Below, one piece after another: positions 1 through 64,000 of a DNA stretch of 64,000 nt. The notes under the pieces are model-generated. The model was not told where the DNA came from. It searched no databases and saw only the letters and a program-made list of their open reading frames with translations. Position 1 is the stretch's first letter. The number at the start of each line of letters is the position of its first letter. Source of the DNA: Saccharopolyspora shandongensis (GTDB lineage Bacteria; Actinomycetota; Actinomycetes; Mycobacteriales; Pseudonocardiaceae); contig NZ_FNOK01000025.1 in assembly GCF_900106995.1 (NCBI RefSeq), positions 1 through 64,000 on the forward strand. The letters are read 5' to 3'. The translations under genes were made by a program, and so were the position numbers.

Positions 1-2
1 CA

Positions 3-58
3 CTGGACCGCAGCGTCCGCTACCAACGACTCACACCAAAACTGTCCACGACGTCATG
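3..58 (+). pseudogene. possible transposase C-terminus (partial)
   Basis: An open frame enters from the left edge and stops at 56-58. Its last residues read LDRSVRYQRLTPKLSTTS. A closing LDxxxxYQ is reminiscent of the C-terminus of IS481/IS3-type DDE transposases, and the tail runs straight into tandem repeats that could be an element end. Only 18 codons are visible, so this is a weak call; it could equally be non-coding. Confidence 0.22.
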
Positions 59-87
59 AGACAAAACTGTCCGTGAGGTCTTGAGAC
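37..87. repeat. tandem imperfect 25-bp direct repeat, possible IS end
   Basis: Two adjacent copies begin CAAAACTGTCC (37 and 62) and end TGAGAC, differing at a few central positions. Repeats of this kind are common at insertion-sequence termini, and the preceding frame may be a transposase tail. The other end lies outside the window, so the element cannot be confirmed. Confidence 0.35.
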
Positions 88-173
88 ATGACAGGTCGTC
101 AGAACAGCCATCACCGCTCACGAGGTGAGGTCGGCTCGATGAAATCGCGGGCTGGGCGGGTGACGACTCCAGA

Positions 174-725
174 TCAGGGGCCGGTGCAGATCGACGGGAC
201 CGCTCGGACGAGGCCGAGGCGGTGCAGGCCGGTCAGCCGCAGGTCGGCGCTGGCGTGCTGGAAGGCGCTGGTCAGGTAGCCGTCGCAGGACGGCGCGTCG
301 CGCAGTTGCCGGGTGTCGCGTAGTTCCAGCAGGATCTCGTCGTTCAGCCGGTCGATGACCGGCCGGATCTCGCCCAGATCCGGGCGTTCCACCGGCCGCT
401 CGCCGGGGTTCGCGGCCCACCGCTCGTGCAGGGCCCGCTGGACGAGCTTGCTGGCCTCGATCTGGTCCCGGAAGACCCGCTTCGTCTCCTCCGGGTCGAT
501 GCCGAGCTCCACCGACTTGCGGGCGACCGCGTCGAGCACCTGCTGCTCCCGCACCGGATCGTCGATCGGCCGGCCGGTGCCCCACTTGGCCGCGGCGACC
601 TTGTCCGATGTGGTGACGCGCGCGGCGGCCGACCGCAGCAGCGGGTCGAGCGATTCCCGCTCGCAGGAGTGGGCCGGGGACGCGAGCGCGGCGATGATCG
701 CGCCGGCGAGGAGCATTGAACGCAC
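174..725 (-). CDS. secreted chorismate mutase (AroQ-gamma type)
   Basis: Converts chorismate to prephenate, probably outside the cytoplasm. I start at GTG 725 because AGGAGG lies five bases upstream. Residues 1-20 then form a signal peptide (MLLAGAIIAALASPAHS core) ending just before a Cys. The mature part is all-helical with features of the exported gamma-class AroQ enzymes of actinobacteria: LDPLLRSAAARV, then DKVAAAKWGTGRPIDDP, where Lys and Arg sit at active-site positions, and a second half with R..LNDEILLELRDTR. The length of 183 aa fits that class. The gene is divergent from the PAP2 gene at 978 across about 250 bp. The role of secreted chorismate mutases is unsettled. Confidence 0.8.
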   Translation of the reverse strand: MRSMLLAGAIIAALASPAHSCERESLDPLLRSAAARVTTSDKVAAAKWGTGRPIDDPVREQQVLDAVARKSVELGIDPEETKRVFRDQIEASKLVQRALHERWAANPGERPVERPDLGEIRPVIDRLNDEILLELRDTRQLRDAPSCDGYLTSAFQHASADLRLTGLHRLGLVRAVPSICTGP

Positions 726-977
726 CGGTGCCTCCTGTCGACGATCCAGCCGCGCCAGGGTACTGCGCACCTACCGCCGAAACGCCAACAAAGACAGCGA
801 CTTTCAGCCATCTCACCGAACGCGACCACACCGTCGCGCAACCCGGATCACCATCCGTAGCGGCCCCGGGTGTCGGGATTCTGCCGAAAGTAAGGGCGGC
901 CGCTGCCGAAAGACCACTGCCCGGGCGACTTCCCGATCCATACCTTCGACCGCGTTGCTAGCAGATGCGGAGGATCG

Positions 978-1580
978 ATGAGTTTGCCGTTGGCCACCAA
1001 CGAGATCGAGGACGTGCCGGACATCAGCATCGACTGGTACCGCGCGGTCACGGGCCTCGCCCACGACGCGCCGGGCTGGGTGCAGGCGTTGGCGGACGTG
1101 GCGACGGAGGCGGTGATCCTGGTGTTCGGCGCCCTGGTGCTGGCGAACCTCTGGCGAACCCGCCGGGCCGACCGCCGGCTGCGCGTCCTCGCGTTCGCGG
1201 CCCCGGCGGTCACGGTGCTCGCCTACGCGATCAGCGAGGTGACGAAGACGTTCGTCGAGCAGGAAAGGCCGTGCCGCGAGGTCCGCGGCGTCGTCGCGAC
1301 GATCGCGGAATGCCCGGAGCCGGGCGACTGGTCGTTCCCCAGCAACCACAGCACCATCGCGGCGGCGGCCGCGGTCGGCCTGGCCGTCGCATGGCGCCGA
1401 CTGGCCGTCGTCGTCGCACTGCTCGCGGTGCTGGAGGCATTCCTGCGGGTCTTCGTCGGAGTCCACTACCCGCACGACGTGATCGTGGGCCTCCTGCTCG
1501 GCGCGATCGTCGCGGCAGCGGGCATGGCCCTAGCCGCGAAGCTGGCCAAGACCCGCCTAGCCGCGCTGCAACACCGCTGA
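978..1580 (+). CDS. PAP2-family membrane phosphatase
   Basis: Integral-membrane lipid phosphatase, most likely acting on undecaprenyl pyrophosphate or phosphatidic acid at the outer face of the membrane. All three PAP2 signatures are present: KTFVEQERPC, PSNHSTIA and RVFVGVHYPHD, the last carrying the catalytic His and Asp. There are about five hydrophobic helices in 200 aa, the usual size. ATG 978 is preceded by GGAGGATCG. A paralogue of the same layout lies at 3902, so the pair flanks the two-component system at 1684-3863. The substrate cannot be read from sequence. Confidence 0.87.
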   Translation: MSLPLATNEIEDVPDISIDWYRAVTGLAHDAPGWVQALADVATEAVILVFGALVLANLWRTRRADRRLRVLAFAAPAVTVLAYAISEVTKTFVEQERPCREVRGVVATIAECPEPGDWSFPSNHSTIAAAAAVGLAVAWRRLAVVVALLAVLEAFLRVFVGVHYPHDVIVGLLLGAIVAAAGMALAAKLAKTRLAALQHR

Positions 1581-1624
1581 AGCCAGCACCTCCGAAACCA
1601 GCCGCGCCACTCACAGCCCCCGAA

Positions 1625-1671
1625 GCGAACGGCCCGTTTGTCTCGATAGACGAGGTGAACAGGCCGTTCGC
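1625..1671. terminator. hairpin between convergent genes
   Basis: Arms GCGAACGGCC (1625-1634) and GGCCGTTCGC (1662-1671) pair perfectly, with further partial pairing inside. The hairpin sits between the ends of the PAP2 gene and the response regulator, so it probably stops transcription from both sides. There is no T-tract, as is usual in high-GC actinobacteria. Confidence 0.5.
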
Positions 1672-1683
1672 TTGGCCCCACGC

Positions 1684-2343
1684 TCAGGCGTCGCCGCGCG
1701 GCACCAGGCCTGCTTCGTAGGCCAGGATCGCGGCCTGCACCCGGTTCTTCACGCCCAACCGGCCCAGGACGGCGCTCACGTACGCCTTCACCGTGCCCTC
1801 CACGACGTGCAGCCGCCGGGCGATCTCGGCGTTCGACAACCCGGCCCCGACCAGCGCGAGCACTTCGCGCTCCCGGTCGCTGAGCGCGTCCACGTGTTCC
1901 CGCGCGGCGATCTCCTGCTGCAGCCGCGGCCCGCCCAGCTGCCGGATCACCCGGTGCGCCACCGACGGCGAGAGGTATGCGCCGCCCTCGGCCGCCGCCC
2001 GCACGCCCAGCAGCAGTTCTCGCGGATCACCGGTCTTGAGCAGGAATCCGCTCGCACCGCCGTGCAACGCCCGCGTGACGTAGTCGTCCTCGTCGAACGT
2101 GGTCATGATGAGCACCGCGGTTTCCGGTGCCACGCGGCGGATCTCGTTCGCCGCGCCGAGGCCGTCGAGCTCCGGCATCCGGATGTCCAGCAGCGCCACC
2201 GCCGGCCGGTGCCGCCGCACCAGCTCCACCGCGTCCCGCCCGTTGGCGGCTTCCCCGACGATCTCGACGTCCGGGTCCGCGGCCAGGATCGCCCGCACCC
2301 CGGCGCGAACCATGGCCTCGTCGTCGGCCAGCACCAGCCGCAC
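1684..2343 (-). CDS. NarL/LuxR-type response regulator
   Basis: DNA-binding partner of the histidine kinase encoded just upstream. The receiver domain (about 1-120) has the acidic pair LADDE, phosphoacceptor Asp in ALLDIRMPE (about D53), Thr in MTTFD and Lys in LLKTGD. The C-terminal HTH reads LSDREREVLALVGAGLSNAE and ends NRVQAAILAYEAGLVPRGDA. I start at GTG 2343: the Shine-Dalgarno AGGAGGAGA overlaps the kinase stop codon, indicating translational coupling in the order kinase then regulator. The regulated genes are unknown; the flanking PAP2 genes are plausible targets by position only. Confidence 0.9.
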   Translation of the reverse strand: MRLVLADDEAMVRAGVRAILAADPDVEIVGEAANGRDAVELVRRHRPAVALLDIRMPELDGLGAANEIRRVAPETAVLIMTTFDEDDYVTRALHGGASGFLLKTGDPRELLLGVRAAAEGGAYLSPSVAHRVIRQLGGPRLQQEIAAREHVDALSDREREVLALVGAGLSNAEIARRLHVVEGTVKAYVSAVLGRLGVKNRVQAAILAYEAGLVPRGDA

Positions 2344-2351
2344 GTCTCCTC

Positions 2352-3863
2352 CTAACGCTGCAGGTAGTCCTTGTCCACCAGCACGTCCTGCCGGAAGCAC
2401 AGCCGGTACAGGTCGCCGCGCCGCTCGTCGAACGGGTTGTGGTGCGTGCTGTAGTAGGAGCAGCTCGTACCGGGCGGCGGCGGCAGGTCGCCGTCGGGCG
2501 GGTCGTCGATCTTCGTGCGCGCCGGCAGCAGGTGCTCGATCGACGACCGCGACTGCCCGATCTGCATCCGGTCGAAGGCGGCCGACGGCAGCACGGAGGT
2601 AATGGTGTCGAACGCCGTGATGTTCACCGTCAGCAACCCCAGCAAGACGGCGCTCGCCGCCGCGGCAGCGACCGCGATGTTGCGGCTGCTGCGCACCTGA
2701 CCTTCGGCCCGGGCCAGGCGCGCTGCGGAGTCCGAAGCGGCGATGGCCTGCGCGACCTGCGGAATCCGCGCGGACAGCAGGAACCGCCCGCGCTCCGGGC
2801 CCGCCTGGAAGGTTCCGCCCGCCAGCCGCACCCGCTCGGCGAGGGCGACGAGGCCGTACCCACCGCCGGAAGCGGGCTCGCGATCATCGGTCAGCGGGTT
2901 CGCCACTGACACTTCGCTCTCGTCGTCGGTGTGCCGCACCTCGACGGTCACGGCCGCTCCCGGCGCGTGCTTCGCCGCGTTGGTCAGCGCCTCCTGCACG
3001 ATGCGGCACACCGCCCGGGCGCGCATCGACTGCGCCACCTCGCCGGTCTCCGACAACGTCACCGCCATCCCGGCGGCCCGAGCCTGCTCGACCAGCTCCG
3101 CGACGCTCTCGCCGGTGACCGGCCCGGAGTCGTCGCGCAGGACCTCGACGACCTCCCGCAGCCGCTCGGCCGCCTCCGTCACCGAGGCCCGGGCCTGCCC
3201 GGCCGCCTCCCGGTGCCCGGCGTCCAGCGAGGGCGCCACCTCCAGCGCGCCGATCCGCAGCGCGATCAGGCTGAGCTGGTGGCCGAGCAGGTCGTGCATG
3301 TCGCCGGCGATCCGGGTGCGTTCCTGCAGCCGCGCCTGCTCGCCCACGATCTGCTGCTGCCGCTCCAGCTGCTCCGCCCGCTCCCAGCCGGCCCGCACCA
3401 GCGCCCGGTACTTCTGGTGGTGCCGCCCCAGCAGCCACGGGATCAGCGCGAACAGCAGCGCGCCGATCAGCGTCACCAGCCACGCCCCGACGTCGCGCGC
3501 CAGCACGAGCACGAGCAGCGACAGCACGCCGGCGGCCAGCGCGAGCCGGATCAGCGCGTCGCGGTGCCTGCGCACCCGGAATCCGGCGTTGTAGCTGGTC
3601 GCGACCAGCATCGCGGTGAAGGCGAAGGCCGCGACGGCACCCGCCTCCGGCCGGGGGATCAGCGCACCCGCCCAGGCGGCCAGCGCGATGCCCGCGGCGA
3701 CGAGCGGCCGGGCCCGGCGCAGCAGCACGGTGATGCCGACCACACCCACGCCGAGCGCGATCTCCCAGCCGCTGAACGGATCGGCCGCGGCGACCTGGTT
3801 GACCAGCAGCACGGGAGCGGACAGGACGAGCCACCACAGCACGTCCCGGATCGACACCTTCAC
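2352..3863 (-). CDS. sensor histidine kinase (HisKA_3) with C-terminal membrane tail
   Basis: Sensor of a NarL-type two-component system. Residues 1-145 carry several membrane helices with little extracytoplasmic loop, suggesting an in-membrane signal. A helical linker leads to the dimerisation motif RTRIAGDMHDLLGHQLSL with phospho-His near 190, followed by a HATPase with GGGYGLVALAERV. Unusually, the protein continues after the ATPase into a further hydrophobic helix (about 395-415) and a 75-residue tail with MQIGQSRSSIEHLLP and two Cys, resembling small envelope sensor domains that begin M.IG.S...V...LP. At 503 aa it is about 100 aa longer than typical kinases of this class. Divergent from the PAP2 gene at 3902 across 38 bp. 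Confidence 0.88.
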   Translation of the reverse strand: MKVSIRDVLWWLVLSAPVLLVNQVAAADPFSGWEIALGVGVVGITVLLRRARPLVAAGIALAAWAGALIPRPEAGAVAAFAFTAMLVATSYNAGFRVRRHRDALIRLALAAGVLSLLVLVLARDVGAWLVTLIGALLFALIPWLLGRHHQKYRALVRAGWERAEQLERQQQIVGEQARLQERTRIAGDMHDLLGHQLSLIALRIGALEVAPSLDAGHREAAGQARASVTEAAERLREVVEVLRDDSGPVTGESVAELVEQARAAGMAVTLSETGEVAQSMRARAVCRIVQEALTNAAKHAPGAAVTVEVRHTDDESEVSVANPLTDDREPASGGGYGLVALAERVRLAGGTFQAGPERGRFLLSARIPQVAQAIAASDSAARLARAEGQVRSSRNIAVAAAAASAVLLGLLTVNITAFDTITSVLPSAAFDRMQIGQSRSSIEHLLPARTKIDDPPDGDLPPPPGTSCSYYSTHHNPFDERRGDLYRLCFRQDVLVDKDYLQR

Positions 3864-3901
3864 CGCATCGACGCTACCGCCAGGTCGGTAGTGTCGGATT
3901 G

Positions 3902-4453
3902 ATGCTGGAACCGAGCGCGGACTGGTACCGCGAGATCGCGGCGTGGGGGACGGCGTCGCCGGGCTGGGTGCACGGCCTCGCGCTGTTCGGCACCCAGGCG
4001 CTGCTGGCGGTGTTCGCGGTGCTGACGCTGCTCGCGTGGTGGCGGGCGGACCGGCGGCTGCCGGTGCTGCTCGCGCCGCTGCTGGCGGCGGGTGCAGCCT
4101 GGCTGTTCAGCGAGCTGATCAAGAACATCGTGCGGCAGGACCGGCCGTGCCTGGTGATGCGGATCCCGGGCGGCACGATCAAGAACTGCGCGGAGGTGAG
4201 CGCCTGGTCGCTGCCCAGCAGCCACTCGGCGGCGGCCGCGGCGTTCGCGGTGGCGCTGTCGATGCTGTGGCGGCGCATCACGGCGATCGTGGTGCTCCTC
4301 ACGCTGCTCGAAGGCTTCTCCCGGGTCTTCATCGGAGTCCACTACCCGCACGACGTCCTCGCGGGCTTCCTCCTCGGCGCGGCCCTGGGAGCGGTCAGCG
4401 TCCTCGCGTGCAACAACGTGCGATTCCGGCGAAAACCATCCCAGCCACAGTGA
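3902..4453 (+). CDS. PAP2-family membrane phosphatase (second copy)
   Basis: Paralogue of the gene at 978. It shows KNIVRQDRPC, PSSHSAAAA and SRVFIGVHYPHD, the complete PAP2 catalytic set with SR...H...D in canonical form, and about five membrane helices. ATG 3902 is the best start; a TTG three bases earlier is possible. No Shine-Dalgarno is visible and the divergent kinase begins 38 bp away, so a leaderless transcript is likely. Likely a membrane lipid pyrophosphatase; the exact substrate is unknown. Confidence 0.85.
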   Translation: MLEPSADWYREIAAWGTASPGWVHGLALFGTQALLAVFAVLTLLAWWRADRRLPVLLAPLLAAGAAWLFSELIKNIVRQDRPCLVMRIPGGTIKNCAEVSAWSLPSSHSAAAAAFAVALSMLWRRITAIVVLLTLLEGFSRVFIGVHYPHDVLAGFLLGAALGAVSVLACNNVRFRRKPSQPQ

Positions 4454-4487
4454 ACGTGCCGCGGTGAGGCGGGCAGGCGCGGGGTGA

Positions 4488-4546
4488 CGGTTTCGCGCGA
4501 AACCGCCACCGCCAGGCACGGGGAACGGCGGTTTCGCGCGAAACCG
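4488..4546. repeat. paired 20-bp inverted repeats with perfect palindromic cores
   Basis: GGTTTCGCGCGAAACC is a perfect 16-bp palindrome and occurs twice, at 4489-4504 and 4530-4545. The flanks extend this so that the two blocks are also inverted copies of each other. The DNA or RNA can therefore form either two small hairpins or one long one. It lies between the convergent PAP2 and NmrA genes and may act as a bidirectional terminator. Confidence 0.6.
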
Positions 4547-4558
4547 GCGCCCGGTCGC

Positions 4559-5365
4559 CTAGCCGAGCTCTGCGCGGATGAAGTCGCGGAAGGAACGCGG
4601 CGGGCGCCCCGTGACGTCCTGGACGGTCGAGGTCGTGCGGTCCTCGCCGCCCTCCCGGATGTGCTCGTCCATGGCCGCCAATCCCGCCGCGAAGTCCGCG
4701 GGCAGCTCCGCCGAAAGCCGCCGGGCCAGCTCGCCCACGGTCATGTCCCGGTGCCGGACCGGCCGCCCGGTGATCTCCGAGATGATCGCCGCGGCTTCGC
4801 CGTAGCTCAACGCCTCCGGGCCGGTCAGCAAGTACTCGTCGGCCACCTCGTCCGAGGTCAGCGCGTGTGCGGCGACCGCGGCGATGTCGGCGGCGTCGAT
4901 CCAGCCGAGCCGTCCCGAACCGGTGGCGGTCACGATCTCGCCGCGCTCCCGGATGCCGTCGGCCACCGGATGCCGGCCGGTGAAGTTCTGCATGAACCAG
5001 GTGGGCCGCAGCACGGCGCAGCCCGGCATCGACGCGATCCGCGCGCGGTACTCCGCCAGCCCCGGCGCGTTCGGCAGCATCGCGGACGACCCCAGCGCGA
5101 CGATCCGGCGCCCGGCGGCGGCCGCCAGGAACGGCCCGACCTGCGGCATCGGGTCGGTGACCCCGACCGGCGGCACCAGGTAGACGCGGTCGACGCCGTC
5201 CAGCGCGCGCCGCTGCGAGTCCGGGTCGGCCCAGTCGAAGCGCACGTGGTCCGGGTCGTCGGCCGGGTGCCTGCTCGCGATCCGGACGGCGATCCCGCGC
5301 TCCCGCAGCACTGTCGCAAGTGGACGGCCGGTCTTCCCGGTGCCGCCGGTGATCAGCACGGTCAC
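4559..5365 (-). CDS. NmrA-like NAD(P)-binding protein
   Basis: Atypical short-chain dehydrogenase/NmrA family. The N-terminus VTVLITGGTGKTGRPLATVL holds the Rossmann GGTGKTG, and the body has PTWFMQNF and the C-terminal RDFIRAELG seen in actinobacterial NAD(P)H-binding oxidoreductases and redox sensors. There is no YxxxK catalytic pair, consistent with a sensor or a reductase of the ergot-alkaloid/NmrA branch. GTG 5365 overlaps the stop of the upstream SnoaL-like gene by four bases (GTGA), so the two are translated together. 268 aa. Substrate unknown. Confidence 0.82.
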   Translation of the reverse strand: MTVLITGGTGKTGRPLATVLRERGIAVRIASRHPADDPDHVRFDWADPDSQRRALDGVDRVYLVPPVGVTDPMPQVGPFLAAAAGRRIVALGSSAMLPNAPGLAEYRARIASMPGCAVLRPTWFMQNFTGRHPVADGIRERGEIVTATGSGRLGWIDAADIAAVAAHALTSDEVADEYLLTGPEALSYGEAAAIISEITGRPVRHRDMTVGELARRLSAELPADFAAGLAAMDEHIREGGEDRTTSTVQDVTGRPPRSFRDFIRAELG

Positions 5366-5796
5366 GAGCGCACCTCGTCGCCCAGCGCGGTCACGAGGCC
5401 GGCGAGTTCCCCGGACGCCTTGGCGCCCATGACCGGGCTCCAGTAGTCGCGGTACGAGGCGATCGCGCCGTCCCGCGCGACGATCACCGCGACGTAGCGC
5501 ATCTCGTAATCCGCGCCGGTCGCCACGGTGCGGCCGCGCGCGGTGAACTCGGCGACGATGGTGCCCGGATCGGCGGTCCGGTGGACGATCACGGACGGGA
5601 AGCCCGCGATGTCCAGCTTCTGCGGGTAATCCGCCAGGTATTCGCGCAGCGCTTCCCGCCCGTTCAGGCGCTCGGGGGTGCCCGCCGCGAACGGGAACTC
5701 GAAGGTGCAGTCGGGCGCGAACAGGTCGACGAACCCGTCCATGTCCTTGGCCAGCAGCAGGTCGAGGGCCTGCTCGAAGAGTTGGTTCGCTTCCAC
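5362..5796 (-). CDS. SnoaL-like (NTF2-fold) protein
   Basis: Small alpha+beta-barrel protein: ANQLFEQALDLLLAKDMDGF starts the long helix, and FAPDCTFEFPFAAGTPERLN and RDYWSPVMGA are typical of SnoaL polyketide-cyclase-like proteins. About 144 aa. The start is uncertain; I use GTG 5796, and no clear ribosome site is seen. It overlaps the NmrA gene by 4 bp and is divergent from the MmyB-type regulator at 5899, which probably controls the pair. Either an isomerase/cyclase or a ligand-binding protein; the substrate is not inferable. Confidence 0.78.
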   Translation of the reverse strand: MEANQLFEQALDLLLAKDMDGFVDLFAPDCTFEFPFAAGTPERLNGREALREYLADYPQKLDIAGFPSVIVHRTADPGTIVAEFTARGRTVATGADYEMRYVAVIVARDGAIASYRDYWSPVMGAKASGELAGLVTALGDEVRS

Positions 5797-5898
5797 GACG
5801 TCCAGGTTCGTCGCCGCGGAGCGCGCCGAGCAGGTCCGCGCTTGCCCCGGATCGGCGGTCCGTGGCTGGGCGGTCCGCCCCGGTGGCAAGGTGGTGAG

Positions 5899-6708
5899 GT
5901 GAACAAGCGCGAGCTGGCCGATTTCCTGCGCCGTCGCCGGGAGGAGCGACGTCCCGGCGATGTCGGGCTGCCCGACGGGGCCGGCCGCCGCCGCACGCCC
6001 GGCCTGCGCCGCGAGGAGGTCGCCTGGCTGGCGGGGGTGTCGACGAACTACTACGAGCGCCTCGAACAGGCCCGCGCGCCGCGCCCGTCGACGCAGGTCC
6101 TCGCGGCCCTGGGCACGGCGCTGAAGTTGTCGGAGGCGGAAGGCGAGCACTTGGCGCGACTGGCAGGGCAGGCCCCGCCGGCGCCGGAGGCCGCGGAACC
6201 GGTGCCGGAAGGCGTGCTGCGGCTGCTCGACCGCCTCGGCCCGATCCCGGCGTACGTGGTGAACGAGCGGCTCGACATCGTGGCGTGGAACGCCCTCGCC
6301 GCAAGCCTGATCACCGATTTCTCGAAGCTGCCGCGCGAAGAGCGCAATTCCCTGCGCCTGTCCATGCGAGGGGTGTGCTCGGCGAACGGCGAGAACCACT
6401 TCGCCCGGCAGGCGGCGGCGGAGCTTCGCCTGGCCGCCGCCCGCCACCCGGACGATCGGGCACTAGTGGCCCTGACCAGGGAATACGTCGAGTTCAGCCG
6501 GGAGTTCGCGGAAAGCTGGCGAGACCACGAGGTCCGGCCCCGCCCAACGCTGCGCAAGCGGATCGACCACCCGGACTTCGGCCCGCTGGACCTGGACTGC
6601 CAAACCCTGCACGTCCCGGGCCAGAAGCACCGCCTGATCCTCCTGTCGGCGGAACCGGGAACCCCGAGCCACAAGGCCCTCGAAGACCTAACGACCGCGG
6701 CCGAGTAG
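5899..6708 (+). CDS. XRE regulator with MmyB-like ligand-binding domain
   Basis: Transcription factor of the MmyB family. Residues 1-80 contain an XRE helix-turn-helix with the family signature RRTPGLRREEVAWLAGVSTN and YYERLEQAR. Residues 95-265 form the PAS-like MmyB domain with YVVNERLDIVAWN and a C-terminal TLHVPGQKHRLILLSAEP. Start GTG 5899 gives the usual VNKRELADFLRRRRE N-terminus. Divergent from the SnoaL/NmrA pair; such regulators usually control an adjacent oxidoreductase. The 3' end overlaps the convergent small membrane-protein gene by 21 bp. Confidence 0.88.
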   Translation: MNKRELADFLRRRREERRPGDVGLPDGAGRRRTPGLRREEVAWLAGVSTNYYERLEQARAPRPSTQVLAALGTALKLSEAEGEHLARLAGQAPPAPEAAEPVPEGVLRLLDRLGPIPAYVVNERLDIVAWNALAASLITDFSKLPREERNSLRLSMRGVCSANGENHFARQAAAELRLAAARHPDDRALVALTREYVEFSREFAESWRDHEVRPRPTLRKRIDHPDFGPLDLDCQTLHVPGQKHRLILLSAEPGTPSHKALEDLTTAAE

Positions 6709-7017
6709 CGCGTGCCGCCCGTAGACCTCGGTCGCCATCTCGCGTTGTCGCTCCATCGCGACGCGCGCGCAGAGCTGCCAAACGCCGAGCGCGCTTTCGC
6801 CTGAGCCCGCGTGCTGCCCGGTCGACCGACCGATCCAGCAGAATCCAACGACGACGAAAACCGACGCAACGAGCAGAAACCCAAACACCGCAATCACTTT
6901 CTCGCCCTTTCCCAGAGGGCCCGGCAGAGGTGGGATTTCGGAGGGAGGGGGCATCCCGCCCCTGCCGGGGGCCTCGCCGCACCGGGCCGGGGGAATGCTG
7001 GGCGGCGAGGCGGTCAT
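6688..7017 (-). CDS. small single-pass membrane protein, unknown
   Basis: 109 aa. A Pro/Gly-rich N-terminus (about 40 aa) is followed by one hydrophobic segment (VIAVFGFLLVASVFVVVGFC) and a short charged tail. No recognised domain. The 3' end overlaps the convergent MmyB-type gene by 21 bp. The strong hydrophobic segment supports coding, but the flanks are low-complexity, so the true start is uncertain. Confidence 0.45.
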   Translation of the reverse strand: MTASPPSIPPARCGEAPGRGGMPPPSEIPPLPGPLGKGEKVIAVFGFLLVASVFVVVGFCWIGRSTGQHAGSGESALGVWQLCARVAMERQREMATEVYGRHALLGRGR

Positions 7018-7029
7018 AGGTGCTCACCT

Positions 7030-7079
7030 GGCCTGTGCGTGTTTTGTGTCGCTATGGCAGCACAAAACACGCACGGGCC
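7030..7079. repeat. palindromic hairpin, GCYATRGC family, copy 1
   Basis: Arms GTGCGTGTTTTGTG and CACAAAACACGCAC pair perfectly, extended by GGCC/GGCC, around the centre GCTATGGC. Related palindromes with the same central octamer occur at 7899, 18975, 29821 and 56801. It lies upstream of the small membrane-protein gene and downstream of the truncated gene ending at 7112. Confidence 0.8.
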
Positions 7080-7111
7080 TTTACCTGCGAAAACAAGTGT
7101 CTGCGGAGGTC

Positions 7112-7320
7112 TCAGAAGTCCCAGACGGTCGATGGCGAGCCGCGTAGTCGGTACTCCGTGACGCATTCCGGGCACTGGTCGGTAATGCTGGCGGTGCGCG
7201 GCGTCGCGGGCCACGACGTCGGCCACGGGATCTTCACGGTTTTGGCAGCAAGACCGCCGTTGAGATCGACGAAGCCGTGAACATCCGGCAGGTGCGCCGA
7301 GGTGTGCTCTACAAGTCGGA
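7112..7320 (-). pseudogene. 5'-truncated conserved small protein
   Basis: The C-terminal part reads DVHGFVDLNGGLAAKTVKIP and ends TDQCPECVTEYRLRG...TVWDF, a small protein type I associate with actinobacterial DUF5753 loci. No plausible start codon with a ribosome site is found, and upstream the frame runs antisense into the truncated XRE gene. I read this as the remaining 3' part of a gene once divergent from that regulator; a deletion near 7300-7320 seems to have removed both 5' ends. The exact upstream limit is approximate. Confidence 0.5.
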
Positions 7321-7683
7321 ACCCGCGACGCTGATGGTGTTCCTGGATGAAGGCGTCCTCGCTCGGCCGGTAGGTGGGCCGCGCGTAGCCGCCGAGCAGT
7401 TCCGGCATGTGCTGAAGGAGACCGAATCGAGGTACGAGTCGCGCCCACGGCTCTCGGGGCGCATCTCGGTCTGGATGGCGGGTTCTCGTTGCTCGAGTTC
7501 GCCCGTGGTAGCGCGAACATCTACGTCGAGGCGCACAACTCCGGTTTGCTGCTGAACGATCCAGCCGAGGAACCTCCGTTCCGAGCCACAACCAGTAGGT
7601 TCGGAGAGGTGGTGCTGAGCCCGGAAGAGTCGGCGCGGCTCATCGCTACCTACGCGGCGAGGTTCGAGAGCGAGGACGCATGA
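7270..7683 (+). pseudogene. decayed XRE/DUF5753 regulator (Scr1-type)
   Basis: Two frames together rebuild the C-terminal half of a DUF5753 regulator. Frame one gives LMVFLDEGVLARPVGGPRVA and EQFRHVLKETES; after about 7430 the reading shifts to GAHLGLDGGFSLLEFARGSA, then EAHNSGLLLNDPAEE and LSPEESARLIA. The join needs a one-base correction, so there is a frameshift. The N-terminal helix-turn-helix is absent. The stop overlaps the start of a DUF397 remnant in the usual order of these cassettes. Confidence 0.68.
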
Positions 7684-7874
7684 CACACGCGTTAGCAGGC
7701 TAGCGAAAGAGCAGCTACAGCGGCGCGAACACGGGATGCGTCGAGGTCGGCTCGGCGCCGGATCTGGTCGGTATCCGGGACACGAAAGACCATGACAGCG
7801 GGACGTTAGCCGTTCCTCGGGGCGCATGGGTTCGGTTCGTCGCTGCTGTGAAGGCCAATCGCTTCCGCGGCTGA
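7680..7874 (+). pseudogene. DUF397 protein with nonsense codon
   Basis: ATG 7680 overlaps the stop of the DUF5753 remnant (ATGA). The frame reads MTHALAG-stop-RKSSYSGANTGCVEV and later GIRDTKD...LAVPRGAWVRFVAA and VKANRF, a complete DUF397 domain. Functional relatives have Trp-Arg-Lys-Ser-Ser at this point, so the TAG most simply arose from TGG. The partner regulator is also broken, so the whole cassette is dead. Confidence 0.75.
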
Positions 7875-7898
7875 GCGCTGTTTTGGCTGGTCAGGCTT

Positions 7899-7940
7899 CG
7901 TGAGTGTTTTGGAGCGCCATAGCACTCCAAAACACTCACG
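7899..7940. repeat. palindromic hairpin, GCYATRGC family, copy 2
   Basis: Arms CGTGAGTGTTTTGGAG and CTCCAAAACACTCACG flank GCCATAGC. It sits between the dead DUF397 gene and the convergent DUF418 gene, so it may serve as a terminator. The stem differs from copy 1 in several paired positions while pairing is kept. Confidence 0.8.
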
Positions 7941-7949
7941 AGCATTAGG

Positions 7950-9101
7950 TCAGCGCTGGGGCAGGCGGTAGGCCCAGTTCCAGGCCGCCTCCAGCGGGCC
8001 GCGTTCGAAGCGGCGCAGCCACAACGTCGACAGCGTCATGAACGTCGCGCAGATCGCCGCCCAGATCACCAGGACCCACCACGGGCGGGCCCAGTCGAAG
8101 CGCGCCGCCAGCCCGAATCCCCAGCCGTAGCACAGGATTGCCGCCACGAGGTTCTGGAAGACGTAGCAGGACAGCGCCATCCGGCCGACCGCGGTCAGCC
8201 CGCGCCGCAGGACGCCCGGCGTGCCGCGCAGCGCGCCCACCACGGTCGGGATCAGCCCGAGCAGGCCCAGCGCGATGATCGGCGGCAGGATGTAGCGGTC
8301 GACCATGAACCAGCCCTGCCCGGAGAAGGCGGTGAGCAGGTTCAGCGGCACCCCGATGCCGAAGCCGAACAGCATCAGGCGGTTCCGCAGCCGCTGCCCC
8401 TCGGCGGCGAACACCCCCGCGCGGAACAGCCGGGCGCCGATCAGGAACAGCGCCACGGACATCGGGATGATGAAGATCGCTTCGATCCGGTAGACGCCCC
8501 AGTGGGTGATCCGGGAGGACACCTGCTCTAGCCAGCCGCCGTGGGTGAACAGCTGCGACGGCGCGCCGCTGCCGCCGCTCATCGACGCGTGCCCGGTCAG
8601 CAGGCCGAGCGTGACCACGCTCATGAACGCGACGTGCAGCGAGGCCATCGTGATGATCCAGCCCTTCACCGCCCGGTCGCTGCGCCCGATCAGGTAAGCG
8701 ACCAGCATCGACGTCACCGCGTAGCTCATCAGCACGTCGAACTCGAAGATCAGGACGTAGTGCAGCAGGCCCTCGGTGAACAGCAGCGCCGCCCGCCACA
8801 GGTACCAGCCGGGCCAGCGCCCGCCCCGGCGCCGCGCCGACCGGTACTGCAGCTCCAGGCCGATGCCGAACAGCAGCGTGAGCAGGGACAGGAACTTGCC
8901 GTTGGCGAGGACCCGGAGGGTCGCCTCGATGTTCGCGGTGAGCGTGCCGGTCTCCACCATGGTCAGCATCCCGGCCGGCCCCTCCGAGTCGGTGAAGATC
9001 CAGATGTTGGTGCCCAGCGTGCCTAGGATGGCGACGCCGCGGACCACGTCTATCGCGGTGATCCTGCTGGAGGTGGGTGCTTGCCGTAGTACCTCGGTCA
9101 T
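7950..9101 (-). CDS. DUF418 multi-pass membrane protein
   Basis: 383 aa with about ten hydrophobic helices. The N-terminus has SRITAIDVVRGVAILGTLGT, the hallmark of DUF418 and acyltransferase-3-like proteins (DxxRGxAxLG). The C-terminal DUF418 region has GRMALSCYVFQN. Function unknown; members are thought to be membrane transport or modification proteins. Divergent from the TetR at 9219, with two palindromes between, so it is very likely that repressor's target. ATG 9101 is the natural start. Confidence 0.85.
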   Translation of the reverse strand: MTEVLRQAPTSSRITAIDVVRGVAILGTLGTNIWIFTDSEGPAGMLTMVETGTLTANIEATLRVLANGKFLSLLTLLFGIGLELQYRSARRRGGRWPGWYLWRAALLFTEGLLHYVLIFEFDVLMSYAVTSMLVAYLIGRSDRAVKGWIITMASLHVAFMSVVTLGLLTGHASMSGGSGAPSQLFTHGGWLEQVSSRITHWGVYRIEAIFIIPMSVALFLIGARLFRAGVFAAEGQRLRNRLMLFGFGIGVPLNLLTAFSGQGWFMVDRYILPPIIALGLLGLIPTVVGALRGTPGVLRRGLTAVGRMALSCYVFQNLVAAILCYGWGFGLAARFDWARPWWVLVIWAAICATFMTLSTLWLRRFERGPLEAAWNWAYRLPQR

Positions 9102-9165
9102 GAATTCCCCAGTCGTTCGAAACTCGCCTCCGCAACCACGGAGGGTTACGATGCAGATGCATGGT

Positions 9166-9203
9166 AAACGGGTGGCGGACCCGTTTGCAATGCGATCGCA
9201 TTG
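9166..9203. promoter_or_regulatory. two candidate TetR operators
   Basis: In the DUF418/TetR divergent promoter, AAACGGGT (9166-9173) and ACCCGTTT (9179-9186) form an inverted repeat with 5-bp spacer. It is followed directly by CAATGCGATCGCATTG (9188-9203), a perfect 16-bp palindrome. Position and symmetry fit binding by the dimeric TetR encoded at 9219 and control of both genes. Confidence 0.6.
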
Positions 9204-9218
9204 GAAAGGTGCGAGACG

Positions 9219-9830
9219 GTGCCCAAGCAGGTGGACCACGAGGCCCGGCGGATCCAGATCGCCGAGGCGCTCATGCGGCTGGCCAGCCGCGGCGGCCTGG
9301 AGGCGGTGAGCCTCCGCGACGTCGCGGCCGAAGCGGGCGTCTCGATGGGCGCGGTGCAGCACTACTTCAAGTCGAAGGACGAGATGCTGGGCTTCGCCAT
9401 GGGGCACGTGAACAACCGGGCCTCGAACCGGATCGTGCAGCGGCTGAGCCAGGAGGGCGAACGGCCGAAGGTGCGCGTGGTGCTGCGGACGCTGATGCTC
9501 GAAATGCTGGCGCTCTCCGACGACAGCCGCATGGAGTTCCTGACGCACATCGCGTTCTTCCTCCGCGCGCTCGGCGCCCCGGACCTGGCCGAGACCTACC
9601 GCGAATGGTGGCCGAAGCTGGAGGAGTGGGTGGCCTCCGAGCTCCGCGCGGCGCAGGAGTCCGGCGAGCTACCCGCCGACCGCGACCCGGAGCGCGAGGC
9701 GGAAGCCCTGCTGCTCATCCCGGACGGCCTGTCGGTCGGCCTGCTGCTGGGCCACCGGACCGGCGAAGGCGCGACCGCGGCCATCGACTACCACCTCGAC
9801 CGGCTCTTCGAGAAGTCCACAGAGGACTGA
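9219..9830 (+). CDS. TetR-family repressor
   Basis: 204 aa. The N-terminal HTH spans about residues 10-55 with EALMRLASRGGLEAVSLRDV, AAEAGVSMGAVQHYFKSKDE. The rest is the helical ligand-binding/dimer domain with C-terminal ATAAIDYHLDRLF, resembling BetI/TetR_C_6 members. I choose GTG 9219 because GGAAAGG precedes it; a TTG at 9201 is in frame. Probably represses itself and the divergent DUF418 gene; ligand unknown. Confidence 0.85.
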   Translation: MPKQVDHEARRIQIAEALMRLASRGGLEAVSLRDVAAEAGVSMGAVQHYFKSKDEMLGFAMGHVNNRASNRIVQRLSQEGERPKVRVVLRTLMLEMLALSDDSRMEFLTHIAFFLRALGAPDLAETYREWWPKLEEWVASELRAAQESGELPADRDPEREAEALLLIPDGLSVGLLLGHRTGEGATAAIDYHLDRLFEKSTED

Positions 9831-11036
9831 TCAGCCGTGGTGCCGGTGGAAGGCGAGCTGATCGCGCACCGGGACGACGCGGTCGAGGTCGGCTTCGTCA
9901 ACGGCGGCAAGCAGATCCACCGACTCGCCGGAGCCGTGGACCGACCCGTGCTGGCCGGGGAAGCGGCCCCCGGGCGCGGACCACACGTCGTGGCGAGAGC
10001 CTGCGGTCGCGAGCGAAAGTCCCTCGGGTTCCAGCTGGTTCAGCCGGATGTCCAGCAGCGCGGCGAAGAGGTTCTCGCCCCGCGAGCGGAAGGTGCGGGC
10101 CGCGGTGGAGATCTCCAGGACGACGCTTCCGCCGTCGACCCACCACCTGGCATCGGCGTGCGCTGCCCGGTCTCCGAGCAGGAGCACCTGGCGAGTGACC
10201 GGAACGCCCTGCGGATACGGCGTCGGCGCCCGATGCGCCTCGCGCCTACCCGCGCTCGGCGATCGCTGGGCCGGTACTCGCTGGCCGCCGGTCAGCTGCC
10301 CGACGAAACCGGCCGGATCCTCGGTGAAGCTGGCGCCGACGAACGCCTTCGCGGCCGAGAGCGTCCCGGATACCAACCCGCCGATGGTCTCGCCGTACTG
10401 CTGCGAGGGAGCTTTGTCGGACGCCAGCAGCAAGGTCTTCACGAGGTTCTTCGCGGCGTCCTCGACCTGGTTCTTCGCGGAGTCGATCGAGGCTCGCGCC
10501 TGGTCGTGGGCGGTGCCCGGATCCGGACGCGGCTCGGCGGCGCCGGCCTGCTCGACATCCGCGCGCGCCCGCTCGGCCTGCCGCTGGGCCCAGGCCAGCA
10601 CGTCGCGGTACCGCTGCATAGCCCGGGCGGATTCGGTGAAGTCGTCGGTCGCGCGGAGCGACTCGGGGGTGATCCCGTGCAGCGCCACGGCGTGCTCTTG
10701 CAGCGGATCCAGCAGCACGTTCGTGCCCTGCGGCAGGCCGGGCAGATACCCGTCGAGCAGCCGCGCGCCGGTGAGCACCAGGTATTCGGCCCGGTCGCCC
10801 TCGCCGCGCCGCCGCCGGTACTCGGCGAAGTACCGCAGGTCCGAGAACACCGGCAGCCACGGGGCCTCGGCCACGTGCACGACGGGCACGGCCGGCGGAT
10901 CGGACGCGCACTCCAGGTACACCCCGCTGCGGCGGAAGGTGGCCACCAGATCGGCCGGGCGCTGCACGGTTCGCCGGAACCGGAGAGCCTCCCGCACCAG
11001 CGGTGGCCCATCCGGAACGCACGTCGCCGAACCCAT
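9831..11036 (-). CDS. mosaic protein: SseB-like + secretion-linker + immunity-like tail
   Basis: 401 aa in three blocks. Residues 8-112 are an SseB-type domain nearly identical to the protein at 16039 (shared PLVREALRFRR, LPVFSDLRYF, YLVLTGARLLDGYLPG). Residues about 120-250 match the N-terminal half of the toxin at 13415 (RYRDVLAWAQRQAE, FVGQL) but lack its WXG start. The last 125 residues (ARWWVDGGSVVLEIS; ENLFAALLDIRLNQLEPEGL) resemble small immunity-type proteins of actinobacterial toxin loci. GGAGGAGAC precedes ATG 11036. I infer a recombination product; whether it still works is unknown. Confidence 0.6.
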   Translation of the reverse strand: MGSATCVPDGPPLVREALRFRRTVQRPADLVATFRRSGVYLECASDPPAVPVVHVAEAPWLPVFSDLRYFAEYRRRRGEGDRAEYLVLTGARLLDGYLPGLPQGTNVLLDPLQEHAVALHGITPESLRATDDFTESARAMQRYRDVLAWAQRQAERARADVEQAGAAEPRPDPGTAHDQARASIDSAKNQVEDAAKNLVKTLLLASDKAPSQQYGETIGGLVSGTLSAAKAFVGASFTEDPAGFVGQLTGGQRVPAQRSPSAGRREAHRAPTPYPQGVPVTRQVLLLGDRAAHADARWWVDGGSVVLEISTAARTFRSRGENLFAALLDIRLNQLEPEGLSLATAGSRHDVWSAPGGRFPGQHGSVHGSGESVDLLAAVDEADLDRVVPVRDQLAFHRHHG

Positions 11037-11117
11037 GTCTCCTCCGTAGTCGTGCGAGCACAGAGAGTGGCCAGGCTACTGGATCAAGAACAGTAAAAAC
11101 CGAACGAAATACGTGGT

Positions 11118-11185
11118 ATGAACCATACCGAAAGCTAGCCCGAACGGCGGTAAGTGATCAGATGTCCACCTCGACGTAACCCGGC
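11118..11185. repeat. duplicated segment, left copy
   Basis: About 65 bp, including GGCGGTAAGTGATCAGATGT, recur at 16596-16665. The right copy contains the last codons of the YigZ/IMPACT gene plus the spacer before the SseB gene. The left copy ends in the equivalent codons (YVEVDI versus YAEVDI). It shows that the left SseB module arose by duplication from the right one. Confidence 0.75.
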
Positions 11186-11277
11186 CCACCGAAGAGCGCG
11201 AGGTAAGGACGCCCGTTCATCCCCCGAGAGACTCGGTGTTCGGGCAAGCGTCGATCGGTATCGTCGCCATCGGACAT
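11158..11277 (-). CDS. 39-aa ORF, probable relic
   Basis: An ATG at 11277 follows AGGAATCGAG and gives 39 residues ending GGPGYVEVDI. That ending copies the C-terminus of the YigZ/IMPACT protein at 16643 (ELGYAEVDI), so the 3' part is a duplication scar. The remainder has no recognisable relatives. More likely a chance ORF or fragment than a gene. Confidence 0.25.
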   Translation of the reverse strand: MSDGDDTDRRLPEHRVSRGMNGRPYLALFGGPGYVEVDI

Positions 11278-11302
11278 CTCGATTCCTGAGGTGGCCTGAC
11301 GG

Positions 11303-11515
11303 TCAACCATCCGCCCCAGGCTCGGTTCTGGGAGCGGAGGGCTTGGGTTTGGTCGGCAGCGGGACCTCGGCGTGACGTTGTGCCAGCGACTCGGAGACGA
11401 CCTCGCCACGTTCCTGCATGTCCTGGATACGCTGTCCGATCTGCTGCCTGCGCGCCTGCGCGTCAGGGCCATCCGATGGCGTATCGAACTTGCGGATCAG
11501 ATCTTCGTGGTTCAT
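11303..11515 (-). CDS. small charged protein, unknown
   Basis: 70 aa: MNHEDLIRKFDTPSDGPDAQ, then a predicted amphipathic helix (RRQQIGQRIQDMQERGEV) and a Pro-rich tail. No known domain. It lies 105 bp downstream of the ADP-ribosylglycohydrolase-like gene in the same direction and resembles in size and character the small gene at 13154. It could be an accessory or immunity protein of the toxin locus; inference from position only. Confidence 0.5.
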   Translation of the reverse strand: MNHEDLIRKFDTPSDGPDAQARRQQIGQRIQDMQERGEVVSESLAQRHAEVPLPTKPKPSAPRTEPGADG

Positions 11516-11619
11516 TGCTCACCTCAACGTGGGCCCGATTGCGGCCTGCCACAGCACCCCCAGCTCTTGGGTTTTGTCCCTTTCGCAGCATGCAAGTCAG
11601 CGGTGGACGAGTGCTCTGG

Positions 11620-13008
11620 TCATGAGGCCGGGTACCGGTGGAGCCAGGCCTCGTTGGTCGGCGGGTTGGGGCCGTGCTCGGTGAGTGCGTCTTTGGCGAG
11701 GGTGTCGACGACCTCGGCCAGTGGTACCGCGGCACGCAGGTCGGCGGGGATCGCGCGCACACCACATTCAGCACCGATCAGCATCCCGGTGATCGCCCCG
11801 ACTACCGGGCGGTGTGCTGAGTAGTTCATGGCCAGCTGCAGCGCCTCACGCACGTAGTCGCTGGCCATCGCGCAGTACAACCCGAGCCCAAGCGCTTCGG
11901 CGCCGTCGCGGCCGCCATCGCCGAAAGGCTTGCGGATGTTTTCCGGGGTGGTGGGCACCCAGTAGTCCTTGTTCATGATCAGTGCGAGCTCGATTTTGCG
12001 GAGCACGCGCGCGTTTCGTCGAGGCCAGCGCTCCAGGTGTGCACGGGCGGTCGTGAGGCAGTCGTGGAACGGCTGATCGCGGATCTGCTGGTGCAGGATT
12101 ACCGCGAGCGTGCCTGCGGCCAGGCAGTCGTCCGGGCTGCTGTGTGTCAAAACAGCGATGTGGACTGCGGCCGCGAACACCTCGGCGGGATCATCGGCGC
12201 ACACCGCCGCCATAGCGGCCCGAGGCACCACCTCGCTGCCGCGGGCGTGGGCGCGCATTTTGCGGAGCCTCGAGTGCTGGCCGGTGCGGGCGAAGTTCTC
12301 CAGCGCCGCCACCGTGTCTGGGTGGGGGGCGCCGTCGCGGCGCAGGCTGTCTACGCCGACCAGCCAGCCGTCCGGCTCGGGCGCAGCATAGGGGCCGCAG
12401 TGCTCCCAGCCACGTCGTTGCCCGTCTGGCGTGGGCTGGGTGTGCAGCCACCGTTGGTAGGCGTGCTGAACGACCGCCTCCGGTTCGCTGTCCCCTTTGG
12501 TGATGCGGTGGGCGACGTCGGCTCGGATGATCCCCTCCAGCGTGAAGGCGAGCAGCTGAGTCACGGCCGACGACTCAGCCGCGCTGTCGCGGAGGGAGTA
12601 CTCGGTGAGTGCCTTCTCCCCTCGCAGTTTCACAGCAGGCGACCAGGGCAGCTTTGCTGTAGCGCAGGAGTCGACGGCGCAACCGAGCGCGTCCCCGACC
12701 GCTGCGGCGAGTACGGCGCCCCGAAACCGTTCCGCGGTATCGGGTTCCGGCAGGTGCCGACCAGTGCCGGGGTCGCGGCCGTCGATCTCCCGCACGCGGC
12801 GGTCAAAATCCACAATCGCGTCCAGCGGAGCGTGCACGTCGACGTAGTGGAGGTTGTAGTCACTTCCTTCTTTCCGGCCCTGCGGCCGGAAATCCGCTCG
12901 ATGCTCGGTGCGCCGGGTCCAATCGTCATGCCAGCGCCCGACCTTGCCGCTGCGCCGGGACCGCTGCCGCACTGGCCAGCCCTTCGGAGCCACTCGCTCG
13001 TCTCTCAC
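11620..13008 (-). CDS. ADP-ribosylglycohydrolase-fold protein lacking metal-site aspartates
   Basis: 462 aa. Residues 94-445 follow the DraG/ARH fold: RFRGAVLAAAVGDALG, FTLEGIIRA, LTHSSPDDCLAAGTLAVI, EALGLGLYCA and GAITGMLIGAECG. Active enzymes carry a Thr/Ser-Asp-Asp-Thr cluster and a late Asp-x-Asp cluster that bind two Mg ions. Here the aligned residues are SSAV (146-149) and HRPV (399-402), so both clusters are gone. GDALG (105-109) is retained. The gene follows an ADP-ribosyltransferase toxin, suggesting an immunity protein that works by binding rather than hydrolysis. The first 90 residues are not part of the fold. Start GTG 13008. Confidence 0.72.
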   Translation of the reverse strand: MRDERVAPKGWPVRQRSRRSGKVGRWHDDWTRRTEHRADFRPQGRKEGSDYNLHYVDVHAPLDAIVDFDRRVREIDGRDPGTGRHLPEPDTAERFRGAVLAAAVGDALGCAVDSCATAKLPWSPAVKLRGEKALTEYSLRDSAAESSAVTQLLAFTLEGIIRADVAHRITKGDSEPEAVVQHAYQRWLHTQPTPDGQRRGWEHCGPYAAPEPDGWLVGVDSLRRDGAPHPDTVAALENFARTGQHSRLRKMRAHARGSEVVPRAAMAAVCADDPAEVFAAAVHIAVLTHSSPDDCLAAGTLAVILHQQIRDQPFHDCLTTARAHLERWPRRNARVLRKIELALIMNKDYWVPTTPENIRKPFGDGGRDGAEALGLGLYCAMASDYVREALQLAMNYSAHRPVVGAITGMLIGAECGVRAIPADLRAAVPLAEVVDTLAKDALTEHGPNPPTNEAWLHRYPAS

Positions 13009-13025
13009 AGCTTCTTAATCCCCCG

Positions 13026-13084
13026 GCGTGCTCCTGAAGCGAATCCAGCAGCACGCTCGTGCCCTGCGGCATACCGGGAATTCG
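13026..13084 (-). pseudogene. fragment of an SseB-like gene
   Basis: On the minus strand this reads IPGMPQGTSVLLDSLQEHA, matching LPGMPQGTSLLLDPLQEH of the protein at 16039 and the equivalent part of the mosaic protein at 9831. No start, and stops on both sides. A third copy of the same module, reduced to about 60 bp between the small gene and the hydrolase-like gene. Confidence 0.72.
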
Positions 13085-13153
13085 TAAGGAAGCTCCCGCG
13101 TAGTTCGAGATGTTCGGCGTTGTGTTGCGGCCAGGGGGCGCTGGCCGGGACGC

Positions 13154-13411
13154 TCATTGTTGGGTCTCGTCACCTGTCCGACGCTGATCCTGGTCTGGTC
13201 CGGTGAGGGGGAATGGCTCCATGTTGCTGTCCAGCCCGATGGGGAAGTTCTCCTTGCTCCACGATTTCAGCACTTCGCCGCGAGCGATCTTTTCGTTCAT
13301 ATACCGGATTGCCTCGTCGGTCTCCTTCCTGATTTCTGGGTCGATGTCCTCCGGCTTGGGCAAGTGCTTGCGGAGCAATGCTTCACGCTCTTCACGCTCT
13401 TCAGGGGTCAT
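13154..13411 (-). CDS. small acidic/basic helical protein coupled to toxin, possible immunity
   Basis: 85 aa, highly charged: MTPEEREEREALLRKHLPKP, then DEAIRYMNEKIARGEVLKSW. No recognised domain. Its ATG (13411) is 3 bp after the toxin stop codon and its ribosome site AAAGGAAA overlaps the toxin end, so it is translationally coupled to the toxin. Genes in that position are often immunity or chaperone genes, so it competes with the hydrolase-like gene for the immunity role. Confidence 0.62.
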   Translation of the reverse strand: MTPEEREEREALLRKHLPKPEDIDPEIRKETDEAIRYMNEKIARGEVLKSWSKENFPIGLDSNMEPFPLTGPDQDQRRTGDETQQ

Positions 13412-13414
13412 GGC

Positions 13415-15550
13415 TTAGTTTCCTTTCCCTAGGTCTCGCATGACAACATACATTTCTTCATCAGCGGCTCGCGTTTCGCGTACCAGGAAACGATTGCCGT
13501 CCTGCCACATGACCTCTAGCTCGTCCGGATTCGTCACGGACAGGTCTCGGGCGTTCCGGGGGTCTTCGATGATGAACCGCACCTTGTAGGGCTTCTCGGT
13601 GCCGTGTTCTGAGAACATCGCTGGTGGGATGTCCTTTGATGCCGAGGTGAACCCCGGCTCTTCTACTTCCGCACCGGGCTTGTAGCGCTGCAAGATGGCG
13701 TCGAATTCCTGCTTGCTGACGCCGATGTCGCGAAAGACTCGCGGCGTTTCGGTGGTGTCGACCTTGGACATCTCGTCGAGCGCGCTGCGTAGCACGTTGG
13801 CCTCGGGCCCGACGTAGTCCCGGTCGACCTCGTCTCCTTCACGCAAGACGCGGTTGAGGGTGTTGGCGTCCTCGCCGATGTAACGGCGCAGGCCCATCGC
13901 TTTCTCGTCGTCCAGGTGGGCGAGTTCGGGATGGTCCTCCCGCAGCCGAGCCACGCTCTCTTCGAACGAGACTCCGGTACGCGACTCGATGCGTTCACGG
14001 TATGTCTGCCGGTCCTCGTCGGATAGCTCGTGGCGAGGCTCGCCGTGCGGTTCCGGCTCGGGTCCGCGTGGCGCGGTCTCAGCCGCCCCGTCCTGGTCGC
14101 GCTGTCCGGTTGGATCCTCATGGCGGTGCGTTTCCGGCTGGTGGTCAGGGCGATCGTTGTGCTGCTCCGGGGCTTCCTGGGATGGTGGCTCCCCGCCATG
14201 TTCCCGCGTGCTGCCTCTCCCCGCGTCATCCCACGGGTCACCCCAGTCGAGGTCATCATTCCTGTTCGCCCCGCGTCCATAGGTCGGGCGCGGCTGGTCC
14301 TGGTTGCCCGGCTGAGTGTCCCGTGCGGGCGTGTCGTGGTCGGGCCCGCGGTCCCACCCGCTGCCCTGCGGTCCGAACGGCTTCCCGTTGTCCGGGATCG
14401 ACTGGAGTTCGGGCGAGTGGCTCATCGGGGGCGAAGAAGTGTGACCCCAGGACGCGGTGGGTGGTTGTGATGGCGGTTCAGGAGTCCAATTGCTAGGCGT
14501 GGAATGAGACTGGGGGGTCGGGTGGGCAGGGTTCGGGTTCTGTGGGGCCGGGTGCGCGTTCGGCTGGATTGGTGGGTGCGTGGAGGCATTCGGGACGACG
14601 TCCGGGAGATGAGCCGGGGTCTTGTTCTTGTCGCCGAAGAAGTCCGTGACAGTGTCCAGCGCCCGTCGGCCCAGCGTGCCTGCTGTGCTGCTGCCGCTGG
14701 TGGCCAGGCCGGCTGCTACCTCCGGGGCCAGGCGTCCGACGAAGCCGGACGGGTCCTTGGTGAAGCTGTCGATTCCCGCGCCGATCATCGCTTTGCCGGT
14801 GCCGATCGGGTCGCTGATGAACGCCTTGCCCGCCGCTACCGTGCTGCCCGCCAGCTGGCTGATGTTCTCGCCGTACTGCTGCGGGTGCATCACGTTGTAC
14901 GGGTCGAACGGGTTCAGCGTTCGCGCCTGCTGGAGCATGTCCAGCGCGCCGTCGAAGCTGCCCTTCCAGAAGTCGCCGTAGGACTCTGCGACGTTCTGGA
15001 AGACGTCCTCGAAACCCGAGGCGAGCATGGTGAGCGGCCCGGGCTGCGGGGGTGCTTTTTCGGACGCCTTGATCAGCGTTGCCGCGGCCCTCTTCGCCGC
15101 TTCTTCGACCTGCTCCTTCGCGGCGTCGAGGGCGGCCTGCGCCTGGTTGCGGGCGGCGGCGCCCGGGTCCTGGAACGGCTCGGTGGCGTTGCCCTGGTCG
15201 GCCGCCTGCTCGTACTTGGCCTCGGCCTGCGCGGTCTGCCGGTCTGCTCGCTCGATGTCGGCGCATGCCTGCTCGGCCTGCCGCTGTGCCCAGGCCAGCA
15301 CGTCGCGGTACTGGCGCAGGGCGTCGGCGGACTCGGTGAAGGCGTCCGCCGCCCGGAACCACTTGGGCGGTTCTTGCTGGTAGTAGTCGCGGAACGCGTC
15401 GGCGGTCGGGCCTTCCCAGCCAGCGGTGTTGATCTTCTGGAAGCCCTGGGCGGCGTTCTCGAACGCGGTGCCCAGCTTGGTCATGGTGGCCAGGGTTTCG
15501 TCGATGGCAGGCAGCTCGCCCGGGACCTCTTCCCTGGGGTCCGGTGCCAT
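13415..15550 (-). CDS. type VII-secreted polymorphic toxin with ADP-ribosyltransferase domain
   Basis: 711 aa. Residues 1-120 are a WXG100-like export region (NTAGWEGPTADAFRDYY, RQYRDVLAWAQRQAEQ). Residues about 215-310 have QYGENISQLAGSTVAAGKAF and DPSGFVGRLAPEVAAGLA, typical of toxin N-domains of this group. A Pro/Asn/Gln-rich linker runs to about 510. The C-terminus has the R-S-E marks of arginine-type ADP-ribosyltransferases: RVFRDIG (about 604-610), FTSAS (634-638), and ExE in DELEVMWQDGNRFLV (E677, E679). It would transfer ADP-ribose from NAD to a target protein in a competing cell. ATG 15550 overlaps the partner stop by one base; the small gene at 13154 follows. Confidence 0.85.
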   Translation of the reverse strand: MAPDPREEVPGELPAIDETLATMTKLGTAFENAAQGFQKINTAGWEGPTADAFRDYYQQEPPKWFRAADAFTESADALRQYRDVLAWAQRQAEQACADIERADRQTAQAEAKYEQAADQGNATEPFQDPGAAARNQAQAALDAAKEQVEEAAKRAAATLIKASEKAPPQPGPLTMLASGFEDVFQNVAESYGDFWKGSFDGALDMLQQARTLNPFDPYNVMHPQQYGENISQLAGSTVAAGKAFISDPIGTGKAMIGAGIDSFTKDPSGFVGRLAPEVAAGLATSGSSTAGTLGRRALDTVTDFFGDKNKTPAHLPDVVPNASTHPPIQPNAHPAPQNPNPAHPTPQSHSTPSNWTPEPPSQPPTASWGHTSSPPMSHSPELQSIPDNGKPFGPQGSGWDRGPDHDTPARDTQPGNQDQPRPTYGRGANRNDDLDWGDPWDDAGRGSTREHGGEPPSQEAPEQHNDRPDHQPETHRHEDPTGQRDQDGAAETAPRGPEPEPHGEPRHELSDEDRQTYRERIESRTGVSFEESVARLREDHPELAHLDDEKAMGLRRYIGEDANTLNRVLREGDEVDRDYVGPEANVLRSALDEMSKVDTTETPRVFRDIGVSKQEFDAILQRYKPGAEVEEPGFTSASKDIPPAMFSEHGTEKPYKVRFIIEDPRNARDLSVTNPDELEVMWQDGNRFLVRETRAADEEMYVVMRDLGKGN

Positions 15551-16038
15551 CAGCCGTCCACCTTGGTGTTGTAGCCCGCCTGGTTCAACACGTGCGAGGC
15601 GGCTTGCTGCGGCATGCCAACTGGTGCGATGTCGACCCCGAACTGCGCGAACGACTTCTGCGGGGCGGCGTTCAGATCAGCGGTGGGGTTGTCGAACCCG
15701 GCGCCCAGGACCTTCTTGAACGCGTCGATCGCCGCCTGCTCCATCTTCTCGTACTCGGAACGGGTGTCGGTCAGCGCCGATGCCGCGGCGGCACCTTCTT
15801 CGACCAGGAACTTCACCCCGTATTCCCACCGGCCGCAGAACCTCTTCAGCGCCTCGGTGACCAGCGCCGACCCGGACTGCTCCGCATCGAGGTTCATCAT
15901 GGTGACGCCGTGGCCGTCGTTGCCCATCTTCCGCACGGGCCACGGAAGTTCGTTCTCCAACGCGGCGATGGCGTCGCCCACGCCTTGCGACGCTTGTTGC
16001 AGCGCCGCCAGATCGACGCGGAATCCATCGTTACCCAC
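15550..16038 (-). CDS. WXG100/EspC-like type VII secretion partner
   Basis: 162 aa, mostly helical: VDLAALQQASQGVGDAIAAL, RFCGRWEYGVKFLVEEGAAA and SEYEKMEQAAIDAFKKVLGA resemble helical-hairpin ESX substrates and their cognate partners in actinobacteria (WEYG being a WxxG turn). It immediately precedes the toxin with a TGATG overlap, so the two are probably made and exported together. GTG 16038 follows directly after the TAA of the SseB-like gene. Confidence 0.75.
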   Translation of the reverse strand: MGNDGFRVDLAALQQASQGVGDAIAALENELPWPVRKMGNDGHGVTMMNLDAEQSGSALVTEALKRFCGRWEYGVKFLVEEGAAAASALTDTRSEYEKMEQAAIDAFKKVLGAGFDNPTADLNAAPQKSFAQFGVDIAPVGMPQQAASHVLNQAGYNTKVDG

Positions 16039-16521
16039 TTACAGCGTCCCTCCCCAAGCACGCTTGACGGGTTTCTCGTACGGAGACTGCGCGGACACCG
16101 GGCGATCCGGCCGGTTTCGATCCACTGCGATCGATTCGGCGAGGATTCCGCGCAGTGCGGGCAGCGTCACCGAGTGCTCCTGCAGCGGATCCAGCAGCAA
16201 GCTCGTGCCCTGCGGCATGCCCGGCAGGTATCCGTCCAGCAGCCGGGCTCCGGTGAGCACCAGGTACTCGGCCGCCAGGTCGCCTTCGCCGCGCTGCCGC
16301 CGGTATTCCGAGAAGTACCGCAGATCCGAGAACACCGGGAGCCACGGAATCCCGTCCACGTGCACGACCGGCACGGTCGGCGGGGCGGACACGCATTCCA
16401 GGCAGACGTCGGCCCTGCGGAAAGTGGCCACCAGATCTTCCGGACGCTGCATGCTCCGCCGGAACCGGAGCGCTTCGCGCACCAGCGGTGGCGCGTCCGC
16501 AACGGACGCCAATGAACTCAT
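16039..16521 (-). CDS. SseB-like domain protein of the secretion locus
   Basis: About 160 aa. Residues 1-110 match SseB N-terminal domain proteins (RFRRSMQRPEDLVATFR, GIPWLPVFSDLRYFSEY, ARLLDGYLPGMPQGTSLLL), common beside actinobacterial ESX substrates. I start at ATG 16521, preceded by GGGGGGA; an ATG 21 bp upstream is also open. It is first in the operon SseB-WXG-toxin-small gene. Degraded copies exist at 9831 (N-terminal fusion) and 13026 (fragment). Biochemical role unknown. Confidence 0.75.
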   Translation of the reverse strand: MSSLASVADAPPLVREALRFRRSMQRPEDLVATFRRADVCLECVSAPPTVPVVHVDGIPWLPVFSDLRYFSEYRRQRGEGDLAAEYLVLTGARLLDGYLPGMPQGTSLLLDPLQEHSVTLPALRGILAESIAVDRNRPDRPVSAQSPYEKPVKRAWGGTL

Positions 16522-16595
16522 GATCCCCCCGTAACCGTTCATGCACGGCGCGCAACGACGCTAGCCGATCAGCAACCGGGAAATCCGCCCAAAAC

Positions 16596-16665
16596 TCGTG
16601 GCCTACACCATAGAAAGCATTAGGCCGAATGGCGGTAAGTGATCAGATGTCAACCTCGGCGTAAC
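16596..16665. repeat. duplicated segment, right (parental) copy
   Basis: Counterpart of 11118-11185. It spans the last codons and stop of the YigZ/IMPACT gene and the spacer preceding the SseB gene, so this is the original arrangement and the left copy the duplicate. The two copies share GGCGGTAAGTGATCAGATGT exactly. Confidence 0.75.
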
Positions 16666-17263
16666 CGAGCTCGCCTGGCTCCGCTTCGGCGACGCCGCCG
16701 GTGGCCTCCGCCAGCCAGGTGCGAAAGGCGTCCACTTCGGACTCCGGGACGTTGATGCGGAAGCGGACCGCGTCCTGGTAGTCGGTGTCGGCCACCTGGT
16801 AACCGGCCGAACGCAGGTCGTTGTCGAGCTTCCCGGCCAGCAGGTAGTCCACTGTGGTATCCACGGCGCGGACCGGGCGGCGTTCGACCAGGCCGACGTG
16901 GTCCAGCGCCGCCGACACCGCGCCGCCGTAGGCGCGCACCAGACCGCCCGCGCCGAGCAGCACCCCGCCGAAGTAGCGGGTCACCACGGCGACCGAGTTG
17001 GTGATCTCGTTGCGGCGCAGCACCTCCAGCATCGGCACGCCCGCGGTGCCCGCCGGCTCGCCGTCGTCGCTGGACTTCTGGAACTCGCCGGCGTCGCCGA
17101 GGACGAACGCGGAGCAGTGGTGCCGCGCGTCGTGGTGCAGCCTGCGCCGCTGCTGGATGAATTCCCGGGCCTCGGCCTCGCTGGCGACCCGCGCCAGCGC
17201 GCACAGGAAGCGGGACTTCTTGACCTCCAGCTCGTGCTCGCCCGGCCGCTTGATCGTCCGCAT
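16643..17263 (-). CDS. YigZ/IMPACT family protein
   Basis: 206 aa. The N-terminal IMPACT domain has KKSRFLCALARV, HCSAFVLGD and SDDGEPAGTAGVPMLEVLR, then RYFGGVLLGAGGLVRAYGGA; the C-terminal DUF1949-like part ends in FRTWLAEATGG. These conserved cytosolic proteins bind nucleic acid or ribosomes; in eukaryotes IMPACT regulates GCN2. ATG 17263 is the only start giving the family N-terminus MRTIKRPGEHELEVKKSRF. A housekeeping gene marking the edge of the accessory locus. Confidence 0.92.
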   Translation of the reverse strand: MRTIKRPGEHELEVKKSRFLCALARVASEAEAREFIQQRRRLHHDARHHCSAFVLGDAGEFQKSSDDGEPAGTAGVPMLEVLRRNEITNSVAVVTRYFGGVLLGAGGLVRAYGGAVSAALDHVGLVERRPVRAVDTTVDYLLAGKLDNDLRSAGYQVADTDYQDAVRFRINVPESEVDAFRTWLAEATGGVAEAEPGELGYAEVDI

Positions 17264-17417
17264 CGGTCCCCTTCGCCAGGTGATGCCGCTCGCCGCCGCG
17301 CGGCGGTCCTCGCGGTCCATCCTCCCACTCCGGTAACAGTGCAGGTCAGCGCGGTGATGGGGGCTCGGGTCGGAGGCGATTTCCGTTGCAGCCCGCGGGC
17401 ACGTAACGTCCCCCTTT

Positions 17418-17615
17418 ATGGAGCAATCATCGAGCCCGTTTGAACCAGGCGTGCGGGTGCGCGCCACGTTCGGCCGGTTCCGTGATCAGGTCGGCACGGT
17501 GGTGGAGACCGCCACCGGTCTTCCTGAGGTCTTCGACGGTCCCGTCCTGTGGGTGCGGTTCGACGGAGGCGACGAGCCTGGCCTGGTTGCGGGGAGATTC
17601 CTGGAAGCGGCCTGA
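17418..17615 (+). CDS. small KOW-like conserved protein
   Basis: 65 aa: PGVRVRATFGRFRDQVGTVV then GLPEVFDGPVLWVRFDGGDE. The spacing RVRATxGRFRDQVGTVVE resembles a KOW-type SH3 fold as in ribosomal proteins and NusG. ATG 17418 is the likely start. It stands alone between the divergent IMPACT gene and the monooxygenase. Function unknown; perhaps nucleic-acid binding. Confidence 0.6.
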   Translation: MEQSSSPFEPGVRVRATFGRFRDQVGTVVETATGLPEVFDGPVLWVRFDGGDEPGLVAGRFLEAA

Positions 17616-17823
17616 CGGCATCCCTCAGCCGTTGAGTTCGTCGACCCGTGGGCCGCCGGTCCGCTGGCGGATATCGACATGTCTCCCGGGCTCTTGACCA
17701 GGTATGACGAATGTCTTGATCGATTCTCGCGGGCGCGCGGTGTGAGCAAGGACAATTCGGTACTTCCGGTCGAGTGGATAAAATCGTCCTTGAAAACCGA
17801 CGTCGCGACGACGGATGGAGACG

Positions 17824-18969
17824 ATGCGGGTTCTCGTGATCGGGGCCGGAGTCGGGGGACTCGCCATCGCCAACGGATTGTTGGGCAAGGGCCACCACGT
17901 GCAGATCTTCGAGCACGCGGACGCCCTGCGCACCACGGGTGCGGGCATCACGGTGTGGAGCAACGGCACCGCGGCGCTGCGTGGGCTCGGCGTCGACATC
18001 GAACCGGCCGGTCACCGGCTGCACAGCCTCCGCTCGGTCACCGAATCCGGCCGGCTGCTCTGGGAGGCGGACCTCGGCGAGGTCACCGAGCGCCTGGGAT
18101 CGCCCACCGTGCAGATCCCGCGCCGCGAGCTGATCGCGGAGATGGCCGCCGCGCTGCCGCCGGGCGTGCTGCACTTCGGCCGCCGGTGCGTCGGCGTCAC
18201 CGAGCACCCGGACCACGTCGTCGTCGAGTTCGCCGATGGCAGCTCGGCCACCGGTGACCTGCTGATCGGCGCCGACGGGCAGCGCTCGGTGGTGCGCCGC
18301 GAGGTGCTGGGCGGCGAACCGGCGCGGCCCACCGGCTGGGCCAGCTGGCAGGGCCTGACCCGCAGCGACCTCCCGCTCGCGCACGGCCACCAGACCCTCA
18401 ACATCGCCGGCCGCTACGCGCACTGCGGCCTGATCCCGACCGGCGGCGGGCTGCTGCACTGGTGGTTCGACATGCTCTGGAAGGACGGCGACCCGGTGCT
18501 GTCCGTCGCCGAGCTGCGGCGGATCTTCCGCGGCTGGCCCGATCCCGTCGAGGCGCTGCTGGCCTCGGTCACCGACGACGACCTCGGGTTCTTCCCGCAC
18601 ATCCGGCACAAGGTGCCGCAGGTCTGGGGCGGCCCGCGCAGCACGCTGCTGGGCGACGCGGTGCACGCGATGCCGCCCGCCGTGGCGCAGGCGGCCAACC
18701 AGACGCTGGAAGACGCCTGGCTGCTCACCCAGTTCCTGTCCGTCGTGGATAGAGATCCGGCGGAGCTGCTGCGCGCCTACGAGCAGGAGCGCCGTCCCCG
18801 CGCGCTGAAGGTGTCACGCACCGCGGCGCTGACATCGGCCCAGCGCAGCACGCCTCTGCAGCGCTTGGCGAAGTTCCCGAGGTGGCTCGCGACCCGCAGC
18901 CAGGTGGCGTCGCTGCGCTCCGGCAGCGACGTCCTCCGCCTGGCCCGCCCTAGCGTCCAGGCCGCCTGA
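17824..18969 (+). CDS. FAD-dependent monooxygenase (PHBH-type)
   Basis: Class A flavin hydroxylase. FAD-binding GAGVGGLAIANGL at the N-terminus, the DG motif in LIGADGQRSVVRREVLGG and GD motif in LLGDAVHAMPP are all intact. About 381 aa, typical length. ATG 17824 has GGAG at good spacing; an ATG nine bases earlier is an alternative. Uses NAD(P)H and O2 to hydroxylate an unknown aromatic or polycyclic substrate; related enzymes occur in antibiotic inactivation and secondary metabolism. It stands alone, followed by a palindromic hairpin. Confidence 0.88.
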   Translation: MRVLVIGAGVGGLAIANGLLGKGHHVQIFEHADALRTTGAGITVWSNGTAALRGLGVDIEPAGHRLHSLRSVTESGRLLWEADLGEVTERLGSPTVQIPRRELIAEMAAALPPGVLHFGRRCVGVTEHPDHVVVEFADGSSATGDLLIGADGQRSVVRREVLGGEPARPTGWASWQGLTRSDLPLAHGHQTLNIAGRYAHCGLIPTGGGLLHWWFDMLWKDGDPVLSVAELRRIFRGWPDPVEALLASVTDDDLGFFPHIRHKVPQVWGGPRSTLLGDAVHAMPPAVAQAANQTLEDAWLLTQFLSVVDRDPAELLRAYEQERRPRALKVSRTAALTSAQRSTPLQRLAKFPRWLATRSQVASLRSGSDVLRLARPSVQAA

Positions 18970-18974
18970 GCAGT

Positions 18975-19022
18975 GCCCGTGTGTACTTCGTGTCGCCATG
19001 GCAGCACAAAGTGCGCACGGGC
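18975..19022. repeat. palindromic hairpin, GCYATRGC family, copy 3
   Basis: Arms begin GCCCGTG and end CACGGGC, with inner pairs CTTcGTG/CACaAAG, around GCCATGGC. It lies between the stop of the monooxygenase and that of the convergent secreted protein. The stem is less perfect than copies 1, 2 and 4. Confidence 0.75.
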
Positions 19023-19032
19023 CTGAATCGCC

Positions 19033-19917
19033 TCAGCTCCCGGTCGTCAGGACCGAGCCTCCGGCGTTCTCGTCGTCGCTGCCCAGCAGCAGGCCGCCGC
19101 CGACCTCGATCAGCGCCTCGACCTTGTGCCCGGGGAACTCGCCGAGCGGCTCCGGCTCCTGGTCGATGGTCAGGCGCGGCTCGCCGCCGTCGACGGTGAG
19201 CGTTCCGGCGGCGAACACGGCGGAGTCGAACGGCCCGTCGTCGCCGGAGTCGGACGCCGAGGACACCACGATCCGGCCGTCCGCGCGCAGCTTCAGGTCC
19301 GACACGTGCCGCACGTCCTTCGTCGGGTACGGCGCGCGGAACTCCTGCGTCTGCGCCTCGCCGAACTCTAGGCGCTCCTCGTCGAACTCGGCCGCGCGCA
19401 GCGTCGCGGGCCGGTCGTCCTCGCCGCGCTCGGCCCAGACCGCGAACAGCCGCCCGTCCGCCGCCAGCAGGCCGAAGCCCTCGTAGTTCTCGTCGTCGGC
19501 GCGGTCGGGCAGCTCGAAGGTGCCCAGGACGGTGGCGCCGCTGCGGTCGATCCGGACGTGGCAGGCGCTGCCGTCGCTGGCCAGCGCGATGTACTCGCCC
19601 GGCGAACCGGGGATCGCCTCGATCGCCTCCAGGTCGACCGGCAGCTCGCCCTGCCAGTCCAGCGGCTCGGCGCCGGTGACCTGCCCCTGCCGCAGCGACA
19701 GCCAGGACGCCCGGTTCTCGCCGTCCTTCTTGTTGTCCCGGACGATGATCGCCTCGGTCGCTTCGGGCGTGGCGTCGACGAGCGCGATCCCGCTGATCCC
19801 GGACTCGGTTCCGTCGCCGACCGGCTGCCAGTCCGCCTGATCCGGCGCGGCCGTCGCGGTGCCTGGCGACGCGAGCACGAGCGCCAGCGAAACGGCGCCG
19901 ACGAGAGATCTGTGCAC
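19033..19917 (-). CDS. secreted beta-propeller-like protein, unknown
   Basis: 294 aa with signal peptide (HRSLVGAVSLALVLASPGTA, cleavage near TAA). The mature part has repeated short strands with Asp/Gly turns: IPGSPGEYIALASDGS, LLAADGRLFAVWAERG, LKLRADGRIVVSSASD. This resembles phytase/esterase-like beta-propellers without a recognisable active site. GTG 19917 is chosen because GGAGG precedes it by seven bases. The end faces the convergent monooxygenase. Confidence 0.72.
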   Translation of the reverse strand: MHRSLVGAVSLALVLASPGTATAAPDQADWQPVGDGTESGISGIALVDATPEATEAIIVRDNKKDGENRASWLSLRQGQVTGAEPLDWQGELPVDLEAIEAIPGSPGEYIALASDGSACHVRIDRSGATVLGTFELPDRADDENYEGFGLLAADGRLFAVWAERGEDDRPATLRAAEFDEERLEFGEAQTQEFRAPYPTKDVRHVSDLKLRADGRIVVSSASDSGDDGPFDSAVFAAGTLTVDGGEPRLTIDQEPEPLGEFPGHKVEALIEVGGGLLLGSDDENAGGSVLTTGS

Positions 19918-20057
19918 GGCAGAACCTCCAAGAGATCGGAACCCGGCGTCGATCTTTCGGCCCCTGCCGCACCGCGTCAACGGCCGTTAGGCGGAGTTCT
20001 CCGCGCAGCGAGAAGCCCTCCCCGGCCGATCGGCGAGGAGGGCCTTCGAGGTGCGGG

Positions 20058-20888
20058 TCAGCTGCCGAAGGTGTCCGGGTCGGGTCCGACGCGCACGCCG
20101 GTCTTCAGCGCCGTGATGGCGGCGACGTCGTCGTCGGCGAGCTCGAAGTCGAAGACCTCGAGGTTCTCCTTGATCCGCGACGGCGTGACCGACTTCGGGA
20201 TCGCGATGTTGCCGAGCTGGATCTGCCAGCGCAGCACGACCTGCGCCGGGCTCTTGCCGTACTTCTCGGCCAGCGAGGCCAGCGCGACGTCGTCCAGCAG
20301 GCCCTTGCCCTGGCCCAGCGGGCTCCACGCCTCGGTGGCGATGCCGTGCTCGGCGTGGAACGCGCGCAGCTCGGCCTGCGGCAGGTTCGGGTGCAGCTCG
20401 ATCTGGTTGACCGCGGGCACCACGTCGGTCTCGTCGAGCAGCCGGCGCAGGTGCGGGACCTGGAAGTTCGACACGCCGATCGCCTTGGCCCGGCCGTCGG
20501 CGTGCAGCTGCTGGAGGGCCTTCCAGGTCTCCACGTACTTGTCCTTGGACGCCACCGGCCAGTGGATCAGGTACAGGTCGACGTGGTCGAGACCGAGCTT
20601 GGTGAGGCTCTCGTCGAACGCCTTCAGCGCGCTGTCGTAGCCCTGCGAGTCGTTCCAGAGCTTCGTGGTCACGAACAGTTCCTCGCGCTTGAGGCCCGAG
20701 TCGGCGATCGCCTTGCCCACGCCTTCCTCGTTGCCGTACACCGCGGCCGTGTCGATGCTGCGGTACCCGGCCCGCAGCGCCGCCAGCACCGGCTCGACGA
20801 CCTGGTCGGCCGGGACCTGGAAGACGCCGTAGCCCAGCTGCGGCATGTGAGCGCCGGTGTTCAGCGTGATGTTCGGAACCTGTGTCAT
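20058..20888 (-). CDS. aldo/keto reductase (2,5-diketo-gluconate reductase type)
   Basis: 276 aa, cytosolic NADPH-dependent reductase with TIM barrel. The catalytic tetrad is visible: Asp in SIDTAAVYGNEEGVG, Tyr in AAVYGN, Lys in TTKLWND and His in LIHWPV. AIGVSNFQ and IPKSVTPSRIKENLEVFDFE complete the AKR5-like signature. Lies 130 bp downstream of the MFS gene in the same direction and may be cotranscribed. Substrate range is usually broad. Confidence 0.92.
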   Translation of the reverse strand: MTQVPNITLNTGAHMPQLGYGVFQVPADQVVEPVLAALRAGYRSIDTAAVYGNEEGVGKAIADSGLKREELFVTTKLWNDSQGYDSALKAFDESLTKLGLDHVDLYLIHWPVASKDKYVETWKALQQLHADGRAKAIGVSNFQVPHLRRLLDETDVVPAVNQIELHPNLPQAELRAFHAEHGIATEAWSPLGQGKGLLDDVALASLAEKYGKSPAQVVLRWQIQLGNIAIPKSVTPSRIKENLEVFDFELADDDVAAITALKTGVRVGPDPDTFGS

Positions 20889-21018
20889 GTGGGTGTTTTC
20901 CTCCGCCGATGTCGGATGGTTCGCCCCGCGAATGCACGTCGCGGGCTGGTGCCCGCCCTGCGGCCACCGTATTAGGTGCGTTCGGCCCCGGCTAGCCGAT
21001 CTGCTCCGCGGGAAGCCC

Positions 21019-22227
21019 TCAGCCGACCTCGGCCGACTCGGTGGGCTGCGCGGCGCGGTGCGAGGCGGTTTTCCCGGCCCGCCGCGGCCGCCGGTCCAGC
21101 CGGCCGGAGACCAGCGCGAAGCCCAGGCCGACCACCGCGAGCAGGGCGCCGACCCAGCTCGGCGCGGTCAGCCCGAGGCCGGCCGCGATCACCAGGCCGC
21201 CGAGGTAGGCGCCCAGCGAGTTGGCGATGTTGAAGGTCGACTGGATGCTCGCCGAGCCCAGCGCCGGCGCCTCCTTGGCCTGGTCGAGGATCCGTGCCTG
21301 GATGCTGGGGATCGCCGCGAACCCGGTCGCGCCGATCAGGAACACCGTGATCGGCGCCAGCACCGCGCTGTGCGCGGTCACCACGAACAGCGCCAGGCAG
21401 GCCGCCAGCGCGCCGAGGAAGACGTACAGCGTCTTCATCGGGGCCTTGTCGGCGAGCCGCCCGCCGACCGCGGTGCCGACGGTCATGCCGACGCCGAACA
21501 GCGCGAGCAGCGGCGTGACCGCGGTCGGCGAGTAGCCGGTCACATCGGTCAGCACGGGCTTGATGTAGCTGTAGAAGGAGAACGTCGCGGCGAAGCCGAA
21601 GACCACGACCGCGAACGCCAGCCAGACCTGCGGGCGGCGGAACGCGCGCAGCTCGCCGCGCACGCTGACGTCGGCGGGCTTGGGCTGGTCGGGCACCAGC
21701 GCCGCGACCGCGGCCAGCGCGACGACGCCGATCACCGCGACCAGGCCGAACGCCCAGCGCCAGCCGAGCGCCTGGCCGAGCAGCGTGCCGACCGGGACGC
21801 CGACGATGTTCGCCACGGTGAGGCCGATGAACATCATCGAGATGGCCTGCGCGCGCTTGTCGGTGGCGACCAGGCTCGCGGCGACCACGGCGCCGATGCC
21901 GAAGAACACGCCGTGCGGCAGGCCGGCGAGGAACCGGGCGCCGAGCAGCAGCTCGTGGGTCGGCGCGAACGCCGAGCACAGGTTCCCGACGGTGAACAGC
22001 ACGAGCATGCTCAGCAGCATCGTCTTGCGCTTGAACCGCATGCCCAGCATGGTCAGCAGCGGCGCGCCGATCACCACGCCGAGCGCGTACAGCGAGATGT
22101 AGCCGCCGGCGTCGGGGATCGACACCTGCAGGTCGGTGGCGACCTCGGGCAGCAGGCCCATCATCACGAACTCGGTCGTTCCAATCCCGAATGCGGCGAT
22201 GGCCAGTGCCAACAGGGCAATGGGCAA
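21019..22227 (-). CDS. MFS drug/sugar efflux transporter (AraJ/Cmx type, 12 TM)
   Basis: Starts at TTG 22227 behind GGGGAGA, giving the family N-terminus LPIALLALAIAAFGIGTTEF with the TTEFVMMGLLPEVA signature of the arabinose/chloramphenicol exporters. Twelve hydrophobic helices, the motif-A-like stretches RFKRKTM and GRLADKAPMKT, and the Arg/Lys-rich tail are seen; 402 aa. Likely an H+ antiporter exporting drugs or sugars. Upstream of the aldo/keto reductase. Confidence 0.88.
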   Translation of the reverse strand: MPIALLALAIAAFGIGTTEFVMMGLLPEVATDLQVSIPDAGGYISLYALGVVIGAPLLTMLGMRFKRKTMLLSMLVLFTVGNLCSAFAPTHELLLGARFLAGLPHGVFFGIGAVVAASLVATDKRAQAISMMFIGLTVANIVGVPVGTLLGQALGWRWAFGLVAVIGVVALAAVAALVPDQPKPADVSVRGELRAFRRPQVWLAFAVVVFGFAATFSFYSYIKPVLTDVTGYSPTAVTPLLALFGVGMTVGTAVGGRLADKAPMKTLYVFLGALAACLALFVVTAHSAVLAPITVFLIGATGFAAIPSIQARILDQAKEAPALGSASIQSTFNIANSLGAYLGGLVIAAGLGLTAPSWVGALLAVVGLGFALVSGRLDRRPRRAGKTASHRAAQPTESAEVG

Positions 22228-22660
22228 GGAAGTCTCCCCTGAAACGAACGTGCCGGACTGGTTCTCGTCGTCCTCGCCGGTCGGGCGCACGGCGGTGCGC
22301 GGCGCATTCCGGTCTTCGAGAACGATTCAGGAAGGCGACTGACGGTGGCGCTCCCCAGACGTGTTCAACAGTAGTCCGGCGCCCCGCTGTTCCCGAAGTG
22401 GTTATGAACCGCGCCACGTCGGAAACCGCTCGTTCGGCCGAGCAGGCAAGGAAAACTCAGCATCCACAGTGGACCTGGCGCGGTGCGCGGTGCACATCCG
22501 GAGGGCGGTCGCGTTGTGCACTCTGGCAAAGAACAGAACGTGGAAACTATTCGCAACAAGCTGTCGGCCGCCCGCCGGTCGGTGATTTCGCGGCCGACTG
22601 CCAGGTCCTGGCCCGCTCCGAGCCGGTCCAAGCGGGCTGACCCGTCCAAAGGAAGGTGCG
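22228..22660. other. non-coding stretch
   Basis: About 430 bp between the MFS start and the dispersed repeat. Short open frames occur on both strands but none has a ribosome site with recognisable product or gene-like codon pattern. It probably contains the MFS promoter; I see no clear promoter boxes or RNA gene. Confidence 0.5.
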
Positions 22661-22942
22661 GGTTCAACTGAGCGTTTTTCATCCTGGTCGGCCCGCAGCC
22701 GCGGGTCGCAAAGCTGCACGTCGATGGAGTGCCGCATGCGCCGCAGGCGCATAGCCCACCTACGACACCTGCACCGCCGCGGGTTCACGGTGCCCACCCC
22801 TTCGGGGCTCCCTCGGCAAGGACGGCCCCTCCGCCGTGTATCGGACATACATCAGGAGGGGCACCCACAGACCAGGAAGCCTCTGAGGTTCCGCCACCCG
22901 CACCGCCACACAAATCGAGGTTGGAAAAACCTCACTGAAACC
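22661..22942 (-). repeat. dispersed folded repeat, copy A1
   Basis: Longest copy of a family also at 39886, 51101, 56656 and 61395. On the minus strand it starts 12 bp after the MarR stop. It contains GGTGCGGGTGGCGG, a central stem CCCCTCC/GGAGGGG enclosing TGTAT/ATACA, then AACCCGCGGCGGTGC and GTAGGTGGGCTATGCGCC, with closing hairpin ATGCGCC-tgc-GGCGCAT. The ends form imperfect inverted repeats (GGTTCAACTGAGCGTTTTTC at one end; the opposite end, read inverted, GGTTTCAGTGAGGTTTTTCC). No credible protein. Confidence 0.82.
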
Positions 22943-22953
22943 GAGGGTTTCGG

Positions 22954-23421
22954 TCAGCGGATGGTGCGGTAGCCGGGGTGGACTCCGGGCGTCAGGCCGT
23001 GGCTATTCGCCAGGCGCTCCAGGAGGGCCTTGAGCCGGGTCCGGTCGTCCTGGTCGAGGGCCCGGCAGAAGTCGGCCTCGTGCTCGTTCGCCACCGCGTG
23101 GACGTCGCCCAGCAGCTCGGTCCCCTCCTCGGTGAGGGCGAGTTCGTGGACCCGGCGGTCCCGGCTGCTGCGGGTGCGGGTGACCAGGCCGCGGCCCTCC
23201 AGCTCGTCGACGAACGCGACGACCTTGCTCGGCAGCATCCCGAGGTGCCCGGCCAGCGCCTGCTGGCTCAGGCCCGGCTTCGCGGCGATCATCCGCAGCA
23301 TGCCCACCTGGGGCGGGGTCAGGTCGAGCTCGCCGACGCGGGCGGCGAACTTCGCCGCGGCGTGCGTGCCCAGCTGCGTGAGCAGGAACGAAACGCCGGG
23401 CGCGGGAAGGTCTGCTGCCAC
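22954..23421 (-). CDS. MarR-family regulator
   Basis: 155 aa winged-helix repressor. The recognition region has LSQQALAGHLGMLPSKVVAF and the wing RTRSSRDRRVHELALTEEG with the conserved DxR. GTG 23421 gives MAADLPAPGVSFLL; no Shine-Dalgarno is seen, so a leaderless transcript is possible. It is downstream of and parallel to ctaD (22 bp gap to its stop). Regulated genes unknown. Directly followed by repeat A1. Confidence 0.88.
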   Translation of the reverse strand: MAADLPAPGVSFLLTQLGTHAAAKFAARVGELDLTPPQVGMLRMIAAKPGLSQQALAGHLGMLPSKVVAFVDELEGRGLVTRTRSSRDRRVHELALTEEGTELLGDVHAVANEHEADFCRALDQDDRTRLKALLERLANSHGLTPGVHPGYRTIR

Positions 23422-23442
23422 GCGAGCACTGTACAGAATCGT

Positions 23443-25161
23443 TCACTCGCCGAACGATTCTTGTTTCCCGCCGGGCCGCAGGCTGGCGTGCGCCTCCCGC
23501 TCCATGCGCTCGGCCATGTGCGGGTAATGCAGCTCGAAGGCGGGCCGGACCGAGCGGATCCGCGGCAGCGCCGCGAAGTTGTGCCGCGGCGGCGGGCAGG
23601 ACGTGGCCCACTCCAGCGAGTTCCCGTGCCCCCACGGGTCGTCCACCTCGACCACCGCGCCGAACCGGTAGCTGGTGAAGACGTTGTACAGGAACGGCAG
23701 GATCGAGGCGCCCAGCACGAACGCGCCGATGCTCGACACGATGTTCAGCGCGGTGAAACCGTCGGACTCCAGGTAGTCGGCGTAGCGCCGCGGCATCCCC
23801 TCGGCGCCCAGCCAGTGCTGCACCAGGAACGTGGTGTGGAACCCGATGAAGGTCAGCCAGAAGTGCAGCTTGCCCAGCCGCTCGTCCATCATCCGGCCGG
23901 TCATCTTCGGGAACCAGAAGTACACCCCGGCGAACACCGCGAACACGATCGTGCCGAACAGCACGTAGTGGAAGTGCGCGACCACGAAGTAGGTGTCGGT
24001 GATGTGGAAGTCCAGCGGCGGCGCCGCGAGGATGACGCCGGTCAGCCCGCCCAGCAGGAACGTCACCAGGAACCCGACCGCGAACAGCATCGGCGACTCG
24101 AAGGTCAGCTGCCCGCGCCACATGGTGCCGATCCAGTTGAAGAACTTGATCCCGGTCGGCACCGCGATCAGGAACGTCGCGAACGAGAAGAACGGCAGCA
24201 GCACCGCGCCGGTGGCGAACATGTGGTGCGCCCACACGAGCATCGACAGCCCCATGATCAGCAGCGTGGCGCACACCAGGCCGGTGTAGCCGAACAGCGG
24301 TTTCCGGCTGAACACCGGGAAGATCTCGGTGACGATGCCGAAGAACGGCAGCGCCACGATGTAGACCTCGGGGTGGCCGAAGAACCAGAACAGGTGCTGG
24401 AACATGATGGCGCCGCCGTTGGCCGGGTCGAACACGTGCCCGCCCAGGTGCCGGTCGATCAGGAGCCCGAACAGCACGGCGGCCAGGATCGGGAACGCCA
24501 TCAGCACCAGCAGGCTGGTGGCCAGGATGTTCCAGCAGAAGATCGGCATCCGCCACATCGTCATGCCGGGGCAGCGCAGGCAGACCAGCGTGGTGATCAT
24601 GTTGACCGCGCCCAGGATCGTGCCCAGCCCGCTGAGGATCAGCCCGGCCGCCCACACGTCGCCGCCCGGTCCCTGGCTGAACATCCCGCGCGACAGCGGC
24701 ACGTAGGCGGTCCAGCCGAAGTCGGCGGCGCCGCCCGGCAGCAGGAACCCGCTCAGCACGATCAGTCCGCCGAACAGGAACAGCCAGAACGACAGCGCGT
24801 TCAGCCGCGGGAACGCCACGTCCGGCGCCCCGATCTGCAGCGGCAGCACGACGTTGGCGAAGCCGAACACGATGGGCGTGGCGAACAGCAGCAGCATGAT
24901 CGTGCCGTGCATGGTGAACAGCTGGTTGTACTGCTCCTGCGAGAGGAACTGCAGGCCCGGCTCGGCGAGTTCGCCGCGGATCAGCAGCGCCATCGAGCCG
25001 CCGGCGAGGAAGAAGAAGAACGAGGCGATCAGGTAGAGGATCCCGATGTCCTTGGGATCGGTGGTGCGCAGCCACGGGATCAGGCGCCTGCCCTTGACCG
25101 GTCGCGGCTTGGTGCGCGACCGGGTCGGAACCGGGGTCGGTTCGATCCTGGTGGTGGCCAT
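23443..25161 (-). CDS. ctaD: cytochrome c oxidase subunit I
   Basis: Catalytic subunit of aa3-type oxidase: reduces O2 to water at the haem a3/CuB centre and pumps protons. About twelve membrane helices. Visible ligands and channel residues: first haem His in [13 protein letters not shown], CuB His-Pro-Glu-Val-Tyr in [13 protein letters not shown], the His pair in [10 protein letters not shown], and haem ligands in [14 protein letters not shown] 25161 is preceded by AGGAGACCG. 572 aa, normal. Other oxidase genes are not adjacent, so this may be one of several ctaD copies, as is common in Pseudonocardiaceae. Confidence 0.95.
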
Positions 25162-25242
25162 CGGTCTCCTGCGGCGGCGCGAGAGTCGGAGCCGGAACCA
25201 ACCCAGTCTCAACCCGCCCCCGACCACCCGCAATCGGCCGGG

Positions 25243-26007
25243 TCAGCCGTCGCCGTCGAGGTAGCGGCTCGGCGATGTCCCGACGGTGCGCTTGAACGCG
25301 GCGAGGAACGCGCTCGGCGTCGCATACCCGACGGCGTGCGCGACCCGGGAGACCGGCTGCCCCTCGGCGAGGAGGGCCAGTGCGGCGCGGAGCCGCGCGT
25401 GGGTGCGCCAGCGGTCGAAGGACATGCCGGTGTCGTGGACGAACAGCCGCGTCAGGGTGCGGCGGCTCACCCCGACGGCCCGGGCGTGCGCGTCCATGCT
25501 CCGCTGGTCCGCGGGGTCGGCGAGCAGCGCATCCGCCACGGCGCGGACGCGCTCGTCGGCGGGGCGCGGCACCTCGATGGGAGTGGTGGGCAGCGGGCGC
25601 AGCAGGTCGAACACGACGGCTTCGCCGCGCAGCCGCGCGTCATCGGCGAGATCGTCGCGGCCCAGGTACGCGATGAGCTGCGCCAACAGCCCGTCCACCC
25701 CGACCGGCGTGGGCTCGGCCCAGTCCAGGGCGCACCGGTCCGGCTCGAAGTAGAGGCTGCTCAGCACCGCATCGCGGGTCGCGCCGGTCCGGTGCACGAC
25801 GCCGCCGGGCAGCCACAGCGCCAGGGTGGGCGGCAGAACCCAGTGGACGTCCCCCACGGCCACGCCGAGCACGCCGCGCCGGGTCCAGGCCAGCTGGTGC
25901 TGCGGGTGGCTGTGCTCCTCGAACTACTGCCCCGACGACAGCGGGAAGTTGCCGACGACGATCGCCCCGATTCCAGGCGGGACGGCGCCCGCGATTGCCT
26001 CGGCCAT
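25243..26007 (-). pseudogene. AraC-family regulator interrupted by an amber codon
   Basis: From ATG 26007 the frame reads MAEAIAGAVPPGIGAIVVGN...LSSGQ, TAG at 25926-25924, then FEEHSHPQHQLAWTRRGVLG and on to WVLPPTLALWLPGGVVHRTG. That is the cupin domain of AraC regulators, whose conserved HxH...HQLAW falls just after the stop. The C-terminal AraC HTH is intact (RAVGVSRRTLTRLFVHDTGM; VAHAVGYATPSAFLAAFKRT). One base change would restore the full 254 codons. A shortened product could restart at a GTG near 25880. Divergent from the efflux gene it probably controlled. Confidence 0.7.
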
Positions 26008-26135
26008 GCCGCCGAGCCTATGTCCTCAGCACGACATCATTCGTCCTGGTAGCGCATCGCGGACAGGATGGCCGCTGCATAGCGTCGTGGCATGTCGATT
26101 GATCATCGCCAAAAGCACCGCGCCAGGACGGCGGA

Positions 26136-27515
26136 ATGACGACCACCGTGGCCGCGGGCCGCCGCGGGCCGGCCCTGGTGGTCCTGTGCTTCGTGCAATT
26201 CATGCTCGTCCTGGACGACACCGTGGTGAGCGTCGCGCTGCCCAGCGTCCGGGACGACCTCGGCTTCAGCGCCGCGGGCCTGACCTGGGTCGTCAACGCG
26301 AACTTCGTCGCCTTCGGCGGACTGCTGCTGCTGTTCGGCCGCGCGGCCGATCTGTTCGGCCGCCGACGCGTGTTCCTGAGCGGTGTGGCGCTGTTCGGCG
26401 TGGCGAGCCTCCTCTGCGGGATCGCGCAGGAGCCATGGCAGCTCGTGGCCGGACGATTCGCCCAGGGCGCGGGCGCGGCCATGGCGAGTCCGGCCGCGCT
26501 GGCGCTGATCACGCTGCTGTTCCCCGGCCCCGAGGAGCGCGCCCGGGCGCTCGGCATCTGGGGCGGCATCGCCGGGCTGGGCGGCACGGCGGGCCTGGTG
26601 ATCTCCGGCGCGCTGACCGGCCTCGCGTCCTGGCGCTGGATCTTCCTGATCAACCTGCCGATCGCGGTCGCGGCCCTCGCGCTGCTCCCGCGCCTCGTCG
26701 CGGAGAGCCGGGCGAGCCGGCCGGGACGGATGGACGTTCCGGGCGCCGTGCTGGGCACCGGCGCACTCGTGTCCCTGGTCTACGGCCTGCTCCAGACCGC
26801 CGAGTCGGGGTGGGGCGACATCGCCGCCGTCGGGCCCCTCGCCCTCGCCGCCGTGCTGGCGGTGTCGTTCGTGGCGGTCGAGGCCCGCGCTGCTGAACCG
26901 CTCGTGCCGCTGTCGTTCCTGGCCGTCCGCATCCGTGCGGTGGCCAACTGCGCGTCGTTCCTGTTCTCCGCCGCCTTCTTCGCGATGGCCTTCCTGCTGA
27001 TGGTGCACCTGCAGACGGTGCTCGGTTACCAACCGCTGACGGCGGGCCTCGCCTACTTGCCCTACGCCGCCGGCATGCTCACCGGCCTGTGGCTCTCGTC
27101 CCGCGCGGTGCTCAGGTTCGGGATGCGGCGGACGCTCGTCGCGGCATTCCTGATCGGCGCGGTCGGCCTGGTTCTGCTGGCCGGCGTGGGACCGGGCGAC
27201 GACTACGCGACGGTCGCGCTGCCCGGCATGCTCGTCACGAGCCTCGGATGCGGTCTGGGCAATCCCGCCCTGGCGATCGCCGCGGTCGAGGGCACCACCG
27301 AGCAGGACGCGGGACTCGGCTCGGCCGTCTTGAGCTCCGTCCAGCAGGTCGGCGGAGCCGTGGGGGTGGCGGTGCTGGTCGCGCTGGCGGCAGGTCGCGC
27401 CCAGGCCGCCGATCCGTCGGAGGGTTTCTCGCTGGCGCTCACCGTCGCAGCCGCGCTCCTCGCCTTCGGCGCGCTGCTCGTCGCCGCACTGCTCGGGAAG
27501 GGCTCCCGCGCGTGA
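26136..27515 (+). CDS. MFS efflux transporter (EmrB/QacA-like DHA2)
   Basis: 459 aa with about 13-14 hydrophobic helices. The first carries FVQFMLVLDDTVVSVALPSV, the DHA2 signature with membrane Asp, followed by motif A GRAADLFGRRRVFL and motif C GIAGLGGTAGLVISGALTG. Drug/H+ antiporter. Divergent from the broken AraC regulator (128-bp gap). Loss of that regulator may alter its expression; direction unknown. Ends 7 bp before the convergent TetR stop. Confidence 0.88.
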   Translation: MTTTVAAGRRGPALVVLCFVQFMLVLDDTVVSVALPSVRDDLGFSAAGLTWVVNANFVAFGGLLLLFGRAADLFGRRRVFLSGVALFGVASLLCGIAQEPWQLVAGRFAQGAGAAMASPAALALITLLFPGPEERARALGIWGGIAGLGGTAGLVISGALTGLASWRWIFLINLPIAVAALALLPRLVAESRASRPGRMDVPGAVLGTGALVSLVYGLLQTAESGWGDIAAVGPLALAAVLAVSFVAVEARAAEPLVPLSFLAVRIRAVANCASFLFSAAFFAMAFLLMVHLQTVLGYQPLTAGLAYLPYAAGMLTGLWLSSRAVLRFGMRRTLVAAFLIGAVGLVLLAGVGPGDDYATVALPGMLVTSLGCGLGNPALAIAAVEGTTEQDAGLGSAVLSSVQQVGGAVGVAVLVALAAGRAQAADPSEGFSLALTVAAALLAFGALLVAALLGKGSRA

Positions 27516-27521
27516 CCCGGC

Positions 27522-28094
27522 TCAGGCCGCCTTCTCGATGGCGGCGAGGGCCATCCGGTGCAGCAGCCGCGACATCGCTTCGGCGTCCAGGTGCGCGCTG
27601 TAGGGCGTCGAGTTGATCAGGCCGAACACCGCGTGCGCGGCGGCGCGCGCGGTCGGGCGGTCGAGGTCCGGCCGGACCTGGCACAGCACGTCCACCCAGA
27701 CCTCGACGTAGCTGCGCTGCAGCTCGCGGACCTTGTGCCGGTCGGTCTCGGCGAGGCTGTCCAGGTCGCGCATGTGCACGGTGATCAGCGCCGGGTTGGC
27801 CAGCGCGAACTCGACGTGCCAGCGCACCAGCCGGTCCAGCGCGTCGCGCGGGTCGGCGGCGGCGCCCACCCGGTCCTGGCCGCCGAGCAGCAGCCGGTCG
27901 CTGATGCCGGTGAGCAGCTCCGCGAGCATCGCGTCCTTGCTGCGGAAGTGCCGGTACAGGCCGGGGCCGGAGATGCCGACGGCGGCGCCGATGTCGTCGA
28001 TGCCGACGCCGTGGAAGCCGGAGCGCGCGAACTTCTCCGCCGCGGCGGAGAGGATCTGCTCGCGGCGGGACGGCTTGGCTGCATCGGTGGACAT
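27522..28094 (-). CDS. TetR repressor of the acyl-CoA carboxylase operon
   Basis: 190 aa. HTH at about residues 10-55: REQILSAAAEKFARSGFHGV, IGAAVGISGPGLYRHFRSKD. The C-terminal domain has VRWHVEFALANPALITVHMR, as in TetR regulators placed beside methylcrotonyl/propionyl-CoA carboxylase genes of actinobacteria. ATG 28094 chosen for the normal N-terminus. A perfect inverted repeat lies between it and the divergent carboxylase start, so it probably represses the operon and itself, with an acyl-CoA as effector. Confidence 0.88.
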   Translation of the reverse strand: MSTDAAKPSRREQILSAAAEKFARSGFHGVGIDDIGAAVGISGPGLYRHFRSKDAMLAELLTGISDRLLLGGQDRVGAAADPRDALDRLVRWHVEFALANPALITVHMRDLDSLAETDRHKVRELQRSYVEVWVDVLCQVRPDLDRPTARAAAHAVFGLINSTPYSAHLDAEAMSRLLHRMALAAIEKAA

Positions 28095-28118
28095 CAGCGT
28101 CGATACTAGACGAAAGCT

Positions 28119-28159
28119 GTTAGTCATCGTTAACATCGGTTGCGTTAACGATGACTAAC
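28119..28159. promoter_or_regulatory. TetR operator of the leucine-catabolic operon
   Basis: GTTAGTCATCGTTAAC (28119-28134) and its exact reverse complement GTTAACGATGACTAAC (28144-28159) are separated by 9 bp. The 16-bp perfect arms sit midway between the divergent TetR and carboxylase starts. This is the most convincing operator in the window. Confidence 0.82.
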
Positions 28160-28181
28160 TCCCGGTGGAAGGTGCCCCCGC

Positions 28182-29795
28182 ATGGATGCGCCCGCCCTGC
28201 GCACGGCCGTTGACCCGGACTCGGCGGAGTTCGCCCGCTACACCGAGCAGCACGCGAAACTCGTCGACGACCTCAACACCCAGCTCGGCCGCGCCCGGCT
28301 GGGCGGGCCGGAGAAGGCCCGCATCCGGCACGTCGAGCGGGGCAAGCTGCTGCCCCGCGACCGGGTCGACGCGCTGCTCGACCGCGGCTCGCCGTTCCTG
28401 GAGCTCTCGCCGATGGCCGCGCACGGCCTGTACGACGACGAAGCGCCGTCGGCGGGCATCATCACCGGCATCGGCCGGGTGTCCGGGCGGGAATGCGTGG
28501 TCGTGGCCAACGACGCCACCGTCAAGGGCGGCACCTACTACCCGATCACGGTGAAGAAGCACCTGCGCGCGCAGGAAGTCGCGCTGCACAACAACCTGCC
28601 GTGCCTCTACCTGGTCGACTCCGGCGGTGCGTTCCTGCCCAGGCAGGACGAGGTGTTCCCGGACCGCGAGCACTTCGGCCGGATCTTCTACAACCAGGCC
28701 ACGATGTCGGCCCGCGGCATCCCGCAGATCGCCGCCGTGCTGGGCTCGTGCACCGCGGGCGGCGCCTACGTCCCGGCGATGAGCGACGAGGCGGTGATCG
28801 TCCGCGAGCAGGGCACCATCTTCCTGGGCGGCCCGCCGCTGGTGAAGGCCGCGACCGGGGCCGAGGTGACCGCCGAGGAGCTCGGCGGCGGCGAGCTGCA
28901 CTCGCGCACCTCCGGCGTCACCGACCACCTGGCCGTCGACGACGCGGACGCGCTGCGCATCGTCCGCTCCATCGTCAGCACGCTCGGCCCCCGCGAGCCC
29001 CGGCCCTGGGACGTCGCGCCGGTCGAAGCGCCGGCGGTCGACCCCGACGAGCTCTACGGCGCGGTGCCGACCGACAGCCGCACCCCGTACGACGTGCGCG
29101 AGGTGATCGCGCGGATCGTCGACGGCAGCCGGTTCGCCGAGTTCAAGCACGACTACGGCCAGACGCTGGTGACCGGCTTCGCCCGCATCCACGGGCACCC
29201 GGTCGGCATCATCGCCAACAACGGGATCCTGTTCAGCGAGTCGGCGCTCAAGGGCGCGCACTTCATCGAGCTGTGCGACAAGCGGTCCATCCCGCTGGTG
29301 TTCCTGCAGAACATCTCCGGGTTCATGGTCGGCAAGGAGTACGAGGCGGGCGGCATCGCCAAGCACGGCGCGAAGATGGTCACCGCGGTGGCCTGCGCCC
29401 GGGTCCCCAAGTTCACGGTCGTCATCGGCGGTTCCTTCGGCGCGGGCAACTACTCGATGTGCGGCCGGGCGTACTCGCCGCGATTCCTGTGGATGTGGCC
29501 GAACGCCCGGATCTCGGTGATGGGCGGCGAGCAGGCGGCATCGGTGCTGGCGACGGTGCGCCGCGACCAGCTGGACGCCCGCGGCGAGCAATGGCCGGTC
29601 GAGGACGAGGAAGCGTTCAAGCAGCCGATCCGGGACCAGTACGAGCACCAGGGCCACCCGTACTACGCGACGGCGAGGCTGTGGGACGACGGCGTGATCG
29701 ACCCGAAGCAGACCCGGACGGTCCTCGGCCTGGCGATCTCGACGGCCGCCAACGCCCCCCTGGAACCAGTCTCCTACGGCGTCTTCCGGATGTGA
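28182..29795 (+). CDS. mccB: methylcrotonyl-CoA carboxylase beta (carboxyltransferase) subunit
   Basis: Transfers carboxyl from biotin to 3-methylcrotonyl-CoA in leucine breakdown. 537 aa. MCC-type marks: [55 protein letters not shown] and [11 protein letters not shown]. The second crotonase domain has [20 protein letters not shown] and [20 protein letters not shown]. These favour MCC over propionyl-CoA carboxylase. Followed by the alpha subunit and an acyl-CoA dehydrogenase as in liu clusters; no HMG-CoA lyase is in the cluster. Under the TetR operator at 28119. Confidence 0.88.
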
Positions 29796-29820
29796 GCCAT
29801 GAGTTTCCGCAGCTCAGGTC

Positions 29821-29864
29821 CCGTGCGTGTTTTGTGCTGCTATAGCGACACAAAACACGCACGG
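29821..29864. repeat. palindromic hairpin, GCYATRGC family, copy 4
   Basis: Arms CCGTGCGTGTTTTGTG and CACAAAACACGCACGG around GCTATAGC. Unlike the other copies it lies inside an operon, 25 bp after the mccB stop and 50 bp before the alpha-subunit start. As RNA it could attenuate, stabilise or process the message between subunit genes. Confidence 0.82.
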
Positions 29865-29914
29865 GCACTGACCAGGCAAGACGTTGCGATCCTGCCGTTC
29901 GGCAAGGCGAAGGG

Positions 29915-31957
29915 ATGACGATGCGGCACTTCGACACGGTGCTGGTGGCGAACCGGGGCGAGATCGCGGTGCGCGTGATCCGGACGCTGCGGCGGCTGGG
30001 CATCCGCTCCGTCGCGGTGTTCAGCGACGCCGACCGCGGCGCGCGGCACGTCGCCGAGGCCGACACCGCCGTCCACATCGGACCGAGCCCGGCCACCGAG
30101 AGCTACCTCGACGTCAAGCGCATCCTGGACGCCGCGCGCGGCACCGGGGCCCAGGCGATCCACCCCGGTTACGGCTTCCTCGCCGAGAACGCGGGCTTCG
30201 CCGAGGCGTGCGCGCAGGCCGGCATCGAGTTCATCGGCCCGCCGGCCTCGGCGATCGATTCGATGGGCGACAAGATCCGCGCCAAGCAAACGGTTTCGGC
30301 CGCCGGCGTCCCGGTGGTGCCCGGCCGCAGCGAGCCGGACATGACCGACTCCGACCTGCACGCGGCGGCGATCGAGATCGGGTTCCCGGTGCTGCTGAAG
30401 CCCTCCGCGGGCGGCGGCGGCAAGGGCATGCGGCTGATCCACGACGAGTCCACGTTGGACGATCAGATCGCCTCGGCGCGCCGGGAGGCGCGGTCGGCGT
30501 TCGGCGACGACACGCTGTTCGTCGAGCGCTTCGTGGCCCGCCCGCGGCACATCGAGGTCCAGGTGCTGGCGGACGCGCACGGCAACGTGGTGCACCTCGG
30601 CGAGCGCGAGTGCAGCCTGCAGCGGCGGCACCAGAAGATCATCGAGGAAGCCCCGTCGCCGCTGCTGGACGCCGAGACCAGGGCCCGCATCGGCGGCGCG
30701 GCCGTCGACGCCGCCCGCTCGGTGGGCTACGTCGGGGCGGGCACCGTCGAGTTCATCGTCTCCGCGGACCGGCCGGACGAGTTCTTCTTCATGGAGATGA
30801 ACACCCGCCTGCAGGTCGAGCACCCGGTGACCGAGCTGGTCACGTCGGTCGGCGGGCAACGCGGCGTCGACCTCGTCGAACAGCAGGTCCGCGTCGCCGC
30901 GGGCGAGCCGCTGCCGTGGGCGCAGGAGGACCTGTCGATCGAGGGCCACGCGGTGGAGGCGCGGGTCTACGCCGAGGACCCGGCCCGCAACTTCCTCCCG
31001 ACCGGCGGCGACGTCCTCGCCGTGCACGAGCCCTCCGGGCCCGGCGTGCGGGTCGACTCCGGGGTGCGCGCGGGCGGGCGCGTCGGCTCGGACTACGACC
31101 CGATGCTGGCCAAGGTCATCGCGTGGGCGCCGAGCCGGGCCGACGCGCTGCGCCGCCTGGACGCCGCGCTGGCCGACACGGCGGTCCTCGGCCTGCACAC
31201 CAACGTCGCGTTCCTCCGCGCGCTGCTGCGGCACGAAGACGTGCTGGCGGGCCGCCTCGACACGGGACTCGTCGAGCGCGACCTGACCGAGCTCATCGCG
31301 GAGAGCAACACGACGCCGGAAGACGCCTACGTCGCCGCGGCCCTGGAGCGGCTGCTCGCGGGCGAACCGACCGACCCGGTCGTCGACCCGTGGGACACGA
31401 CCGACGGCTGGCGGCTCGGCGAGCCCGCCTGGAGCACCTGGCGCTTCGCCGGAACACCCGACGAGGTCGCCATCCGCCTCCGCGGCCGGTCCCGTGACGC
31501 CGCAGTTTCAATTGAAACTGCGTCAGGACAGGCAGCCTCCGTCGAAACCGTCCACCGGGCCTCTGTCGAGGCGCACGGCGACGAGCTGACCGTCACCTAC
31601 CGGGGCCGCACCCGCCGCTACCGGTACGCGCACGTCGACGGCACCACGTGGCTCGCCGCCGACGGCCGCGCCTGGGCGCTCGCCGAGCACCGGATGCTCG
31701 CCGACCGGGGCGGCAGCGGCGGCCGGTCGGACGGCGTGGTGACCAGCCCGATGCCCGGCACGGTGCTGGTCGCCGACGTCAGCCCGGGTCAAGAAGTCCA
31801 GAGTGGACAAAGATTGTTCGTGGTGGAGGCGATGAAGATGGAACACACCGTCACCGCGCCGATCGACGGCGTAGTCGCCGAAGTGCATGCAAGGAAGGGG
31901 CAGTCGGTCGGACTCGACCAGCCGCTGGCTGTCCTCGCCGCTCAAGAGGAGGCCTGA
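29915..31957 (+). CDS. mccA: methylcrotonyl-CoA carboxylase alpha (biotin carboxylase/BCCP) subunit
   Basis: 680 aa. The biotin carboxylase half has [57 protein letters not shown] and [19 protein letters not shown]. The C-terminal carrier has the biotinylated Lys in [21 protein letters not shown] 29915 follows GAAGGG. Works with the mccB product; could also serve other acyl-CoAs. The linker between domains contains a perfect 22-bp palindrome in the DNA (31501-31522). Confidence 0.9.
31501..31522. repeat. perfect 22-bp palindrome inside coding sequence
   Basis: Half-site CGCAGTTTCAA (31501-31511) is followed without spacer by TTGAAACTGCG. It falls in the flexible linker of the carboxylase alpha subunit, where sequence is free to vary. 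The GTTTC...GAAAC core recalls the palindromes at 4489, 4530 and 43060. Confidence 0.7.
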
Positions 31958-31960
31958 TCG

Positions 31961-33118
31961 ATGGTGGACCACCGGCTCAGCGAAGAGCACGAAGCCCTGC
32001 GCGAGAGCGTGCAGACCTTCGCCCGCAAGGAAGTCGCGCCGGTCATCGGCGACTACTACGAACGCGAGGAATTCCCGTACCCGCTGGTGCAGACCATGGG
32101 CCGGATGGGCCTGTTCGGGCTGCCGGTGCCGGAGGAGCACGGCGGCATGGGCGGCGACTACTTCGCGCTGTGCCTGGCCCTGGAGGAGCTCGCCCGGGTC
32201 GACTCGTCGGTCGCGATCACCCTGGAGGCCGGGGTTTCGCTGGGCGTCATGCCGATCTACCGGTTCGGCGACGACGAGCAGCGGCGCACCTGGCTGCCGC
32301 GGCTGGCGGCCGGGGAGATCCTCGGCGCGTTCGGCCTCACCGAGCCGGGCGGCGGCTCCGACGCGGGCAGCACCCGCACCACGGCGGTGCTCGACGGCGA
32401 CGAGTGGGTGATCAACGGCTCGAAGGCGTTCATCACCAACTCCGGCACCGATCTCACCGGCCTCGTCACGGTCACCGCCGTCACCGGGCAGAAGCCCAAC
32501 GGCGGCAAGGAGATCTCCACGATCATCGTGCCCGCGGGCACGCCCGGCTTCACCGTCGCGAAGAAGTACTCGAAGGTCGGCTGGAACGCCTCCGACACCC
32601 ACGCGCTGTCCTTCGACGACTGCCGGGTGCCCGCCGCGAACCTGCTCGGCGAGCGCGGCCGCGGCTATGCCCAGTTCCTCGCCACGCTCACCGAGGGACG
32701 GGTCGCGATCGCCGCGGTCGGCGTCGGCCTCGCCCAGGGCTGCGTCGACGAATGCCTGCGCTACCTCGGCGAACGCGAGGCCTTCGGCCGGAAGATCGGC
32801 GAGTACCAGGCGATGCAGTTCAAGGTCGCCGACATGGAGCTGCGCGCGCACACCGCGCGCCTGGCCTACTACGACGCGGCGTCGCGGATGCTGCGCGGCG
32901 AGCCGTACAAGAAGCAGGCCGCGATCGCCAAGCTCGCCTCGTCGAACGCGGCGATGGACAACGCCCGGGACGCCACGCAGATCTTCGGCGGCTACGGCTT
33001 CATGAACGAAACCCCGGTCGGCCGCTTCTACCGGGACGCCAAGATCCTGGAGATCGGCGAAGGCACGAGCGAGGTCCAGCGCATGCTGATCGCCCGGGAG
33101 CTGGGCCTCCCGGCCTAG
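31961..33118 (+). CDS. acyl-CoA dehydrogenase (isovaleryl-CoA dehydrogenase-like)
   Basis: 385 aa FAD enzyme oxidising a branched acyl-CoA. GAFGLTEPGGGSDAGSTRTT and WVINGSKAFITNSGTD are the FAD/substrate signatures; IFGGYGFMNETPVGRFYRDA, then EIGEGTSEVQRMLIAREL, carries the likely catalytic Glu. ATG 31961 starts 3 bp after the carboxylase alpha stop, with AGGAGG upstream, so it is cotranscribed. Context suggests isovaleryl-CoA to 3-methylcrotonyl-CoA, the step before the carboxylase. Confidence 0.87.
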   Translation: MVDHRLSEEHEALRESVQTFARKEVAPVIGDYYEREEFPYPLVQTMGRMGLFGLPVPEEHGGMGGDYFALCLALEELARVDSSVAITLEAGVSLGVMPIYRFGDDEQRRTWLPRLAAGEILGAFGLTEPGGGSDAGSTRTTAVLDGDEWVINGSKAFITNSGTDLTGLVTVTAVTGQKPNGGKEISTIIVPAGTPGFTVAKKYSKVGWNASDTHALSFDDCRVPAANLLGERGRGYAQFLATLTEGRVAIAAVGVGLAQGCVDECLRYLGEREAFGRKIGEYQAMQFKVADMELRAHTARLAYYDAASRMLRGEPYKKQAAIAKLASSNAAMDNARDATQIFGGYGFMNETPVGRFYRDAKILEIGEGTSEVQRMLIARELGLPA

Positions 33119-33203
33119 AGCCCGTTCCCAAGTCCGTCCCGCGCAGCGGGGCGGGCCGGGCGGCTGCGCCGATCAGCAGGGGCGCGGAGCCGGGAACGAA
33201 GAC

Positions 33204-33240
33204 GGCCGGCGGAGGCTTCGGGGGGTTGCCTCCGCCGGCC
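33204..33240. terminator. strong hairpin between convergent genes
   Basis: GGCCGGCGGAGGC (33204-33216) and GCCTCCGCCGGCC (33228-33240) pair over 13 bp with an 11-nt loop. It lies between the acyl-CoA dehydrogenase stop and the convergent gene at 33293 and is a likely terminator for both. Confidence 0.7.
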
Positions 33241-33292
33241 GGAACGTCATCGGTCGGGGTTGTTCGGGTCGGGGGTCGGTTCGGTCGGGGGG

Positions 33293-33766
33293 TCAGCGGA
33301 ACCGCTTCTGCGGCACGGTGATCTCGTCGGTCTCCTCGATGCCGGGGTAACCGGCCTGGTCGCCGTACTCGGGCAAGGGCCGGAAGTCCTGCTGCGTTTC
33401 CTCGCCGGGCCACACGTGGCCGTAGCCGTCCGGTGCCTGCCCGCCCGGGGCCTGCCCACCCGGCGCCTGGCCGGCCGGATCCTGCTCGGCCTCGACCACG
33501 GCCAGGTGCTGCATCACCCAGTCCCGGGCCAGCGCCGCCGGCGACGTGCCCTGCTTGACCGCGAGCTCCCGGAGGCGCTCGTTGGCCATCAGCGGCAGCC
33601 GCAGCTGGTAGACCTGGGAGCCGCCGAAGCGGCGTCCGGACCCGGTGGACTCGACGTTCTCCTCCGGGGCCAGCGCAGCCAGGTACGACTCGAACTCATG
33701 ATCCGGTTCGGCCGGCTCGGCGGGCTTCTGCTGCCGCCTGCTGGTCTTCGTTCGTCCTAGAGCCAC
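33293..33766 (-). CDS. conserved actinobacterial protein with Gly/Pro repeat tail
   Basis: 157 aa from GTG 33766 (VALGRTKTSRRQQKPAEP). The central part has YQLRLPLMANERLRELAVKQ and GTSPAALARDWVMQHL, which resembles ribbon-helix-helix/antitoxin-like dimer domains. It is followed by a triple GGQAPGGQAP repeat and an acidic tail. No definite function; possibly a small DNA-binding protein. The start is chosen because upstream translation is low-complexity. Confidence 0.65.
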   Translation of the reverse strand: MALGRTKTSRRQQKPAEPAEPDHEFESYLAALAPEENVESTGSGRRFGGSQVYQLRLPLMANERLRELAVKQGTSPAALARDWVMQHLAVVEAEQDPAGQAPGGQAPGGQAPDGYGHVWPGEETQQDFRPLPEYGDQAGYPGIEETDEITVPQKRFR

Positions 33767-33838
33767 CGGCCCACGATAACGGTTGTGTTGCGACGAACGA
33801 ATCGCTGTGAGCCCTCTCACTGACCCGGAAACGCGGAG

Positions 33839-33870
33839 GGCCCCCGCGCCAGGGGGAGTGCGCGGGGGCC
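33839..33870. terminator. hairpin downstream of the metal-chaperone gene
   Basis: GGCCCCCGCGC (33839-33849) pairs with GCGCGGGGGCC (33860-33870) around a 10-nt loop. It is in the 265-bp gap after the CopZ-like gene end (34032) and before the gene starting at 33766; a probable terminator. The rest of that gap shows no gene. Confidence 0.6.
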
Positions 33871-34031
33871 GGAGGGGATCTCCACAGGTGCTGACCGGGG
33901 GTGTGTCAGCGCCCCGATTGTGACACGGCGCAGGTCGCGGTGGGGAGCCTTCGACGCATGATTCGTGCGTCCGGCACCTTCGGACGAGGGCCGGACGGCG
34001 GTCCTGCGCAATCATCCGAGGTGCTAGCGGC

Positions 34032-34253
34032 TCAGTTCGCGCTCGGCCAGTCCGTGATCGTGTAGCCGGCCTCGGTGATCGCCGCGGTCGCGGCTGCCAG
34101 CGTGAGCGGCTGGTCGCTGGTCACGGACACCTGCCCGCTCTCCGCCGAGACCTGCACGTCGCTGACGCCGGGAAGGTCCGAAAGCTCCTCGGTGACCGAC
34201 CTGGCGCAGTGGCCGCACGTCATGCCACCCACGGTGAACGTCTGATTGCTCAT
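34032..34253 (-). CDS. CopZ-like heavy-metal chaperone
   Basis: 73 aa, single HMA domain. The metal-binding motif is GGMTCGHCARSVTEELSDLP with both Cys, and the fold closes with AAITEAGYTITDW. Binds Cu(I) or a similar ion and delivers it, usually to a P1B-type ATPase, which is not in this window. ATG 34253 follows AGGAGGG at ideal spacing. Confidence 0.92.
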   Translation of the reverse strand: MSNQTFTVGGMTCGHCARSVTEELSDLPGVSDVQVSAESGQVSVTSDQPLTLAAATAAITEAGYTITDWPSAN

Positions 34254-34498
34254 GCGAGTTCCCTCCTGGCAGTTCCTGCCACGATCGGATGCGAATATCG
34301 CCGCAACTGTCTCGAACGTCCAGTGTGGACGGCCCAGGCGGGGGCGGCCCCGGCGGGTGCGGCGGGGCCAATATCCGAAGTGGATCGAGAATCGCCGAAT
34401 AATTACTCTCCGTCGAAGGTAAATCACTCTCTGGGGGGCTGCGGCTGTTGACAACCTGTGGATAACCTGCGCCCGGAACCCGAGGCCGGGGAGGCGTC

Positions 34499-34738
34499 AT
34501 GTACGGGTCGCTGGACGTACGGAAGTTCTTGTGGCAGCAGGACGACGGGACCTCGCGGCAGGCGTCCGCGGTGCCCGTGCCACGCGCCGGTGAGCCCTCG
34601 CGGATCTCGTCGGAGCAGGTGCACCGCGCCAGGATGGCGGTCGCCCGCGGTGCGGAGAACGCCGAGGACTGCAAGCTCCTGCTGGACATGCTGGGATTGG
34701 CACCGGACGATGACGGGCAGCCGCCGGTCGTCCGCTGA
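34499..34738 (+). CDS. small conserved protein, unknown
   Basis: 79 aa: MYGSLDVRKFLWQQDDGTSR, then EDCKLLLDMLGLAPDD. GGGGAGG precedes the ATG. No known domain. The composition is that of a soluble protein and the frame is preserved with a clear ribosome site, so I consider it a real gene of unknown role. Confidence 0.55.
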   Translation: MYGSLDVRKFLWQQDDGTSRQASAVPVPRAGEPSRISSEQVHRARMAVARGAENAEDCKLLLDMLGLAPDDDGQPPVVR

Positions 34739-34938
34739 CCGGGAGTCGGCTGCGCCGCCGCGCCGCGCTTCGGTGGATGCTCGTCGGGAGTCCTCCGGCG
34801 AGCCGGCACCGCGCCGCGCACGACGGGCGGACCGGCCGGATACGCGGTAACTTCCGGTGGCGTAGTTGATCATCCGTTCGTGGATCGCGTCGCTCGGGCG
34901 GCGGATCCCGGACGCCCTCTTCGTGCCGGAGTCGTGCC

Positions 34939-35535
34939 ATGCCCCAGCAGCATCGGGCCAAGCTCACCCGCGGCGCCATCCTGGCCGCCGCGGCGGAGGA
35001 GTTCGACCTGATCGGCTACGAAGCCGCCACGCTGAGCTCGGTGCTGCGGCGCTCCGGCATCACCAAGGGCGCCTTCTACTTCCACTTCACGGCCAAGGAG
35101 GCGGTCGCCGAGGCGCTGGCCCGGCAGTACCTGCTGAACCTGACGGCGATGCGGCGGCGGTGGTCCGGCCGCAGCCTGGACCCGCTGTCGACGCTGGTCG
35201 GCCTGACCTCGGAGGCCGCCCGCAGGCTGGAGCGCGACGTCGTCCTGCGGGCCGGCATGCTGCTGGCCTGCAATCGGATCGGGGCGGAGTCCGACGGCTG
35301 GTACGAGGCGATCTGCGAGCTGGTGCTGAAGGCGACCGAGGCGGGACAACTGCGCCCGGGCGTCGATCCGGCGGAGGCGGCGCGGGTGCTCTACGCGGCG
35401 CTGGTGGGTGCGCACACGGTCGGCGACGAGCCCGAGGGGCTGGTCGATCGCTTCGAGGAGATCTGGCGCGTGGTGCTCGCCGGGGTCGCGCGGGACGGCT
35501 GGCACGCGGACGCCGAACTGACCGGCCAACTCTGA
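34939..35535 (+). CDS. TetR regulator, gamma-butyrolactone-receptor-like
   Basis: 198 aa. The N-terminus RAKLTRGAILAAAAEEFDLI, GYEAATLSSVLRRSGITKGA and FYFHFTAKEAVAEAL closely follow the ArpA/ScbR autoregulator-receptor pattern (GYE.A....IL....VTKGALYFHF..KE..A.A). The C-terminal domain fits the ligand-binding fold. No butyrolactone synthase (AfsA-type) is adjacent, so it may be an orphan receptor binding hormone or antibiotic ligands. Start ATG 34939. Confidence 0.8.
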   Translation: MPQQHRAKLTRGAILAAAAEEFDLIGYEAATLSSVLRRSGITKGAFYFHFTAKEAVAEALARQYLLNLTAMRRRWSGRSLDPLSTLVGLTSEAARRLERDVVLRAGMLLACNRIGAESDGWYEAICELVLKATEAGQLRPGVDPAEAARVLYAALVGAHTVGDEPEGLVDRFEEIWRVVLAGVARDGWHADAELTGQL

Positions 35536-35851
35536 GGCCTGGATCACAAGATTTCGATTGATCCCGTTTGTCGGGTTCCGGCCTCCTGGACGTCCCCTGG
35601 GGGCTGCCAGGCGCCCGTTGCTGCGGTTGGGAAACGGTCCGCCATGATCGATGAAAATTGCAGGTAGAGCGGCTATTGTGAGGTTTCGGGCCGTGCTGGA
35701 TCGGCGGCGATCGAGGGCTGCGCGCGGCTTAAGGGACCCCCCGTTGCGGGGCCCGTGAAGGGGTGTCGTAAGCTTTCATCACTGCCAACGGGGCGCCCCG
35801 AAAGGGGAAAGCCGGTTGGAGGCAAGGCCGGGTCGGTTTCGAATCGGCCAA
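35536..35851. other. non-coding leader upstream of tRNA genes
   Basis: 316 bp with no credible ORF. It should hold the promoter of the tRNA-Glu/Asp/Phe transcript; a TAAGCT near 35770 with TTGCGG about 19 bp upstream is a weak candidate. CCCGTTGCGGGGCCCG and GGCGCCCCGAAAGGGG give minor hairpin potential in the leader. Confidence 0.45.
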
Positions 35852-35924
35852 GCCCCCATCGTCTAGCGGCCTAGGACGCCGCCCTTTCAAGGCGGTAGCG
35901 CGGGTTCGAATCCCGTTGGGGGTA
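35852..35924 (+). tRNA. tRNA-Glu (UUC)
   Basis: 73 nt. Acceptor GCCCCCA pairs with TGGGGGT; anticodon stem CCGCC/GGCGG encloses loop CTTTCAA with anticodon TTC; T-loop TTCGAATC is canonical. CCA is not encoded. First of three tRNA genes. Confidence 0.96.
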
Positions 35925-35946
35925 CGAACAACTGAAGATAGAGCAT

Positions 35947-36020
35947 GGCCCAGTGGCGCAGTTGGTTAGCGCGCCGCCCTGTCACGGCGGAGGTCGCGGG
36001 TTCGAGTCCCGTCTGGGTCG
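35947..36020 (+). tRNA. tRNA-Asp (GUC)
   Basis: 74 nt. Acceptor GGCCCAG pairs with CTGGGTC, anticodon loop CTGTCAC holds GTC, T-loop TTCGAGTC. The three bases after the discriminator happen to be CCA. Lies 22 bp after tRNA-Glu. Confidence 0.96.
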
Positions 36021-36050
36021 CCAAGGCGAACGGCATTGAGCCGACGCTTC

Positions 36051-36124
36051 GGCCAGGTAGCTCAGTTGGTACGAGCGTCCGCCTGAAAAGCGGAAGGTCG
36101 GCGGTTCGACCCCGCCCCTGGCCA
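36051..36124 (+). tRNA. tRNA-Phe (GAA)
   Basis: 74 nt. Acceptor GGCCAGG/CCTGGCC, anticodon loop CTGAAAA with GAA, T-loop TTCGACCC. The 3' half from the anticodon loop onward is duplicated at 37159-37205, marking this gene as an integration target. Confidence 0.96.
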
Positions 36125-36128
36125 CCGC
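36082..36128. repeat. tRNA-Phe 3' half, putative att core (left)
   Basis: 47 bp beginning CCTGAAAAGCGGAAGGTC and running past the tRNA end to ACCGC. It matches 37159-37205 with a single mismatch, the classic footprint of tRNA-targeted integration. The left copy forms part of the intact tRNA. Confidence 0.75.
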
Positions 36129-36140
36129 TCGCAAGCTGTG

Positions 36141-36176
36141 AAAACAGCCCCCACCGGTTTCGGTGGGGGCTGTTTT
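36141..36176 (+). terminator. rho-independent terminator of the tRNA operon
   Basis: AAAACAGCCCCCACCG pairs perfectly with CGGTGGGGGCTGTTTT around GTTT, a 16-bp stem ending in T-residues. It terminates the tRNA transcript and, by symmetry, could also stop the alarmone-synthetase transcript from the other side. Confidence 0.92.
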
Positions 36177-36283
36177 GTCTCACTTGTCGTCTCAGCCCGT
36201 CCAGAAGTACGCGTTCAGCCGGTCGGCGAGGTCGCTTCGGAGGACGTCCGTCACGTGCTGGTGCTGCGGTCCAACTCCCGGTT

Positions 36284-36994
36284 CTAGCCGGGTGTCCCCT
36301 CGCTGCGCTCGTGCAGCGAAGACATCTGGGTGTCGAGTCCGGCAGCGGCCTCGGCAGCCGCCTTGAGCTCGGCGGCGAAGCTCTCCGGCACCTCGCCGCC
36401 GCTCTTGTAGAGCAGCTCGTGCTCGACTGCGGCCCAGAAGTCCATCGCGATGGTGCGCAGCTGGAGTTCGACGGCGACCAGCTCGGTGCGGTCGGACAGG
36501 TGCACCTGCACCTTGATGATCAGGTGCAGGCTGCGGTAGCCGTTCGGCTTCGGCGCTGCGATGTAGTCCTTGGTCTGCACGATCTCGATCTGGTGCTGTC
36601 GGATGAGATCGCGGAGGAGGTAGACGTCGGAGATGAACGGGCACACGACGCGCACGCCGGCGATGTCGGTGAGGTGTTCGCGGGCCGACACCGGGTCGAT
36701 CGGCAGCCCGCGCCGGGCGAGCTTGGCCGCGATCGCCTCAAGGCTCTTGATCCGCGAGCTGATGTGCTCGATCGGATCGTGCTCGTGGGTGGAGTCGAAC
36801 TCCTCGCTCCAGATCCGCAGCTTGGTCATGAGCTCGTCGACGCCGAACTTGTGCACCATCAGCAGGTCGTTGGTCCGGCGCATGAAGGCGAGGGCGTCTT
36901 CGCGGTCCATGTCGCTGAGCTGCTCGATGGCGCTGCGCTGCGGATAGGGCCAGCCGCGCGAGCCGCCACGCGGTGATCTGTCCCTGGGACCCAT
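36284..36994 (-). CDS. small alarmone synthetase (RelQ-like GTP pyrophosphokinase)
   Basis: 236 aa. Single synthetase domain of the RelA/SpoT family, no hydrolase or TGS/ACT regions. Signatures: DIAGVRVVCPFISDVYLLRD, the G-loop region KDYIAAPKPNGYRSLHLIIK, and VELQLRTIAMDFWAAVEHEL. Makes (p)ppGpp from GTP/GDP and ATP. GGAGGAGCG precedes ATG 36994. It occupies the segment between tRNA-Phe and its duplicated 3' half, so it may have been carried in by, or remain from, an integrated element. Confidence 0.9.
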   Translation of the reverse strand: MGPRDRSPRGGSRGWPYPQRSAIEQLSDMDREDALAFMRRTNDLLMVHKFGVDELMTKLRIWSEEFDSTHEHDPIEHISSRIKSLEAIAAKLARRGLPIDPVSAREHLTDIAGVRVVCPFISDVYLLRDLIRQHQIEIVQTKDYIAAPKPNGYRSLHLIIKVQVHLSDRTELVAVELQLRTIAMDFWAAVEHELLYKSGGEVPESFAAELKAAAEAAAGLDTQMSSLHERSEGTPG

Positions 36995-37158
36995 CCACGC
37001 TCCTCCCCTTGGCTACTCGGCTCCAGCCTAGGCTGCACCGGACGACCGAGCGTGCGCTCAGGCGCGGGGTGAGAGGACGAACACGCGGATCTCCCGATCT
37101 CCGGAGCGGCCCCGGTGACCAGTCTCGCAATGAACTTCGGCGAACGGACGAGCGCAGA

Positions 37159-37205
37159 CCTGAAAAGCGGAAGGTCTGCGGTTCGACCCCGCCCCTGGCC
37201 ACCGC
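37159..37205. repeat. duplicated tRNA-Phe 3' half, putative att core (right)
   Basis: Same 47 bp as 36082-36128 apart from one base in the T-stem (CTGCGG for CGGCGG). There is no 5' half, so it is not a functional tRNA. It marks the other end of a 1.03-kb segment. Confidence 0.75.
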
Positions 37206-37264
37206 GAAGACCAGTTCGCTTTGCGGCAGGTGGTCGCGGGCCGGTTGTTATTCTCGGCGACCTG

Positions 37265-38908
37265 ATGTCTGCAACCCTCGTCGCCACGAATCTCGCCGCC
37301 GGCCACGGCAACCGCTCCCTGTTCACCGGGCTCGACCTCGTCGTCGCGCCCGGCGACGTGATCGGGCTCGTCGGAGCCAACGGGGCCGGAAAGTCCACGC
37401 TGCTGCGGCTCCTCGCCGGGCTCAACGAGCCGGAACAGGGTGAGCTGCGGCTCTCCCCGCCCACCGCGACCGTCGGATACCTGCCGCAGGAGCCCGACCG
37501 CAAGCCCGGGGAGACGGTGGCCCAGTTCCTCGCCCGGCGCACCGGCGTCGCCGCCGCGCAGCGCGCGATGGATGCGGCGGCGGAAGCCCTCGGGGAAGGC
37601 GTGCCCGGGGCGGACGACGCCTACGCCGCGAGCCTGGAGCGCTGGCTGAACCTGGGCGGCGCCGACCTGGACGAGCGCGCCGAAGGGGTCGCGGATTCGC
37701 TCGGCCTGATCGTCGAGCTCGACCAGGCCATGACCTCGCTGTCCGGCGGCCAGGCCGCCCGCGCGGGGCTCGCCTCGCTCCTGCTGTCCCGCTACGACGT
37801 GTTCCTCCTGGACGAGCCGACCAACGACCTCGACCTGGTCGGCCTCGAACTGCTGGAGGACTTCGTGCGCGGGCTGCGCGCCGGCACCGTCGTCGTCAGC
37901 CACGACCGCGAGTTCCTCACCCGCACCGTCAACAAGGTCCTCGAACTCGACCTCGCCCAGCAGCAGATCAACCTCTACGGCGGCGGCTACGATTCCTACC
38001 TGGAGGAACGTGAGGTCGCGCGCAGGCACGCGCGGGACTCGTACGAGGAGTACGCGGACAAGAAGTCCGGGCTGGAGGCGCGCGCCCGCATGCAGCGCGG
38101 GTGGATGGAGAAGGGCGTCAAGAACGCCCGCCGCAAGAACACCGACAACGACAAGGTCGGCCGCAAGTTCCGCTCTGAATCCACCGAGAAGCAGGCCGCC
38201 AAGGCGCGGCAGACCGAACGGCTCATCGAGCGGCTCGACGTCGTCGAGGAGCCGCGCAAGGAGTGGGAGCTGCGGATGGAGATCGCCGCGGCGCCCCGCT
38301 CCGGCGCGGTCGTCGCGACCCTCCGCGATGCGGAGGTGCGCCGCGGCGACTTCGCGTTCGGACCGGTGACGCTGCAGATCGACTGGGCGGACCGGGTCGC
38401 GATCACCGGGGCCAACGGCTCGGGCAAGTCGACGCTGCTCGGCGCGCTGCTCGGGCGGATCCAGCTGGACGCGGGAACCGCCGCGCTCGGCTCGGGCGTC
38501 GTGGTCGGCGAGGTCGACCAGGCCCGCGCGCTGTTCCACGGCTCGGAGTCGCTGCTCGACGCGTTCTGCGCGGCCGTGCCGGAAACCGAGACCGCCGAGG
38601 TCCGCACGTTGCTCGCCAAGTTCGGCCTCAAAGCCGATCACGTGCTGCGCTCGGCCGCCACGCTGTCGCCCGGCGAGCGCACGCGGGCCGCGCTGGCGCT
38701 GCTGCAGGGGCGAGGCGTCAACCTCCTGGTGCTGGACGAGCCGACCAACCACCTCGACCTGCCCGCGATCGAGCAGCTGGAGTCGGCGCTGGACTCCTAC
38801 GGCGGCACGCTCCTGCTGGTCACCCACGACCGCCGGATGCTCGACGCGGTGCGCACCAACCGCCGCCTGGAGATGGCGGGCGGGAAGCTCACCGAGCTCG
38901 AGGGGTGA
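37265..38908 (+). CDS. ABC-F ATPase (duplicated ATP-binding cassettes)
   Basis: 547 aa, no membrane segments. Cassette 1: Walker A GANGAGKSTLL, signature LSGGQAARAGLASLLLS, Walker B VFLLDEPTNDLDL. Cassette 2: GANGSGKSTLLGALLG, LSPGERTRAALALLQGRG, LLVLDEPTNHLDLPA. The linker (about 255-340) is basic and helical (REVARRHARDSYEEYADKKS; KNARRKNTDNDKVGRKF), as in ABC-F ribosome-binding factors. Either a translation factor or a ribosome-protection resistance protein; the linker length is compatible with resistance types but not proof. ATG 37265. Confidence 0.92.
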   Translation: MSATLVATNLAAGHGNRSLFTGLDLVVAPGDVIGLVGANGAGKSTLLRLLAGLNEPEQGELRLSPPTATVGYLPQEPDRKPGETVAQFLARRTGVAAAQRAMDAAAEALGEGVPGADDAYAASLERWLNLGGADLDERAEGVADSLGLIVELDQAMTSLSGGQAARAGLASLLLSRYDVFLLDEPTNDLDLVGLELLEDFVRGLRAGTVVVSHDREFLTRTVNKVLELDLAQQQINLYGGGYDSYLEEREVARRHARDSYEEYADKKSGLEARARMQRGWMEKGVKNARRKNTDNDKVGRKFRSESTEKQAAKARQTERLIERLDVVEEPRKEWELRMEIAAAPRSGAVVATLRDAEVRRGDFAFGPVTLQIDWADRVAITGANGSGKSTLLGALLGRIQLDAGTAALGSGVVVGEVDQARALFHGSESLLDAFCAAVPETETAEVRTLLAKFGLKADHVLRSAATLSPGERTRAALALLQGRGVNLLVLDEPTNHLDLPAIEQLESALDSYGGTLLLVTHDRRMLDAVRTNRRLEMAGGKLTELEG

Positions 38909-38998
38909 GGGTTCGCCTGCTCGCCCGGTGCTCGTCGTCCCGATGTCGTACCCGGCCGATAGCTTGATCAACGGAGTCGGCATCGGGAAGGGATTGGG

Positions 38999-39631
38999 AT
39001 GAGCGCGATCCGAGAGGCTTATCTGCAGGCAGCCGCATCGGCCGCGGCGGTGCTGGGTGATCCGGCGGTCGCGGCCGCGTGGGACCGGCCCAGCGCCCTG
39101 GCGGAGTTCAGCGTTCGCGGGCTGGCCGGGCACCTGGCGTCGCAGGTCCTGTTCGTTCCTCGGGTGCTCGCCGCCGCCGAGCCGGAAGAAGAGCCAGTGC
39201 CGCTCCTCGGGTACTACGCGAAGAGCGAGTGGATCGGCGCCGACGTCAACGCGGAGGTCAACGTCCGGCTCCGGGAAATGGGCGAGGGTCTCGCGACAGA
39301 GGGGGCCGCGGCGCTGGTCGCCGAGGTCGACTCGGTCGTTCGGGATCTTCGTTCGGCCCTGCCCGCCACGCCGGCGGACCGGGCGGTCGCGTTCTCCCGG
39401 CGGGTGCTGCGCATCGACGACTTCCTGATCACCCGGATGATGGAGATCGCGGTGCACTCCGACGACCTGGCGTCGAGCGTGGGCATCGCCACGCCGGAGC
39501 TGCCGCCGGAGGTTTACGACCACGTGCTCGCGCTGCTCTCGCAGCTCGCAGTGCGGCGGCACGGGCAGACGGCCGTGCTGCGGGCGCTGAGCCGGGCCGA
39601 GCGCGCACCTGCCACGATCGCCGCGATCTGA
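38999..39631 (+). CDS. DinB/MDMPI-type mycothiol-dependent enzyme family protein
   Basis: 210 aa. Four-helix DinB-fold with likely metal His in VRGLAGHLASQVLFVP and TRMMEIAVHSDDLASSVG, the maleylpyruvate isomerase N-terminal pattern. These proteins use mycothiol in actinobacteria for isomerisation, conjugation or detoxification. The ATG at 38999 follows AAGGGATTGGG. Substrate unknown. Confidence 0.82.
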   Translation: MSAIREAYLQAAASAAAVLGDPAVAAAWDRPSALAEFSVRGLAGHLASQVLFVPRVLAAAEPEEEPVPLLGYYAKSEWIGADVNAEVNVRLREMGEGLATEGAAALVAEVDSVVRDLRSALPATPADRAVAFSRRVLRIDDFLITRMMEIAVHSDDLASSVGIATPELPPEVYDHVLALLSQLAVRRHGQTAVLRALSRAERAPATIAAI

Positions 39632-39672
39632 CCGCGGCCCGGCCGGGCTCCGGGGCGTGGAAGGATCGGCGC

Positions 39673-39879
39673 ATGCCGGACAACGAGGAGCCAGACCTGG
39701 CGGGCGGCCCCAACGCGCTGTGCTTCACCTGCGGCGGACTCCGCAAGCTCAGCGAGCCGCGGATCTACGTCGTGCAGGCCACCGAGGACATGCAGACCGG
39801 CATGACCATGGCGGAATGGCGGACCTGCCCGCAGTGCGGTGGCAAGGGCCACCTCTCCGGCCTCCACCCCCCGGCCTGA
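39673..39879 (+). CDS. small zinc-ribbon protein
   Basis: 68 aa with two Cys pairs: CFTCGG near residue 16 and TCPQCGGKGHLSG near the C-terminus, like the DnaJ-type CxxCxGxG zinc site. Probably a small metal-binding protein; function unknown. ATG 39673. Repeat B2 follows directly, 7 bp after the stop. Confidence 0.7.
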   Translation: MPDNEEPDLAGGPNALCFTCGGLRKLSEPRIYVVQATEDMQTGMTMAEWRTCPQCGGKGHLSGLHPPA

Positions 39880-39885
39880 CAGCGC

Positions 39886-40098
39886 CTGTTTCCAGACTCA
39901 CCTCGCGTGGCGGTTCCCTGCGGGAGTTGCAGAGCCATTCTCGCTGTGGGCTCCCCGACCTCATGAATGCCAGTCGGGACTGTCCTCGGGAGAAGGCCCC
40001 TGAGAACCCGCAGTGGGCAAGCGGCGAGAGTGGGCCGGGCGGCTGCGCCGCTTCAGACGACAACCCGCCCTGCCGCGCACCACATCTGAACAGCCCTG
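39886..40098 (+). repeat. dispersed folded repeat, copy B2
   Basis: Plus-strand copy directly after the zinc-ribbon gene. It shares CATTCTCGCTGTGGG, CCCCGACCTCATGAATGCCA, CCCCTGAGAACCCGC and GACAACCCGCCCT with copies B1 and B3, but one half of the central stem and the closing hairpin are shortened (GCGGCTGCGCCGC). It ends CACATCTGAACAG, as does B1 (CATCTGAAC). Confidence 0.8.
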
Positions 40099-40117
40099 AT
40101 GGCTCTGAGACGTAGGG

Positions 40118-40166
40118 ACGCCCCCGCGCTCAACCGGCCTGGGGGTTACCGGGAGTGCGGGGGCGT
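40118..40166. terminator. long-loop hairpin
   Basis: ACGCCCCCGC (40118-40127) and GCGGGGGCGT (40157-40166) form a perfect 10-bp stem around about 29 nt. It lies 65 bp before the convergent YczE gene end and probably terminates both strands. Confidence 0.55.
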
Positions 40167-40230
40167 CAAGGTCCACCCCTGGGGGTCAGGTGGACGGCGT
40201 CCATGCTACTTCGTGGTATCCGAGATGTCT

Positions 40231-40878
40231 CTAGGGGCAGAGATCTTTTTTCTCCCGGACCGCCGCGAAGCGGAGGAAGAACTGGGTCAGCGGCCCGATG
40301 GCCAACGCGTAGAGCACGGTGCCGACGCCCACAGTGCCGCCCAGCAGCCATCCGGCGGCGAGGACGCTGAGCTCGATCGCGGTGCGGACAAGGCGCACCG
40401 ACCAGCCGGTGCGGGCGTGCAGGCCGGTCATCAGGCCGTCCCGCGGGCCCGGGCCGAGCCGCGCGCCGACGTACACCGCCGTCGCGATGCCGTTGAGCAC
40501 GATGGCCGCGACCATCAGCGAGATTTGCCCCGGTAGCGCGTCGACCGGTGGTGTCACGGCGAGTGTGATGTCCACCGCGAACGCGATGACCACCACGTTG
40601 GCGACCGTGCCGATGCCGGGCCGCTGCCGCAACGGAAGCCAGGCGAGCAGCACCGCCACGCCGGTCAGCGCGGTGACCGCCCCGAAGCTCCAGCCGAGCC
40701 GCTCGGACAGGCCCTCGTGCAGGACGTCCCACGGGTCGAGGCCGAGCTGGGCCCGCACCATGAACCCCATGCTGGCGCCGAAGAGCGCCAGGCCGCCGAA
40801 GAGCTGCCCGAACCGGAGCAGCGGCCGGGTGCGGATCGGTAGCGGGGAGAGATCCACTAGTGCCGATTTCGACGCCAT
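40231..40878 (-). CDS. YczE-like integral membrane protein
   Basis: 215 aa, about five membrane helices. GLDPWDVLHEGLSERLGWSF and GPGPRDGLMTGLHARTGWSV are the duplicated YczE/YitT motifs. Function unknown; often encoded beside MocR-type regulators, as here (divergent gene at 40940), and suspected to transport the regulator's ligand or product. ATG 40878. Confidence 0.88.
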   Translation of the reverse strand: MASKSALVDLSPLPIRTRPLLRFGQLFGGLALFGASMGFMVRAQLGLDPWDVLHEGLSERLGWSFGAVTALTGVAVLLAWLPLRQRPGIGTVANVVVIAFAVDITLAVTPPVDALPGQISLMVAAIVLNGIATAVYVGARLGPGPRDGLMTGLHARTGWSVRLVRTAIELSVLAAGWLLGGTVGVGTVLYALAIGPLTQFFLRFAAVREKKDLCP

Positions 40879-40880
40879 GT

Positions 40881-40912
40881 GGACTTTCTAGCCTGTGATT
40901 GGACTTAAAGTC
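40881..40912. promoter_or_regulatory. candidate MocR operator (direct repeats)
   Basis: GGACTT occurs at 40881-40886 and 40901-40906, exactly two helical turns apart, in the 61-bp YczE/MocR divergent region. The second overlaps the palindrome GACTTAAAGTC (40902-40912). MocR dimers typically bind direct repeats, so this is a plausible site. A TATATT at 40928 could be the -10 for the regulator, giving a nearly leaderless message. Confidence 0.45.
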
Positions 40913-40939
40913 GATAGCCAGTTGAACTATATTGGTCAC

Positions 40940-42385
40940 ATGTCCTTCACTCCGTCCGCGCACATCCACGGCCACAAGCTCGTCGAGTTGCTCGGTTCCT
41001 GGCACGGCACGGCGCGCCCGTCCTCCCAGGCGTTGGCCGCGGCGCTGCGGCAGCTGGCGTTGGACGGGCGACTGCCGCCGGGCACCAAGCTGCCCGCAGA
41101 ACGCGACCTCGCCGACGCCCTCGGGGTCAGCCGGACGCTGGTCGCGCGCACGCTTGACCGGCTGCGCGAAGAAGGTTTCGCGGCCAGTCGGCGCGGCGCC
41201 GGGTCGTGGGTGAAGCTGCCGGACCGGGAACGCGACAACGAATCCCACGGCGGGTGGTTCCCGGCCGCGGACAGCGAGGTGCTGAACCTCGCGCAGGCCA
41301 CGCCGAGCGCGCCGCCGGAGCTGTGCGCCGCGGTGGATCAGGCGCGGCTGCGGTTCGCCGAGCAGCTGTCCGGCCACGGCTACCAGCCGCACGGGCTGCC
41401 GGAGCTGCGCGAACGGATCGCCGAGCGCTACGCGAAGCGGGGACTACCGACCAACCCGGATCAAATCCTCGTCACCAGTGGCGCGCAGCACGGCTTCGCC
41501 CTCCTGCTCCGGATGCTGGTGTCGCCAGGCGAGCGGGTGCTCGTGGAGCACCCGACGTACCCGAACGCGCTGGAGGCGATCCGCGGGCTCAACGTCGCCC
41601 CGGTGGCGGTGCCGATGGTCGAGGAAGGCTGGGACCTGGAGTTGCTGGCCGCGAGCCTGCGGCAGACCTCGCCGAGGTTGGCGTACCTGATCCCGGACTT
41701 CCACAACCCGACCGGAATCCGGCTGGATGCGGACGGCCGGGCGCGGCTCGCCCGGGAGCTGGCGCGCACCTGCACCACTGCGGTCATCGACGAGACGCTC
41801 GCCGAGATCGACCTGACCGGCGACCAGGCGCCGCTGCCGATGGCCTCGTTCACCGATCGGGCGCTGCTGGTCGGGTCGGCGAGCAAGTCGTTCTGGGGCG
41901 GGCTCCGGCTCGGCTGGATCCGGGCGTCCGAAGACTTCGTGCAGCGCGCGGTGGTCGGCCGCGCCGCCGTGGACCTCGGCAGCCCGATTCTCGAACAGCT
42001 GGTGCTGGCGGAGCTGCTGCGGGACGCCGACCGGCTGCTGGAGCGTCGGCGCGCCGAGTCGATCGAGCGCCGCGACCACCTCATCGCGGCCCTGCGCGAA
42101 CACCTGCCGCACTGGCGCTTCCGCGTTCCGGACGGTGGCCTTTCGCTGTGGTGCGACATCGGCGCGCCAGTCAGCAGCAGGCTCTCGGTGGCTGCGGAGC
42201 AGCACGGCGTGCGGGTGGCGCCGGGGGTGCGCTTCTCGGTGCACGGTTCGCTGGAGCGCTGGATGCGCGTCCCGTACACGTTGCCGGGCGATCAGCTGGA
42301 AGAGGCGATCCGCCGTCTCGCGACGGCGTCGTCGTCGATGCCGGACGGGCCCGGCCCGACCGCCCTGACGGCGCCGCTCGCCTGA
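40940..42385 (+). CDS. MocR-type regulator (GntR HTH + aminotransferase domain)
   Basis: 481 aa. GntR winged helix at about 25-90 (LPPGTKLPAERDLADALGVS, RTLVARTLDRLREEGF), then a fold-type I aminotransferase domain binding PLP: NPDQILVTSGAQHGFALL, PDFHNPTGIRLD and the PLP-Lys region SASKSFWGGLRLGWIR. Controls the divergent YczE gene and itself, probably in response to PLP or an amino compound. ATG 40940 has no Shine-Dalgarno; likely leaderless. Confidence 0.93.
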   Translation: MSFTPSAHIHGHKLVELLGSWHGTARPSSQALAAALRQLALDGRLPPGTKLPAERDLADALGVSRTLVARTLDRLREEGFAASRRGAGSWVKLPDRERDNESHGGWFPAADSEVLNLAQATPSAPPELCAAVDQARLRFAEQLSGHGYQPHGLPELRERIAERYAKRGLPTNPDQILVTSGAQHGFALLLRMLVSPGERVLVEHPTYPNALEAIRGLNVAPVAVPMVEEGWDLELLAASLRQTSPRLAYLIPDFHNPTGIRLDADGRARLARELARTCTTAVIDETLAEIDLTGDQAPLPMASFTDRALLVGSASKSFWGGLRLGWIRASEDFVQRAVVGRAAVDLGSPILEQLVLAELLRDADRLLERRRAESIERRDHLIAALREHLPHWRFRVPDGGLSLWCDIGAPVSSRLSVAAEQHGVRVAPGVRFSVHGSLERWMRVPYTLPGDQLEEAIRRLATASSSMPDGPGPTALTAPLA

Positions 42386-42393
42386 ACGGCTGA

Positions 42394-42475
42394 CCGCCCG
42401 TCGGCACGGCCCCTCGTCGTGCCGACGGACGGTTCGTGCCGCCCCGGTGCCGCAGGGGCATTGCGGCACCGGGGC
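42394..42475. terminator. two consecutive hairpins between convergent genes
   Basis: First hairpin: CCGTCGGCACG pairs with CGTGCCGACGG (about 42398-42427). Second: GCCCCGGTGCCGCA (42441-42454) with TGCGGCACCGGGGC (42462-42475). They separate the MocR gene from the convergent Pro-rich gene ending at 42635; the remaining 160 bp show nothing else. Confidence 0.65.
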
Positions 42476-42634
42476 TCCGGGGGCCCAGTCCTCGGTTTTC
42501 CGGCAGGTCACCGACTTTGCCGGGGATAGGCCGGGGCGCCCCGATTCCGATCCGGCCGGGCGCAGACGGCCGGCTCGGAGCTGGTGGGTGCGAACGTTTC
42601 CCCAGGATTGCCGCCGGAGCGGCTCGGTGCAGCG

Positions 42635-43444
42635 TCAGTCGGGCGACGTCGATGGTTCGAATGACGGGACGCCGGTCGCCGGCCGGTCTTCCGGGTGGGC
42701 GACGCCGGCGCTCGCCGATCCGACCTGGTCGGGTCCGGTCGGCAGGATCGCCAGCTGACCTCGCAGCCCGCCGCCCCAGGAGGTCGTTCCTGCGGACAGC
42801 GACGTGGCCGGTGCCGGGGGCGCCGGTGATTCCGGCGCCGGGCTGGTCGGTGGCGTGATGCGGGACGGGGAAGGCGCGTCCGGGGCCCGGGGCTCCGGGA
42901 GGGTCCGGGCGGCCGTGGTGGGTACCGGCGACCGCTTCGGCAGCGGAGCCGCCCGGTCGCCGGTGGCCGGCGCGGCGGCGTGCTGGTGCGGTGGTGGCGC
43001 GAACACCGCCGGAGCCGGTGGGACGTCATCGGGGTCGTCGGCGATGGCGGTGGGCCGGTCGGTTTCGCCGATCGGCGAAACCGGGCGGTCGATTCGGGGT
43101 GGTTCGATCGCGGGCGCTGCCGGTTCGGTCGGTTCGACCACGGGCCGCGCAACCGGATCGAGCTCGGCTTCGGGCTTCGCCACCGCGTCGACGACGGCGT
43201 GCTCCACCTCGATCAGGGGCGGATCGAGCTCGACGGCATCGGCGGCGCTGGTGGTGCCGAGCCACCCGCCGATGCCCAGGCCGCCGATGAACACCGCCCG
43301 CGTCGCGAGCGCGCGGAGCCGCGACCAGGGACTGCGCTGCGCGCAGGCTCCCGTCACGGTCACCACCGCCTGTCGGTCGGGTCCGCGCGGCCGGGCGCGG
43401 CGCTGGCGTCGGGTGCGCCGGGGTGATCGGCGCGGTACGAGCAT
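42635..43444 (-). CDS. Pro/Ala-rich single-pass membrane protein
   Basis: 269 aa. A basic N-terminus (about 45 aa, Arg-rich), one hydrophobic helix (AVFIGGLGIGGWLGTTSAAD), then a long Pro/Ala/Asp-rich region, presumably extracytoplasmic, ending in a Gly-rich patch GTTSWGGGLRGQLAILPTG. No known domain. Divergent from the subtilase gene at 43604, so it may belong to that cluster's regulon. Low complexity makes start and coding status less certain, but the frame is long and the topology coherent. Confidence 0.55.
   Translation of the reverse strand: MLVPRRSPRRTRRQRRARPRGPDRQAVVTVTGACAQRSPWSRLRALATRAVFIGGLGIGGWLGTTSAADAVELDPPLIEVEHAVVDAVAKPEAELDPVARPVVEPTEPAAPAIEPPRIDRPVSPIGETDRPTAIADDPDDVPPAPAVFAPPPHQHAAAPATGDRAAPLPKRSPVPTTAARTLPEPRAPDAPSPSRITPPTSPAPESPAPPAPATSLSAGTTSWGGGLRGQLAILPTGPDQVGSASAGVAHPEDRPATGVPSFEPSTSPD
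43060..43083. repeat. perfect 24-bp palindrome inside coding sequence
   Basis: Half-site CGGTTTCGCCGA (43060-43071) followed by its exact complement TCGGCGAAACCG. It lies in the low-complexity part of the Pro-rich gene. The GTTTC/GAAAC core is shared with palindromes at 4489, 4530 and 31501. Confidence 0.7.
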
Positions 43445-43603
43445 TCAACCACCTGAGGTGGCGGTTTCGGGGCACCGACCGCGACGAGTGCGGCGGTCGT
43501 ACTCGCATTCTCCACGGAATCGGGCGACTGGCAAAGATCTCCGGCGGCGTCGTCCGGGTGAGGTCGGCGGCGGGCGGCGGCGTGTCCGCAGTGGACAGAT
43601 CGG

Positions 43604-44749
43604 GTGCCCGGCACAGTGTCCGTTGTGGATCAAGGGCGTGAAATCCGGTTGAGCATCGGTGAACTCCAAGAGTTCTGGGCTTCCCACGGGCACGATCTGC
43701 TGCTGCACGATCCCGGCGGTAGCGGTGAATGCCTGGTTCGGCGGGGCGAGCTCATCGCTCCGGCGAGCGTCCTGGATCCGGTGCTCGAGCGGTACCGCCG
43801 ATGGGTCGACGACGTGCAGCACGACGACGATCTGCTGCTGGCCAGGGTGCGGTTGCGGGGCGCGGAGCGGGATCGGTGCGTCGATCTCGCCCGGGAGGCC
43901 GGTGTCGCCGCCAACCACGTGCACTTCGGCTGCTCGATCATGTACGGGATGCCTGTCATGTGGGGAACCGGGGCGGATGCGCAGGCTGGCCCGCCGCTTC
44001 CGGAACCGCCCGCGAGACAGTGGGATCCGCTGGTCGTGGTCGGGGTGCTGGACACCGGGTGCGACCCGCACCCGTGGTTCCGGGACCGGCCGTGGTTCGA
44101 GGCCGTGCCGGAGGAGCTGGACGCCGACGGCGACGCGGGTCAGGACCGCCAGGCCGGGCACGGCACGTTCGTCAGCGGCGTGGTGCTGCAACACGCGCCG
44201 GGCGCGGTGATCCGGGCGCGTCGGGTGCTTTCGTCGCTCGGGTTCACCGATGACTGCACCGTCGCGACCGGGCTTCGTTCGTTGCGGCGGTCGGCCGAAG
44301 CGCGCGGCGAACGCATCGGTGTCGTCGTGCTGACCGCCGGCTGTCACACCGCGGACGATGAGTGCCCGCCGATCCTGCGCGAGGAGCTGCGCAACTGGCC
44401 GGGCACGGTCGTTGTCGCCGCCGCTGGGAACCACGCGCAGACCAGGCCGTTCTGGCCCGCGGCGTTGCCTTCGGTGGTCGCGGTGGCGGCGACCGGGGCC
44501 GACGGCGCGGTCGCCGGGTTCTCCAATTCCGGGCCGTGGGTCGACGCCGCCGCGCCCGGGGTGGACGTGGCGAGCAGCTTCGTGCGGATGGCTCCCGGCG
44601 GCGATCGTCGATTCGGCTACGCGCGCTGGAGCGGGACGTCGTTCGCCGCGCCGCAGGTGGCCGCCGCCGCTGCGAACGCGTTGCGGGACGGCCTGAATCC
44701 GAACGAGGCACGCGATCTTGCTCGTCGGCGTTACCCGTTCGAGCGGTAA
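43604..44749 (+). CDS. cytoplasmic subtilisin-like serine protease (S8)
   Basis: 381 aa. No signal peptide, so it should act in the cytoplasm. The catalytic triad is intact: Asp in VVVGVLDTGCDP, His in GHGTFVSGVV, Ser in WSGTSFAAPQVAAAA; the oxyanion Asn is in VVVAAAGNHA. The first 125 residues (GELQEFWASHGHDLLLHDPG) are an unrecognised N-domain that could inhibit or target the enzyme. GTG 43604 start; a GTG at 43619 is possible. It heads the cluster with the sigma factor and the CHAT protease and is a good candidate partner in a proteolytic cascade. Confidence 0.88.
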   Translation: MPGTVSVVDQGREIRLSIGELQEFWASHGHDLLLHDPGGSGECLVRRGELIAPASVLDPVLERYRRWVDDVQHDDDLLLARVRLRGAERDRCVDLAREAGVAANHVHFGCSIMYGMPVMWGTGADAQAGPPLPEPPARQWDPLVVVGVLDTGCDPHPWFRDRPWFEAVPEELDADGDAGQDRQAGHGTFVSGVVLQHAPGAVIRARRVLSSLGFTDDCTVATGLRSLRRSAEARGERIGVVVLTAGCHTADDECPPILREELRNWPGTVVVAAAGNHAQTRPFWPAALPSVVAVAATGADGAVAGFSNSGPWVDAAAPGVDVASSFVRMAPGGDRRFGYARWSGTSFAAPQVAAAAANALRDGLNPNEARDLARRRYPFER

Positions 44750-44830
44750 TCGGCGCGAAGTGAATCTAGGAGCACCTCTGCTTCCTCTTATTACGCGGGA
44801 GGACGAAGATCGCCGAACGGGGAGAGGTGC

Positions 44831-45421
44831 TTGGTCGTGCACGAGGTCGGGGAGGCCCGGACGTCGGCGGTGCTGTTGCGCCGCGCGGCATCCGGTGATC
44901 AGCAGGCGTGGCAGGAACTGGTGGACCGCAACGCCCCGGTGGTCTGGGGCGTGTCGCGGGCGTTCACGACGAACAACGCGGACGCCGAGGACATCTACCA
45001 GGCCACCTGGTTGCTGCTGGCGGAGAACCTGGGGCGGCTGCGCGAACCGGAGTCGCTGTCCGGGTGGCTGGTGACCACCGCGCGGCGCGAGGCGATGCGG
45101 TTGCGCCGGGCGAGGCGGCGGGAATCGCCCGTCGGGCTGGATTCCGGCGATCTAGGGCCGCCGGACCACGCGGAGGACCCGGAGCACAAGGTGCTGCGGG
45201 CCATGACGAGTTCGCGGCTGGCGCAGTCGTTCGCCCAACTGCCGCAGCGCTGCCAGCAGTTGCTGCGGGTGCTGGCGGTCGCGCCGGAGACGACCTATTC
45301 CCAGGTCAGCCAGGCATTGGGGATGCCGAGGGGGACGATCGGGCCGAAGAAGAGCCGCTGCCTGGCGGAGCTGCGGCGGCTCATGCTGGCCGGCGACATC
45401 CCCGAGGAGGTGGCGGGATGA
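44831..45421 (+). CDS. ECF-like RNA polymerase sigma factor
   Basis: 196 aa with regions 2 and 4 only. Region 2: AWQELVDRNAPVVWGVSRAF, ADAEDIYQATWLLLAENLGR and LSGWLVTTARREAMRLRR; region 4: LAQSFAQLPQRCQQLLRVLA, SQVSQALGMPRGTIGPKKSR. TTG 44831 has GGGGAGAGG upstream at good spacing; GTG 44837 is the alternative. Overlaps the next gene by ATGA. No anti-sigma factor is encoded nearby; the protease pair may regulate it instead. Confidence 0.9.
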   Translation: MVVHEVGEARTSAVLLRRAASGDQQAWQELVDRNAPVVWGVSRAFTTNNADAEDIYQATWLLLAENLGRLREPESLSGWLVTTARREAMRLRRARRRESPVGLDSGDLGPPDHAEDPEHKVLRAMTSSRLAQSFAQLPQRCQQLLRVLAVAPETTYSQVSQALGMPRGTIGPKKSRCLAELRRLMLAGDIPEEVAG

Positions 45422-45891
45422 GCCGGTGGATGCCGTCCGAGCTGCGGCGCTTGCGCGAGATTTTCCAGTCCTGCGACCCGGTTCCAGAGCACGCCCTGGC
45501 GGGCGCGTACTCGGCCATGGCGCGGCGCTCGCCGCACCTGGACCGGGTGGCGTTGGAGCTCGTCGGCGACTCGGCGGAGTCGTCGGCGAGGGTCCGGTCC
45601 GGGCGGCCGGAGCCGAGGGTGCTGACCTTCGCGATGCCCGGCCGGGTGCTGGAGATCGACCTGGTGCCGACCGTGGCCGGCCAGTACCGGGCGTCCGGGA
45701 TGGTGCTGAACCGGGCGGGCCACGCCGCGCCGGCGGGCGAGGTCGTGCTCCGCCATCCGGCCGGGGAATGCGCGGGCCCGCTGGACGAACACGGCGCGTT
45801 CCGGGTGGCCGACGTGCCCCGCGGCCCGATCAGCGTGGTGTTCCGGCCGCTCCGGTCGGCGCCCGCAGTCGCCGATTGGCTGGTCTGTTGA
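45418..45891 (+). CDS. small protein with carboxypeptidase-regulatory-like beta domain
   Basis: 157 aa. N-terminal helical part (ELRRLREIFQSCDPVPEHAL) and C-terminal beta-sandwich-like region (LTFAMPGRVLEIDLVPTVAG, PLDEHGAFRVADVPRGPISV) that recalls carboxypeptidase-regulatory-like domains. No catalytic motif. ATGA overlap with the sigma factor and TTGA overlap with the CHAT gene show one tightly coupled operon. Possibly an adaptor or a substrate of the proteases. Confidence 0.7.
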   Translation: MSRWMPSELRRLREIFQSCDPVPEHALAGAYSAMARRSPHLDRVALELVGDSAESSARVRSGRPEPRVLTFAMPGRVLEIDLVPTVAGQYRASGMVLNRAGHAAPAGEVVLRHPAGECAGPLDEHGAFRVADVPRGPISVVFRPLRSAPAVADWLVC

Positions 45892-48509
45892 GCGCCGGGA
45901 CGGCGGTGGCACCGCCGGATGAGATCACCGCGGCGCTGTGGTGGCGGGACAACGCCGGCACGGAACCGGACACGGCCATGCGCAAGGCGGAGGAACTGCT
46001 GTCGGGCACCGGCGACGCGGAGTTGAGGGTGCTCGCCCGGCACATCGCGGCGCTCGCCGCGGTCGAGCGCGGGAAGGTGCGGCAGGCGCAGCGGCACGCG
46101 CGCCTCGGGTTGGCCGCGGCGAACCGGACCGGGCAGCCGGAGCGGGCCGCGCAGCTGCGGCTCACGCTCGCGTGGATCGAGATGGAGCGCGGTGCGACGA
46201 GCGCGAGCTGGGCGCAGCTGGTGGCGGCGGAGCCGTCGCTGCCGGCTGCGGACCAGACCAGGGCGGCCTGCCTGCGCGGCCTCCTGCACTGCCAGAGCGA
46301 CCAGCACCACGAGGCGATAGCGGAGCTGAGCCGGGCATTGCGGAGCCTGTCGGCGGGCGACGACCGGCGCTGGCGGGCGAACGCGTTGCTGGGGCGTGGC
46401 CTGGCGAACCTGTACACCAACAGGTTGGCCGCCGCGGAGGCGGATCTTGCCGCCGCGGAACGGGTTTTCGCGTCGGACGGCAGGACCGCGCGGGCGGCGG
46501 GCTGCTTGCACAACCGCGGTTGCGTCGCGTTCCGGGCCGGTGATCTGCCGCGTGCGCTGAGGCTGTTCGAGGAGGCGGTGGCCGCCGGGCTGGACGTCGA
46601 GTCGAACCCGGAGGCGCTGGTCGATCGGGCGGAGGCGTTGGCGGCGGCCGGGTTGAGCGGGGAGGCCCGCGCGGCGATGAAGCAGGCGGCCGACCGGTTG
46701 GCCGCCTGCGGCCGGGCCGGCCGACTCGCCGAAACCAGGCTGGCGCTGGCGGGCTGCGCGTTGCGCGACGGCGATGCGGTTGCGGCCGCCGAGGCCGCAG
46801 GCAGCGCACGGCGGTTGTTCCGCGCGCAGCGGCGCCCGGCGTGGGCGGCGTTGGCGACGGCCATCGCGTGGCAGGCGAAGCTGCGTGGCGGCCAGTGCTC
46901 CCGCTACGCGTTCGGGGCCGCGCGGCGAGCCGCCGCCGCGTGCGAGGAGGCCGGGTGGATCGGACCTGCGGCAGAGCTGCGGCTCATCGCCGGTCGGAGT
47001 GCTGCCCGCGCCGGGATGCACGCGTTGTCCCGCAAGCTTTTCGCGCTGTGCGTCCCGCTGCGCGACGAGCTTTCGGGGCCTCCGCAACATCGGGCGCTGG
47101 GGTGGCTGGCCGAAGCGCTGCTGGCTGATCAGGACGGTGACGTGGACCGGGTGTTCGCGGCGTGCCGGGGCGGGTTGCAGGCCGTTGACGGCCAAGCGGC
47201 CGGGATGGCGGCCTTCGAACTGCGGGTGCACGCGCTCGGCCTGGCGGGCGAGCTGGGCGACGTCGCGGTCGGCGCCGCGCTCCGCACCGGTGATCCGCGG
47301 CTGGTCCTGCGCTGGACGGAGCGGTCGAGGTGCAGCGCGCTGCACCGCCGGGTCCTGCGGCCGCCGACGGATTCGAGGCTGAACTCCGCGTTGGTGCGGC
47401 TGCGCGCTGCGGTGCTGGAAGCGCAGGGCAGCCGCGACCCGAAGCGCGCGCTGGCCACGATCGCGGAGCTGGAAGAGCTGGTGCGCCACCGCGCGATGCT
47501 GGTGCGCGGCCGCACCAGCGGCCTCCGGGCGCCCGGAGGCATCGACGACGTCATCGCGGAGCTCGGCGATTCGGTGCTGCTCAGCCTCTTTTCCCATGGC
47601 GATCGGTTGTTCGCGGTGTCCATTGTGGATGGTGATGTGCGGCTGCACGTGCTCGGTCCGGAGGCGAATGCGGAAGGCCACGCGGCCCGGCTCCGGCACT
47701 TGCTCGCGCGGCAGGCGGTGGGCACCGCGCCGAGCGCAGCGCCGGTCTTCGAGATGCGCGCGCGCCGCGAGGCGGAGGAGTTGCAGGCGCAGCTGCTCGC
47801 GCCGGTGCTGCCCGCGCTCGAACGAGGTCGGCCGCTCGTCGTGATCCCGACCGGACGCCTGCACGTGCTGCCGTGGGCGGCGCTGCCGGAGTGCCGCGGC
47901 CGCAGTGTGACCGCGAGCCCGTCGTTGCGGTGCTGGTTGCGCGGTGCATCGGATTCGCGGAGCGCGGATCGGGCCGGTGCGCCGGTGTGGATCGCGGGCC
48001 CTGGCCTGGAGCACGCGGAGCGGGAGGTCGAAGGTCTGCACGCGGTCGCGGGCGGGCGACTGCTGGTGGGCGCCGAGGCGATCTCGGAGCGGATCCTATC
48101 CACTGTGGACGGGGCGGCGATCGTGCACATCGCCGCGCACGGCCGGTTCCGGGACGACCAACCGCTGCTGTCGTGCGTGGATCTCGCCGACGGGCCGCTG
48201 TACGCCTACGACCTGGACCGGCTGCATCGCGGCCCCACCACGGTGGTGCTGTCGGCCTGCGACGTGGGCCGGTCGGCGGTCAGCCGGGGCGACCAGCTCA
48301 GCGGCCTGGCGACCACGCTCCTCGGGCGCGGCACCGCGACAGTGATCGCCAGCGTCGTGCCGGTGCCGGACGAGCGCACGGCAGGCGTGATGACGTCGCT
48401 GCACCGCGCGCTCCGCGCGGGCCGTCCCGCCGCTGCGGCGCTGGCGGAAGCCCAAGCGGAGCACGGCGAAACCGGATTCGTCTGCCTCGGATACGGAGGT
48501 GGTCGATGA
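45888..48509 (+). CDS. TPR-CHAT caspase-like protease
   Basis: 873 aa. The first about 480 residues are helical repeats of TPR type (LRLTLAWIEMERG, LLGRGLANLYTNRLAAAEAD, CLHNRGCVAFRAGDLPRALR). The C-terminal CHAT domain (about 540-873) has LVVIPTGRLHVLPWAALPEC, catalytic His in AIVHIAAHGRFRDDQPLLSC and catalytic Cys in TTVVLSACDVGRSAVSRGD. CHAT proteases are relatives of caspases and separase and act in bacterial conflict signalling. TTG 45888 overlaps the preceding stop; GTG 45906 is an alternative. The TPR part presumably senses the trigger or substrate. Confidence 0.88.
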   Translation: MSAGTAVAPPDEITAALWWRDNAGTEPDTAMRKAEELLSGTGDAELRVLARHIAALAAVERGKVRQAQRHARLGLAAANRTGQPERAAQLRLTLAWIEMERGATSASWAQLVAAEPSLPAADQTRAACLRGLLHCQSDQHHEAIAELSRALRSLSAGDDRRWRANALLGRGLANLYTNRLAAAEADLAAAERVFASDGRTARAAGCLHNRGCVAFRAGDLPRALRLFEEAVAAGLDVESNPEALVDRAEALAAAGLSGEARAAMKQAADRLAACGRAGRLAETRLALAGCALRDGDAVAAAEAAGSARRLFRAQRRPAWAALATAIAWQAKLRGGQCSRYAFGAARRAAAACEEAGWIGPAAELRLIAGRSAARAGMHALSRKLFALCVPLRDELSGPPQHRALGWLAEALLADQDGDVDRVFAACRGGLQAVDGQAAGMAAFELRVHALGLAGELGDVAVGAALRTGDPRLVLRWTERSRCSALHRRVLRPPTDSRLNSALVRLRAAVLEAQGSRDPKRALATIAELEELVRHRAMLVRGRTSGLRAPGGIDDVIAELGDSVLLSLFSHGDRLFAVSIVDGDVRLHVLGPEANAEGHAARLRHLLARQAVGTAPSAAPVFEMRARREAEELQAQLLAPVLPALERGRPLVVIPTGRLHVLPWAALPECRGRSVTASPSLRCWLRGASDSRSADRAGAPVWIAGPGLEHAEREVEGLHAVAGGRLLVGAEAISERILSTVDGAAIVHIAAHGRFRDDQPLLSCVDLADGPLYAYDLDRLHRGPTTVVLSACDVGRSAVSRGDQLSGLATTLLGRGTATVIASVVPVPDERTAGVMTSLHRALRAGRPAAAALAEAQAEHGETGFVCLGYGGGR

Positions 48510-48524
48510 CCGGAACGTGCCGCG

Positions 48525-49694
48525 TCAGCGGAGCTTGTGGAGGCGCCGGATCGCTTCGTCCAAGACCTCGTCGCGCTTGCAGAAGGCGAACCGCACCAGG
48601 TGCTTGGCGTCCTCCGGGTTGTCGCAGAAGACCTGCACCGGGATCGCGGCGAGCCCGATCCGCTCCGGCAGCGAGCGGCACAGCTCGGCGCCGTCCGCGA
48701 AGCCCAGCGGCCGGACGTCGGCGCAGATGAAGTAGGTGCCCTCGCTGGCGAGCACGTCGAAGCCCGCCTCGGTCAGCCCGCCGGCGAGCCGGTCCCGCTT
48801 GCGCTGGAGGTCCTCGCGCAACCGCTCGACCCAGTCGAGCTCGTTGCGCAGGGCGTGCGCGACGGCGGGCTGGAACGGCGCGCCGCCGACGAAGGTCATG
48901 AACTGCTTGGCCGCGCGAACGGCGGCGACGAGCTCGGCCGGACCGCAGATCCAGCCGATCTTCCAGCCGGTGGCGCTGAAGCTCTTGCCGACGCTGGAGA
49001 TCGACAGCGTCCGCTCGGCCATGCCGGGCAGGGTGGCCAGCGGGCGGTGCTGGCGGCCGTCGAAGATCAGGTGCTCGTAGACCTCGTCGGTGATGGCGAT
49101 CACGTCGTTGTCGCGGCAGACCTCGGCGATCACGGCCAGCTCGGCATCGGTGAACACGGTGCCGGTCGGGTTGTGCGGCGAGTTCAGCACCAGGGCGCGG
49201 GTCTGCGGCCCGACGGCGGCGCGCAGTGCCTCGACGTCGAGCTCGAAGCGGTGGTCGGGGCCCTGCCGCAGCGCGACGGTGCGGCGCACCCCGCCGGCCA
49301 TCGCGATGGCGACCGGGTAGGAGTCGTAGTACGGCTCGACGAGCACCACCTCGTCGCCGGGCTCGACCAGGGCGAGCATCGCGGCCGTCAGCGCCTCGGT
49401 CGCGCCGACGGTGACGAGCACCTCGTCCTCGGGGCGGTGCTCGATGCCATAGCGCGCCTGGCGGTGCTCGGAGATCGCGGCCCGCAGGTCCGGCTCGCCG
49501 GCACCCGGCGGGTACTGGTTGACGCCGTTGGCGATGGCCTCCTGCGCGACGCGCAGCATGCCCGCGGGACCGTCGGTGTCCGGGAAGCCCTGCCCGAGGT
49601 TGACCGCGCCCGTCCGCCGGGCGAGCTCGGTGATCTCGGCGAAGATCGTGGACGTGAAGGGCCGCAACCGGCTGGTGAGGGCAGGAGTACGCAC
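48525..49694 (-). CDS. dapC: PLP-dependent aminotransferase, DapC type
   Basis: 389 aa fold-type I aminotransferase, close in order and motifs to M. tuberculosis DapC (N-succinyldiaminopimelate aminotransferase, lysine/peptidoglycan pathway): GAVNLGQGFPDTDGPAGMLR, NSPHNPTGTVF, ITDEVYEHLIFD, PLP-Lys in SISSVGKSFSATGWKIGW and VRFAFCKRDEVLDEAIRRL. GTG 49694. Could instead act on methionine/kynurenine-type keto acids. Convergent with the CHAT gene, 15 bp between stops. Confidence 0.82.
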   Translation of the reverse strand: MRTPALTSRLRPFTSTIFAEITELARRTGAVNLGQGFPDTDGPAGMLRVAQEAIANGVNQYPPGAGEPDLRAAISEHRQARYGIEHRPEDEVLVTVGATEALTAAMLALVEPGDEVVLVEPYYDSYPVAIAMAGGVRRTVALRQGPDHRFELDVEALRAAVGPQTRALVLNSPHNPTGTVFTDAELAVIAEVCRDNDVIAITDEVYEHLIFDGRQHRPLATLPGMAERTLSISSVGKSFSATGWKIGWICGPAELVAAVRAAKQFMTFVGGAPFQPAVAHALRNELDWVERLREDLQRKRDRLAGGLTEAGFDVLASEGTYFICADVRPLGFADGAELCRSLPERIGLAAIPVQVFCDNPEDAKHLVRFAFCKRDEVLDEAIRRLHKLR

Positions 49695-49827
49695 GTTTCC
49701 GCAGGGTAGTCGAAAACACGGGTGCGACGCTCGGTCGTCTCGCGCTGTGGTCGGGACTGGCGGCCTCCTGCCGCTGCCGGATCGCCGTGTCGCGTCGGTG
49801 CTCGTCGGGCGCTGCCACAATCGGTAT

Positions 49828-51087
49828 GTGCAGCCGACAGCGGATTCCGACAGTGACAAGCGCCGTGGCCTGCGGCGGATGAAGGCGGTGGCCGGCGGGT
49901 TCCTGCTGGTCGCGACCCTGATCTACGTGATCGCCCGCTGGCAGGAGAACGCCGGCGCCGGTGCCTGGGTGGGGTACGTGCGGGCCGCGGCCGAGGCGGG
50001 CATGGTCGGTGCGCTGGCGGACTGGTTCGCGGTCACCGCGCTGTTCCGGCGGCCGCTGGGCCTGCCGATCCCGCACACCGCGATCATCCCGACGCGCAAG
50101 GACATGATCGGCCGCAGCCTCGGCGACTTCGTCGGCTCGAACTTCCTGGCTGAGCAGGTGGTCCGGGACAAGCTGCGCCGCGCGGAGGTCAGCCGCCGCC
50201 TCGGCGGCTGGCTCGACGACGCCGACCACGCCGAGCGGGTCACTTCGGAGCTGGCCACGGCGGTGCGCGGCGCCGTGCAGGTGCTGCGGGACGAGGACGT
50301 GCAGGCCGTGCTGGAGCAGGCGGTCGTGCGCAAGGTGCTCGCCCAGCCCTGGGGGCCGCCGCTGGGCCGGATCCTCGGCCAGGTCTTCGCCGACGGTTCG
50401 CACCACAAGCTCGTCGACCTGATCTGCGACCGGGCATACGACTGGGTGCGGGACAACCACGAAACCGTGCTGCGCGTGGTCAGCCAGCGCGCGCCGTCGT
50501 GGTCGCCGAAGTTCTTCGACGCCATCGTGGCGGACAAGATCTACGCCGAGGTGCTGTCGTTCGCGTGGGCGGTCAAGACCGACCCGGAGCACCCGATGCG
50601 CAAGGCCGTCGACCGCTTCCTGGTGGAGTTCGCCGACGACCTGCAGAACGACCCCAAGACGATGGCCAAGGCGGAGCAGATCCAGCAGCAGGTGCTGGAG
50701 CACCCGGAGGTGCAGAACCTCGTCTCCTCGGCGTGGGGCACCGCCAAGAAGATGCTGCTCGACGCGGCCGAGGACCCGTCGAGCGAGCTGCGGGTGCGGG
50801 TGCGCGAAGGGCTGCGTTCGCTCGGCCGCCGGCTGGTCGAGGAGCCGGAGCTGCAGTCCAAGGTGGACGGTTGGCTGGAGGGCGCCGTGGTGTACGTGGT
50901 GTCCAACTACCGCGACGAGCTGACCACGCTGATCACCGAGACGGTGGAGCGCTGGGACGCGCAGGAGACGTCCCGCAAGATCGAGCTCCAGGTCGGCCGC
51001 GACCTGCAGTTCATCCGCATCAACGGCACCGTGGTCGGCGCCCTCGCCGGACTGCTGATCTACACCCTCTCCCAGCTGTTCCTCTGA
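49828..51087 (+). CDS. DUF445 membrane-anchored protein
   Basis: 419 aa. N-terminal hydrophobic helix (AVAGGFLLVATLIYVIARWQ), the DUF445 signature GMVGALADWFAVTALFRRPL, GLPIPHTAIIPTRKDMIGRS, then long amphipathic helices and a C-terminal helix INGTVVGALAGLLIYTLSQL. Function unknown; inner-membrane protein in many bacteria. GTG 49828. Divergent from dapC. Confidence 0.9.
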   Translation: MQPTADSDSDKRRGLRRMKAVAGGFLLVATLIYVIARWQENAGAGAWVGYVRAAAEAGMVGALADWFAVTALFRRPLGLPIPHTAIIPTRKDMIGRSLGDFVGSNFLAEQVVRDKLRRAEVSRRLGGWLDDADHAERVTSELATAVRGAVQVLRDEDVQAVLEQAVVRKVLAQPWGPPLGRILGQVFADGSHHKLVDLICDRAYDWVRDNHETVLRVVSQRAPSWSPKFFDAIVADKIYAEVLSFAWAVKTDPEHPMRKAVDRFLVEFADDLQNDPKTMAKAEQIQQQVLEHPEVQNLVSSAWGTAKKMLLDAAEDPSSELRVRVREGLRSLGRRLVEEPELQSKVDGWLEGAVVYVVSNYRDELTTLITETVERWDAQETSRKIELQVGRDLQFIRINGTVVGALAGLLIYTLSQLFL

Positions 51088-51100
51088 GCGCCGCCGGTGG

Positions 51101-51330
51101 TTCAGATGCTGTTCGGGATGCGGTGCGGGAGGGCGGGTTGTTGTCTTTGAAGCGCCGGAGGCGCTTAGCCCACCTACGCAGCTTGCACCGCCGCGGGTTC
51201 TCAGGGGTCTTCTCGCGAGGACAGCCCCGACGTGGTGAATTGGCATTCATGAGGTCGGGGATCCCACAGCGAGAAGGCATCTGAGGGTCCGCCACCCGCA
51301 CCGCTACCCAAAACGAGCCTGGAAACGAGC
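51101..51330 (-). repeat. dispersed folded repeat, copy B1
   Basis: Minus-strand copy directly after the CGNR gene stop. Central stem CCCCGAC/GTCGGGG encloses TGAAT/ATTCA; flanking arms CTTCTCGC/GCGAGAAG and CTCAG/CTGAG; then AACCCGCGGCGGTGC, GTAGGTGGGCTAAGCGCC and closing hairpin AAGCGCC-tcc-GGCGCTT. Best-preserved copy of the B subtype. Confidence 0.84.
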
Positions 51331-51333
51331 TCT

Positions 51334-51876
51334 TCAGCTGGTGTGGCGTTCCCGCCAGGAGCGGGCCTTCTCGCGGTTGCCGCACACGCGCATCGAGCAC
51401 CAGGTGCGGGAGCGGTTGCGGGAGCGGTCGTAGAACGCCCACAGGCAGTCGTCGGCCGGGCAGATCTTGATCCGGTCCCAGCGCCCGGTGTGCACCAGCC
51501 TGGCCGCGGCTACCAGCACGCTCCCGATCGCGTCGCCGCCGGTCAGCGTCGGAACGCCGTTGTGCAACCGGACCTGGACCGGCCAGGCCGTTTCGAAACC
51601 CGCCTGCGGTCGGACGCTGCAGGACACCGCGGTGCGCATGGCGTCCCGGATCTCCCGCGCGGCGTCGACGCCCGGCGCCTTGCCGAGGCCCTGGTCGATG
51701 CACCACTGCTGCCACTGCCCGGGATCGTCCAGGATCTCGGTGCCCTTCTCGGCGTCGCAGGTGTTCAGGAAGGCCAGGACCAGCTCGATGTCGTGGTCGA
51801 AGTCGAGTTCGACGCCCTCCAGGGCCGACGGGCGATCCACCACCGGAGCGACAGCTCTGCTGTTCACGAACACCAT
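51334..51876 (-). CDS. CGNR zinc-finger regulator
   Basis: 180 aa. N-terminal ABATE-like domain (FDHDIELVLAFLNTCDAEKG) and C-terminal CGNR zinc finger KICPADDCLWAFYDRSRNRS, then RTWCSMRVCGNREKARSWRE, with four Cys. Probably a DNA-binding regulator. ATG 51876 is the likely start although no ribosome site is seen. Divergent from the genes at 51975 and 52211, with a palindrome between. Confidence 0.87.
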   Translation of the reverse strand: MVFVNSRAVAPVVDRPSALEGVELDFDHDIELVLAFLNTCDAEKGTEILDDPGQWQQWCIDQGLGKAPGVDAAREIRDAMRTAVSCSVRPQAGFETAWPVQVRLHNGVPTLTGGDAIGSVLVAAARLVHTGRWDRIKICPADDCLWAFYDRSRNRSRTWCSMRVCGNREKARSWRERHTS

Positions 51877-51927
51877 CGTAAGCCAATAGGGGGTTGTGCC
51901 GGCCTCATGTAACCAACACAATCATTA

Positions 51928-51946
51928 CACCGGTTAGTAACCGGTG
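51928..51946. promoter_or_regulatory. palindromic operator candidate
   Basis: CACCGGTTA-g-TAACCGGTG, a perfect 9-bp inverted repeat with 1-bp spacer, between the CGNR regulator and the divergent small gene. Likely binding site of the CGNR protein or another dimeric factor controlling both directions. Confidence 0.55.
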
Positions 51947-51974
51947 AACGTGTTTGACAGGTTGGAGTGTGGCG

Positions 51975-52199
51975 GTGAATCCGATCCAGATCGAGTCGTA
52001 CGGGTACTCCGAGAGCAGTCGCGAGCTGACTGCGTGCGCTGCCCGCGGTGCCGAGATCGACCGGGCGCTGAAGGAAGAGGGCCGGCTCCGTCCCGCGTGG
52101 CTCGACCGGTTCGCCAACTGGTGGGCCTCGGCGACGGCGGCGCTGAGACCCGGCGCCGCGGTGGATCCCGGTCCGGCTCCGCGTGGCTGCCTCAACTGA
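51975..52199 (+). CDS. small conserved protein, unknown
   Basis: 74 aa: VNPIQIESYGYSESSRELTA, CAARGAEIDRALKEEGRLRP, AWLDRFANWWASATAALRP. No recognised domain. GGAG sits 7 bases before GTG 51975. It precedes the VOC gene by 11 bp and probably shares its transcript. Confidence 0.55.
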   Translation: MNPIQIESYGYSESSRELTACAARGAEIDRALKEEGRLRPAWLDRFANWWASATAALRPGAAVDPGPAPRGCLN

Positions 52200-52210
52200 T
52201 GACGAGAGGG

Positions 52211-52603
52211 ATGACGATGACGACGACCTTGCGTTTGGTCGCCTTCGCGATCGACTGCCCGGACCCGCGGGCGCTGGCTGAGTTCTACGGGCGGTTGCTG
52301 GGCTGGGAGATCGACGAATCGGAGACCGAGGACGACTGGGTTGAGCTCGCGGACCCGGCCGGCGGTGCGGGGCTGGGCTTCCAGCGGGACCCGGGCTATC
52401 GGCCGCCGACTTGGCCGAGCCGGGAGGTGCCGCAGATGATGCACCTGGACATCAGGGTGTCGACGCTCGCGGAGGGGCACGAGCAGGCGATCGCGGCGGG
52501 TGCGACGCCCCTGCCGCAGCCGCCCGACCAGCAGGGCGCGAGCTGGCGCGTCTACGCCGACCCGGCCGGGCACCCGTTCTGCTTGTGCGCCCCGCAGGGC
52601 TGA
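52211..52603 (+). CDS. VOC/glyoxalase-family protein
   Basis: 130 aa: LVAFAIDCPDPRALAEFYGR, LLGWEI, then MHLDIRVSTLAEGHEQAIAA and YADPAGHPFCLC, the paired beta-alpha-beta-beta-beta units of glyoxalase/bleomycin-resistance proteins. Metal or ligand positions include His in MHLDIRV and Cys/His in GHPFC. ATG 52211 preferred. Likely detoxification or ligand binding; target unknown. Confidence 0.85.
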   Translation: MTMTTTLRLVAFAIDCPDPRALAEFYGRLLGWEIDESETEDDWVELADPAGGAGLGFQRDPGYRPPTWPSREVPQMMHLDIRVSTLAEGHEQAIAAGATPLPQPPDQQGASWRVYADPAGHPFCLCAPQG

Positions 52604-52749
52604 TCGCGTCTGCGGCCTCGCCGTCGATGGCAGCGACGGCGAGGCCGCCGCGCTGTCGTCGGGTAGGACCCGATCGGGTGCAAGCAGAGTGCTTGCAAGA
52701 GTTAGCACTCATGCGTATCGTGGTTGGTGACCGGAAAGGTGCTAGCCCG

Positions 52750-53154
52750 ATGGAACGCGTGGACAAAGCCGTCAACAAGGCCGTCAACCAGGCGGTCAGC
52801 GACCTCGGCAGCTACATCCGGACGCAACGCAACAACGCCCAGATCTCGTTGCGGCAGCTGGCGAAGCTCGCCGGCGTGTCGAATCCCTACCTGAGCCAGG
52901 TGGAGCGCGGGCTGCGCAAGCCCAGCGCGGAGATCCTGCAGCAGATAGCCAAGGGGCTGCGGATCTCCGCCGAAGCGCTCTACGTGCAGGCCGGGATCTT
53001 GGAGCGCCGCGAGAGCGGGCCGGTGGTGGACGCGATCCTCGCCGACCCGGAGCTCAACGAGCGGCAGAAACAAGTGCTTCTGGACATCTACGCCTCGTTC
53101 CGGCGGGAACACGACACCGCAGCGGACGGGGACACCGAGCAACCCGAGGAGTGA
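52750..53154 (+). CDS. XRE regulator (Rv0474-like)
   Basis: 134 aa. HTH at about 20-75: LGSYIRTQRNNAQISLRQLA, KLAGVSNPYLSQVERGLRKP, SAEILQQIAKGLRISAEALY. The C-terminus is a short helix. Matches in type and order the M. tuberculosis Rv0474 gene preceding hbhA. Its stop overlaps a GTGA upstream of the HbhA-like gene, so they are probably coexpressed. Confidence 0.88.
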   Translation: MERVDKAVNKAVNQAVSDLGSYIRTQRNNAQISLRQLAKLAGVSNPYLSQVERGLRKPSAEILQQIAKGLRISAEALYVQAGILERRESGPVVDAILADPELNERQKQVLLDIYASFRREHDTAADGDTEQPEE

Positions 53155-53159
53155 CCGCC

Positions 53160-53813
53160 ATGCCGGCTTTCCCGAAGACCGACGACGTGAACAAGGTGCG
53201 CGAGCAGGCCGCGCACGCCCTGGGCGAGGCCGTCGAGCAGGCCCGCACCCCGCTGCTCGCCGCGCTCGGCGCCGGTGACCTCGCCGCCCAGGCCCTGGTG
53301 GAGGCGGTCAACAAGGTCCGCACCCAGCTCAACGAGCGCGCCGAGGCTGCGCGCCAGGAACTGCCCGGCGACTTCGGTGAGCTGCGCGACAAGTTCGACC
53401 CGGCCGAGCTGCGCAAGCGCGTCGACGCCTACAGCCAGACCGCGAAGAACCTCTACGACTACCTGGCCGAGCGCGGCGAGGAGACGCTGCACCGGCTGCA
53501 GGACCAGCCGCAGGTCAAGAAGGTCTGGGACCAGGTGGGCACCGCGCAGGGCAAGGTCGAGGACACCGTCGACGAGGTCCGCGACCTGGCCGACGACGTG
53601 CTGGGCAAGGTCAGCCGCCCGTTCGGCAAGGCCGAGGAAGAGGCCGCCGAGGAGCCGAAGAAGGCCGCCGAGCCGGAGGCCGAGGCGCCCGCCGCCAAGC
53701 CGGCTGCGAAGCCCGCCGCGAAGACCACGGCCGCGCGGACCACCACCCGCAAGACCACGACCAAGCCGACCGACGCGAAGAAGTCCTCGACCAGCAAGTC
53801 CAGCGAGAGCTGA
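53160..53813 (+). CDS. hbhA: heparin-binding haemagglutinin-like protein
   Basis: 217 aa. Long coiled-coil body (VNKVREQAAHALGEAVEQAR; LRKRVDAYSQTAKNLYDYLA; VEDTVDEVRDLADDVLGKV) followed by an Ala/Lys-rich tail (AAKPAAKPAAKTTA), the layout of mycobacterial HbhA, a surface adhesin also tied to lipid storage. In this soil-type organism the role may be cell-envelope or lipid-body related. ATG 53160; GTG 53151 is possible. Confidence 0.8.
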   Translation: MPAFPKTDDVNKVREQAAHALGEAVEQARTPLLAALGAGDLAAQALVEAVNKVRTQLNERAEAARQELPGDFGELRDKFDPAELRKRVDAYSQTAKNLYDYLAERGEETLHRLQDQPQVKKVWDQVGTAQGKVEDTVDEVRDLADDVLGKVSRPFGKAEEEAAEEPKKAAEPEAEAPAAKPAAKPAAKTTAARTTTRKTTTKPTDAKKSSTSKSSES

Positions 53814-53861
53814 CGGTCCGGCAGGGTGACCACGGCGCCGGCGACCACGTAGGGTGGGCGT

Positions 53862-54146
53862 GTGGAGCTGGCGCTTTGGATCCTGACGATCATCTGGATT
53901 GCGGGCATCCCGGTCGGGGTTTTCGCTTTCGTGCACGCGGCGTCGCAGCGCGCGGACGCCTTCACCGCCGTGGACAAGTTGAACAAGCTGGCCTGGATGG
54001 GCATCACGGGTGCCGCCGCGCTGGTGCTGATCTTCAGCACGATGGGACCGTTCACGATCATCTGGATCGCCGGGCTGGTCGCCTCGCTGGTCTACCTCGT
54101 CGACGTCCGGCCCAAGGTGAAGGAAATCCAGGGGCGGTCCTGGTAG
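53862..54146 (+). CDS. DUF2516 small membrane protein
   Basis: 94 aa with three hydrophobic segments: ALWILTIIWIAGIPVGVFAF, MGITGAAALVLIFS and FTIIWIAGLVASLVYLVDVR, ending in the DUF2516 tail DVRPKVKEIQ. Equivalent of Rv0476 next to hbhA in mycobacteria. GTG 53862. Overlaps the following hydrolase start (TAGTG). Function unknown. Confidence 0.85.
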   Translation: MELALWILTIIWIAGIPVGVFAFVHAASQRADAFTAVDKLNKLAWMGITGAAALVLIFSTMGPFTIIWIAGLVASLVYLVDVRPKVKEIQGRSW

Positions 54147-54880
54147 TGGGGGCTAGCTGGGCGGCGCACGGCCGTGGCACCCCGGTGACGCTGGTCGTGC
54201 ACGGTTTGGGCGCGACCGAAGGAGAAGCCCGCATCCCGGCCTCCGGGCTGCCGGGCACCCGCGTCGTCCTGGCGCTTCCGGGTCACGGCAGCGCCGACGA
54301 CGCGCCGCCGGACTACTGGAACTACGCCTCGATCGCGGCGGATGTCCTCGCCGTGGCGGACGAGGTCGAGGCGACCCGCGCCGTCGGCGTCTCGCTCGGA
54401 GCGGGCGCGTTGACGCGCATCGCCGCGGAGCACCCGGACCGGTTCGAGCGGCTGGCGCTGCTGTTGCCCGCCGCCCTGGACAGGCCGCGCGAGGTGGCCG
54501 CGACCTGGGCGTTCGAGCGGCTCGCGGCGGCGGTCGCGGCCGGCGGCGAGACGTTGCGCGAGACCGTGGCCGCAGACCTGCCCGAGGGCGTGGAGGTCGG
54601 CGACTACGTCGAGCGCCGCGCTGAGGCGCTGCTGCGGCTGGAAGACGCGCTGCGCGAGCTGCCGGAGCAGGTTCCGGTGCCAGATGCCGCCGTGCTGGCC
54701 GGTGTCCGGTCGGAGGTGCTGGTCGTCGGCGCCACCGACGATCCGCTGCACCCGGCCGAGGTCGCCAAGGCGGTGGCCGCGGCCTTCGCCCGCGCGCGGC
54801 TGGAGATCCTGCCCTCCCCGGCGCCGATGCTCACGCACCGCCGGGAGCTGCGCCGCCTGCTGGTGGACTTCCTCGGCTGA
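54146..54880 (+). CDS. alpha/beta hydrolase
   Basis: 244 aa. Core motifs: oxyanion region VVHGLGATEG, nucleophile elbow GVSLGAGALTRIAAEHP (Ser in GVSLG), late Asp/His near GATDDPLHPAEVA and APMLTHRRELRRLL. GTG 54146 overlaps the DUF2516 stop. Small cytosolic esterase/lipase-like enzyme of unknown substrate; the lid region (AATWAFERLAAAVAAGG) is short. Confidence 0.82.
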   Translation: MGASWAAHGRGTPVTLVVHGLGATEGEARIPASGLPGTRVVLALPGHGSADDAPPDYWNYASIAADVLAVADEVEATRAVGVSLGAGALTRIAAEHPDRFERLALLLPAALDRPREVAATWAFERLAAAVAAGGETLRETVAADLPEGVEVGDYVERRAEALLRLEDALRELPEQVPVPDAAVLAGVRSEVLVVGATDDPLHPAEVAKAVAAAFARARLEILPSPAPMLTHRRELRRLLVDFLG

Positions 54881-54922
54881 ACCCACGTCCGGCAGCCCAG
54901 GCGGGATTCGTATTGTCTGGTC

Positions 54923-55471
54923 ATGGGTGTTGATTGGTCTGCGGCGGCAGGAACGCTGGACGTCACGTCGGCGCTGGAGCGCCTCGAACTGCTCGCCGAG
55001 CCGGTCGCGGCCGCGGTCCGCGAGCTCGACGACGAGCAGATCGGGGTGACCGAGATCGACCCGGATCTGGCGGACACCGCCGCGTTCTGCGAAAAGTACG
55101 GCTCGCCGCTGGAGCTGTCGGCGAACTGCGTGGTGGTCGCGGGCAAGCGCGCCGGCGAGGTCCGCTATGCCGCGTGCGTGGTGCTGGCCACGACTCGCGC
55201 CGACGTCAACGGCGTGGTCAAGCGGCGGCTGGACGTGCGCAAGGCGTCGTTCGCGCCGATGGACGACGCGGTGCAGCTCACCGGCATGGAGTACGGCGGG
55301 ATCACGCCGTTCGGCCTGCCCGCCGACTGGCCGATCCTGGTGGACTCCGAGGTGGCCGCGGCCCCGGCCGTGGTCGTCGGCAGCGGCGTCCGGCGCAGCA
55401 AGATCATCACGCCGGGCGAGCTCCTGGCCCGGCTTCCGGGCGCAGAGGTCCTGGAGGGCCTCGGTCGCTGA
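54923..55471 (+). CDS. YbaK-type aminoacyl-tRNA deacylase
   Basis: 182 aa. YbaK/ProX editing domain: DTAAFCEKYGSPLELSANCV, then DVNGVVKRRLDVRKASFAPM with the Lys/Arg motif near the active site and GMEYGGITPFGLPADWPILV. Hydrolyses mischarged tRNA (e.g. Cys or Ala on tRNA-Pro). ATG 54923. Confidence 0.88.
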   Translation: MGVDWSAAAGTLDVTSALERLELLAEPVAAAVRELDDEQIGVTEIDPDLADTAAFCEKYGSPLELSANCVVVAGKRAGEVRYAACVVLATTRADVNGVVKRRLDVRKASFAPMDDAVQLTGMEYGGITPFGLPADWPILVDSEVAAAPAVVVGSGVRRSKIITPGELLARLPGAEVLEGLGR

Positions 55472-55540
55472 CCCGGCTCGCGCGCCGGCGTCACCGTCCA
55501 CATCGGACTCGGCGCGTTGGCCGAGGGCGAGATCGGGGTG

Positions 55541-55611
55541 CTTTCCGCGCCAGGAGGCCACTGTGGACATGACGCAGGCTGCTGCCTGATTCGTTGCCCT
55601 GGCGCGGAAAG
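55541..55611. repeat. inverted repeat with 14-bp perfect arms
   Basis: CTTTCCGCGCCAGG (55541-55554) and CCTGGCGCGGAAAG (55598-55611) enclose a 43-nt loop. It lies between the convergent YbaK and purU genes and could terminate both. Beyond that I see no gene in the 195-bp gap. Confidence 0.6.
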
Positions 55612-55666
55612 CCGCGACTTTCGTCCACGCTGGACCAGGCTGATGGTGGGCAAGGTCCGCGTCGGA

Positions 55667-56539
55667 TCAGAAGACGACGGTGCGGCGGCCGTGGACCAGG
55701 ACCCGGTCTTCGAGGTGCGCGCGCAGGCCCCGGGCCAGCACGAGCTTCTCGGCGTCCCGGCCCTTGCGGACCATGTCCGTCACGTCGTCGGTGTGGTCCA
55801 CGCGGATCACGTCCTGCTCGACGATCGGTCCCGCGTCCAGCTCCGCGGTCACGTAGTGGCACGTCGCGCCGATGAGCTTCACGCCGCGCTCGTATGCCTG
55901 GTGGTACGGGCGGGCCCCGGCGAACGACGGCAGGAAGCTGTGGTGGATGTTCAGCGCCCGGCCCGCCCACGCCTCGCACAGCTCGGGCGGCAGCACCTGC
56001 ATGAAGCGGGCGAGCACGATCGCGTTCGGGTCGTGGTCGTCCACCAGCTTCTGGACCTCCCGGAACGCCGCCGCCTTCGCGTCCGGGTCCTTGCCGAACG
56101 GCACGTGGTGGAACGGGATGCCGTGCGCCTCGGTGATGGGGCCTAGGTCCTGGTGGTTGCCGATCACCGCGCGCAGGTCGACGTCGAGCTCCCCGGAGCC
56201 GATGCGGCCGAGCAGGTCGTGCAGGCAGTGGCCTTCCTTCGACACCAGGATCACGACGCGCCGCCGCTCGCCGGTGTCGGCCACCCGCCAGTCGGTGCGG
56301 CTGCCGAGCTCCTCGGCGACGGAGGCGAACCGGCGGCGCAGCTCGTCGATGCCGAACGGCAGCGAGTCCGCGCGGACCTCCTGCCGGGTGAAGAACCAGC
56401 CGGTGTTGATGTCGGTGTGGTAGCCGGCCTCGACGATCCAACCGCCGTGCTCGGCGATGAAGGTCGCGATGCGGGCGACGATCCCGGTGCGGTCCGGGCA
56501 CCCGAGGCTGATGACGAAACGGCGTTCGGAAGGGCTCAC
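55667..56539 (-). CDS. purU: formyltetrahydrofolate deformylase
   Basis: 290 aa. N-terminal ACT domain (FVISLGCPDRTGIVARIATF) and C-terminal formyl-transferase fold with HHSFLPSFAGARPYHQAYER and IVEQDVIRVDHTDDVTDMVR. Releases formate from 10-formyl-THF, feeding purine synthesis and balancing one-carbon pools. GTG 56539. Normal length. Confidence 0.94.
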   Translation of the reverse strand: MSPSERRFVISLGCPDRTGIVARIATFIAEHGGWIVEAGYHTDINTGWFFTRQEVRADSLPFGIDELRRRFASVAEELGSRTDWRVADTGERRRVVILVSKEGHCLHDLLGRIGSGELDVDLRAVIGNHQDLGPITEAHGIPFHHVPFGKDPDAKAAAFREVQKLVDDHDPNAIVLARFMQVLPPELCEAWAGRALNIHHSFLPSFAGARPYHQAYERGVKLIGATCHYVTAELDAGPIVEQDVIRVDHTDDVTDMVRKGRDAEKLVLARGLRAHLEDRVLVHGRRTVVF

Positions 56540-56655
56540 GGCCGGTGATTATCGCAGGTAGCAATGGCTGTACCGGCAACAGGCCGAGCCACACGACGCC
56601 CACTAGGAGTCATCATTTCGCCTGCTCGGGTGCAATAGCCGTGCTACTCGGTTGC

Positions 56656-56802
56656 GCGGCGGTGCCGGTAGCGGAATCTCAGGCGCCTACCCGTTGTGGG
56701 ATCCCCGACATCATGAATTCCAACCACGCCGGGGCTGTCCTCGCGAGAGGACACCTGAGAACCCGCGGCTGCGCCGCTTCAAAGACGACAACCCGCCCTA
56801 TT
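56656..56802 (+). repeat. dispersed folded repeat, copy B3 (truncated)
   Basis: Plus-strand copy with GCGGTGCCGGTAGCGG, GTTGTGGGATCCCCGACATC, CCTGAGAACCCGCGGCTGC and GACAACCCGCCC. It lacks the start and the full 3' hairpin of the family. It is the only copy not directly behind a gene in sense orientation, and it fuses at its 3' end to the palindrome at 56801. Confidence 0.78.
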
Positions 56803-56822
56803 GGGGTGCCATAGCGCCCCAA
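56801..56822. repeat. palindromic hairpin, GCYATRGC family, copy 5 (half-replaced)
   Basis: TTGGGGtGC and GCgCCCCAA flank CATA (centre GCCATAGC). The right arm continues GGCACTCACGGGC as in copy 2, but the matching left arm is missing, its place taken by the end of repeat B3. It lies just before the convergent gene end at 56837. Confidence 0.6.
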
Positions 56823-56836
56823 GGCACTCACGGGCG

Positions 56837-57577
56837 TCAGCGCCCGGCGGCGAGGGCTGCGAGGGCGTCGTCGCCGGTGACCACGGCAGTGCTCGGGCGG
56901 CCCCAGACCCGCCGGAACACCGCGTCCGCGGTGCCCGCGACCGTCGCGTCGACCGCCAGCGCCGCGTCGGTCGGCGCCCCGACCAGCGGCGGCCGACCCG
57001 GCCGGTACTCGACCAGCCACGCGCGGCCCGCGTCCGGAGCGTGGAAGAGCACCTTGCCTTCGTTCTCCTGCTCAGCCCAGTCGCCCAGGGGCAGCAGCGC
57101 GGTCAGGAACTCGTCGATGCCGTCGGCCGCCAGCTCCGGGTCGAAGATCAGCTCGTGCACGTGGTCCGGGCCGAGCCCGGCGAGCGCATGCTCCGCGTCG
57201 AGCCGGTGGATCGCCGTCTCGTGCGCCATCCTCCGGATCCAGGTCCGCGGCGTGCCGCCGGGGAAGAGCGACCGCACGGGCCGATCCTGATCCATTGTGG
57301 AAATCGTCTGGAGCAGGATCGCCAGCCGCTCGTCCCACCAGGCGACCACGTCGTCGAACTCGGCCGGCGGTCGCGGGACCTCGGGACGCTCGCTGCCAGG
57401 CTCCAGGTGCAGGGAGAGCTCCGCCCTCGCGTAGGCCTGCGCGAGGTGCTGGACCAGCTTGCGGACGTCCCAGCCGGGGCAGGTCGAGACCTCGGCGTTC
57501 GGCCCGGCCTGGAGCACGGCGCCGCGGAAGGCCGCGGCCTGGTCCCGGAATGCGCGGTGCAAGAAGTCGCTCGCCAT
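56837..57577 (-). CDS. maleylpyruvate isomerase-family (mycothiol-dependent) protein
   Basis: 246 aa. DinB-like N-domain with CPGWDVRKLVQHLAQAYARA, the metal His in RRMAHETAIHRLDAEHA, and an MDMPI C-terminal domain (LVEYRPGRPPLVG; VAGTADAVFRRVWGRPS). GGAGGC precedes ATG 57577. Probably a mycothiol-using detoxification or isomerase enzyme; paralogue of the gene at 38999. Confidence 0.87.
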   Translation of the reverse strand: MASDFLHRAFRDQAAAFRGAVLQAGPNAEVSTCPGWDVRKLVQHLAQAYARAELSLHLEPGSERPEVPRPPAEFDDVVAWWDERLAILLQTISTMDQDRPVRSLFPGGTPRTWIRRMAHETAIHRLDAEHALAGLGPDHVHELIFDPELAADGIDEFLTALLPLGDWAEQENEGKVLFHAPDAGRAWLVEYRPGRPPLVGAPTDAALAVDATVAGTADAVFRRVWGRPSTAVVTGDDALAALAAGR

Positions 57578-57694
57578 GCCTCCACAATAGGAATCCGGGC
57601 GCCGTCGCGGGTACCGGCGGCGGGCCGCGAGATCAGTGGTCGCAGAAGTCCCGGTTCGGCCGGGGTGATCCGCAACAGGACCCACCGGCCCGGC

Positions 57695-58546
57695 TCAGGG
57701 CGCCACCGCGGACCAGTCGACGGTGAGCTCGCCCAGCCGCCACCGGCGGCGCCGGTCCAGCACCGGCCAGCCCAGCTCCGCGAACGACTGCGCGGCCTGC
57801 GCCCAGCGGGCGCGCGGCCCGAACGGGGCCATCGAGGCGGCCTTCGCCCAGCACGCGTCGAGCTCGGCCAGCATCGCGTGCACCTTCTCACCCGGCACGT
57901 TGCGGTGGATCAAGGTCTTCGGGAGCCGCTCGGCGAGGTCCGACGGCCGCTCGATGTCGGCGGGCAGGCAGGCCAGCGTCAGCGTCCGCGGCCCGCTCCG
58001 GTCCAGCGTCACCCAGCAGCAGCGCCGCCCGATCTCGTCGCAGGTGCCCTCCACCAGCAACCCGTCGGGCGCCAGCCGGGAGCACAGCTCGTCCCACGCC
58101 TTCCACGCCTCGGGCTCGGTGTACTGGCGCAGCACGTTCAACGCCCGCACCAGCGCCGGCCCCGGGAAGTCGCGCACCCCGGCGGCCAGCCCGGCCAGCT
58201 CGAACCCGCCGCGGCGGAACTCCAGCGCGGGCGGATCGGCGACGAGCTTGCCGGCCGCCACCCGGTCCGGGTCGATCTCCAGCCCGACCACCCGCGCGTC
58301 CGGGCGCAGCGGCCGCAGCCGCGCCGCCAGCTCCACGGTGGTCACCGGGGTGGCGCCGTAGCCGAGGTCGATGACGACCGGCTCCGCGGCGTTGCGCAGC
58401 GCGTCGGCGACCCATTGCGTGCCGGTGATCCACCGGTCGATGCGTCGCAGCCGGTTCGGGTTGGTGGTGCCGCGCGTGGGCATGCCCAGGGCGCGGGCCC
58501 GACCGGCGGCGAGCCGGGGCGCCCGCTTCTTCGGGGCCGAGTTCAT
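57695..58546 (-). CDS. class I SAM methyltransferase-like protein
   Basis: 283 aa. Rossmann SAM-binding start VVIDLGYGATPVTTVELAAR and acidic strand RVVGLEIDPDRVAAG, then LVRALNVLRQYTE and a C-terminal tail. Conserved in actinobacteria beside murB and the DUF2505 gene (Rv0481c neighbourhood). The ATGA overlap with DUF2505 indicates one operon. Methyl acceptor unknown. Confidence 0.8.
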   Translation of the reverse strand: MNSAPKKRAPRLAAGRARALGMPTRGTTNPNRLRRIDRWITGTQWVADALRNAAEPVVIDLGYGATPVTTVELAARLRPLRPDARVVGLEIDPDRVAAGKLVADPPALEFRRGGFELAGLAAGVRDFPGPALVRALNVLRQYTEPEAWKAWDELCSRLAPDGLLVEGTCDEIGRRCCWVTLDRSGPRTLTLACLPADIERPSDLAERLPKTLIHRNVPGEKVHAMLAELDACWAKAASMAPFGPRARWAQAAQSFAELGWPVLDRRRRWRLGELTVDWSAVAP

Positions 58547-59061
58547 CCCCGGCGGGCCAGCCACTCGGTCGTGAAGTGCTCCTCGTCGGACAGCAGCTTC
58601 TGCACCTGGTCGACGATCAGGTCTTCCAGCTTGCCGCCCAGGAACGGCACGTTCACCCGCACGCTGCCGGACACCACGAACTCGCTGACCGCGGCTCCGG
58701 CCGGTTCGACCAGGTCGCGCAGCCACATCGAGCCGGTGATCGAGCAGGGTGCGCCGGCGATCTCGGCGGCGATCTCGCCGGTGTAGTGCCCGTCCTCCTC
58801 GCGCCGCCACGATTCGCTGCGGTCGATCGTCAGGTCCCCGCCGACCACCGTGCGAGCCACCGACGGCAGCGAGTCGGCGTGCACGCCCTGGCGCAGCTGG
58901 AACCGCGCGCCGTCCTCGGTGTCGACGTGCTGGACCAGCGCCGCGCTGGCGCCACCGATCTCCGCCAGCCGGTCGGTGAGGTAGTCCTTGTCGATCAGCG
59001 CCTCGTACACCCGGGCGGCGGGCCACTCGGAGGTGCTCCGGTGCTCGATGCGGCGTGCCAT
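58543..59061 (-). CDS. DUF2505 (START/SRPBCC-like) protein
   Basis: 172 aa beginning MARRIEHRSTSEWPAARVYE; beta-grip pattern with RFQLRQGVHADSLPSVARTV, SITGSMWLRDLVEPAGAAVS and FLGGKLEDLIVDQVQKLL. Equivalent to Rv0481c next to murB. A lipid-binding-pocket fold; function unknown. Divergent from murB across about 25 bp. Confidence 0.85.
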   Translation of the reverse strand: MARRIEHRSTSEWPAARVYEALIDKDYLTDRLAEIGGASAALVQHVDTEDGARFQLRQGVHADSLPSVARTVVGGDLTIDRSESWRREEDGHYTGEIAAEIAGAPCSITGSMWLRDLVEPAGAAVSEFVVSGSVRVNVPFLGGKLEDLIVDQVQKLLSDEEHFTTEWLARRG

Positions 59062-59086
59062 GCAGCGGAGGCTACCTTTGGCAACC

Positions 59087-60226
59087 GTGAATCCCTCCAT
59101 GTCCGGTGCCGAAGAAGTGCGCGACAACACTCGGTCGTCGGATCCGCACGCAGCCGGGACCGCCGTCGACGGCCGGTCGCTGGCCGGCTACACCACGCTG
59201 CGGCTGGGTGGCCCGGCGGCCGACCTGGTGGTCGCGCACCACCCAGACGACCTGACCGCCGCGGTGCGGGCCGCGGACTCGGCCGGGCAGCGGCTGCTGG
59301 TGCTGGGCGGCGGATCGAACGTCGTGGTCGCGGACGAGGGCTTCGCCGGGCACGTGGTGCGGATCGCCACCAAGGGGCGTCAGTACGACAGCGTCGGCGA
59401 CGGGCTGGTGCAGCTCACGGCGGAGGCCGGCGAGGACTGGGACGAGGTGGTCGCCGACACGGTCCGCCAGGGCCTGGGCGGGCTCGAATGCCTGTCCGGG
59501 ATCCCCGGCCTGACCGGGGCGACGCCGGTGCAGAACGTCGGTGCCTACGGCGTCGAGGTGTCCGAGCTGCTGGTCTCGGTCGACTTGCTGGACCGCGCCA
59601 CCGGGCGAGTGCGTACGGTCCCGGCCGACGAGCTCGGGCTGGCCTACCGGACCAGCGTGCTCAAGCACAGCGACGCGGCCGTGGTGCTGCGCGCCCGGTT
59701 CCTGCTGCGCGACGGCGGCCGGTCGGCCCCGATCCGGTACGCCGAGCTCGCGCGCACGCTCGGCGTGGAGCCCGGCGGGCAGGTCGACGTGGCAGCCGCC
59801 CGCGAGGCGGTGCTGGCGCTGCGGCGCGGCAAGGGCATGGTGCTCGACCCGGCCGACCACGACACCTGGAGCGCCGGTTCGTTCTTCACGAACCCGATCG
59901 TCGAGGCCGACGACGTGCCCGAGGTGCTGTCCCGGATCGGCGCCGAGATCGGCCCGGACCAGCGGATCCCGCAGTACCCGGCGGACGGCGGCCAGACCAA
60001 GCTGTCCGCGGCGTGGCTGATCGAGCGCGCCGGGTTCGCCAAGGGGCATCCCGGCCCCGGCGGACGGGTGGGGCTGTCCACCAAGCACACCCTCGCGCTG
60101 ACCAACCGCGGCGCCGCGACGACCCGCGACCTGCTACTTCTAGCGCGTGAAGTTCGGGACGGGGTACGCCTGGCCTTCGGCGTTTCGCTGGCACCCGAGC
60201 CCGTGTTGGTGGACTGTTCGCTGTAG
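59087..60226 (+). CDS. murB: UDP-N-acetylenolpyruvoylglucosamine reductase
   Basis: 379 aa, FAD/NADPH enzyme of peptidoglycan precursor synthesis. FAD-binding LLVLGGGSNVVVADEGFAGH, catalytic-region SGIPGLTGATPVQNVGAYGV, GLAYRTSVLK, Ser proton donor in WSAGSFFTNPIV, and KLSAAWLIERAGFAKG. Start GTG 59087 or ATG 59099; neither has a strong ribosome site. Synteny with Rv0482 supports the call. Confidence 0.95.
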   Translation: MNPSMSGAEEVRDNTRSSDPHAAGTAVDGRSLAGYTTLRLGGPAADLVVAHHPDDLTAAVRAADSAGQRLLVLGGGSNVVVADEGFAGHVVRIATKGRQYDSVGDGLVQLTAEAGEDWDEVVADTVRQGLGGLECLSGIPGLTGATPVQNVGAYGVEVSELLVSVDLLDRATGRVRTVPADELGLAYRTSVLKHSDAAVVLRARFLLRDGGRSAPIRYAELARTLGVEPGGQVDVAAAREAVLALRRGKGMVLDPADHDTWSAGSFFTNPIVEADDVPEVLSRIGAEIGPDQRIPQYPADGGQTKLSAAWLIERAGFAKGHPGPGGRVGLSTKHTLALTNRGAATTRDLLLLAREVRDGVRLAFGVSLAPEPVLVDCSL

Positions 60227-60315
60227 CAGCCGAAGAGCCGAACGGCCGTAAGAGTGACTCTTCGTGACTGATGCGTAACCCTGAGTGTTAAATGGGGTAG
60301 GTGGAGGGGGCCACC

Positions 60316-61323
60316 ATGCTGAGCATCAGGGAGCTTAGGGATCGGGCGGTCATCCGCCCGATCAAGAGGGCGGTCGAGGACCAGCTCCTGGACCTGCCCG
60401 GGGTGACCGCTGTCGACATCGGTGTGAAACACCATGCCGGGGCACCCACGGGGCAGCAGGCGATCGTCGTCTCGGTGATCCGCAAGAGACCGCGCGATCA
60501 GCTCGTCCCGGGCACCGGCGTGCCGGGCGACATCTTCGGCATCCCGACCGACGTCATCGAGGAACAGCCGGTCCTGCAGCACATCCACTGCGCCCGGCAG
60601 GAGCCGATGGCGCCGAGCCGGCGCCGCGGCGACCGCTCGGGGGCGGTGCGGGCAGGCGGCGGATTAGTGCCGTGCCGGGCCGTCCACCTGGCGCCGCCGA
60701 CCGTGCCGAGCGCCGGGGAGTACCGCCGCATCGGCACGCTCGGGGCGATCGTCACCGGCACCGCGCCGACGGTGGTCACGATGGGCCTGACCACCTTCGA
60801 CGTGGCCTGCCTGGACGACGCCTGGGCGGTGGGCGACCGGATGGCGGATCCGGACGACGGCCGGGTGCACACCGAGCTGGCGCGTGCGGCGCTGTCCGGC
60901 CGGGTCGACGCGGCCGCGGTCGCGATCGCGCCGGGCTCGGAGACGTCGTGCGTGGTCGACGGGATCGGCCCGGTCACCGGGCACGCGACGGCGTACCCGG
61001 GCGAGCGGGTCCGCAAGAACGGCTTCGGCACGGGAGTGACGCTCGGCGTCGTCACCTCCATCGATGCGACCGTGCGGATCGACCACGGCGAGGCCCTGGG
61101 CGTCCGGGTGCTGCGGGAGCAGATCCGGATCACGGCCGCGGACCTGCGGTTCTGCGGGCCGGGTGACGCCGGGGCGGCGGTGCTCGATCCGGGCGGGAGG
61201 ATCATCGGTCTGCACGTGGCGGGCAGCCGCGGCGGATTGTTCGGCTTCGCCAGCCCGATCGCGGACGTGCTGGCGGAACTCGACGTGGAACTCTGCACCG
61301 AATCACAGCGGATCCGGGTCTGA
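60316..61323 (+). CDS. trypsin-fold protein lacking catalytic Ser and His
   Basis: 335 aa, no signal peptide. The C-terminal half has the chymotrypsin-like end FCGPGDAGAAVLDPGGRIIG, LHVAGSRGGLFGFASPIADV. Active relatives have GDSG where this has GDAG, and the segment that usually carries the catalytic His (TxNHV) reads GLTTFDVACLDDAW. A pseudoprotease is therefore likely, perhaps a scaffold or ligand-binding protein. The first 100 residues (LLDLPGVTAVDIGVKHHAGA) form a separate N-domain typical of this family. GGAGG precedes ATG 60316. It sits between murB and the SDR, where mycobacteria have no counterpart. Confidence 0.7.
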   Translation: MLSIRELRDRAVIRPIKRAVEDQLLDLPGVTAVDIGVKHHAGAPTGQQAIVVSVIRKRPRDQLVPGTGVPGDIFGIPTDVIEEQPVLQHIHCARQEPMAPSRRRGDRSGAVRAGGGLVPCRAVHLAPPTVPSAGEYRRIGTLGAIVTGTAPTVVTMGLTTFDVACLDDAWAVGDRMADPDDGRVHTELARAALSGRVDAAAVAIAPGSETSCVVDGIGPVTGHATAYPGERVRKNGFGTGVTLGVVTSIDATVRIDHGEALGVRVLREQIRITAADLRFCGPGDAGAAVLDPGGRIIGLHVAGSRGGLFGFASPIADVLAELDVELCTESQRIRV

Positions 61324-61394
61324 CCCCGCCCTGCTATCCAGGCCCGATCGGCTTTCGGCCGATCGGGCCCGCAGTTTCAACGGAAATCAGAGGC

Positions 61395-61665
61395 TCGATT
61401 TCCATTGAGCGTTTTTCATCCTGGTCGGCCCGCGGTCGCGGGTCGCAAAGCTGCACGTCGATGGGGTGCCGCATGCGCCGCAGGCGCATAACCCACCCAC
61501 GACACTTGCACCGCCGCGGGTTCTCAGAGGTTCCCTCGTCGAGGACGGCCCTGACGCCGTGTATTGGACATACATAAGTCAGGGCACCCACAGACCAGGG
61601 AGCCTCTGAGGTTCCGCCACCCGCACCGCCACGCAAACCGAGGTTGGAAAACCTCATTGAAATCG
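61395..61665 (-). repeat. dispersed folded repeat, copy A2
   Basis: Minus-strand copy starting 22 bp after the SDR stop. Central stem CCCTGAC/GTCAGGG with TGTAT/ATACA inside; arms CTCAGAGG/CCTCTGAG; AACCCGCGGCGGTGC; closing ATGCGCC-tgc-GGCGCAT. Ends form imperfect inverted repeats (CGATTTCCATTGAGCG; read inverted from the other end, CGATTTCAATGAGG). Closest to copy A1. Confidence 0.84.
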
Positions 61666-61686
61666 CGGACCTTCACGCGGAGGCGA

Positions 61687-62436
61687 TCACTCGGTCCTGC
61701 GATGCATGCGGGTGGCCGAGTGCTGGTCGCGGGGTTTGACGGCGATGAAGTCCAGGTTCACGTGGGATGGCCGGGTCACCACGAACGCGATGATGTCCGC
61801 GATGTCGTCGGCGACCAGCGGCGTGATGCCGCGGTAGACCGCCGCCGCGCGGTCCTTGTCACCGCCGAAGCGAACCTCGGAGAACTCCGTCTCCACGGCG
61901 CCCGGCGCGATCTCGGTGAACCGCACCGGCTCGCCCAGGAGCTCGCCCCGCAGCGTGCGGTGCAGCGCGCCCTGGGCGTGCTTGGCCGCGGTGTAGCCCG
62001 CGCCGTTGTCGTAGACCTCGGTGGCAGCCACCGAGGTCACCGTCACCACGTGCCCGTCGCCCGAGGCGACGAGCTTCGGCAACAGCGCCTTGGTGACCCG
62101 CAGCGTGCCGAGCACGTTGGTCTCCCACATCCAGCGCCAGTCGTCCTCGTCGGCTTCGGCGATCTTGGCCAGGCCCTTCGCGCCGCCGGCGTTGTTGATC
62201 AGCACGTGGCATTCCGGCACCTGCTCGACGAACGCCGCCACCGAATCCGGGTCGGTGACGTCCAGCGGCAGCGCGGTGCCGCCGATCTCCTCGGCGAGCG
62301 CGGTCAGCCGTTCGAGCCGCCGGGCGCCCAGCACCACGTGGAAGCCCGCGGCGGCGAGGTGGCGCGCGGTGGCCGCGCCGATGCCGGAACTCGCCCCGGT
62401 GATCACGGCCCAGCGACCTGCAGAACTTGTGCTCAC
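61687..62436 (-). CDS. short-chain dehydrogenase/reductase (Rv0484c-like)
   Basis: 249 aa. TGASSGIGAATARHL (cofactor), LINNAGGAKGLAKIAE, Ser in VTVTSVAATEVYDNG and YTAAKHAQGALHRTLRG (YxxxK). GTG 62436 follows GGGAGGAAG. Classical SDR; NADP preference suggested by LGARRLERL. Substrate unknown. Divergent from the L,D-transpeptidase gene as in M. tuberculosis. Confidence 0.92.
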   Translation of the reverse strand: MSTSSAGRWAVITGASSGIGAATARHLAAAGFHVVLGARRLERLTALAEEIGGTALPLDVTDPDSVAAFVEQVPECHVLINNAGGAKGLAKIAEADEDDWRWMWETNVLGTLRVTKALLPKLVASGDGHVVTVTSVAATEVYDNGAGYTAAKHAQGALHRTLRGELLGEPVRFTEIAPGAVETEFSEVRFGGDKDRAAAVYRGITPLVADDIADIIAFVVTRPSHVNLDFIAVKPRDQHSATRMHRRTE

Positions 62437-62663
62437 GTCTTCTTCCTCCCGGGAGACGGCCGATTGCCCGCGTCCATCGGACCACGTTCGGCCGGGGCTG
62501 ATGTGACGCGCTGGATGTGACACGACACACTGGGGGTCAAGACATCTTTTTTCGCCTTCGGGCGTCTTATGGATATCGAGTCACATCTCGACGGCCATCC
62601 CGTTGCATTTCGGGCAAAGCGGATGGTCGTGCGCACATTCTCTAAGGGGATAGAGGTCAGAAG

Positions 62664-63818
62664 GTGAGTGGTTCCAAGCTGCGGTCGCGGTGGGCTGCGC
62701 TGGCGGGAGCTGTGGCGGCGGTGCTGCTGATCTCGGGCTGCGGTGCGTCCGCGCCGCAGGAGCAGAAACCCGCGGATCCGGTCGCCAAGGTGTCCTTCGA
62801 ACCGGGCGCCGACGCGGGCGAGGTCAACCCGGCGGCGCCGATCACGGCCACCGTGGATCGCGGCAGGTTCGACTCCATCGCGCTGGCCAACACCGACGGG
62901 AAGCAGGTCGCCGGCGAGCTGTCCAAGGACGGCAAGAGCTGGCACGCCACCGAGGCGCTCGGCTACGGCAAGAGCTACTCCTGGACCGGCCAGGCCATCG
63001 GCGATGACGGCAAGCAGGTGCCGGTGCAGGGCACCTTCAGCACGTTGCAGCCGAAGAAGACGATCCGCGCCACGATCAACCCGACCGACAACGCCGAGGT
63101 CGGCATCGCGATGCCGATCAGCGTGAAGTTCGATGAGGCGGTCCAGGACAAGGCGGGGATCCAGCGGGCGCTGACCGTGCAGGCCTCGGTGCCGGTCGAA
63201 GGGGCCTGGGCCTGGCTGTCGGACCGGCAGGTCGACTGGCGGCCGAAGGAGTACTGGCCGGCGCACACCCACGTCAGCGTGCACGCCAAGCTCTACGGCC
63301 AGTCCTACGGCCAGGGTTCCTACGGGCTGGCGGATCTGAGCACCGAGTTCGACATCGGCCGGGCGCAGATCGTCAAGGCGGCGGTGGGCACCCACCGGCT
63401 GGTCGTGATGCGCAACGGCGAGCAGGTGGCCAACTACGCGGCGAGCTACGGCGAGGAGTACGACCCGGGCCGCAACACGCCCAACGGCACGTTCATCGTC
63501 ATGCAGAAGAACCCGGTGGAGATCATGGACAACCCCCGCTACGGCTACCGCGACGTGCGCAAGACCTGGGCGGCGCGGTTCTCGAACCACGGCGAGTTCA
63601 TCCACGAGAACCAGGAGAACGCCGCGGCGCTCGGCAAGGTCAACAACTCGCACGGCTGCATCAACCTCAGCGCGGCCGACGCGAAGGCCTACTTCGACAG
63701 CGCGCTGATCGGCGACCCGGTCGAGGTGACGGGCTCGGCCAGCACCATGCCGCCGCAGTTCGACGTCTACGACTGGCTGCTCAACTGGGATCAGTGGACC
63801 AAGAAGTCCGCGGTCTGA
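62664..63818 (+). CDS. lprQ: lipoprotein L,D-transpeptidase
   Basis: 384 aa. Signal peptide with lipobox LLISGC, so anchored to the outer face of the membrane. Two immunoglobulin-like domains (about 45-250, e.g. TINPTDNAEVGIAMPISVKF), then a YkuD catalytic domain with NTPNGTFIVMQ, HGEFIHEN and SHGCINLSAADAKAY (nucleophile Cys). Forms 3-3 cross-links in peptidoglycan. GTG 62664 behind AGGTCAGAAG. Orthologue of Rv0483/LdtMt5 by motif and position. Confidence 0.93.
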   Translation: MSGSKLRSRWAALAGAVAAVLLISGCGASAPQEQKPADPVAKVSFEPGADAGEVNPAAPITATVDRGRFDSIALANTDGKQVAGELSKDGKSWHATEALGYGKSYSWTGQAIGDDGKQVPVQGTFSTLQPKKTIRATINPTDNAEVGIAMPISVKFDEAVQDKAGIQRALTVQASVPVEGAWAWLSDRQVDWRPKEYWPAHTHVSVHAKLYGQSYGQGSYGLADLSTEFDIGRAQIVKAAVGTHRLVVMRNGEQVANYAASYGEEYDPGRNTPNGTFIVMQKNPVEIMDNPRYGYRDVRKTWAARFSNHGEFIHENQENAAALGKVNNSHGCINLSAADAKAYFDSALIGDPVEVTGSASTMPPQFDVYDWLLNWDQWTKKSAV

Positions 63819-63832
63819 GCTTCCGCTGAAAC

Positions 63833-63884
63833 GGGGCTGTGAGCCCTCCGCTTCGCCATTGCGGCGCGGAGGACTCGCGGCCCC
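63833..63884. terminator. long hairpin between convergent genes
   Basis: GGGGC-tGTGAG-cCCTCCGC pairs with GCGGAGG-aCTCGC-gGCCCC, a stem of about 17 pairs with bulges, immediately after the L,D-transpeptidase stop and before the convergent partial gene. Likely bidirectional terminator. Confidence 0.65.
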
Positions 63885-63901
63885 TTCGCGTTTCTTGCGG
63901 T

Positions 63902-64000
63902 TCAGTCCTCGGCGTCGGTGGCGAGAATCGCCTCGAGGACGCTCGGGAACTTCTCGTCGAGGTCGGCGCAGCGCGGGGTCAGGAAGATCTCGCGGCCCGC
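63902..64000 (-). CDS. C-terminus of an unidentified gene (partial)
   Basis: 33 codons run from the right edge to TGA at 63902, reading AGREIFLTPRCADLDEKFPS and ending EAILATDAED. The frame is open and codon use is typical of the neighbours. I cannot place the family from so little sequence. Confidence 0.5.
   Translation of the reverse strand, partial: AGREIFLTPRCADLDEKFPSVLEAILATDAED

Follow-up and report, generated by a model that had tools for sequence, protein, structure and literature searches.

An ADP-ribosylhydrolase-fold protein without metal sites near a secreted ADP-ribosyltransferase toxin of Saccharopolyspora shandongensis: the probable orphan antidote of a lost GNAT-like toxin

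Introduction

When a protein with the fold of an ADP-ribosylhydrolase (ARH) and neither of its metal clusters is encoded two genes away from a secreted ADP-ribosyltransferase (ART) toxin, against what does it protect? This question is raised by a toxin locus in a 64,000-nucleotide stretch of Saccharopolyspora shandongensis DNA (assembly GCF_900106995.1, contig NZ_FNOK01000025.1, positions 1 to 64,000), hereafter the window. The initial annotation of this window took the two proteins to be a toxin and its immunity protein. Here we compare the locus with 390 genomes of the same family.

Results

The toxin operon opens with an SseB-domain gene, whose homologues lie at the equivalent place in several relatives, followed by a small gene whose product we take, from its position, to be EspC-like, and whose homologues precede the toxin in several relatives (Table 1). 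One of the conserved flanks, a regulator-like gene that is presumably a TetR, is shared with loci L019, L100, L102 and L103. Residues 4-170 of the toxin match the Pfam family T7SS_signal (PF21725) at 120.7 bits, with a cut-off of 27. The assignment of its C-terminal domain to the ARTs is weak by profile and clear by motif: the domain scores 11.7 bits against PF03496, below the cut-off of 23.4, and 16.9 bits against the XopAI model (E 0.0028, cut-off 300), yet the Arg, the [FY]xS motif and the last Glu, read by eye, are present in all 15 usable rows of the ART alignment (a 16th, L011, was mis-cut and left out). The first Glu of ExE is found in 10 of these rows, including that of the window toxin. 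A PDB sequence search with the ART domain returned nothing useful, and the only PADLOC match was a weak one (E 0.0075) to the toxin's coiled region. The protein is probably a secreted ART with a type VII-type signal domain.

Table 1. Annotated features of the toxin locus, in window positions.
Feature	Position	Strand	Basis
Regulator-like gene, other conserved flank	9201..9830	+	
401-aa chimera of SseB and an internal T7SS-signal region, probable deletion scar	9831..11036	-	
70-aa orphan relative of the 85-aa gene	11303..11515	-	Profile probability 95.9% to the 85-aa family
Pseudo-ARH protein, whole ORF, 462 aa	11620..13008	-	
Pseudo-ARH domain, with SSAV and AHRPV in place of the two metal clusters	11620..12750	-	PF03747, alignments
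N-terminal domain (N-domain) of the pseudo-ARH protein, 86 aa	12751..13008	-	
GIKKL-stop, probable remnant of the end of a lost GNAT-like toxin	13005..13022	-	Last five codons only
SseB scar, 22 residues	13016..13081	-	73% identity to SseB residues 106-127, E 5e-5
85-aa gene, likely cognate ART immunity, family motif IGLDxNxxPFP	13154..13411	-	Position behind the ART
Polymorphic toxin, 711 aa: T7SS-signal N-terminus, Pro-rich linker, C-terminal ART (R-S-E)	13415..15550	-	
ART domain of the toxin	about 13418-13930	-	C-terminal, R-S-E
Small toxin partner protein	15550..16038	-	No family match above cut-off
SseB-domain protein, first in the toxin operon	16039..16542	-	PF07179, E 4e-4, 21 bits, cut-off 21
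UPF0029 (YigZ-type) protein, one conserved flank	16643..17467	-	

The pseudo-ARH protein matches the ADP_ribosyl_GH family (PF03747) over residues 97-422 (E 1e-33, 117.7 bits, cut-off 26.2). Where intact ARH paralogues from the same genome carry SDDT or TDDT (cluster I) and GDSDS (cluster II), which we take to be the metal-cluster motifs, it reads SSAV and AHRPV. There are acidic residues just upstream of SSAV (RDSAAE), but shifted metal ligands are unlikely by sequence because these residues are not conserved in relatives. In an alignment of 12 relatives neither cluster is complete in any row, and many fold columns are conserved. Against the Tri1 model, which has a cut-off of 490, the window protein scores 25.5 bits. 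For a broader view, 106 ARH-domain matches in the fetched loci were reduced to 70 usable ones (at least 300 aa, both motifs covered; fragments and the duplicate L105 left out), which comprise 33 with intact metal motifs, 22 with partial ones and 15 with none. The 13 that carry the N-domain comprise 10 without metal motifs, three partial ones that keep one Asp, and none that is intact. They group together (SH-aLRT 99) amid intact ARHs in a quick tree search with long branches flagged, one long-branched row from L155 falling inside the group. By these alignments, metal loss is clade-wide in the N-domain type.

The gene is nevertheless under constraint. Between the window and S. subtropica (L019) its dN/dS is 0.34 (0.26 for the N-domain, 0.37 for the ARH part), a value that also covers the time before any toxin loss, and 26 changes are unique to the window as opposed to 54 in L019, so that the window copy has changed less. 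With an intact frame of 462 codons and no acceleration, we rejected the reading of this gene as a pseudogene. The initial annotation had described a WXG-type export region and a C-terminal R-S-E domain on the toxin and, second downstream of it behind the 85-aa gene, an ARH fold lacking both metal clusters; this composition is borne out, and it is unlikely, by sequence, that the ligands had moved.

Which gene, then, belongs to the ART? Between the toxin stop and the start of the 85-aa gene lie 3 nt. The family of this small gene was found at 11 places in 10 of the 390 genomes, and at 8 of the 11 it is the next gene 3’ of an ART (p 3e-6 by genome), at a distance of 3-12 nt in seven cases and, with an uncertain start, of 139 nt at L095. 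The remaining three places are two orphans, one in G345 (L100) and one in G351 (L102), where the toxin has been deleted, and a fusion to an ARH array in G345 (L101). An intact ARH carries the small domain as a fusion in G201 (L093). That the 85-aa gene and the N-domain of the pseudo-ARH share an ancestor was considered and rejected at a profile probability of 0.1%.

Seen from the toxin side, ARTs occur at 75 places in 54 genomes. The 3’ neighbour was read at 14 of them (the 13 best and G354), and two further ARTs that were found only with the ART on contig C54 of the window's own genome were added, namely the C54 ART itself and L155, which lies in G328 on another contig than that genome's match among the 75. 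The rest of the 75, mostly giant frames of genus g11, were left out, as was G350 (L162). At nine of these 16 loci the next gene belongs to the 85-aa family (at L161 by a weaker match, E 8e-4), at one (L103) to the related 70-aa type, and at one (L104) it is something else. At L155 it is a small-gene-like motif, seen by eye, fused to a pseudo-ARH, and at the last four (L097, L098, L099 and C54) a pseudo-ARH of 401-412 aa with another N-terminus, which overlaps the ART by 4 nt on C54 and follows it after 3 nt in the congeners G353, G358 and G349. The 85-aa gene is therefore probably the ART's own partner, and it separates that ART from the pseudo-ARH; as gene order goes, genuine ART/pseudo-ARH neighbours exist elsewhere, and the two genes of the window are not such a pair.

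The partner of the window's pseudo-ARH type is found elsewhere. A first search for relatives yielded a single locus, L019 in S. subtropica, encoding a protein of 67% identity with the same N-terminal 86 residues and likewise without metal sites, whose gene begins at the very stop codon of a toxin with a T7SS signal and a non-ART, GNAT-like C-terminus. Alignments of this type of toxin domain (A1, E<=0.001) and of the N-domain (A4) were then searched in the 390 family genomes; as the best first-look candidates were scored per genome, further copies may be missed in the counts that follow. The toxin domain was found in 15 genomes, 11 of them at E<1e-100, and the N-domain in 15. Both occur in 12 genomes (hypergeometric p 9e-18, with genomes taken as unrelated), whereas N-domain and ART coincide in two (p 0.64), one being the window's own. 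The N-domain gene stands directly behind the GNAT-like toxin in 12 of its 15 genomes and directly behind an ART in none; in the window, the ART is second upstream. Toxin stop and antidote start overlap in every one of the 12 pairs, the shared stretch being 4 nt in ten, 11 nt at L111 (start unsure) and 1 nt at L154. The N-domain stands without the toxin in the window genome, in G182 as an orphan and in G173 as a decayed fragment; in G369 the reading frame of the pseudo-ARH gene changes where the two domains join. Weaker matches to the toxin domain in G328, G279 and G112 had no N-domain match in the same genome.

The initial annotation had proposed that the window's ART and pseudo-ARH form a toxin/immunity pair, with adjacency in other genomes as a test. 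Adjacency does exist, at C54 and in G353, G358 and G349, and metal-less ARH-fold proteins do recur beside toxins in Pseudonocardiaceae genomes, at GNAT-like and ART loci alike. For the window's own type, however, the adjacency failed in all 15 genomes, and the 12 in which this type follows the other toxin speak against the proposed pairing. The probable partnership of the ART with the gene at 13154 is also close to an outcome that the initial annotation had itself named as counting against its idea, protection by that small gene.

The GNAT-like toxin domain travels on diverse carriers. In S. subtropica the pair sits on a YigZ-SseB-T7SS-signal locus, in L106 and L107 on other T7SS-signal toxins, and in L101 and L108-L112 on large toxins near ARH genes, while in L154 (G181) the toxin domain is part of a Phage_min_cap2 protein and is followed by the N-domain alone, 90 aa long. 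Since the N-domain occurs there without an ARH part, albeit in one genome, it is likely the antidote proper. Immunity would then probably be determined by the N-domain, with the ARH part serving as a body without catalysis.

How GNAT-like is this toxin? Pfam GNAT matches were below cut-off in three of six members of the domain and absent in the other three; hhalign of the domain against 15 GNATs of the window's genome gave 58% (E 9.7e-5), compared to 0.5% for the best of 30 column shuffles. An AlphaFold model of low confidence (pLDDT 56.8) shows an order of helices and strands that we read as GNAT-like. A PDB profile search gave no support, with mostly coiled-coil matches and one GNAT at E 1.5. 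Relatives on plasmids and phages number nine records, three of which are annotated as acetyltransferase or GNAT (two being one phage); the N-domain was not found at the three of these nine that were opened. We thus term the partner GNAT-like by weak homology, and do not call it a GNAT.

Within the window's own genome all 70 candidates were scored and none matched the GNAT-like toxin at E<=1, although, because this draft consists of 134 contigs, a toxin in an assembly gap is possible. The genome holds one N-domain, that of the window, the other match being at chance level (E 0.79). The pseudo-ARH gene is as such a probable orphan immunity gene: intact, and with its cognate GNAT-like toxin not found in the genome.

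A trace of that toxin may have been left behind. Directly before the GTG start of the pseudo-ARH gene, in an overlapping frame and sharing 4 nt with that start, stands GIKKL followed by a stop, and the GNAT-like toxins end in GVKRL-stop in L019 and L106 and in GVKKL-stop in L107 and L110. The pattern G.K[KR]L, chosen after the sighting, occurs at one of the 741 [AGT]TGA sites on both strands of the window. The resemblance to the toxin is confined to these last five codons; the residues before them match no relative. We consider them a probable fossil tail of the lost toxin. The SseB scar adjoins and partly overlaps this relic. Most simply, a second unit that ran from SseB to the toxin would have been deleted here, while its antidote stayed in place. 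Furthermore, in G348 (L103), where the flanking YigZ, TetR and DUF418 proteins are 93-94% identical to those of the window, the flanks enclose an ART variant, a gene of the 70-aa type 13 nt behind this other ART, and a similar SseB/T7SS-signal chimera; no pseudo-ARH match was found at that locus. From this comparison, the window apparently contains a single live pair, along with two antidotes that are orphans and the scars of two deletions.

Discussion

Taken together, we consider it likely that the locus carries a swapped toxin cassette, with the ART and the 85-aa gene as its live pair and the pseudo-ARH as the orphan antidote of a lost GNAT-like toxin. The history that we infer is that of a polymorphic type VII-type toxin island in which a C-terminal cassette was exchanged and old antidote genes remained. 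The product of the 85-aa gene would most likely bind the ART directly and block it. The pseudo-ARH would have protected against a second, GNAT-like toxin domain, possibly an acetyltransferase, that was deleted here; its 86-aa N-domain would probably recognise this toxin and occlude it, and its ARH part would be a former hydrolase retained as a non-catalytic body.

Several other explanations have to be weighed. That the pseudo-ARH is a functionless relic in the process of being lost would fit its orphan position between scars, the decayed fragment in G173 and the frame change in G369, and the measured constraint does include time before the toxin was lost. We nevertheless hold this to be improbable, given the intact frame, the dN/dS and the fact that the window copy did not accelerate. 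Alternatively, the orphan could have been recruited after the swap as a second, accessory antidote to the ART, similar to the blocker plus ARH of Bxa. ART loci with two antidotes are indeed on record in the accessible part of PMC11699363, and the gene has been kept under constraint although its toxin was not found. However, the ARH of Bxa is catalytic, whereas the metal site of the window's protein is gone, and retention fits equally well with protection from toxins of neighbouring cells or with a recent toxin loss; this too we think quite improbable. The pseudo-ARH as a dedicated, non-enzymatic immunity protein of the window's ART is very unlikely. The two genes do share a strand and lie two genes apart, pseudo-ARHs do adjoin ARTs at C54 and L097-L099, and at L155 the ART is followed by the fusion of a small-gene-like motif to a pseudo-ARH. 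But the pseudo-ARHs at these five loci have a different N-terminus, the window's type follows the GNAT-like toxin and not the ART, the tail-like relic of another toxin lies at its start, and the 85-aa gene intervenes. By analogy with those adjoining ARTs, the window protein may still have some role against its own ART. Least likely of all is that the ARH domain still binds or acts on ADP-ribose through other ligands, since for all its conserved fold and columns, neither cluster is complete in any of the 13 clade members, of which three keep a single Asp.

Returning to the orphan antidote of a lost GNAT-like toxin, we see an even chance that it reflects a more general principle. In these actinobacteria the ARH fold would be a general and often non-catalytic antidote body, onto which short, toxin-specific N-terminal domains are plugged, one against GNAT-like toxins and another against ARTs. 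Catalysis would have been lost in antidotes to toxins other than ARTs, genuine ART/pseudo-ARH pairs would exist as well, and the short domains would also travel alone, including with a toxin borne on a phage capsid protein. Should this hold, a hydrolase fold would have been converted to non-enzymatic use as an antidote against a chemically unrelated toxin, and the part that recognises the toxin would be separable and mobile. The natural series of the domain alone, the domain with a pseudo-ARH, the small domain with an intact ARH, and the ART with a pseudo-ARH makes it possible to ask when an immunity protein keeps or loses catalysis, and the tail-like relic would make the history of one orphan readable from its sequence. 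Among the titles and abstract openings that we searched, which cover few subscription papers, neither a metal-less ARH as immunity protein nor a pairing with a GNAT-like toxin was found.

The Tri1 protein of the T6SS pair Tre1/Tri1, reportedly described by Ting et al. in 2018, is said to be an ARH-fold immunity protein whose N-terminal region also blocks the toxin. The window's pseudo-ARH resembles it in joining an N-terminal region to an ARH fold, and differs in lacking the catalytic metal site, in secretion type, in toxin and in having no adjacent ART. Immunity of the ARH type to ARTs, polyimmunity and the fusion of Imm35 to an ARH are already known from polymorphic toxin systems: the accessible text of Zhang et al. 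2012 (PMC3482391) places Imm-ADP-RGHD with Tox-ART-RSE, names T7SS as one way in which RSE-type ART toxins are exported, and describes polyimmunity loci and proteins as well as Imm35 sometimes fused to an ADP-ribosyl glycohydrolase, a precedent for the joining of an immunity domain to an ARH in the window. Imm-ADP-RGHD likewise has the ARH fold and lies at polymorphic toxin loci, but is presented there as an enzymatic immunity protein that carries D/D[DE] residues and is partnered by an ART, with actinobacteria absent from its list, whereas the window's protein has lost the site and its type recurs beside a toxin other than an ART; that same text contains no mention of GNAT or acetyltransferase (PMC3482391). 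A PARG-type immunity to an RNA-targeting ART is described in the part of PMC11833690 available to us. For Bxa, from a Bacteroides stercoris prophage, the available portion of PMC11699363 describes an ART with the blocker Bsi and the catalytic ARH BAH. This arrangement of ART, small blocker and nearby ARH gene is like that of L094, L095 and the L093 fusion; BAH, however, requires its catalytic Glu, whereas the window has a small gene and an ARH that lacks the metal sites and has its relatives paired with another toxin (PMC11699363). The MuF phage toxins, in the main text of PMC5576092 as far as available, where neither acetyltransferase nor GNAT is matched, resemble L154, where a small ORF comes after the phage minor capsid protein that carries the GNAT-like domain. 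Finally, orphan immunity genes at T7SS and T6SS loci are the subject of, for example, PMC9484751 and PMC10539506, and like them the window holds an antidote without, or beyond, its cognate toxin at a recombining locus. The window's orphan differs in being a pseudoenzyme, and in being preceded by a probable relic of the last codons of the toxin that was lost.

Related loci

A second subclass of partial pseudo-ARHs is conserved separately, combining TDLT/TELT-like motifs with xDSxV, and its 10 rows (see table) form one tree group with a support of 100.

On contig C54, the genome of the window itself (G000) carries a single row in which an ART toxin of 1257 aa and a pseudo-ARH of 401 aa are accompanied by a TNT-domain protein and three ARH proteins (723, 1108 and 1347 aa long). 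Degenerate ARH copies are interspersed with intact ones in this row, and the genes for ribosomal S12 and S7 are located close to it. Contig C59 of this genome has two poly-ARH frames, one 785 aa long and the other 1643 aa.

At the same YigZ/DUF418 locus as in the window, genome G345 has a third toxin C-terminus within a 635-aa frame and, farther down, an orphan copy of the 85-aa gene (79% identical). On a prophage-like Micromonospora plasmid, one protein has a GNAT-like end (29% identical); the next, overlapping ORF of 83 aa gave no match when compared with the N-domain of window-type pseudo-ARHs. A phage minor capsid protein bears the GNAT-like toxin domain, with a stand-alone 90-aa N-domain behind it.

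Positions of the features (L, loci analysed)
Location	Feature
C54:130000-149000 (L011)	ART/ARH row
C59:44000-60000 (L012)	Poly-ARH frames
L100:8466-11388	Third toxin C-terminus
L180:1413-4264	Plasmid GNAT-like end
L154:5346-7543	Phage GNAT-like domain
L011:7196	Second subclass
L094:14090	Second subclass
L095:2812	Second subclass
L099:16094	Second subclass
L101:11406	Second subclass
L108:4830	Second subclass
L109:4526	Second subclass
L110:4542	Second subclass
L161:13686	Second subclass
L162:2094	Second subclass
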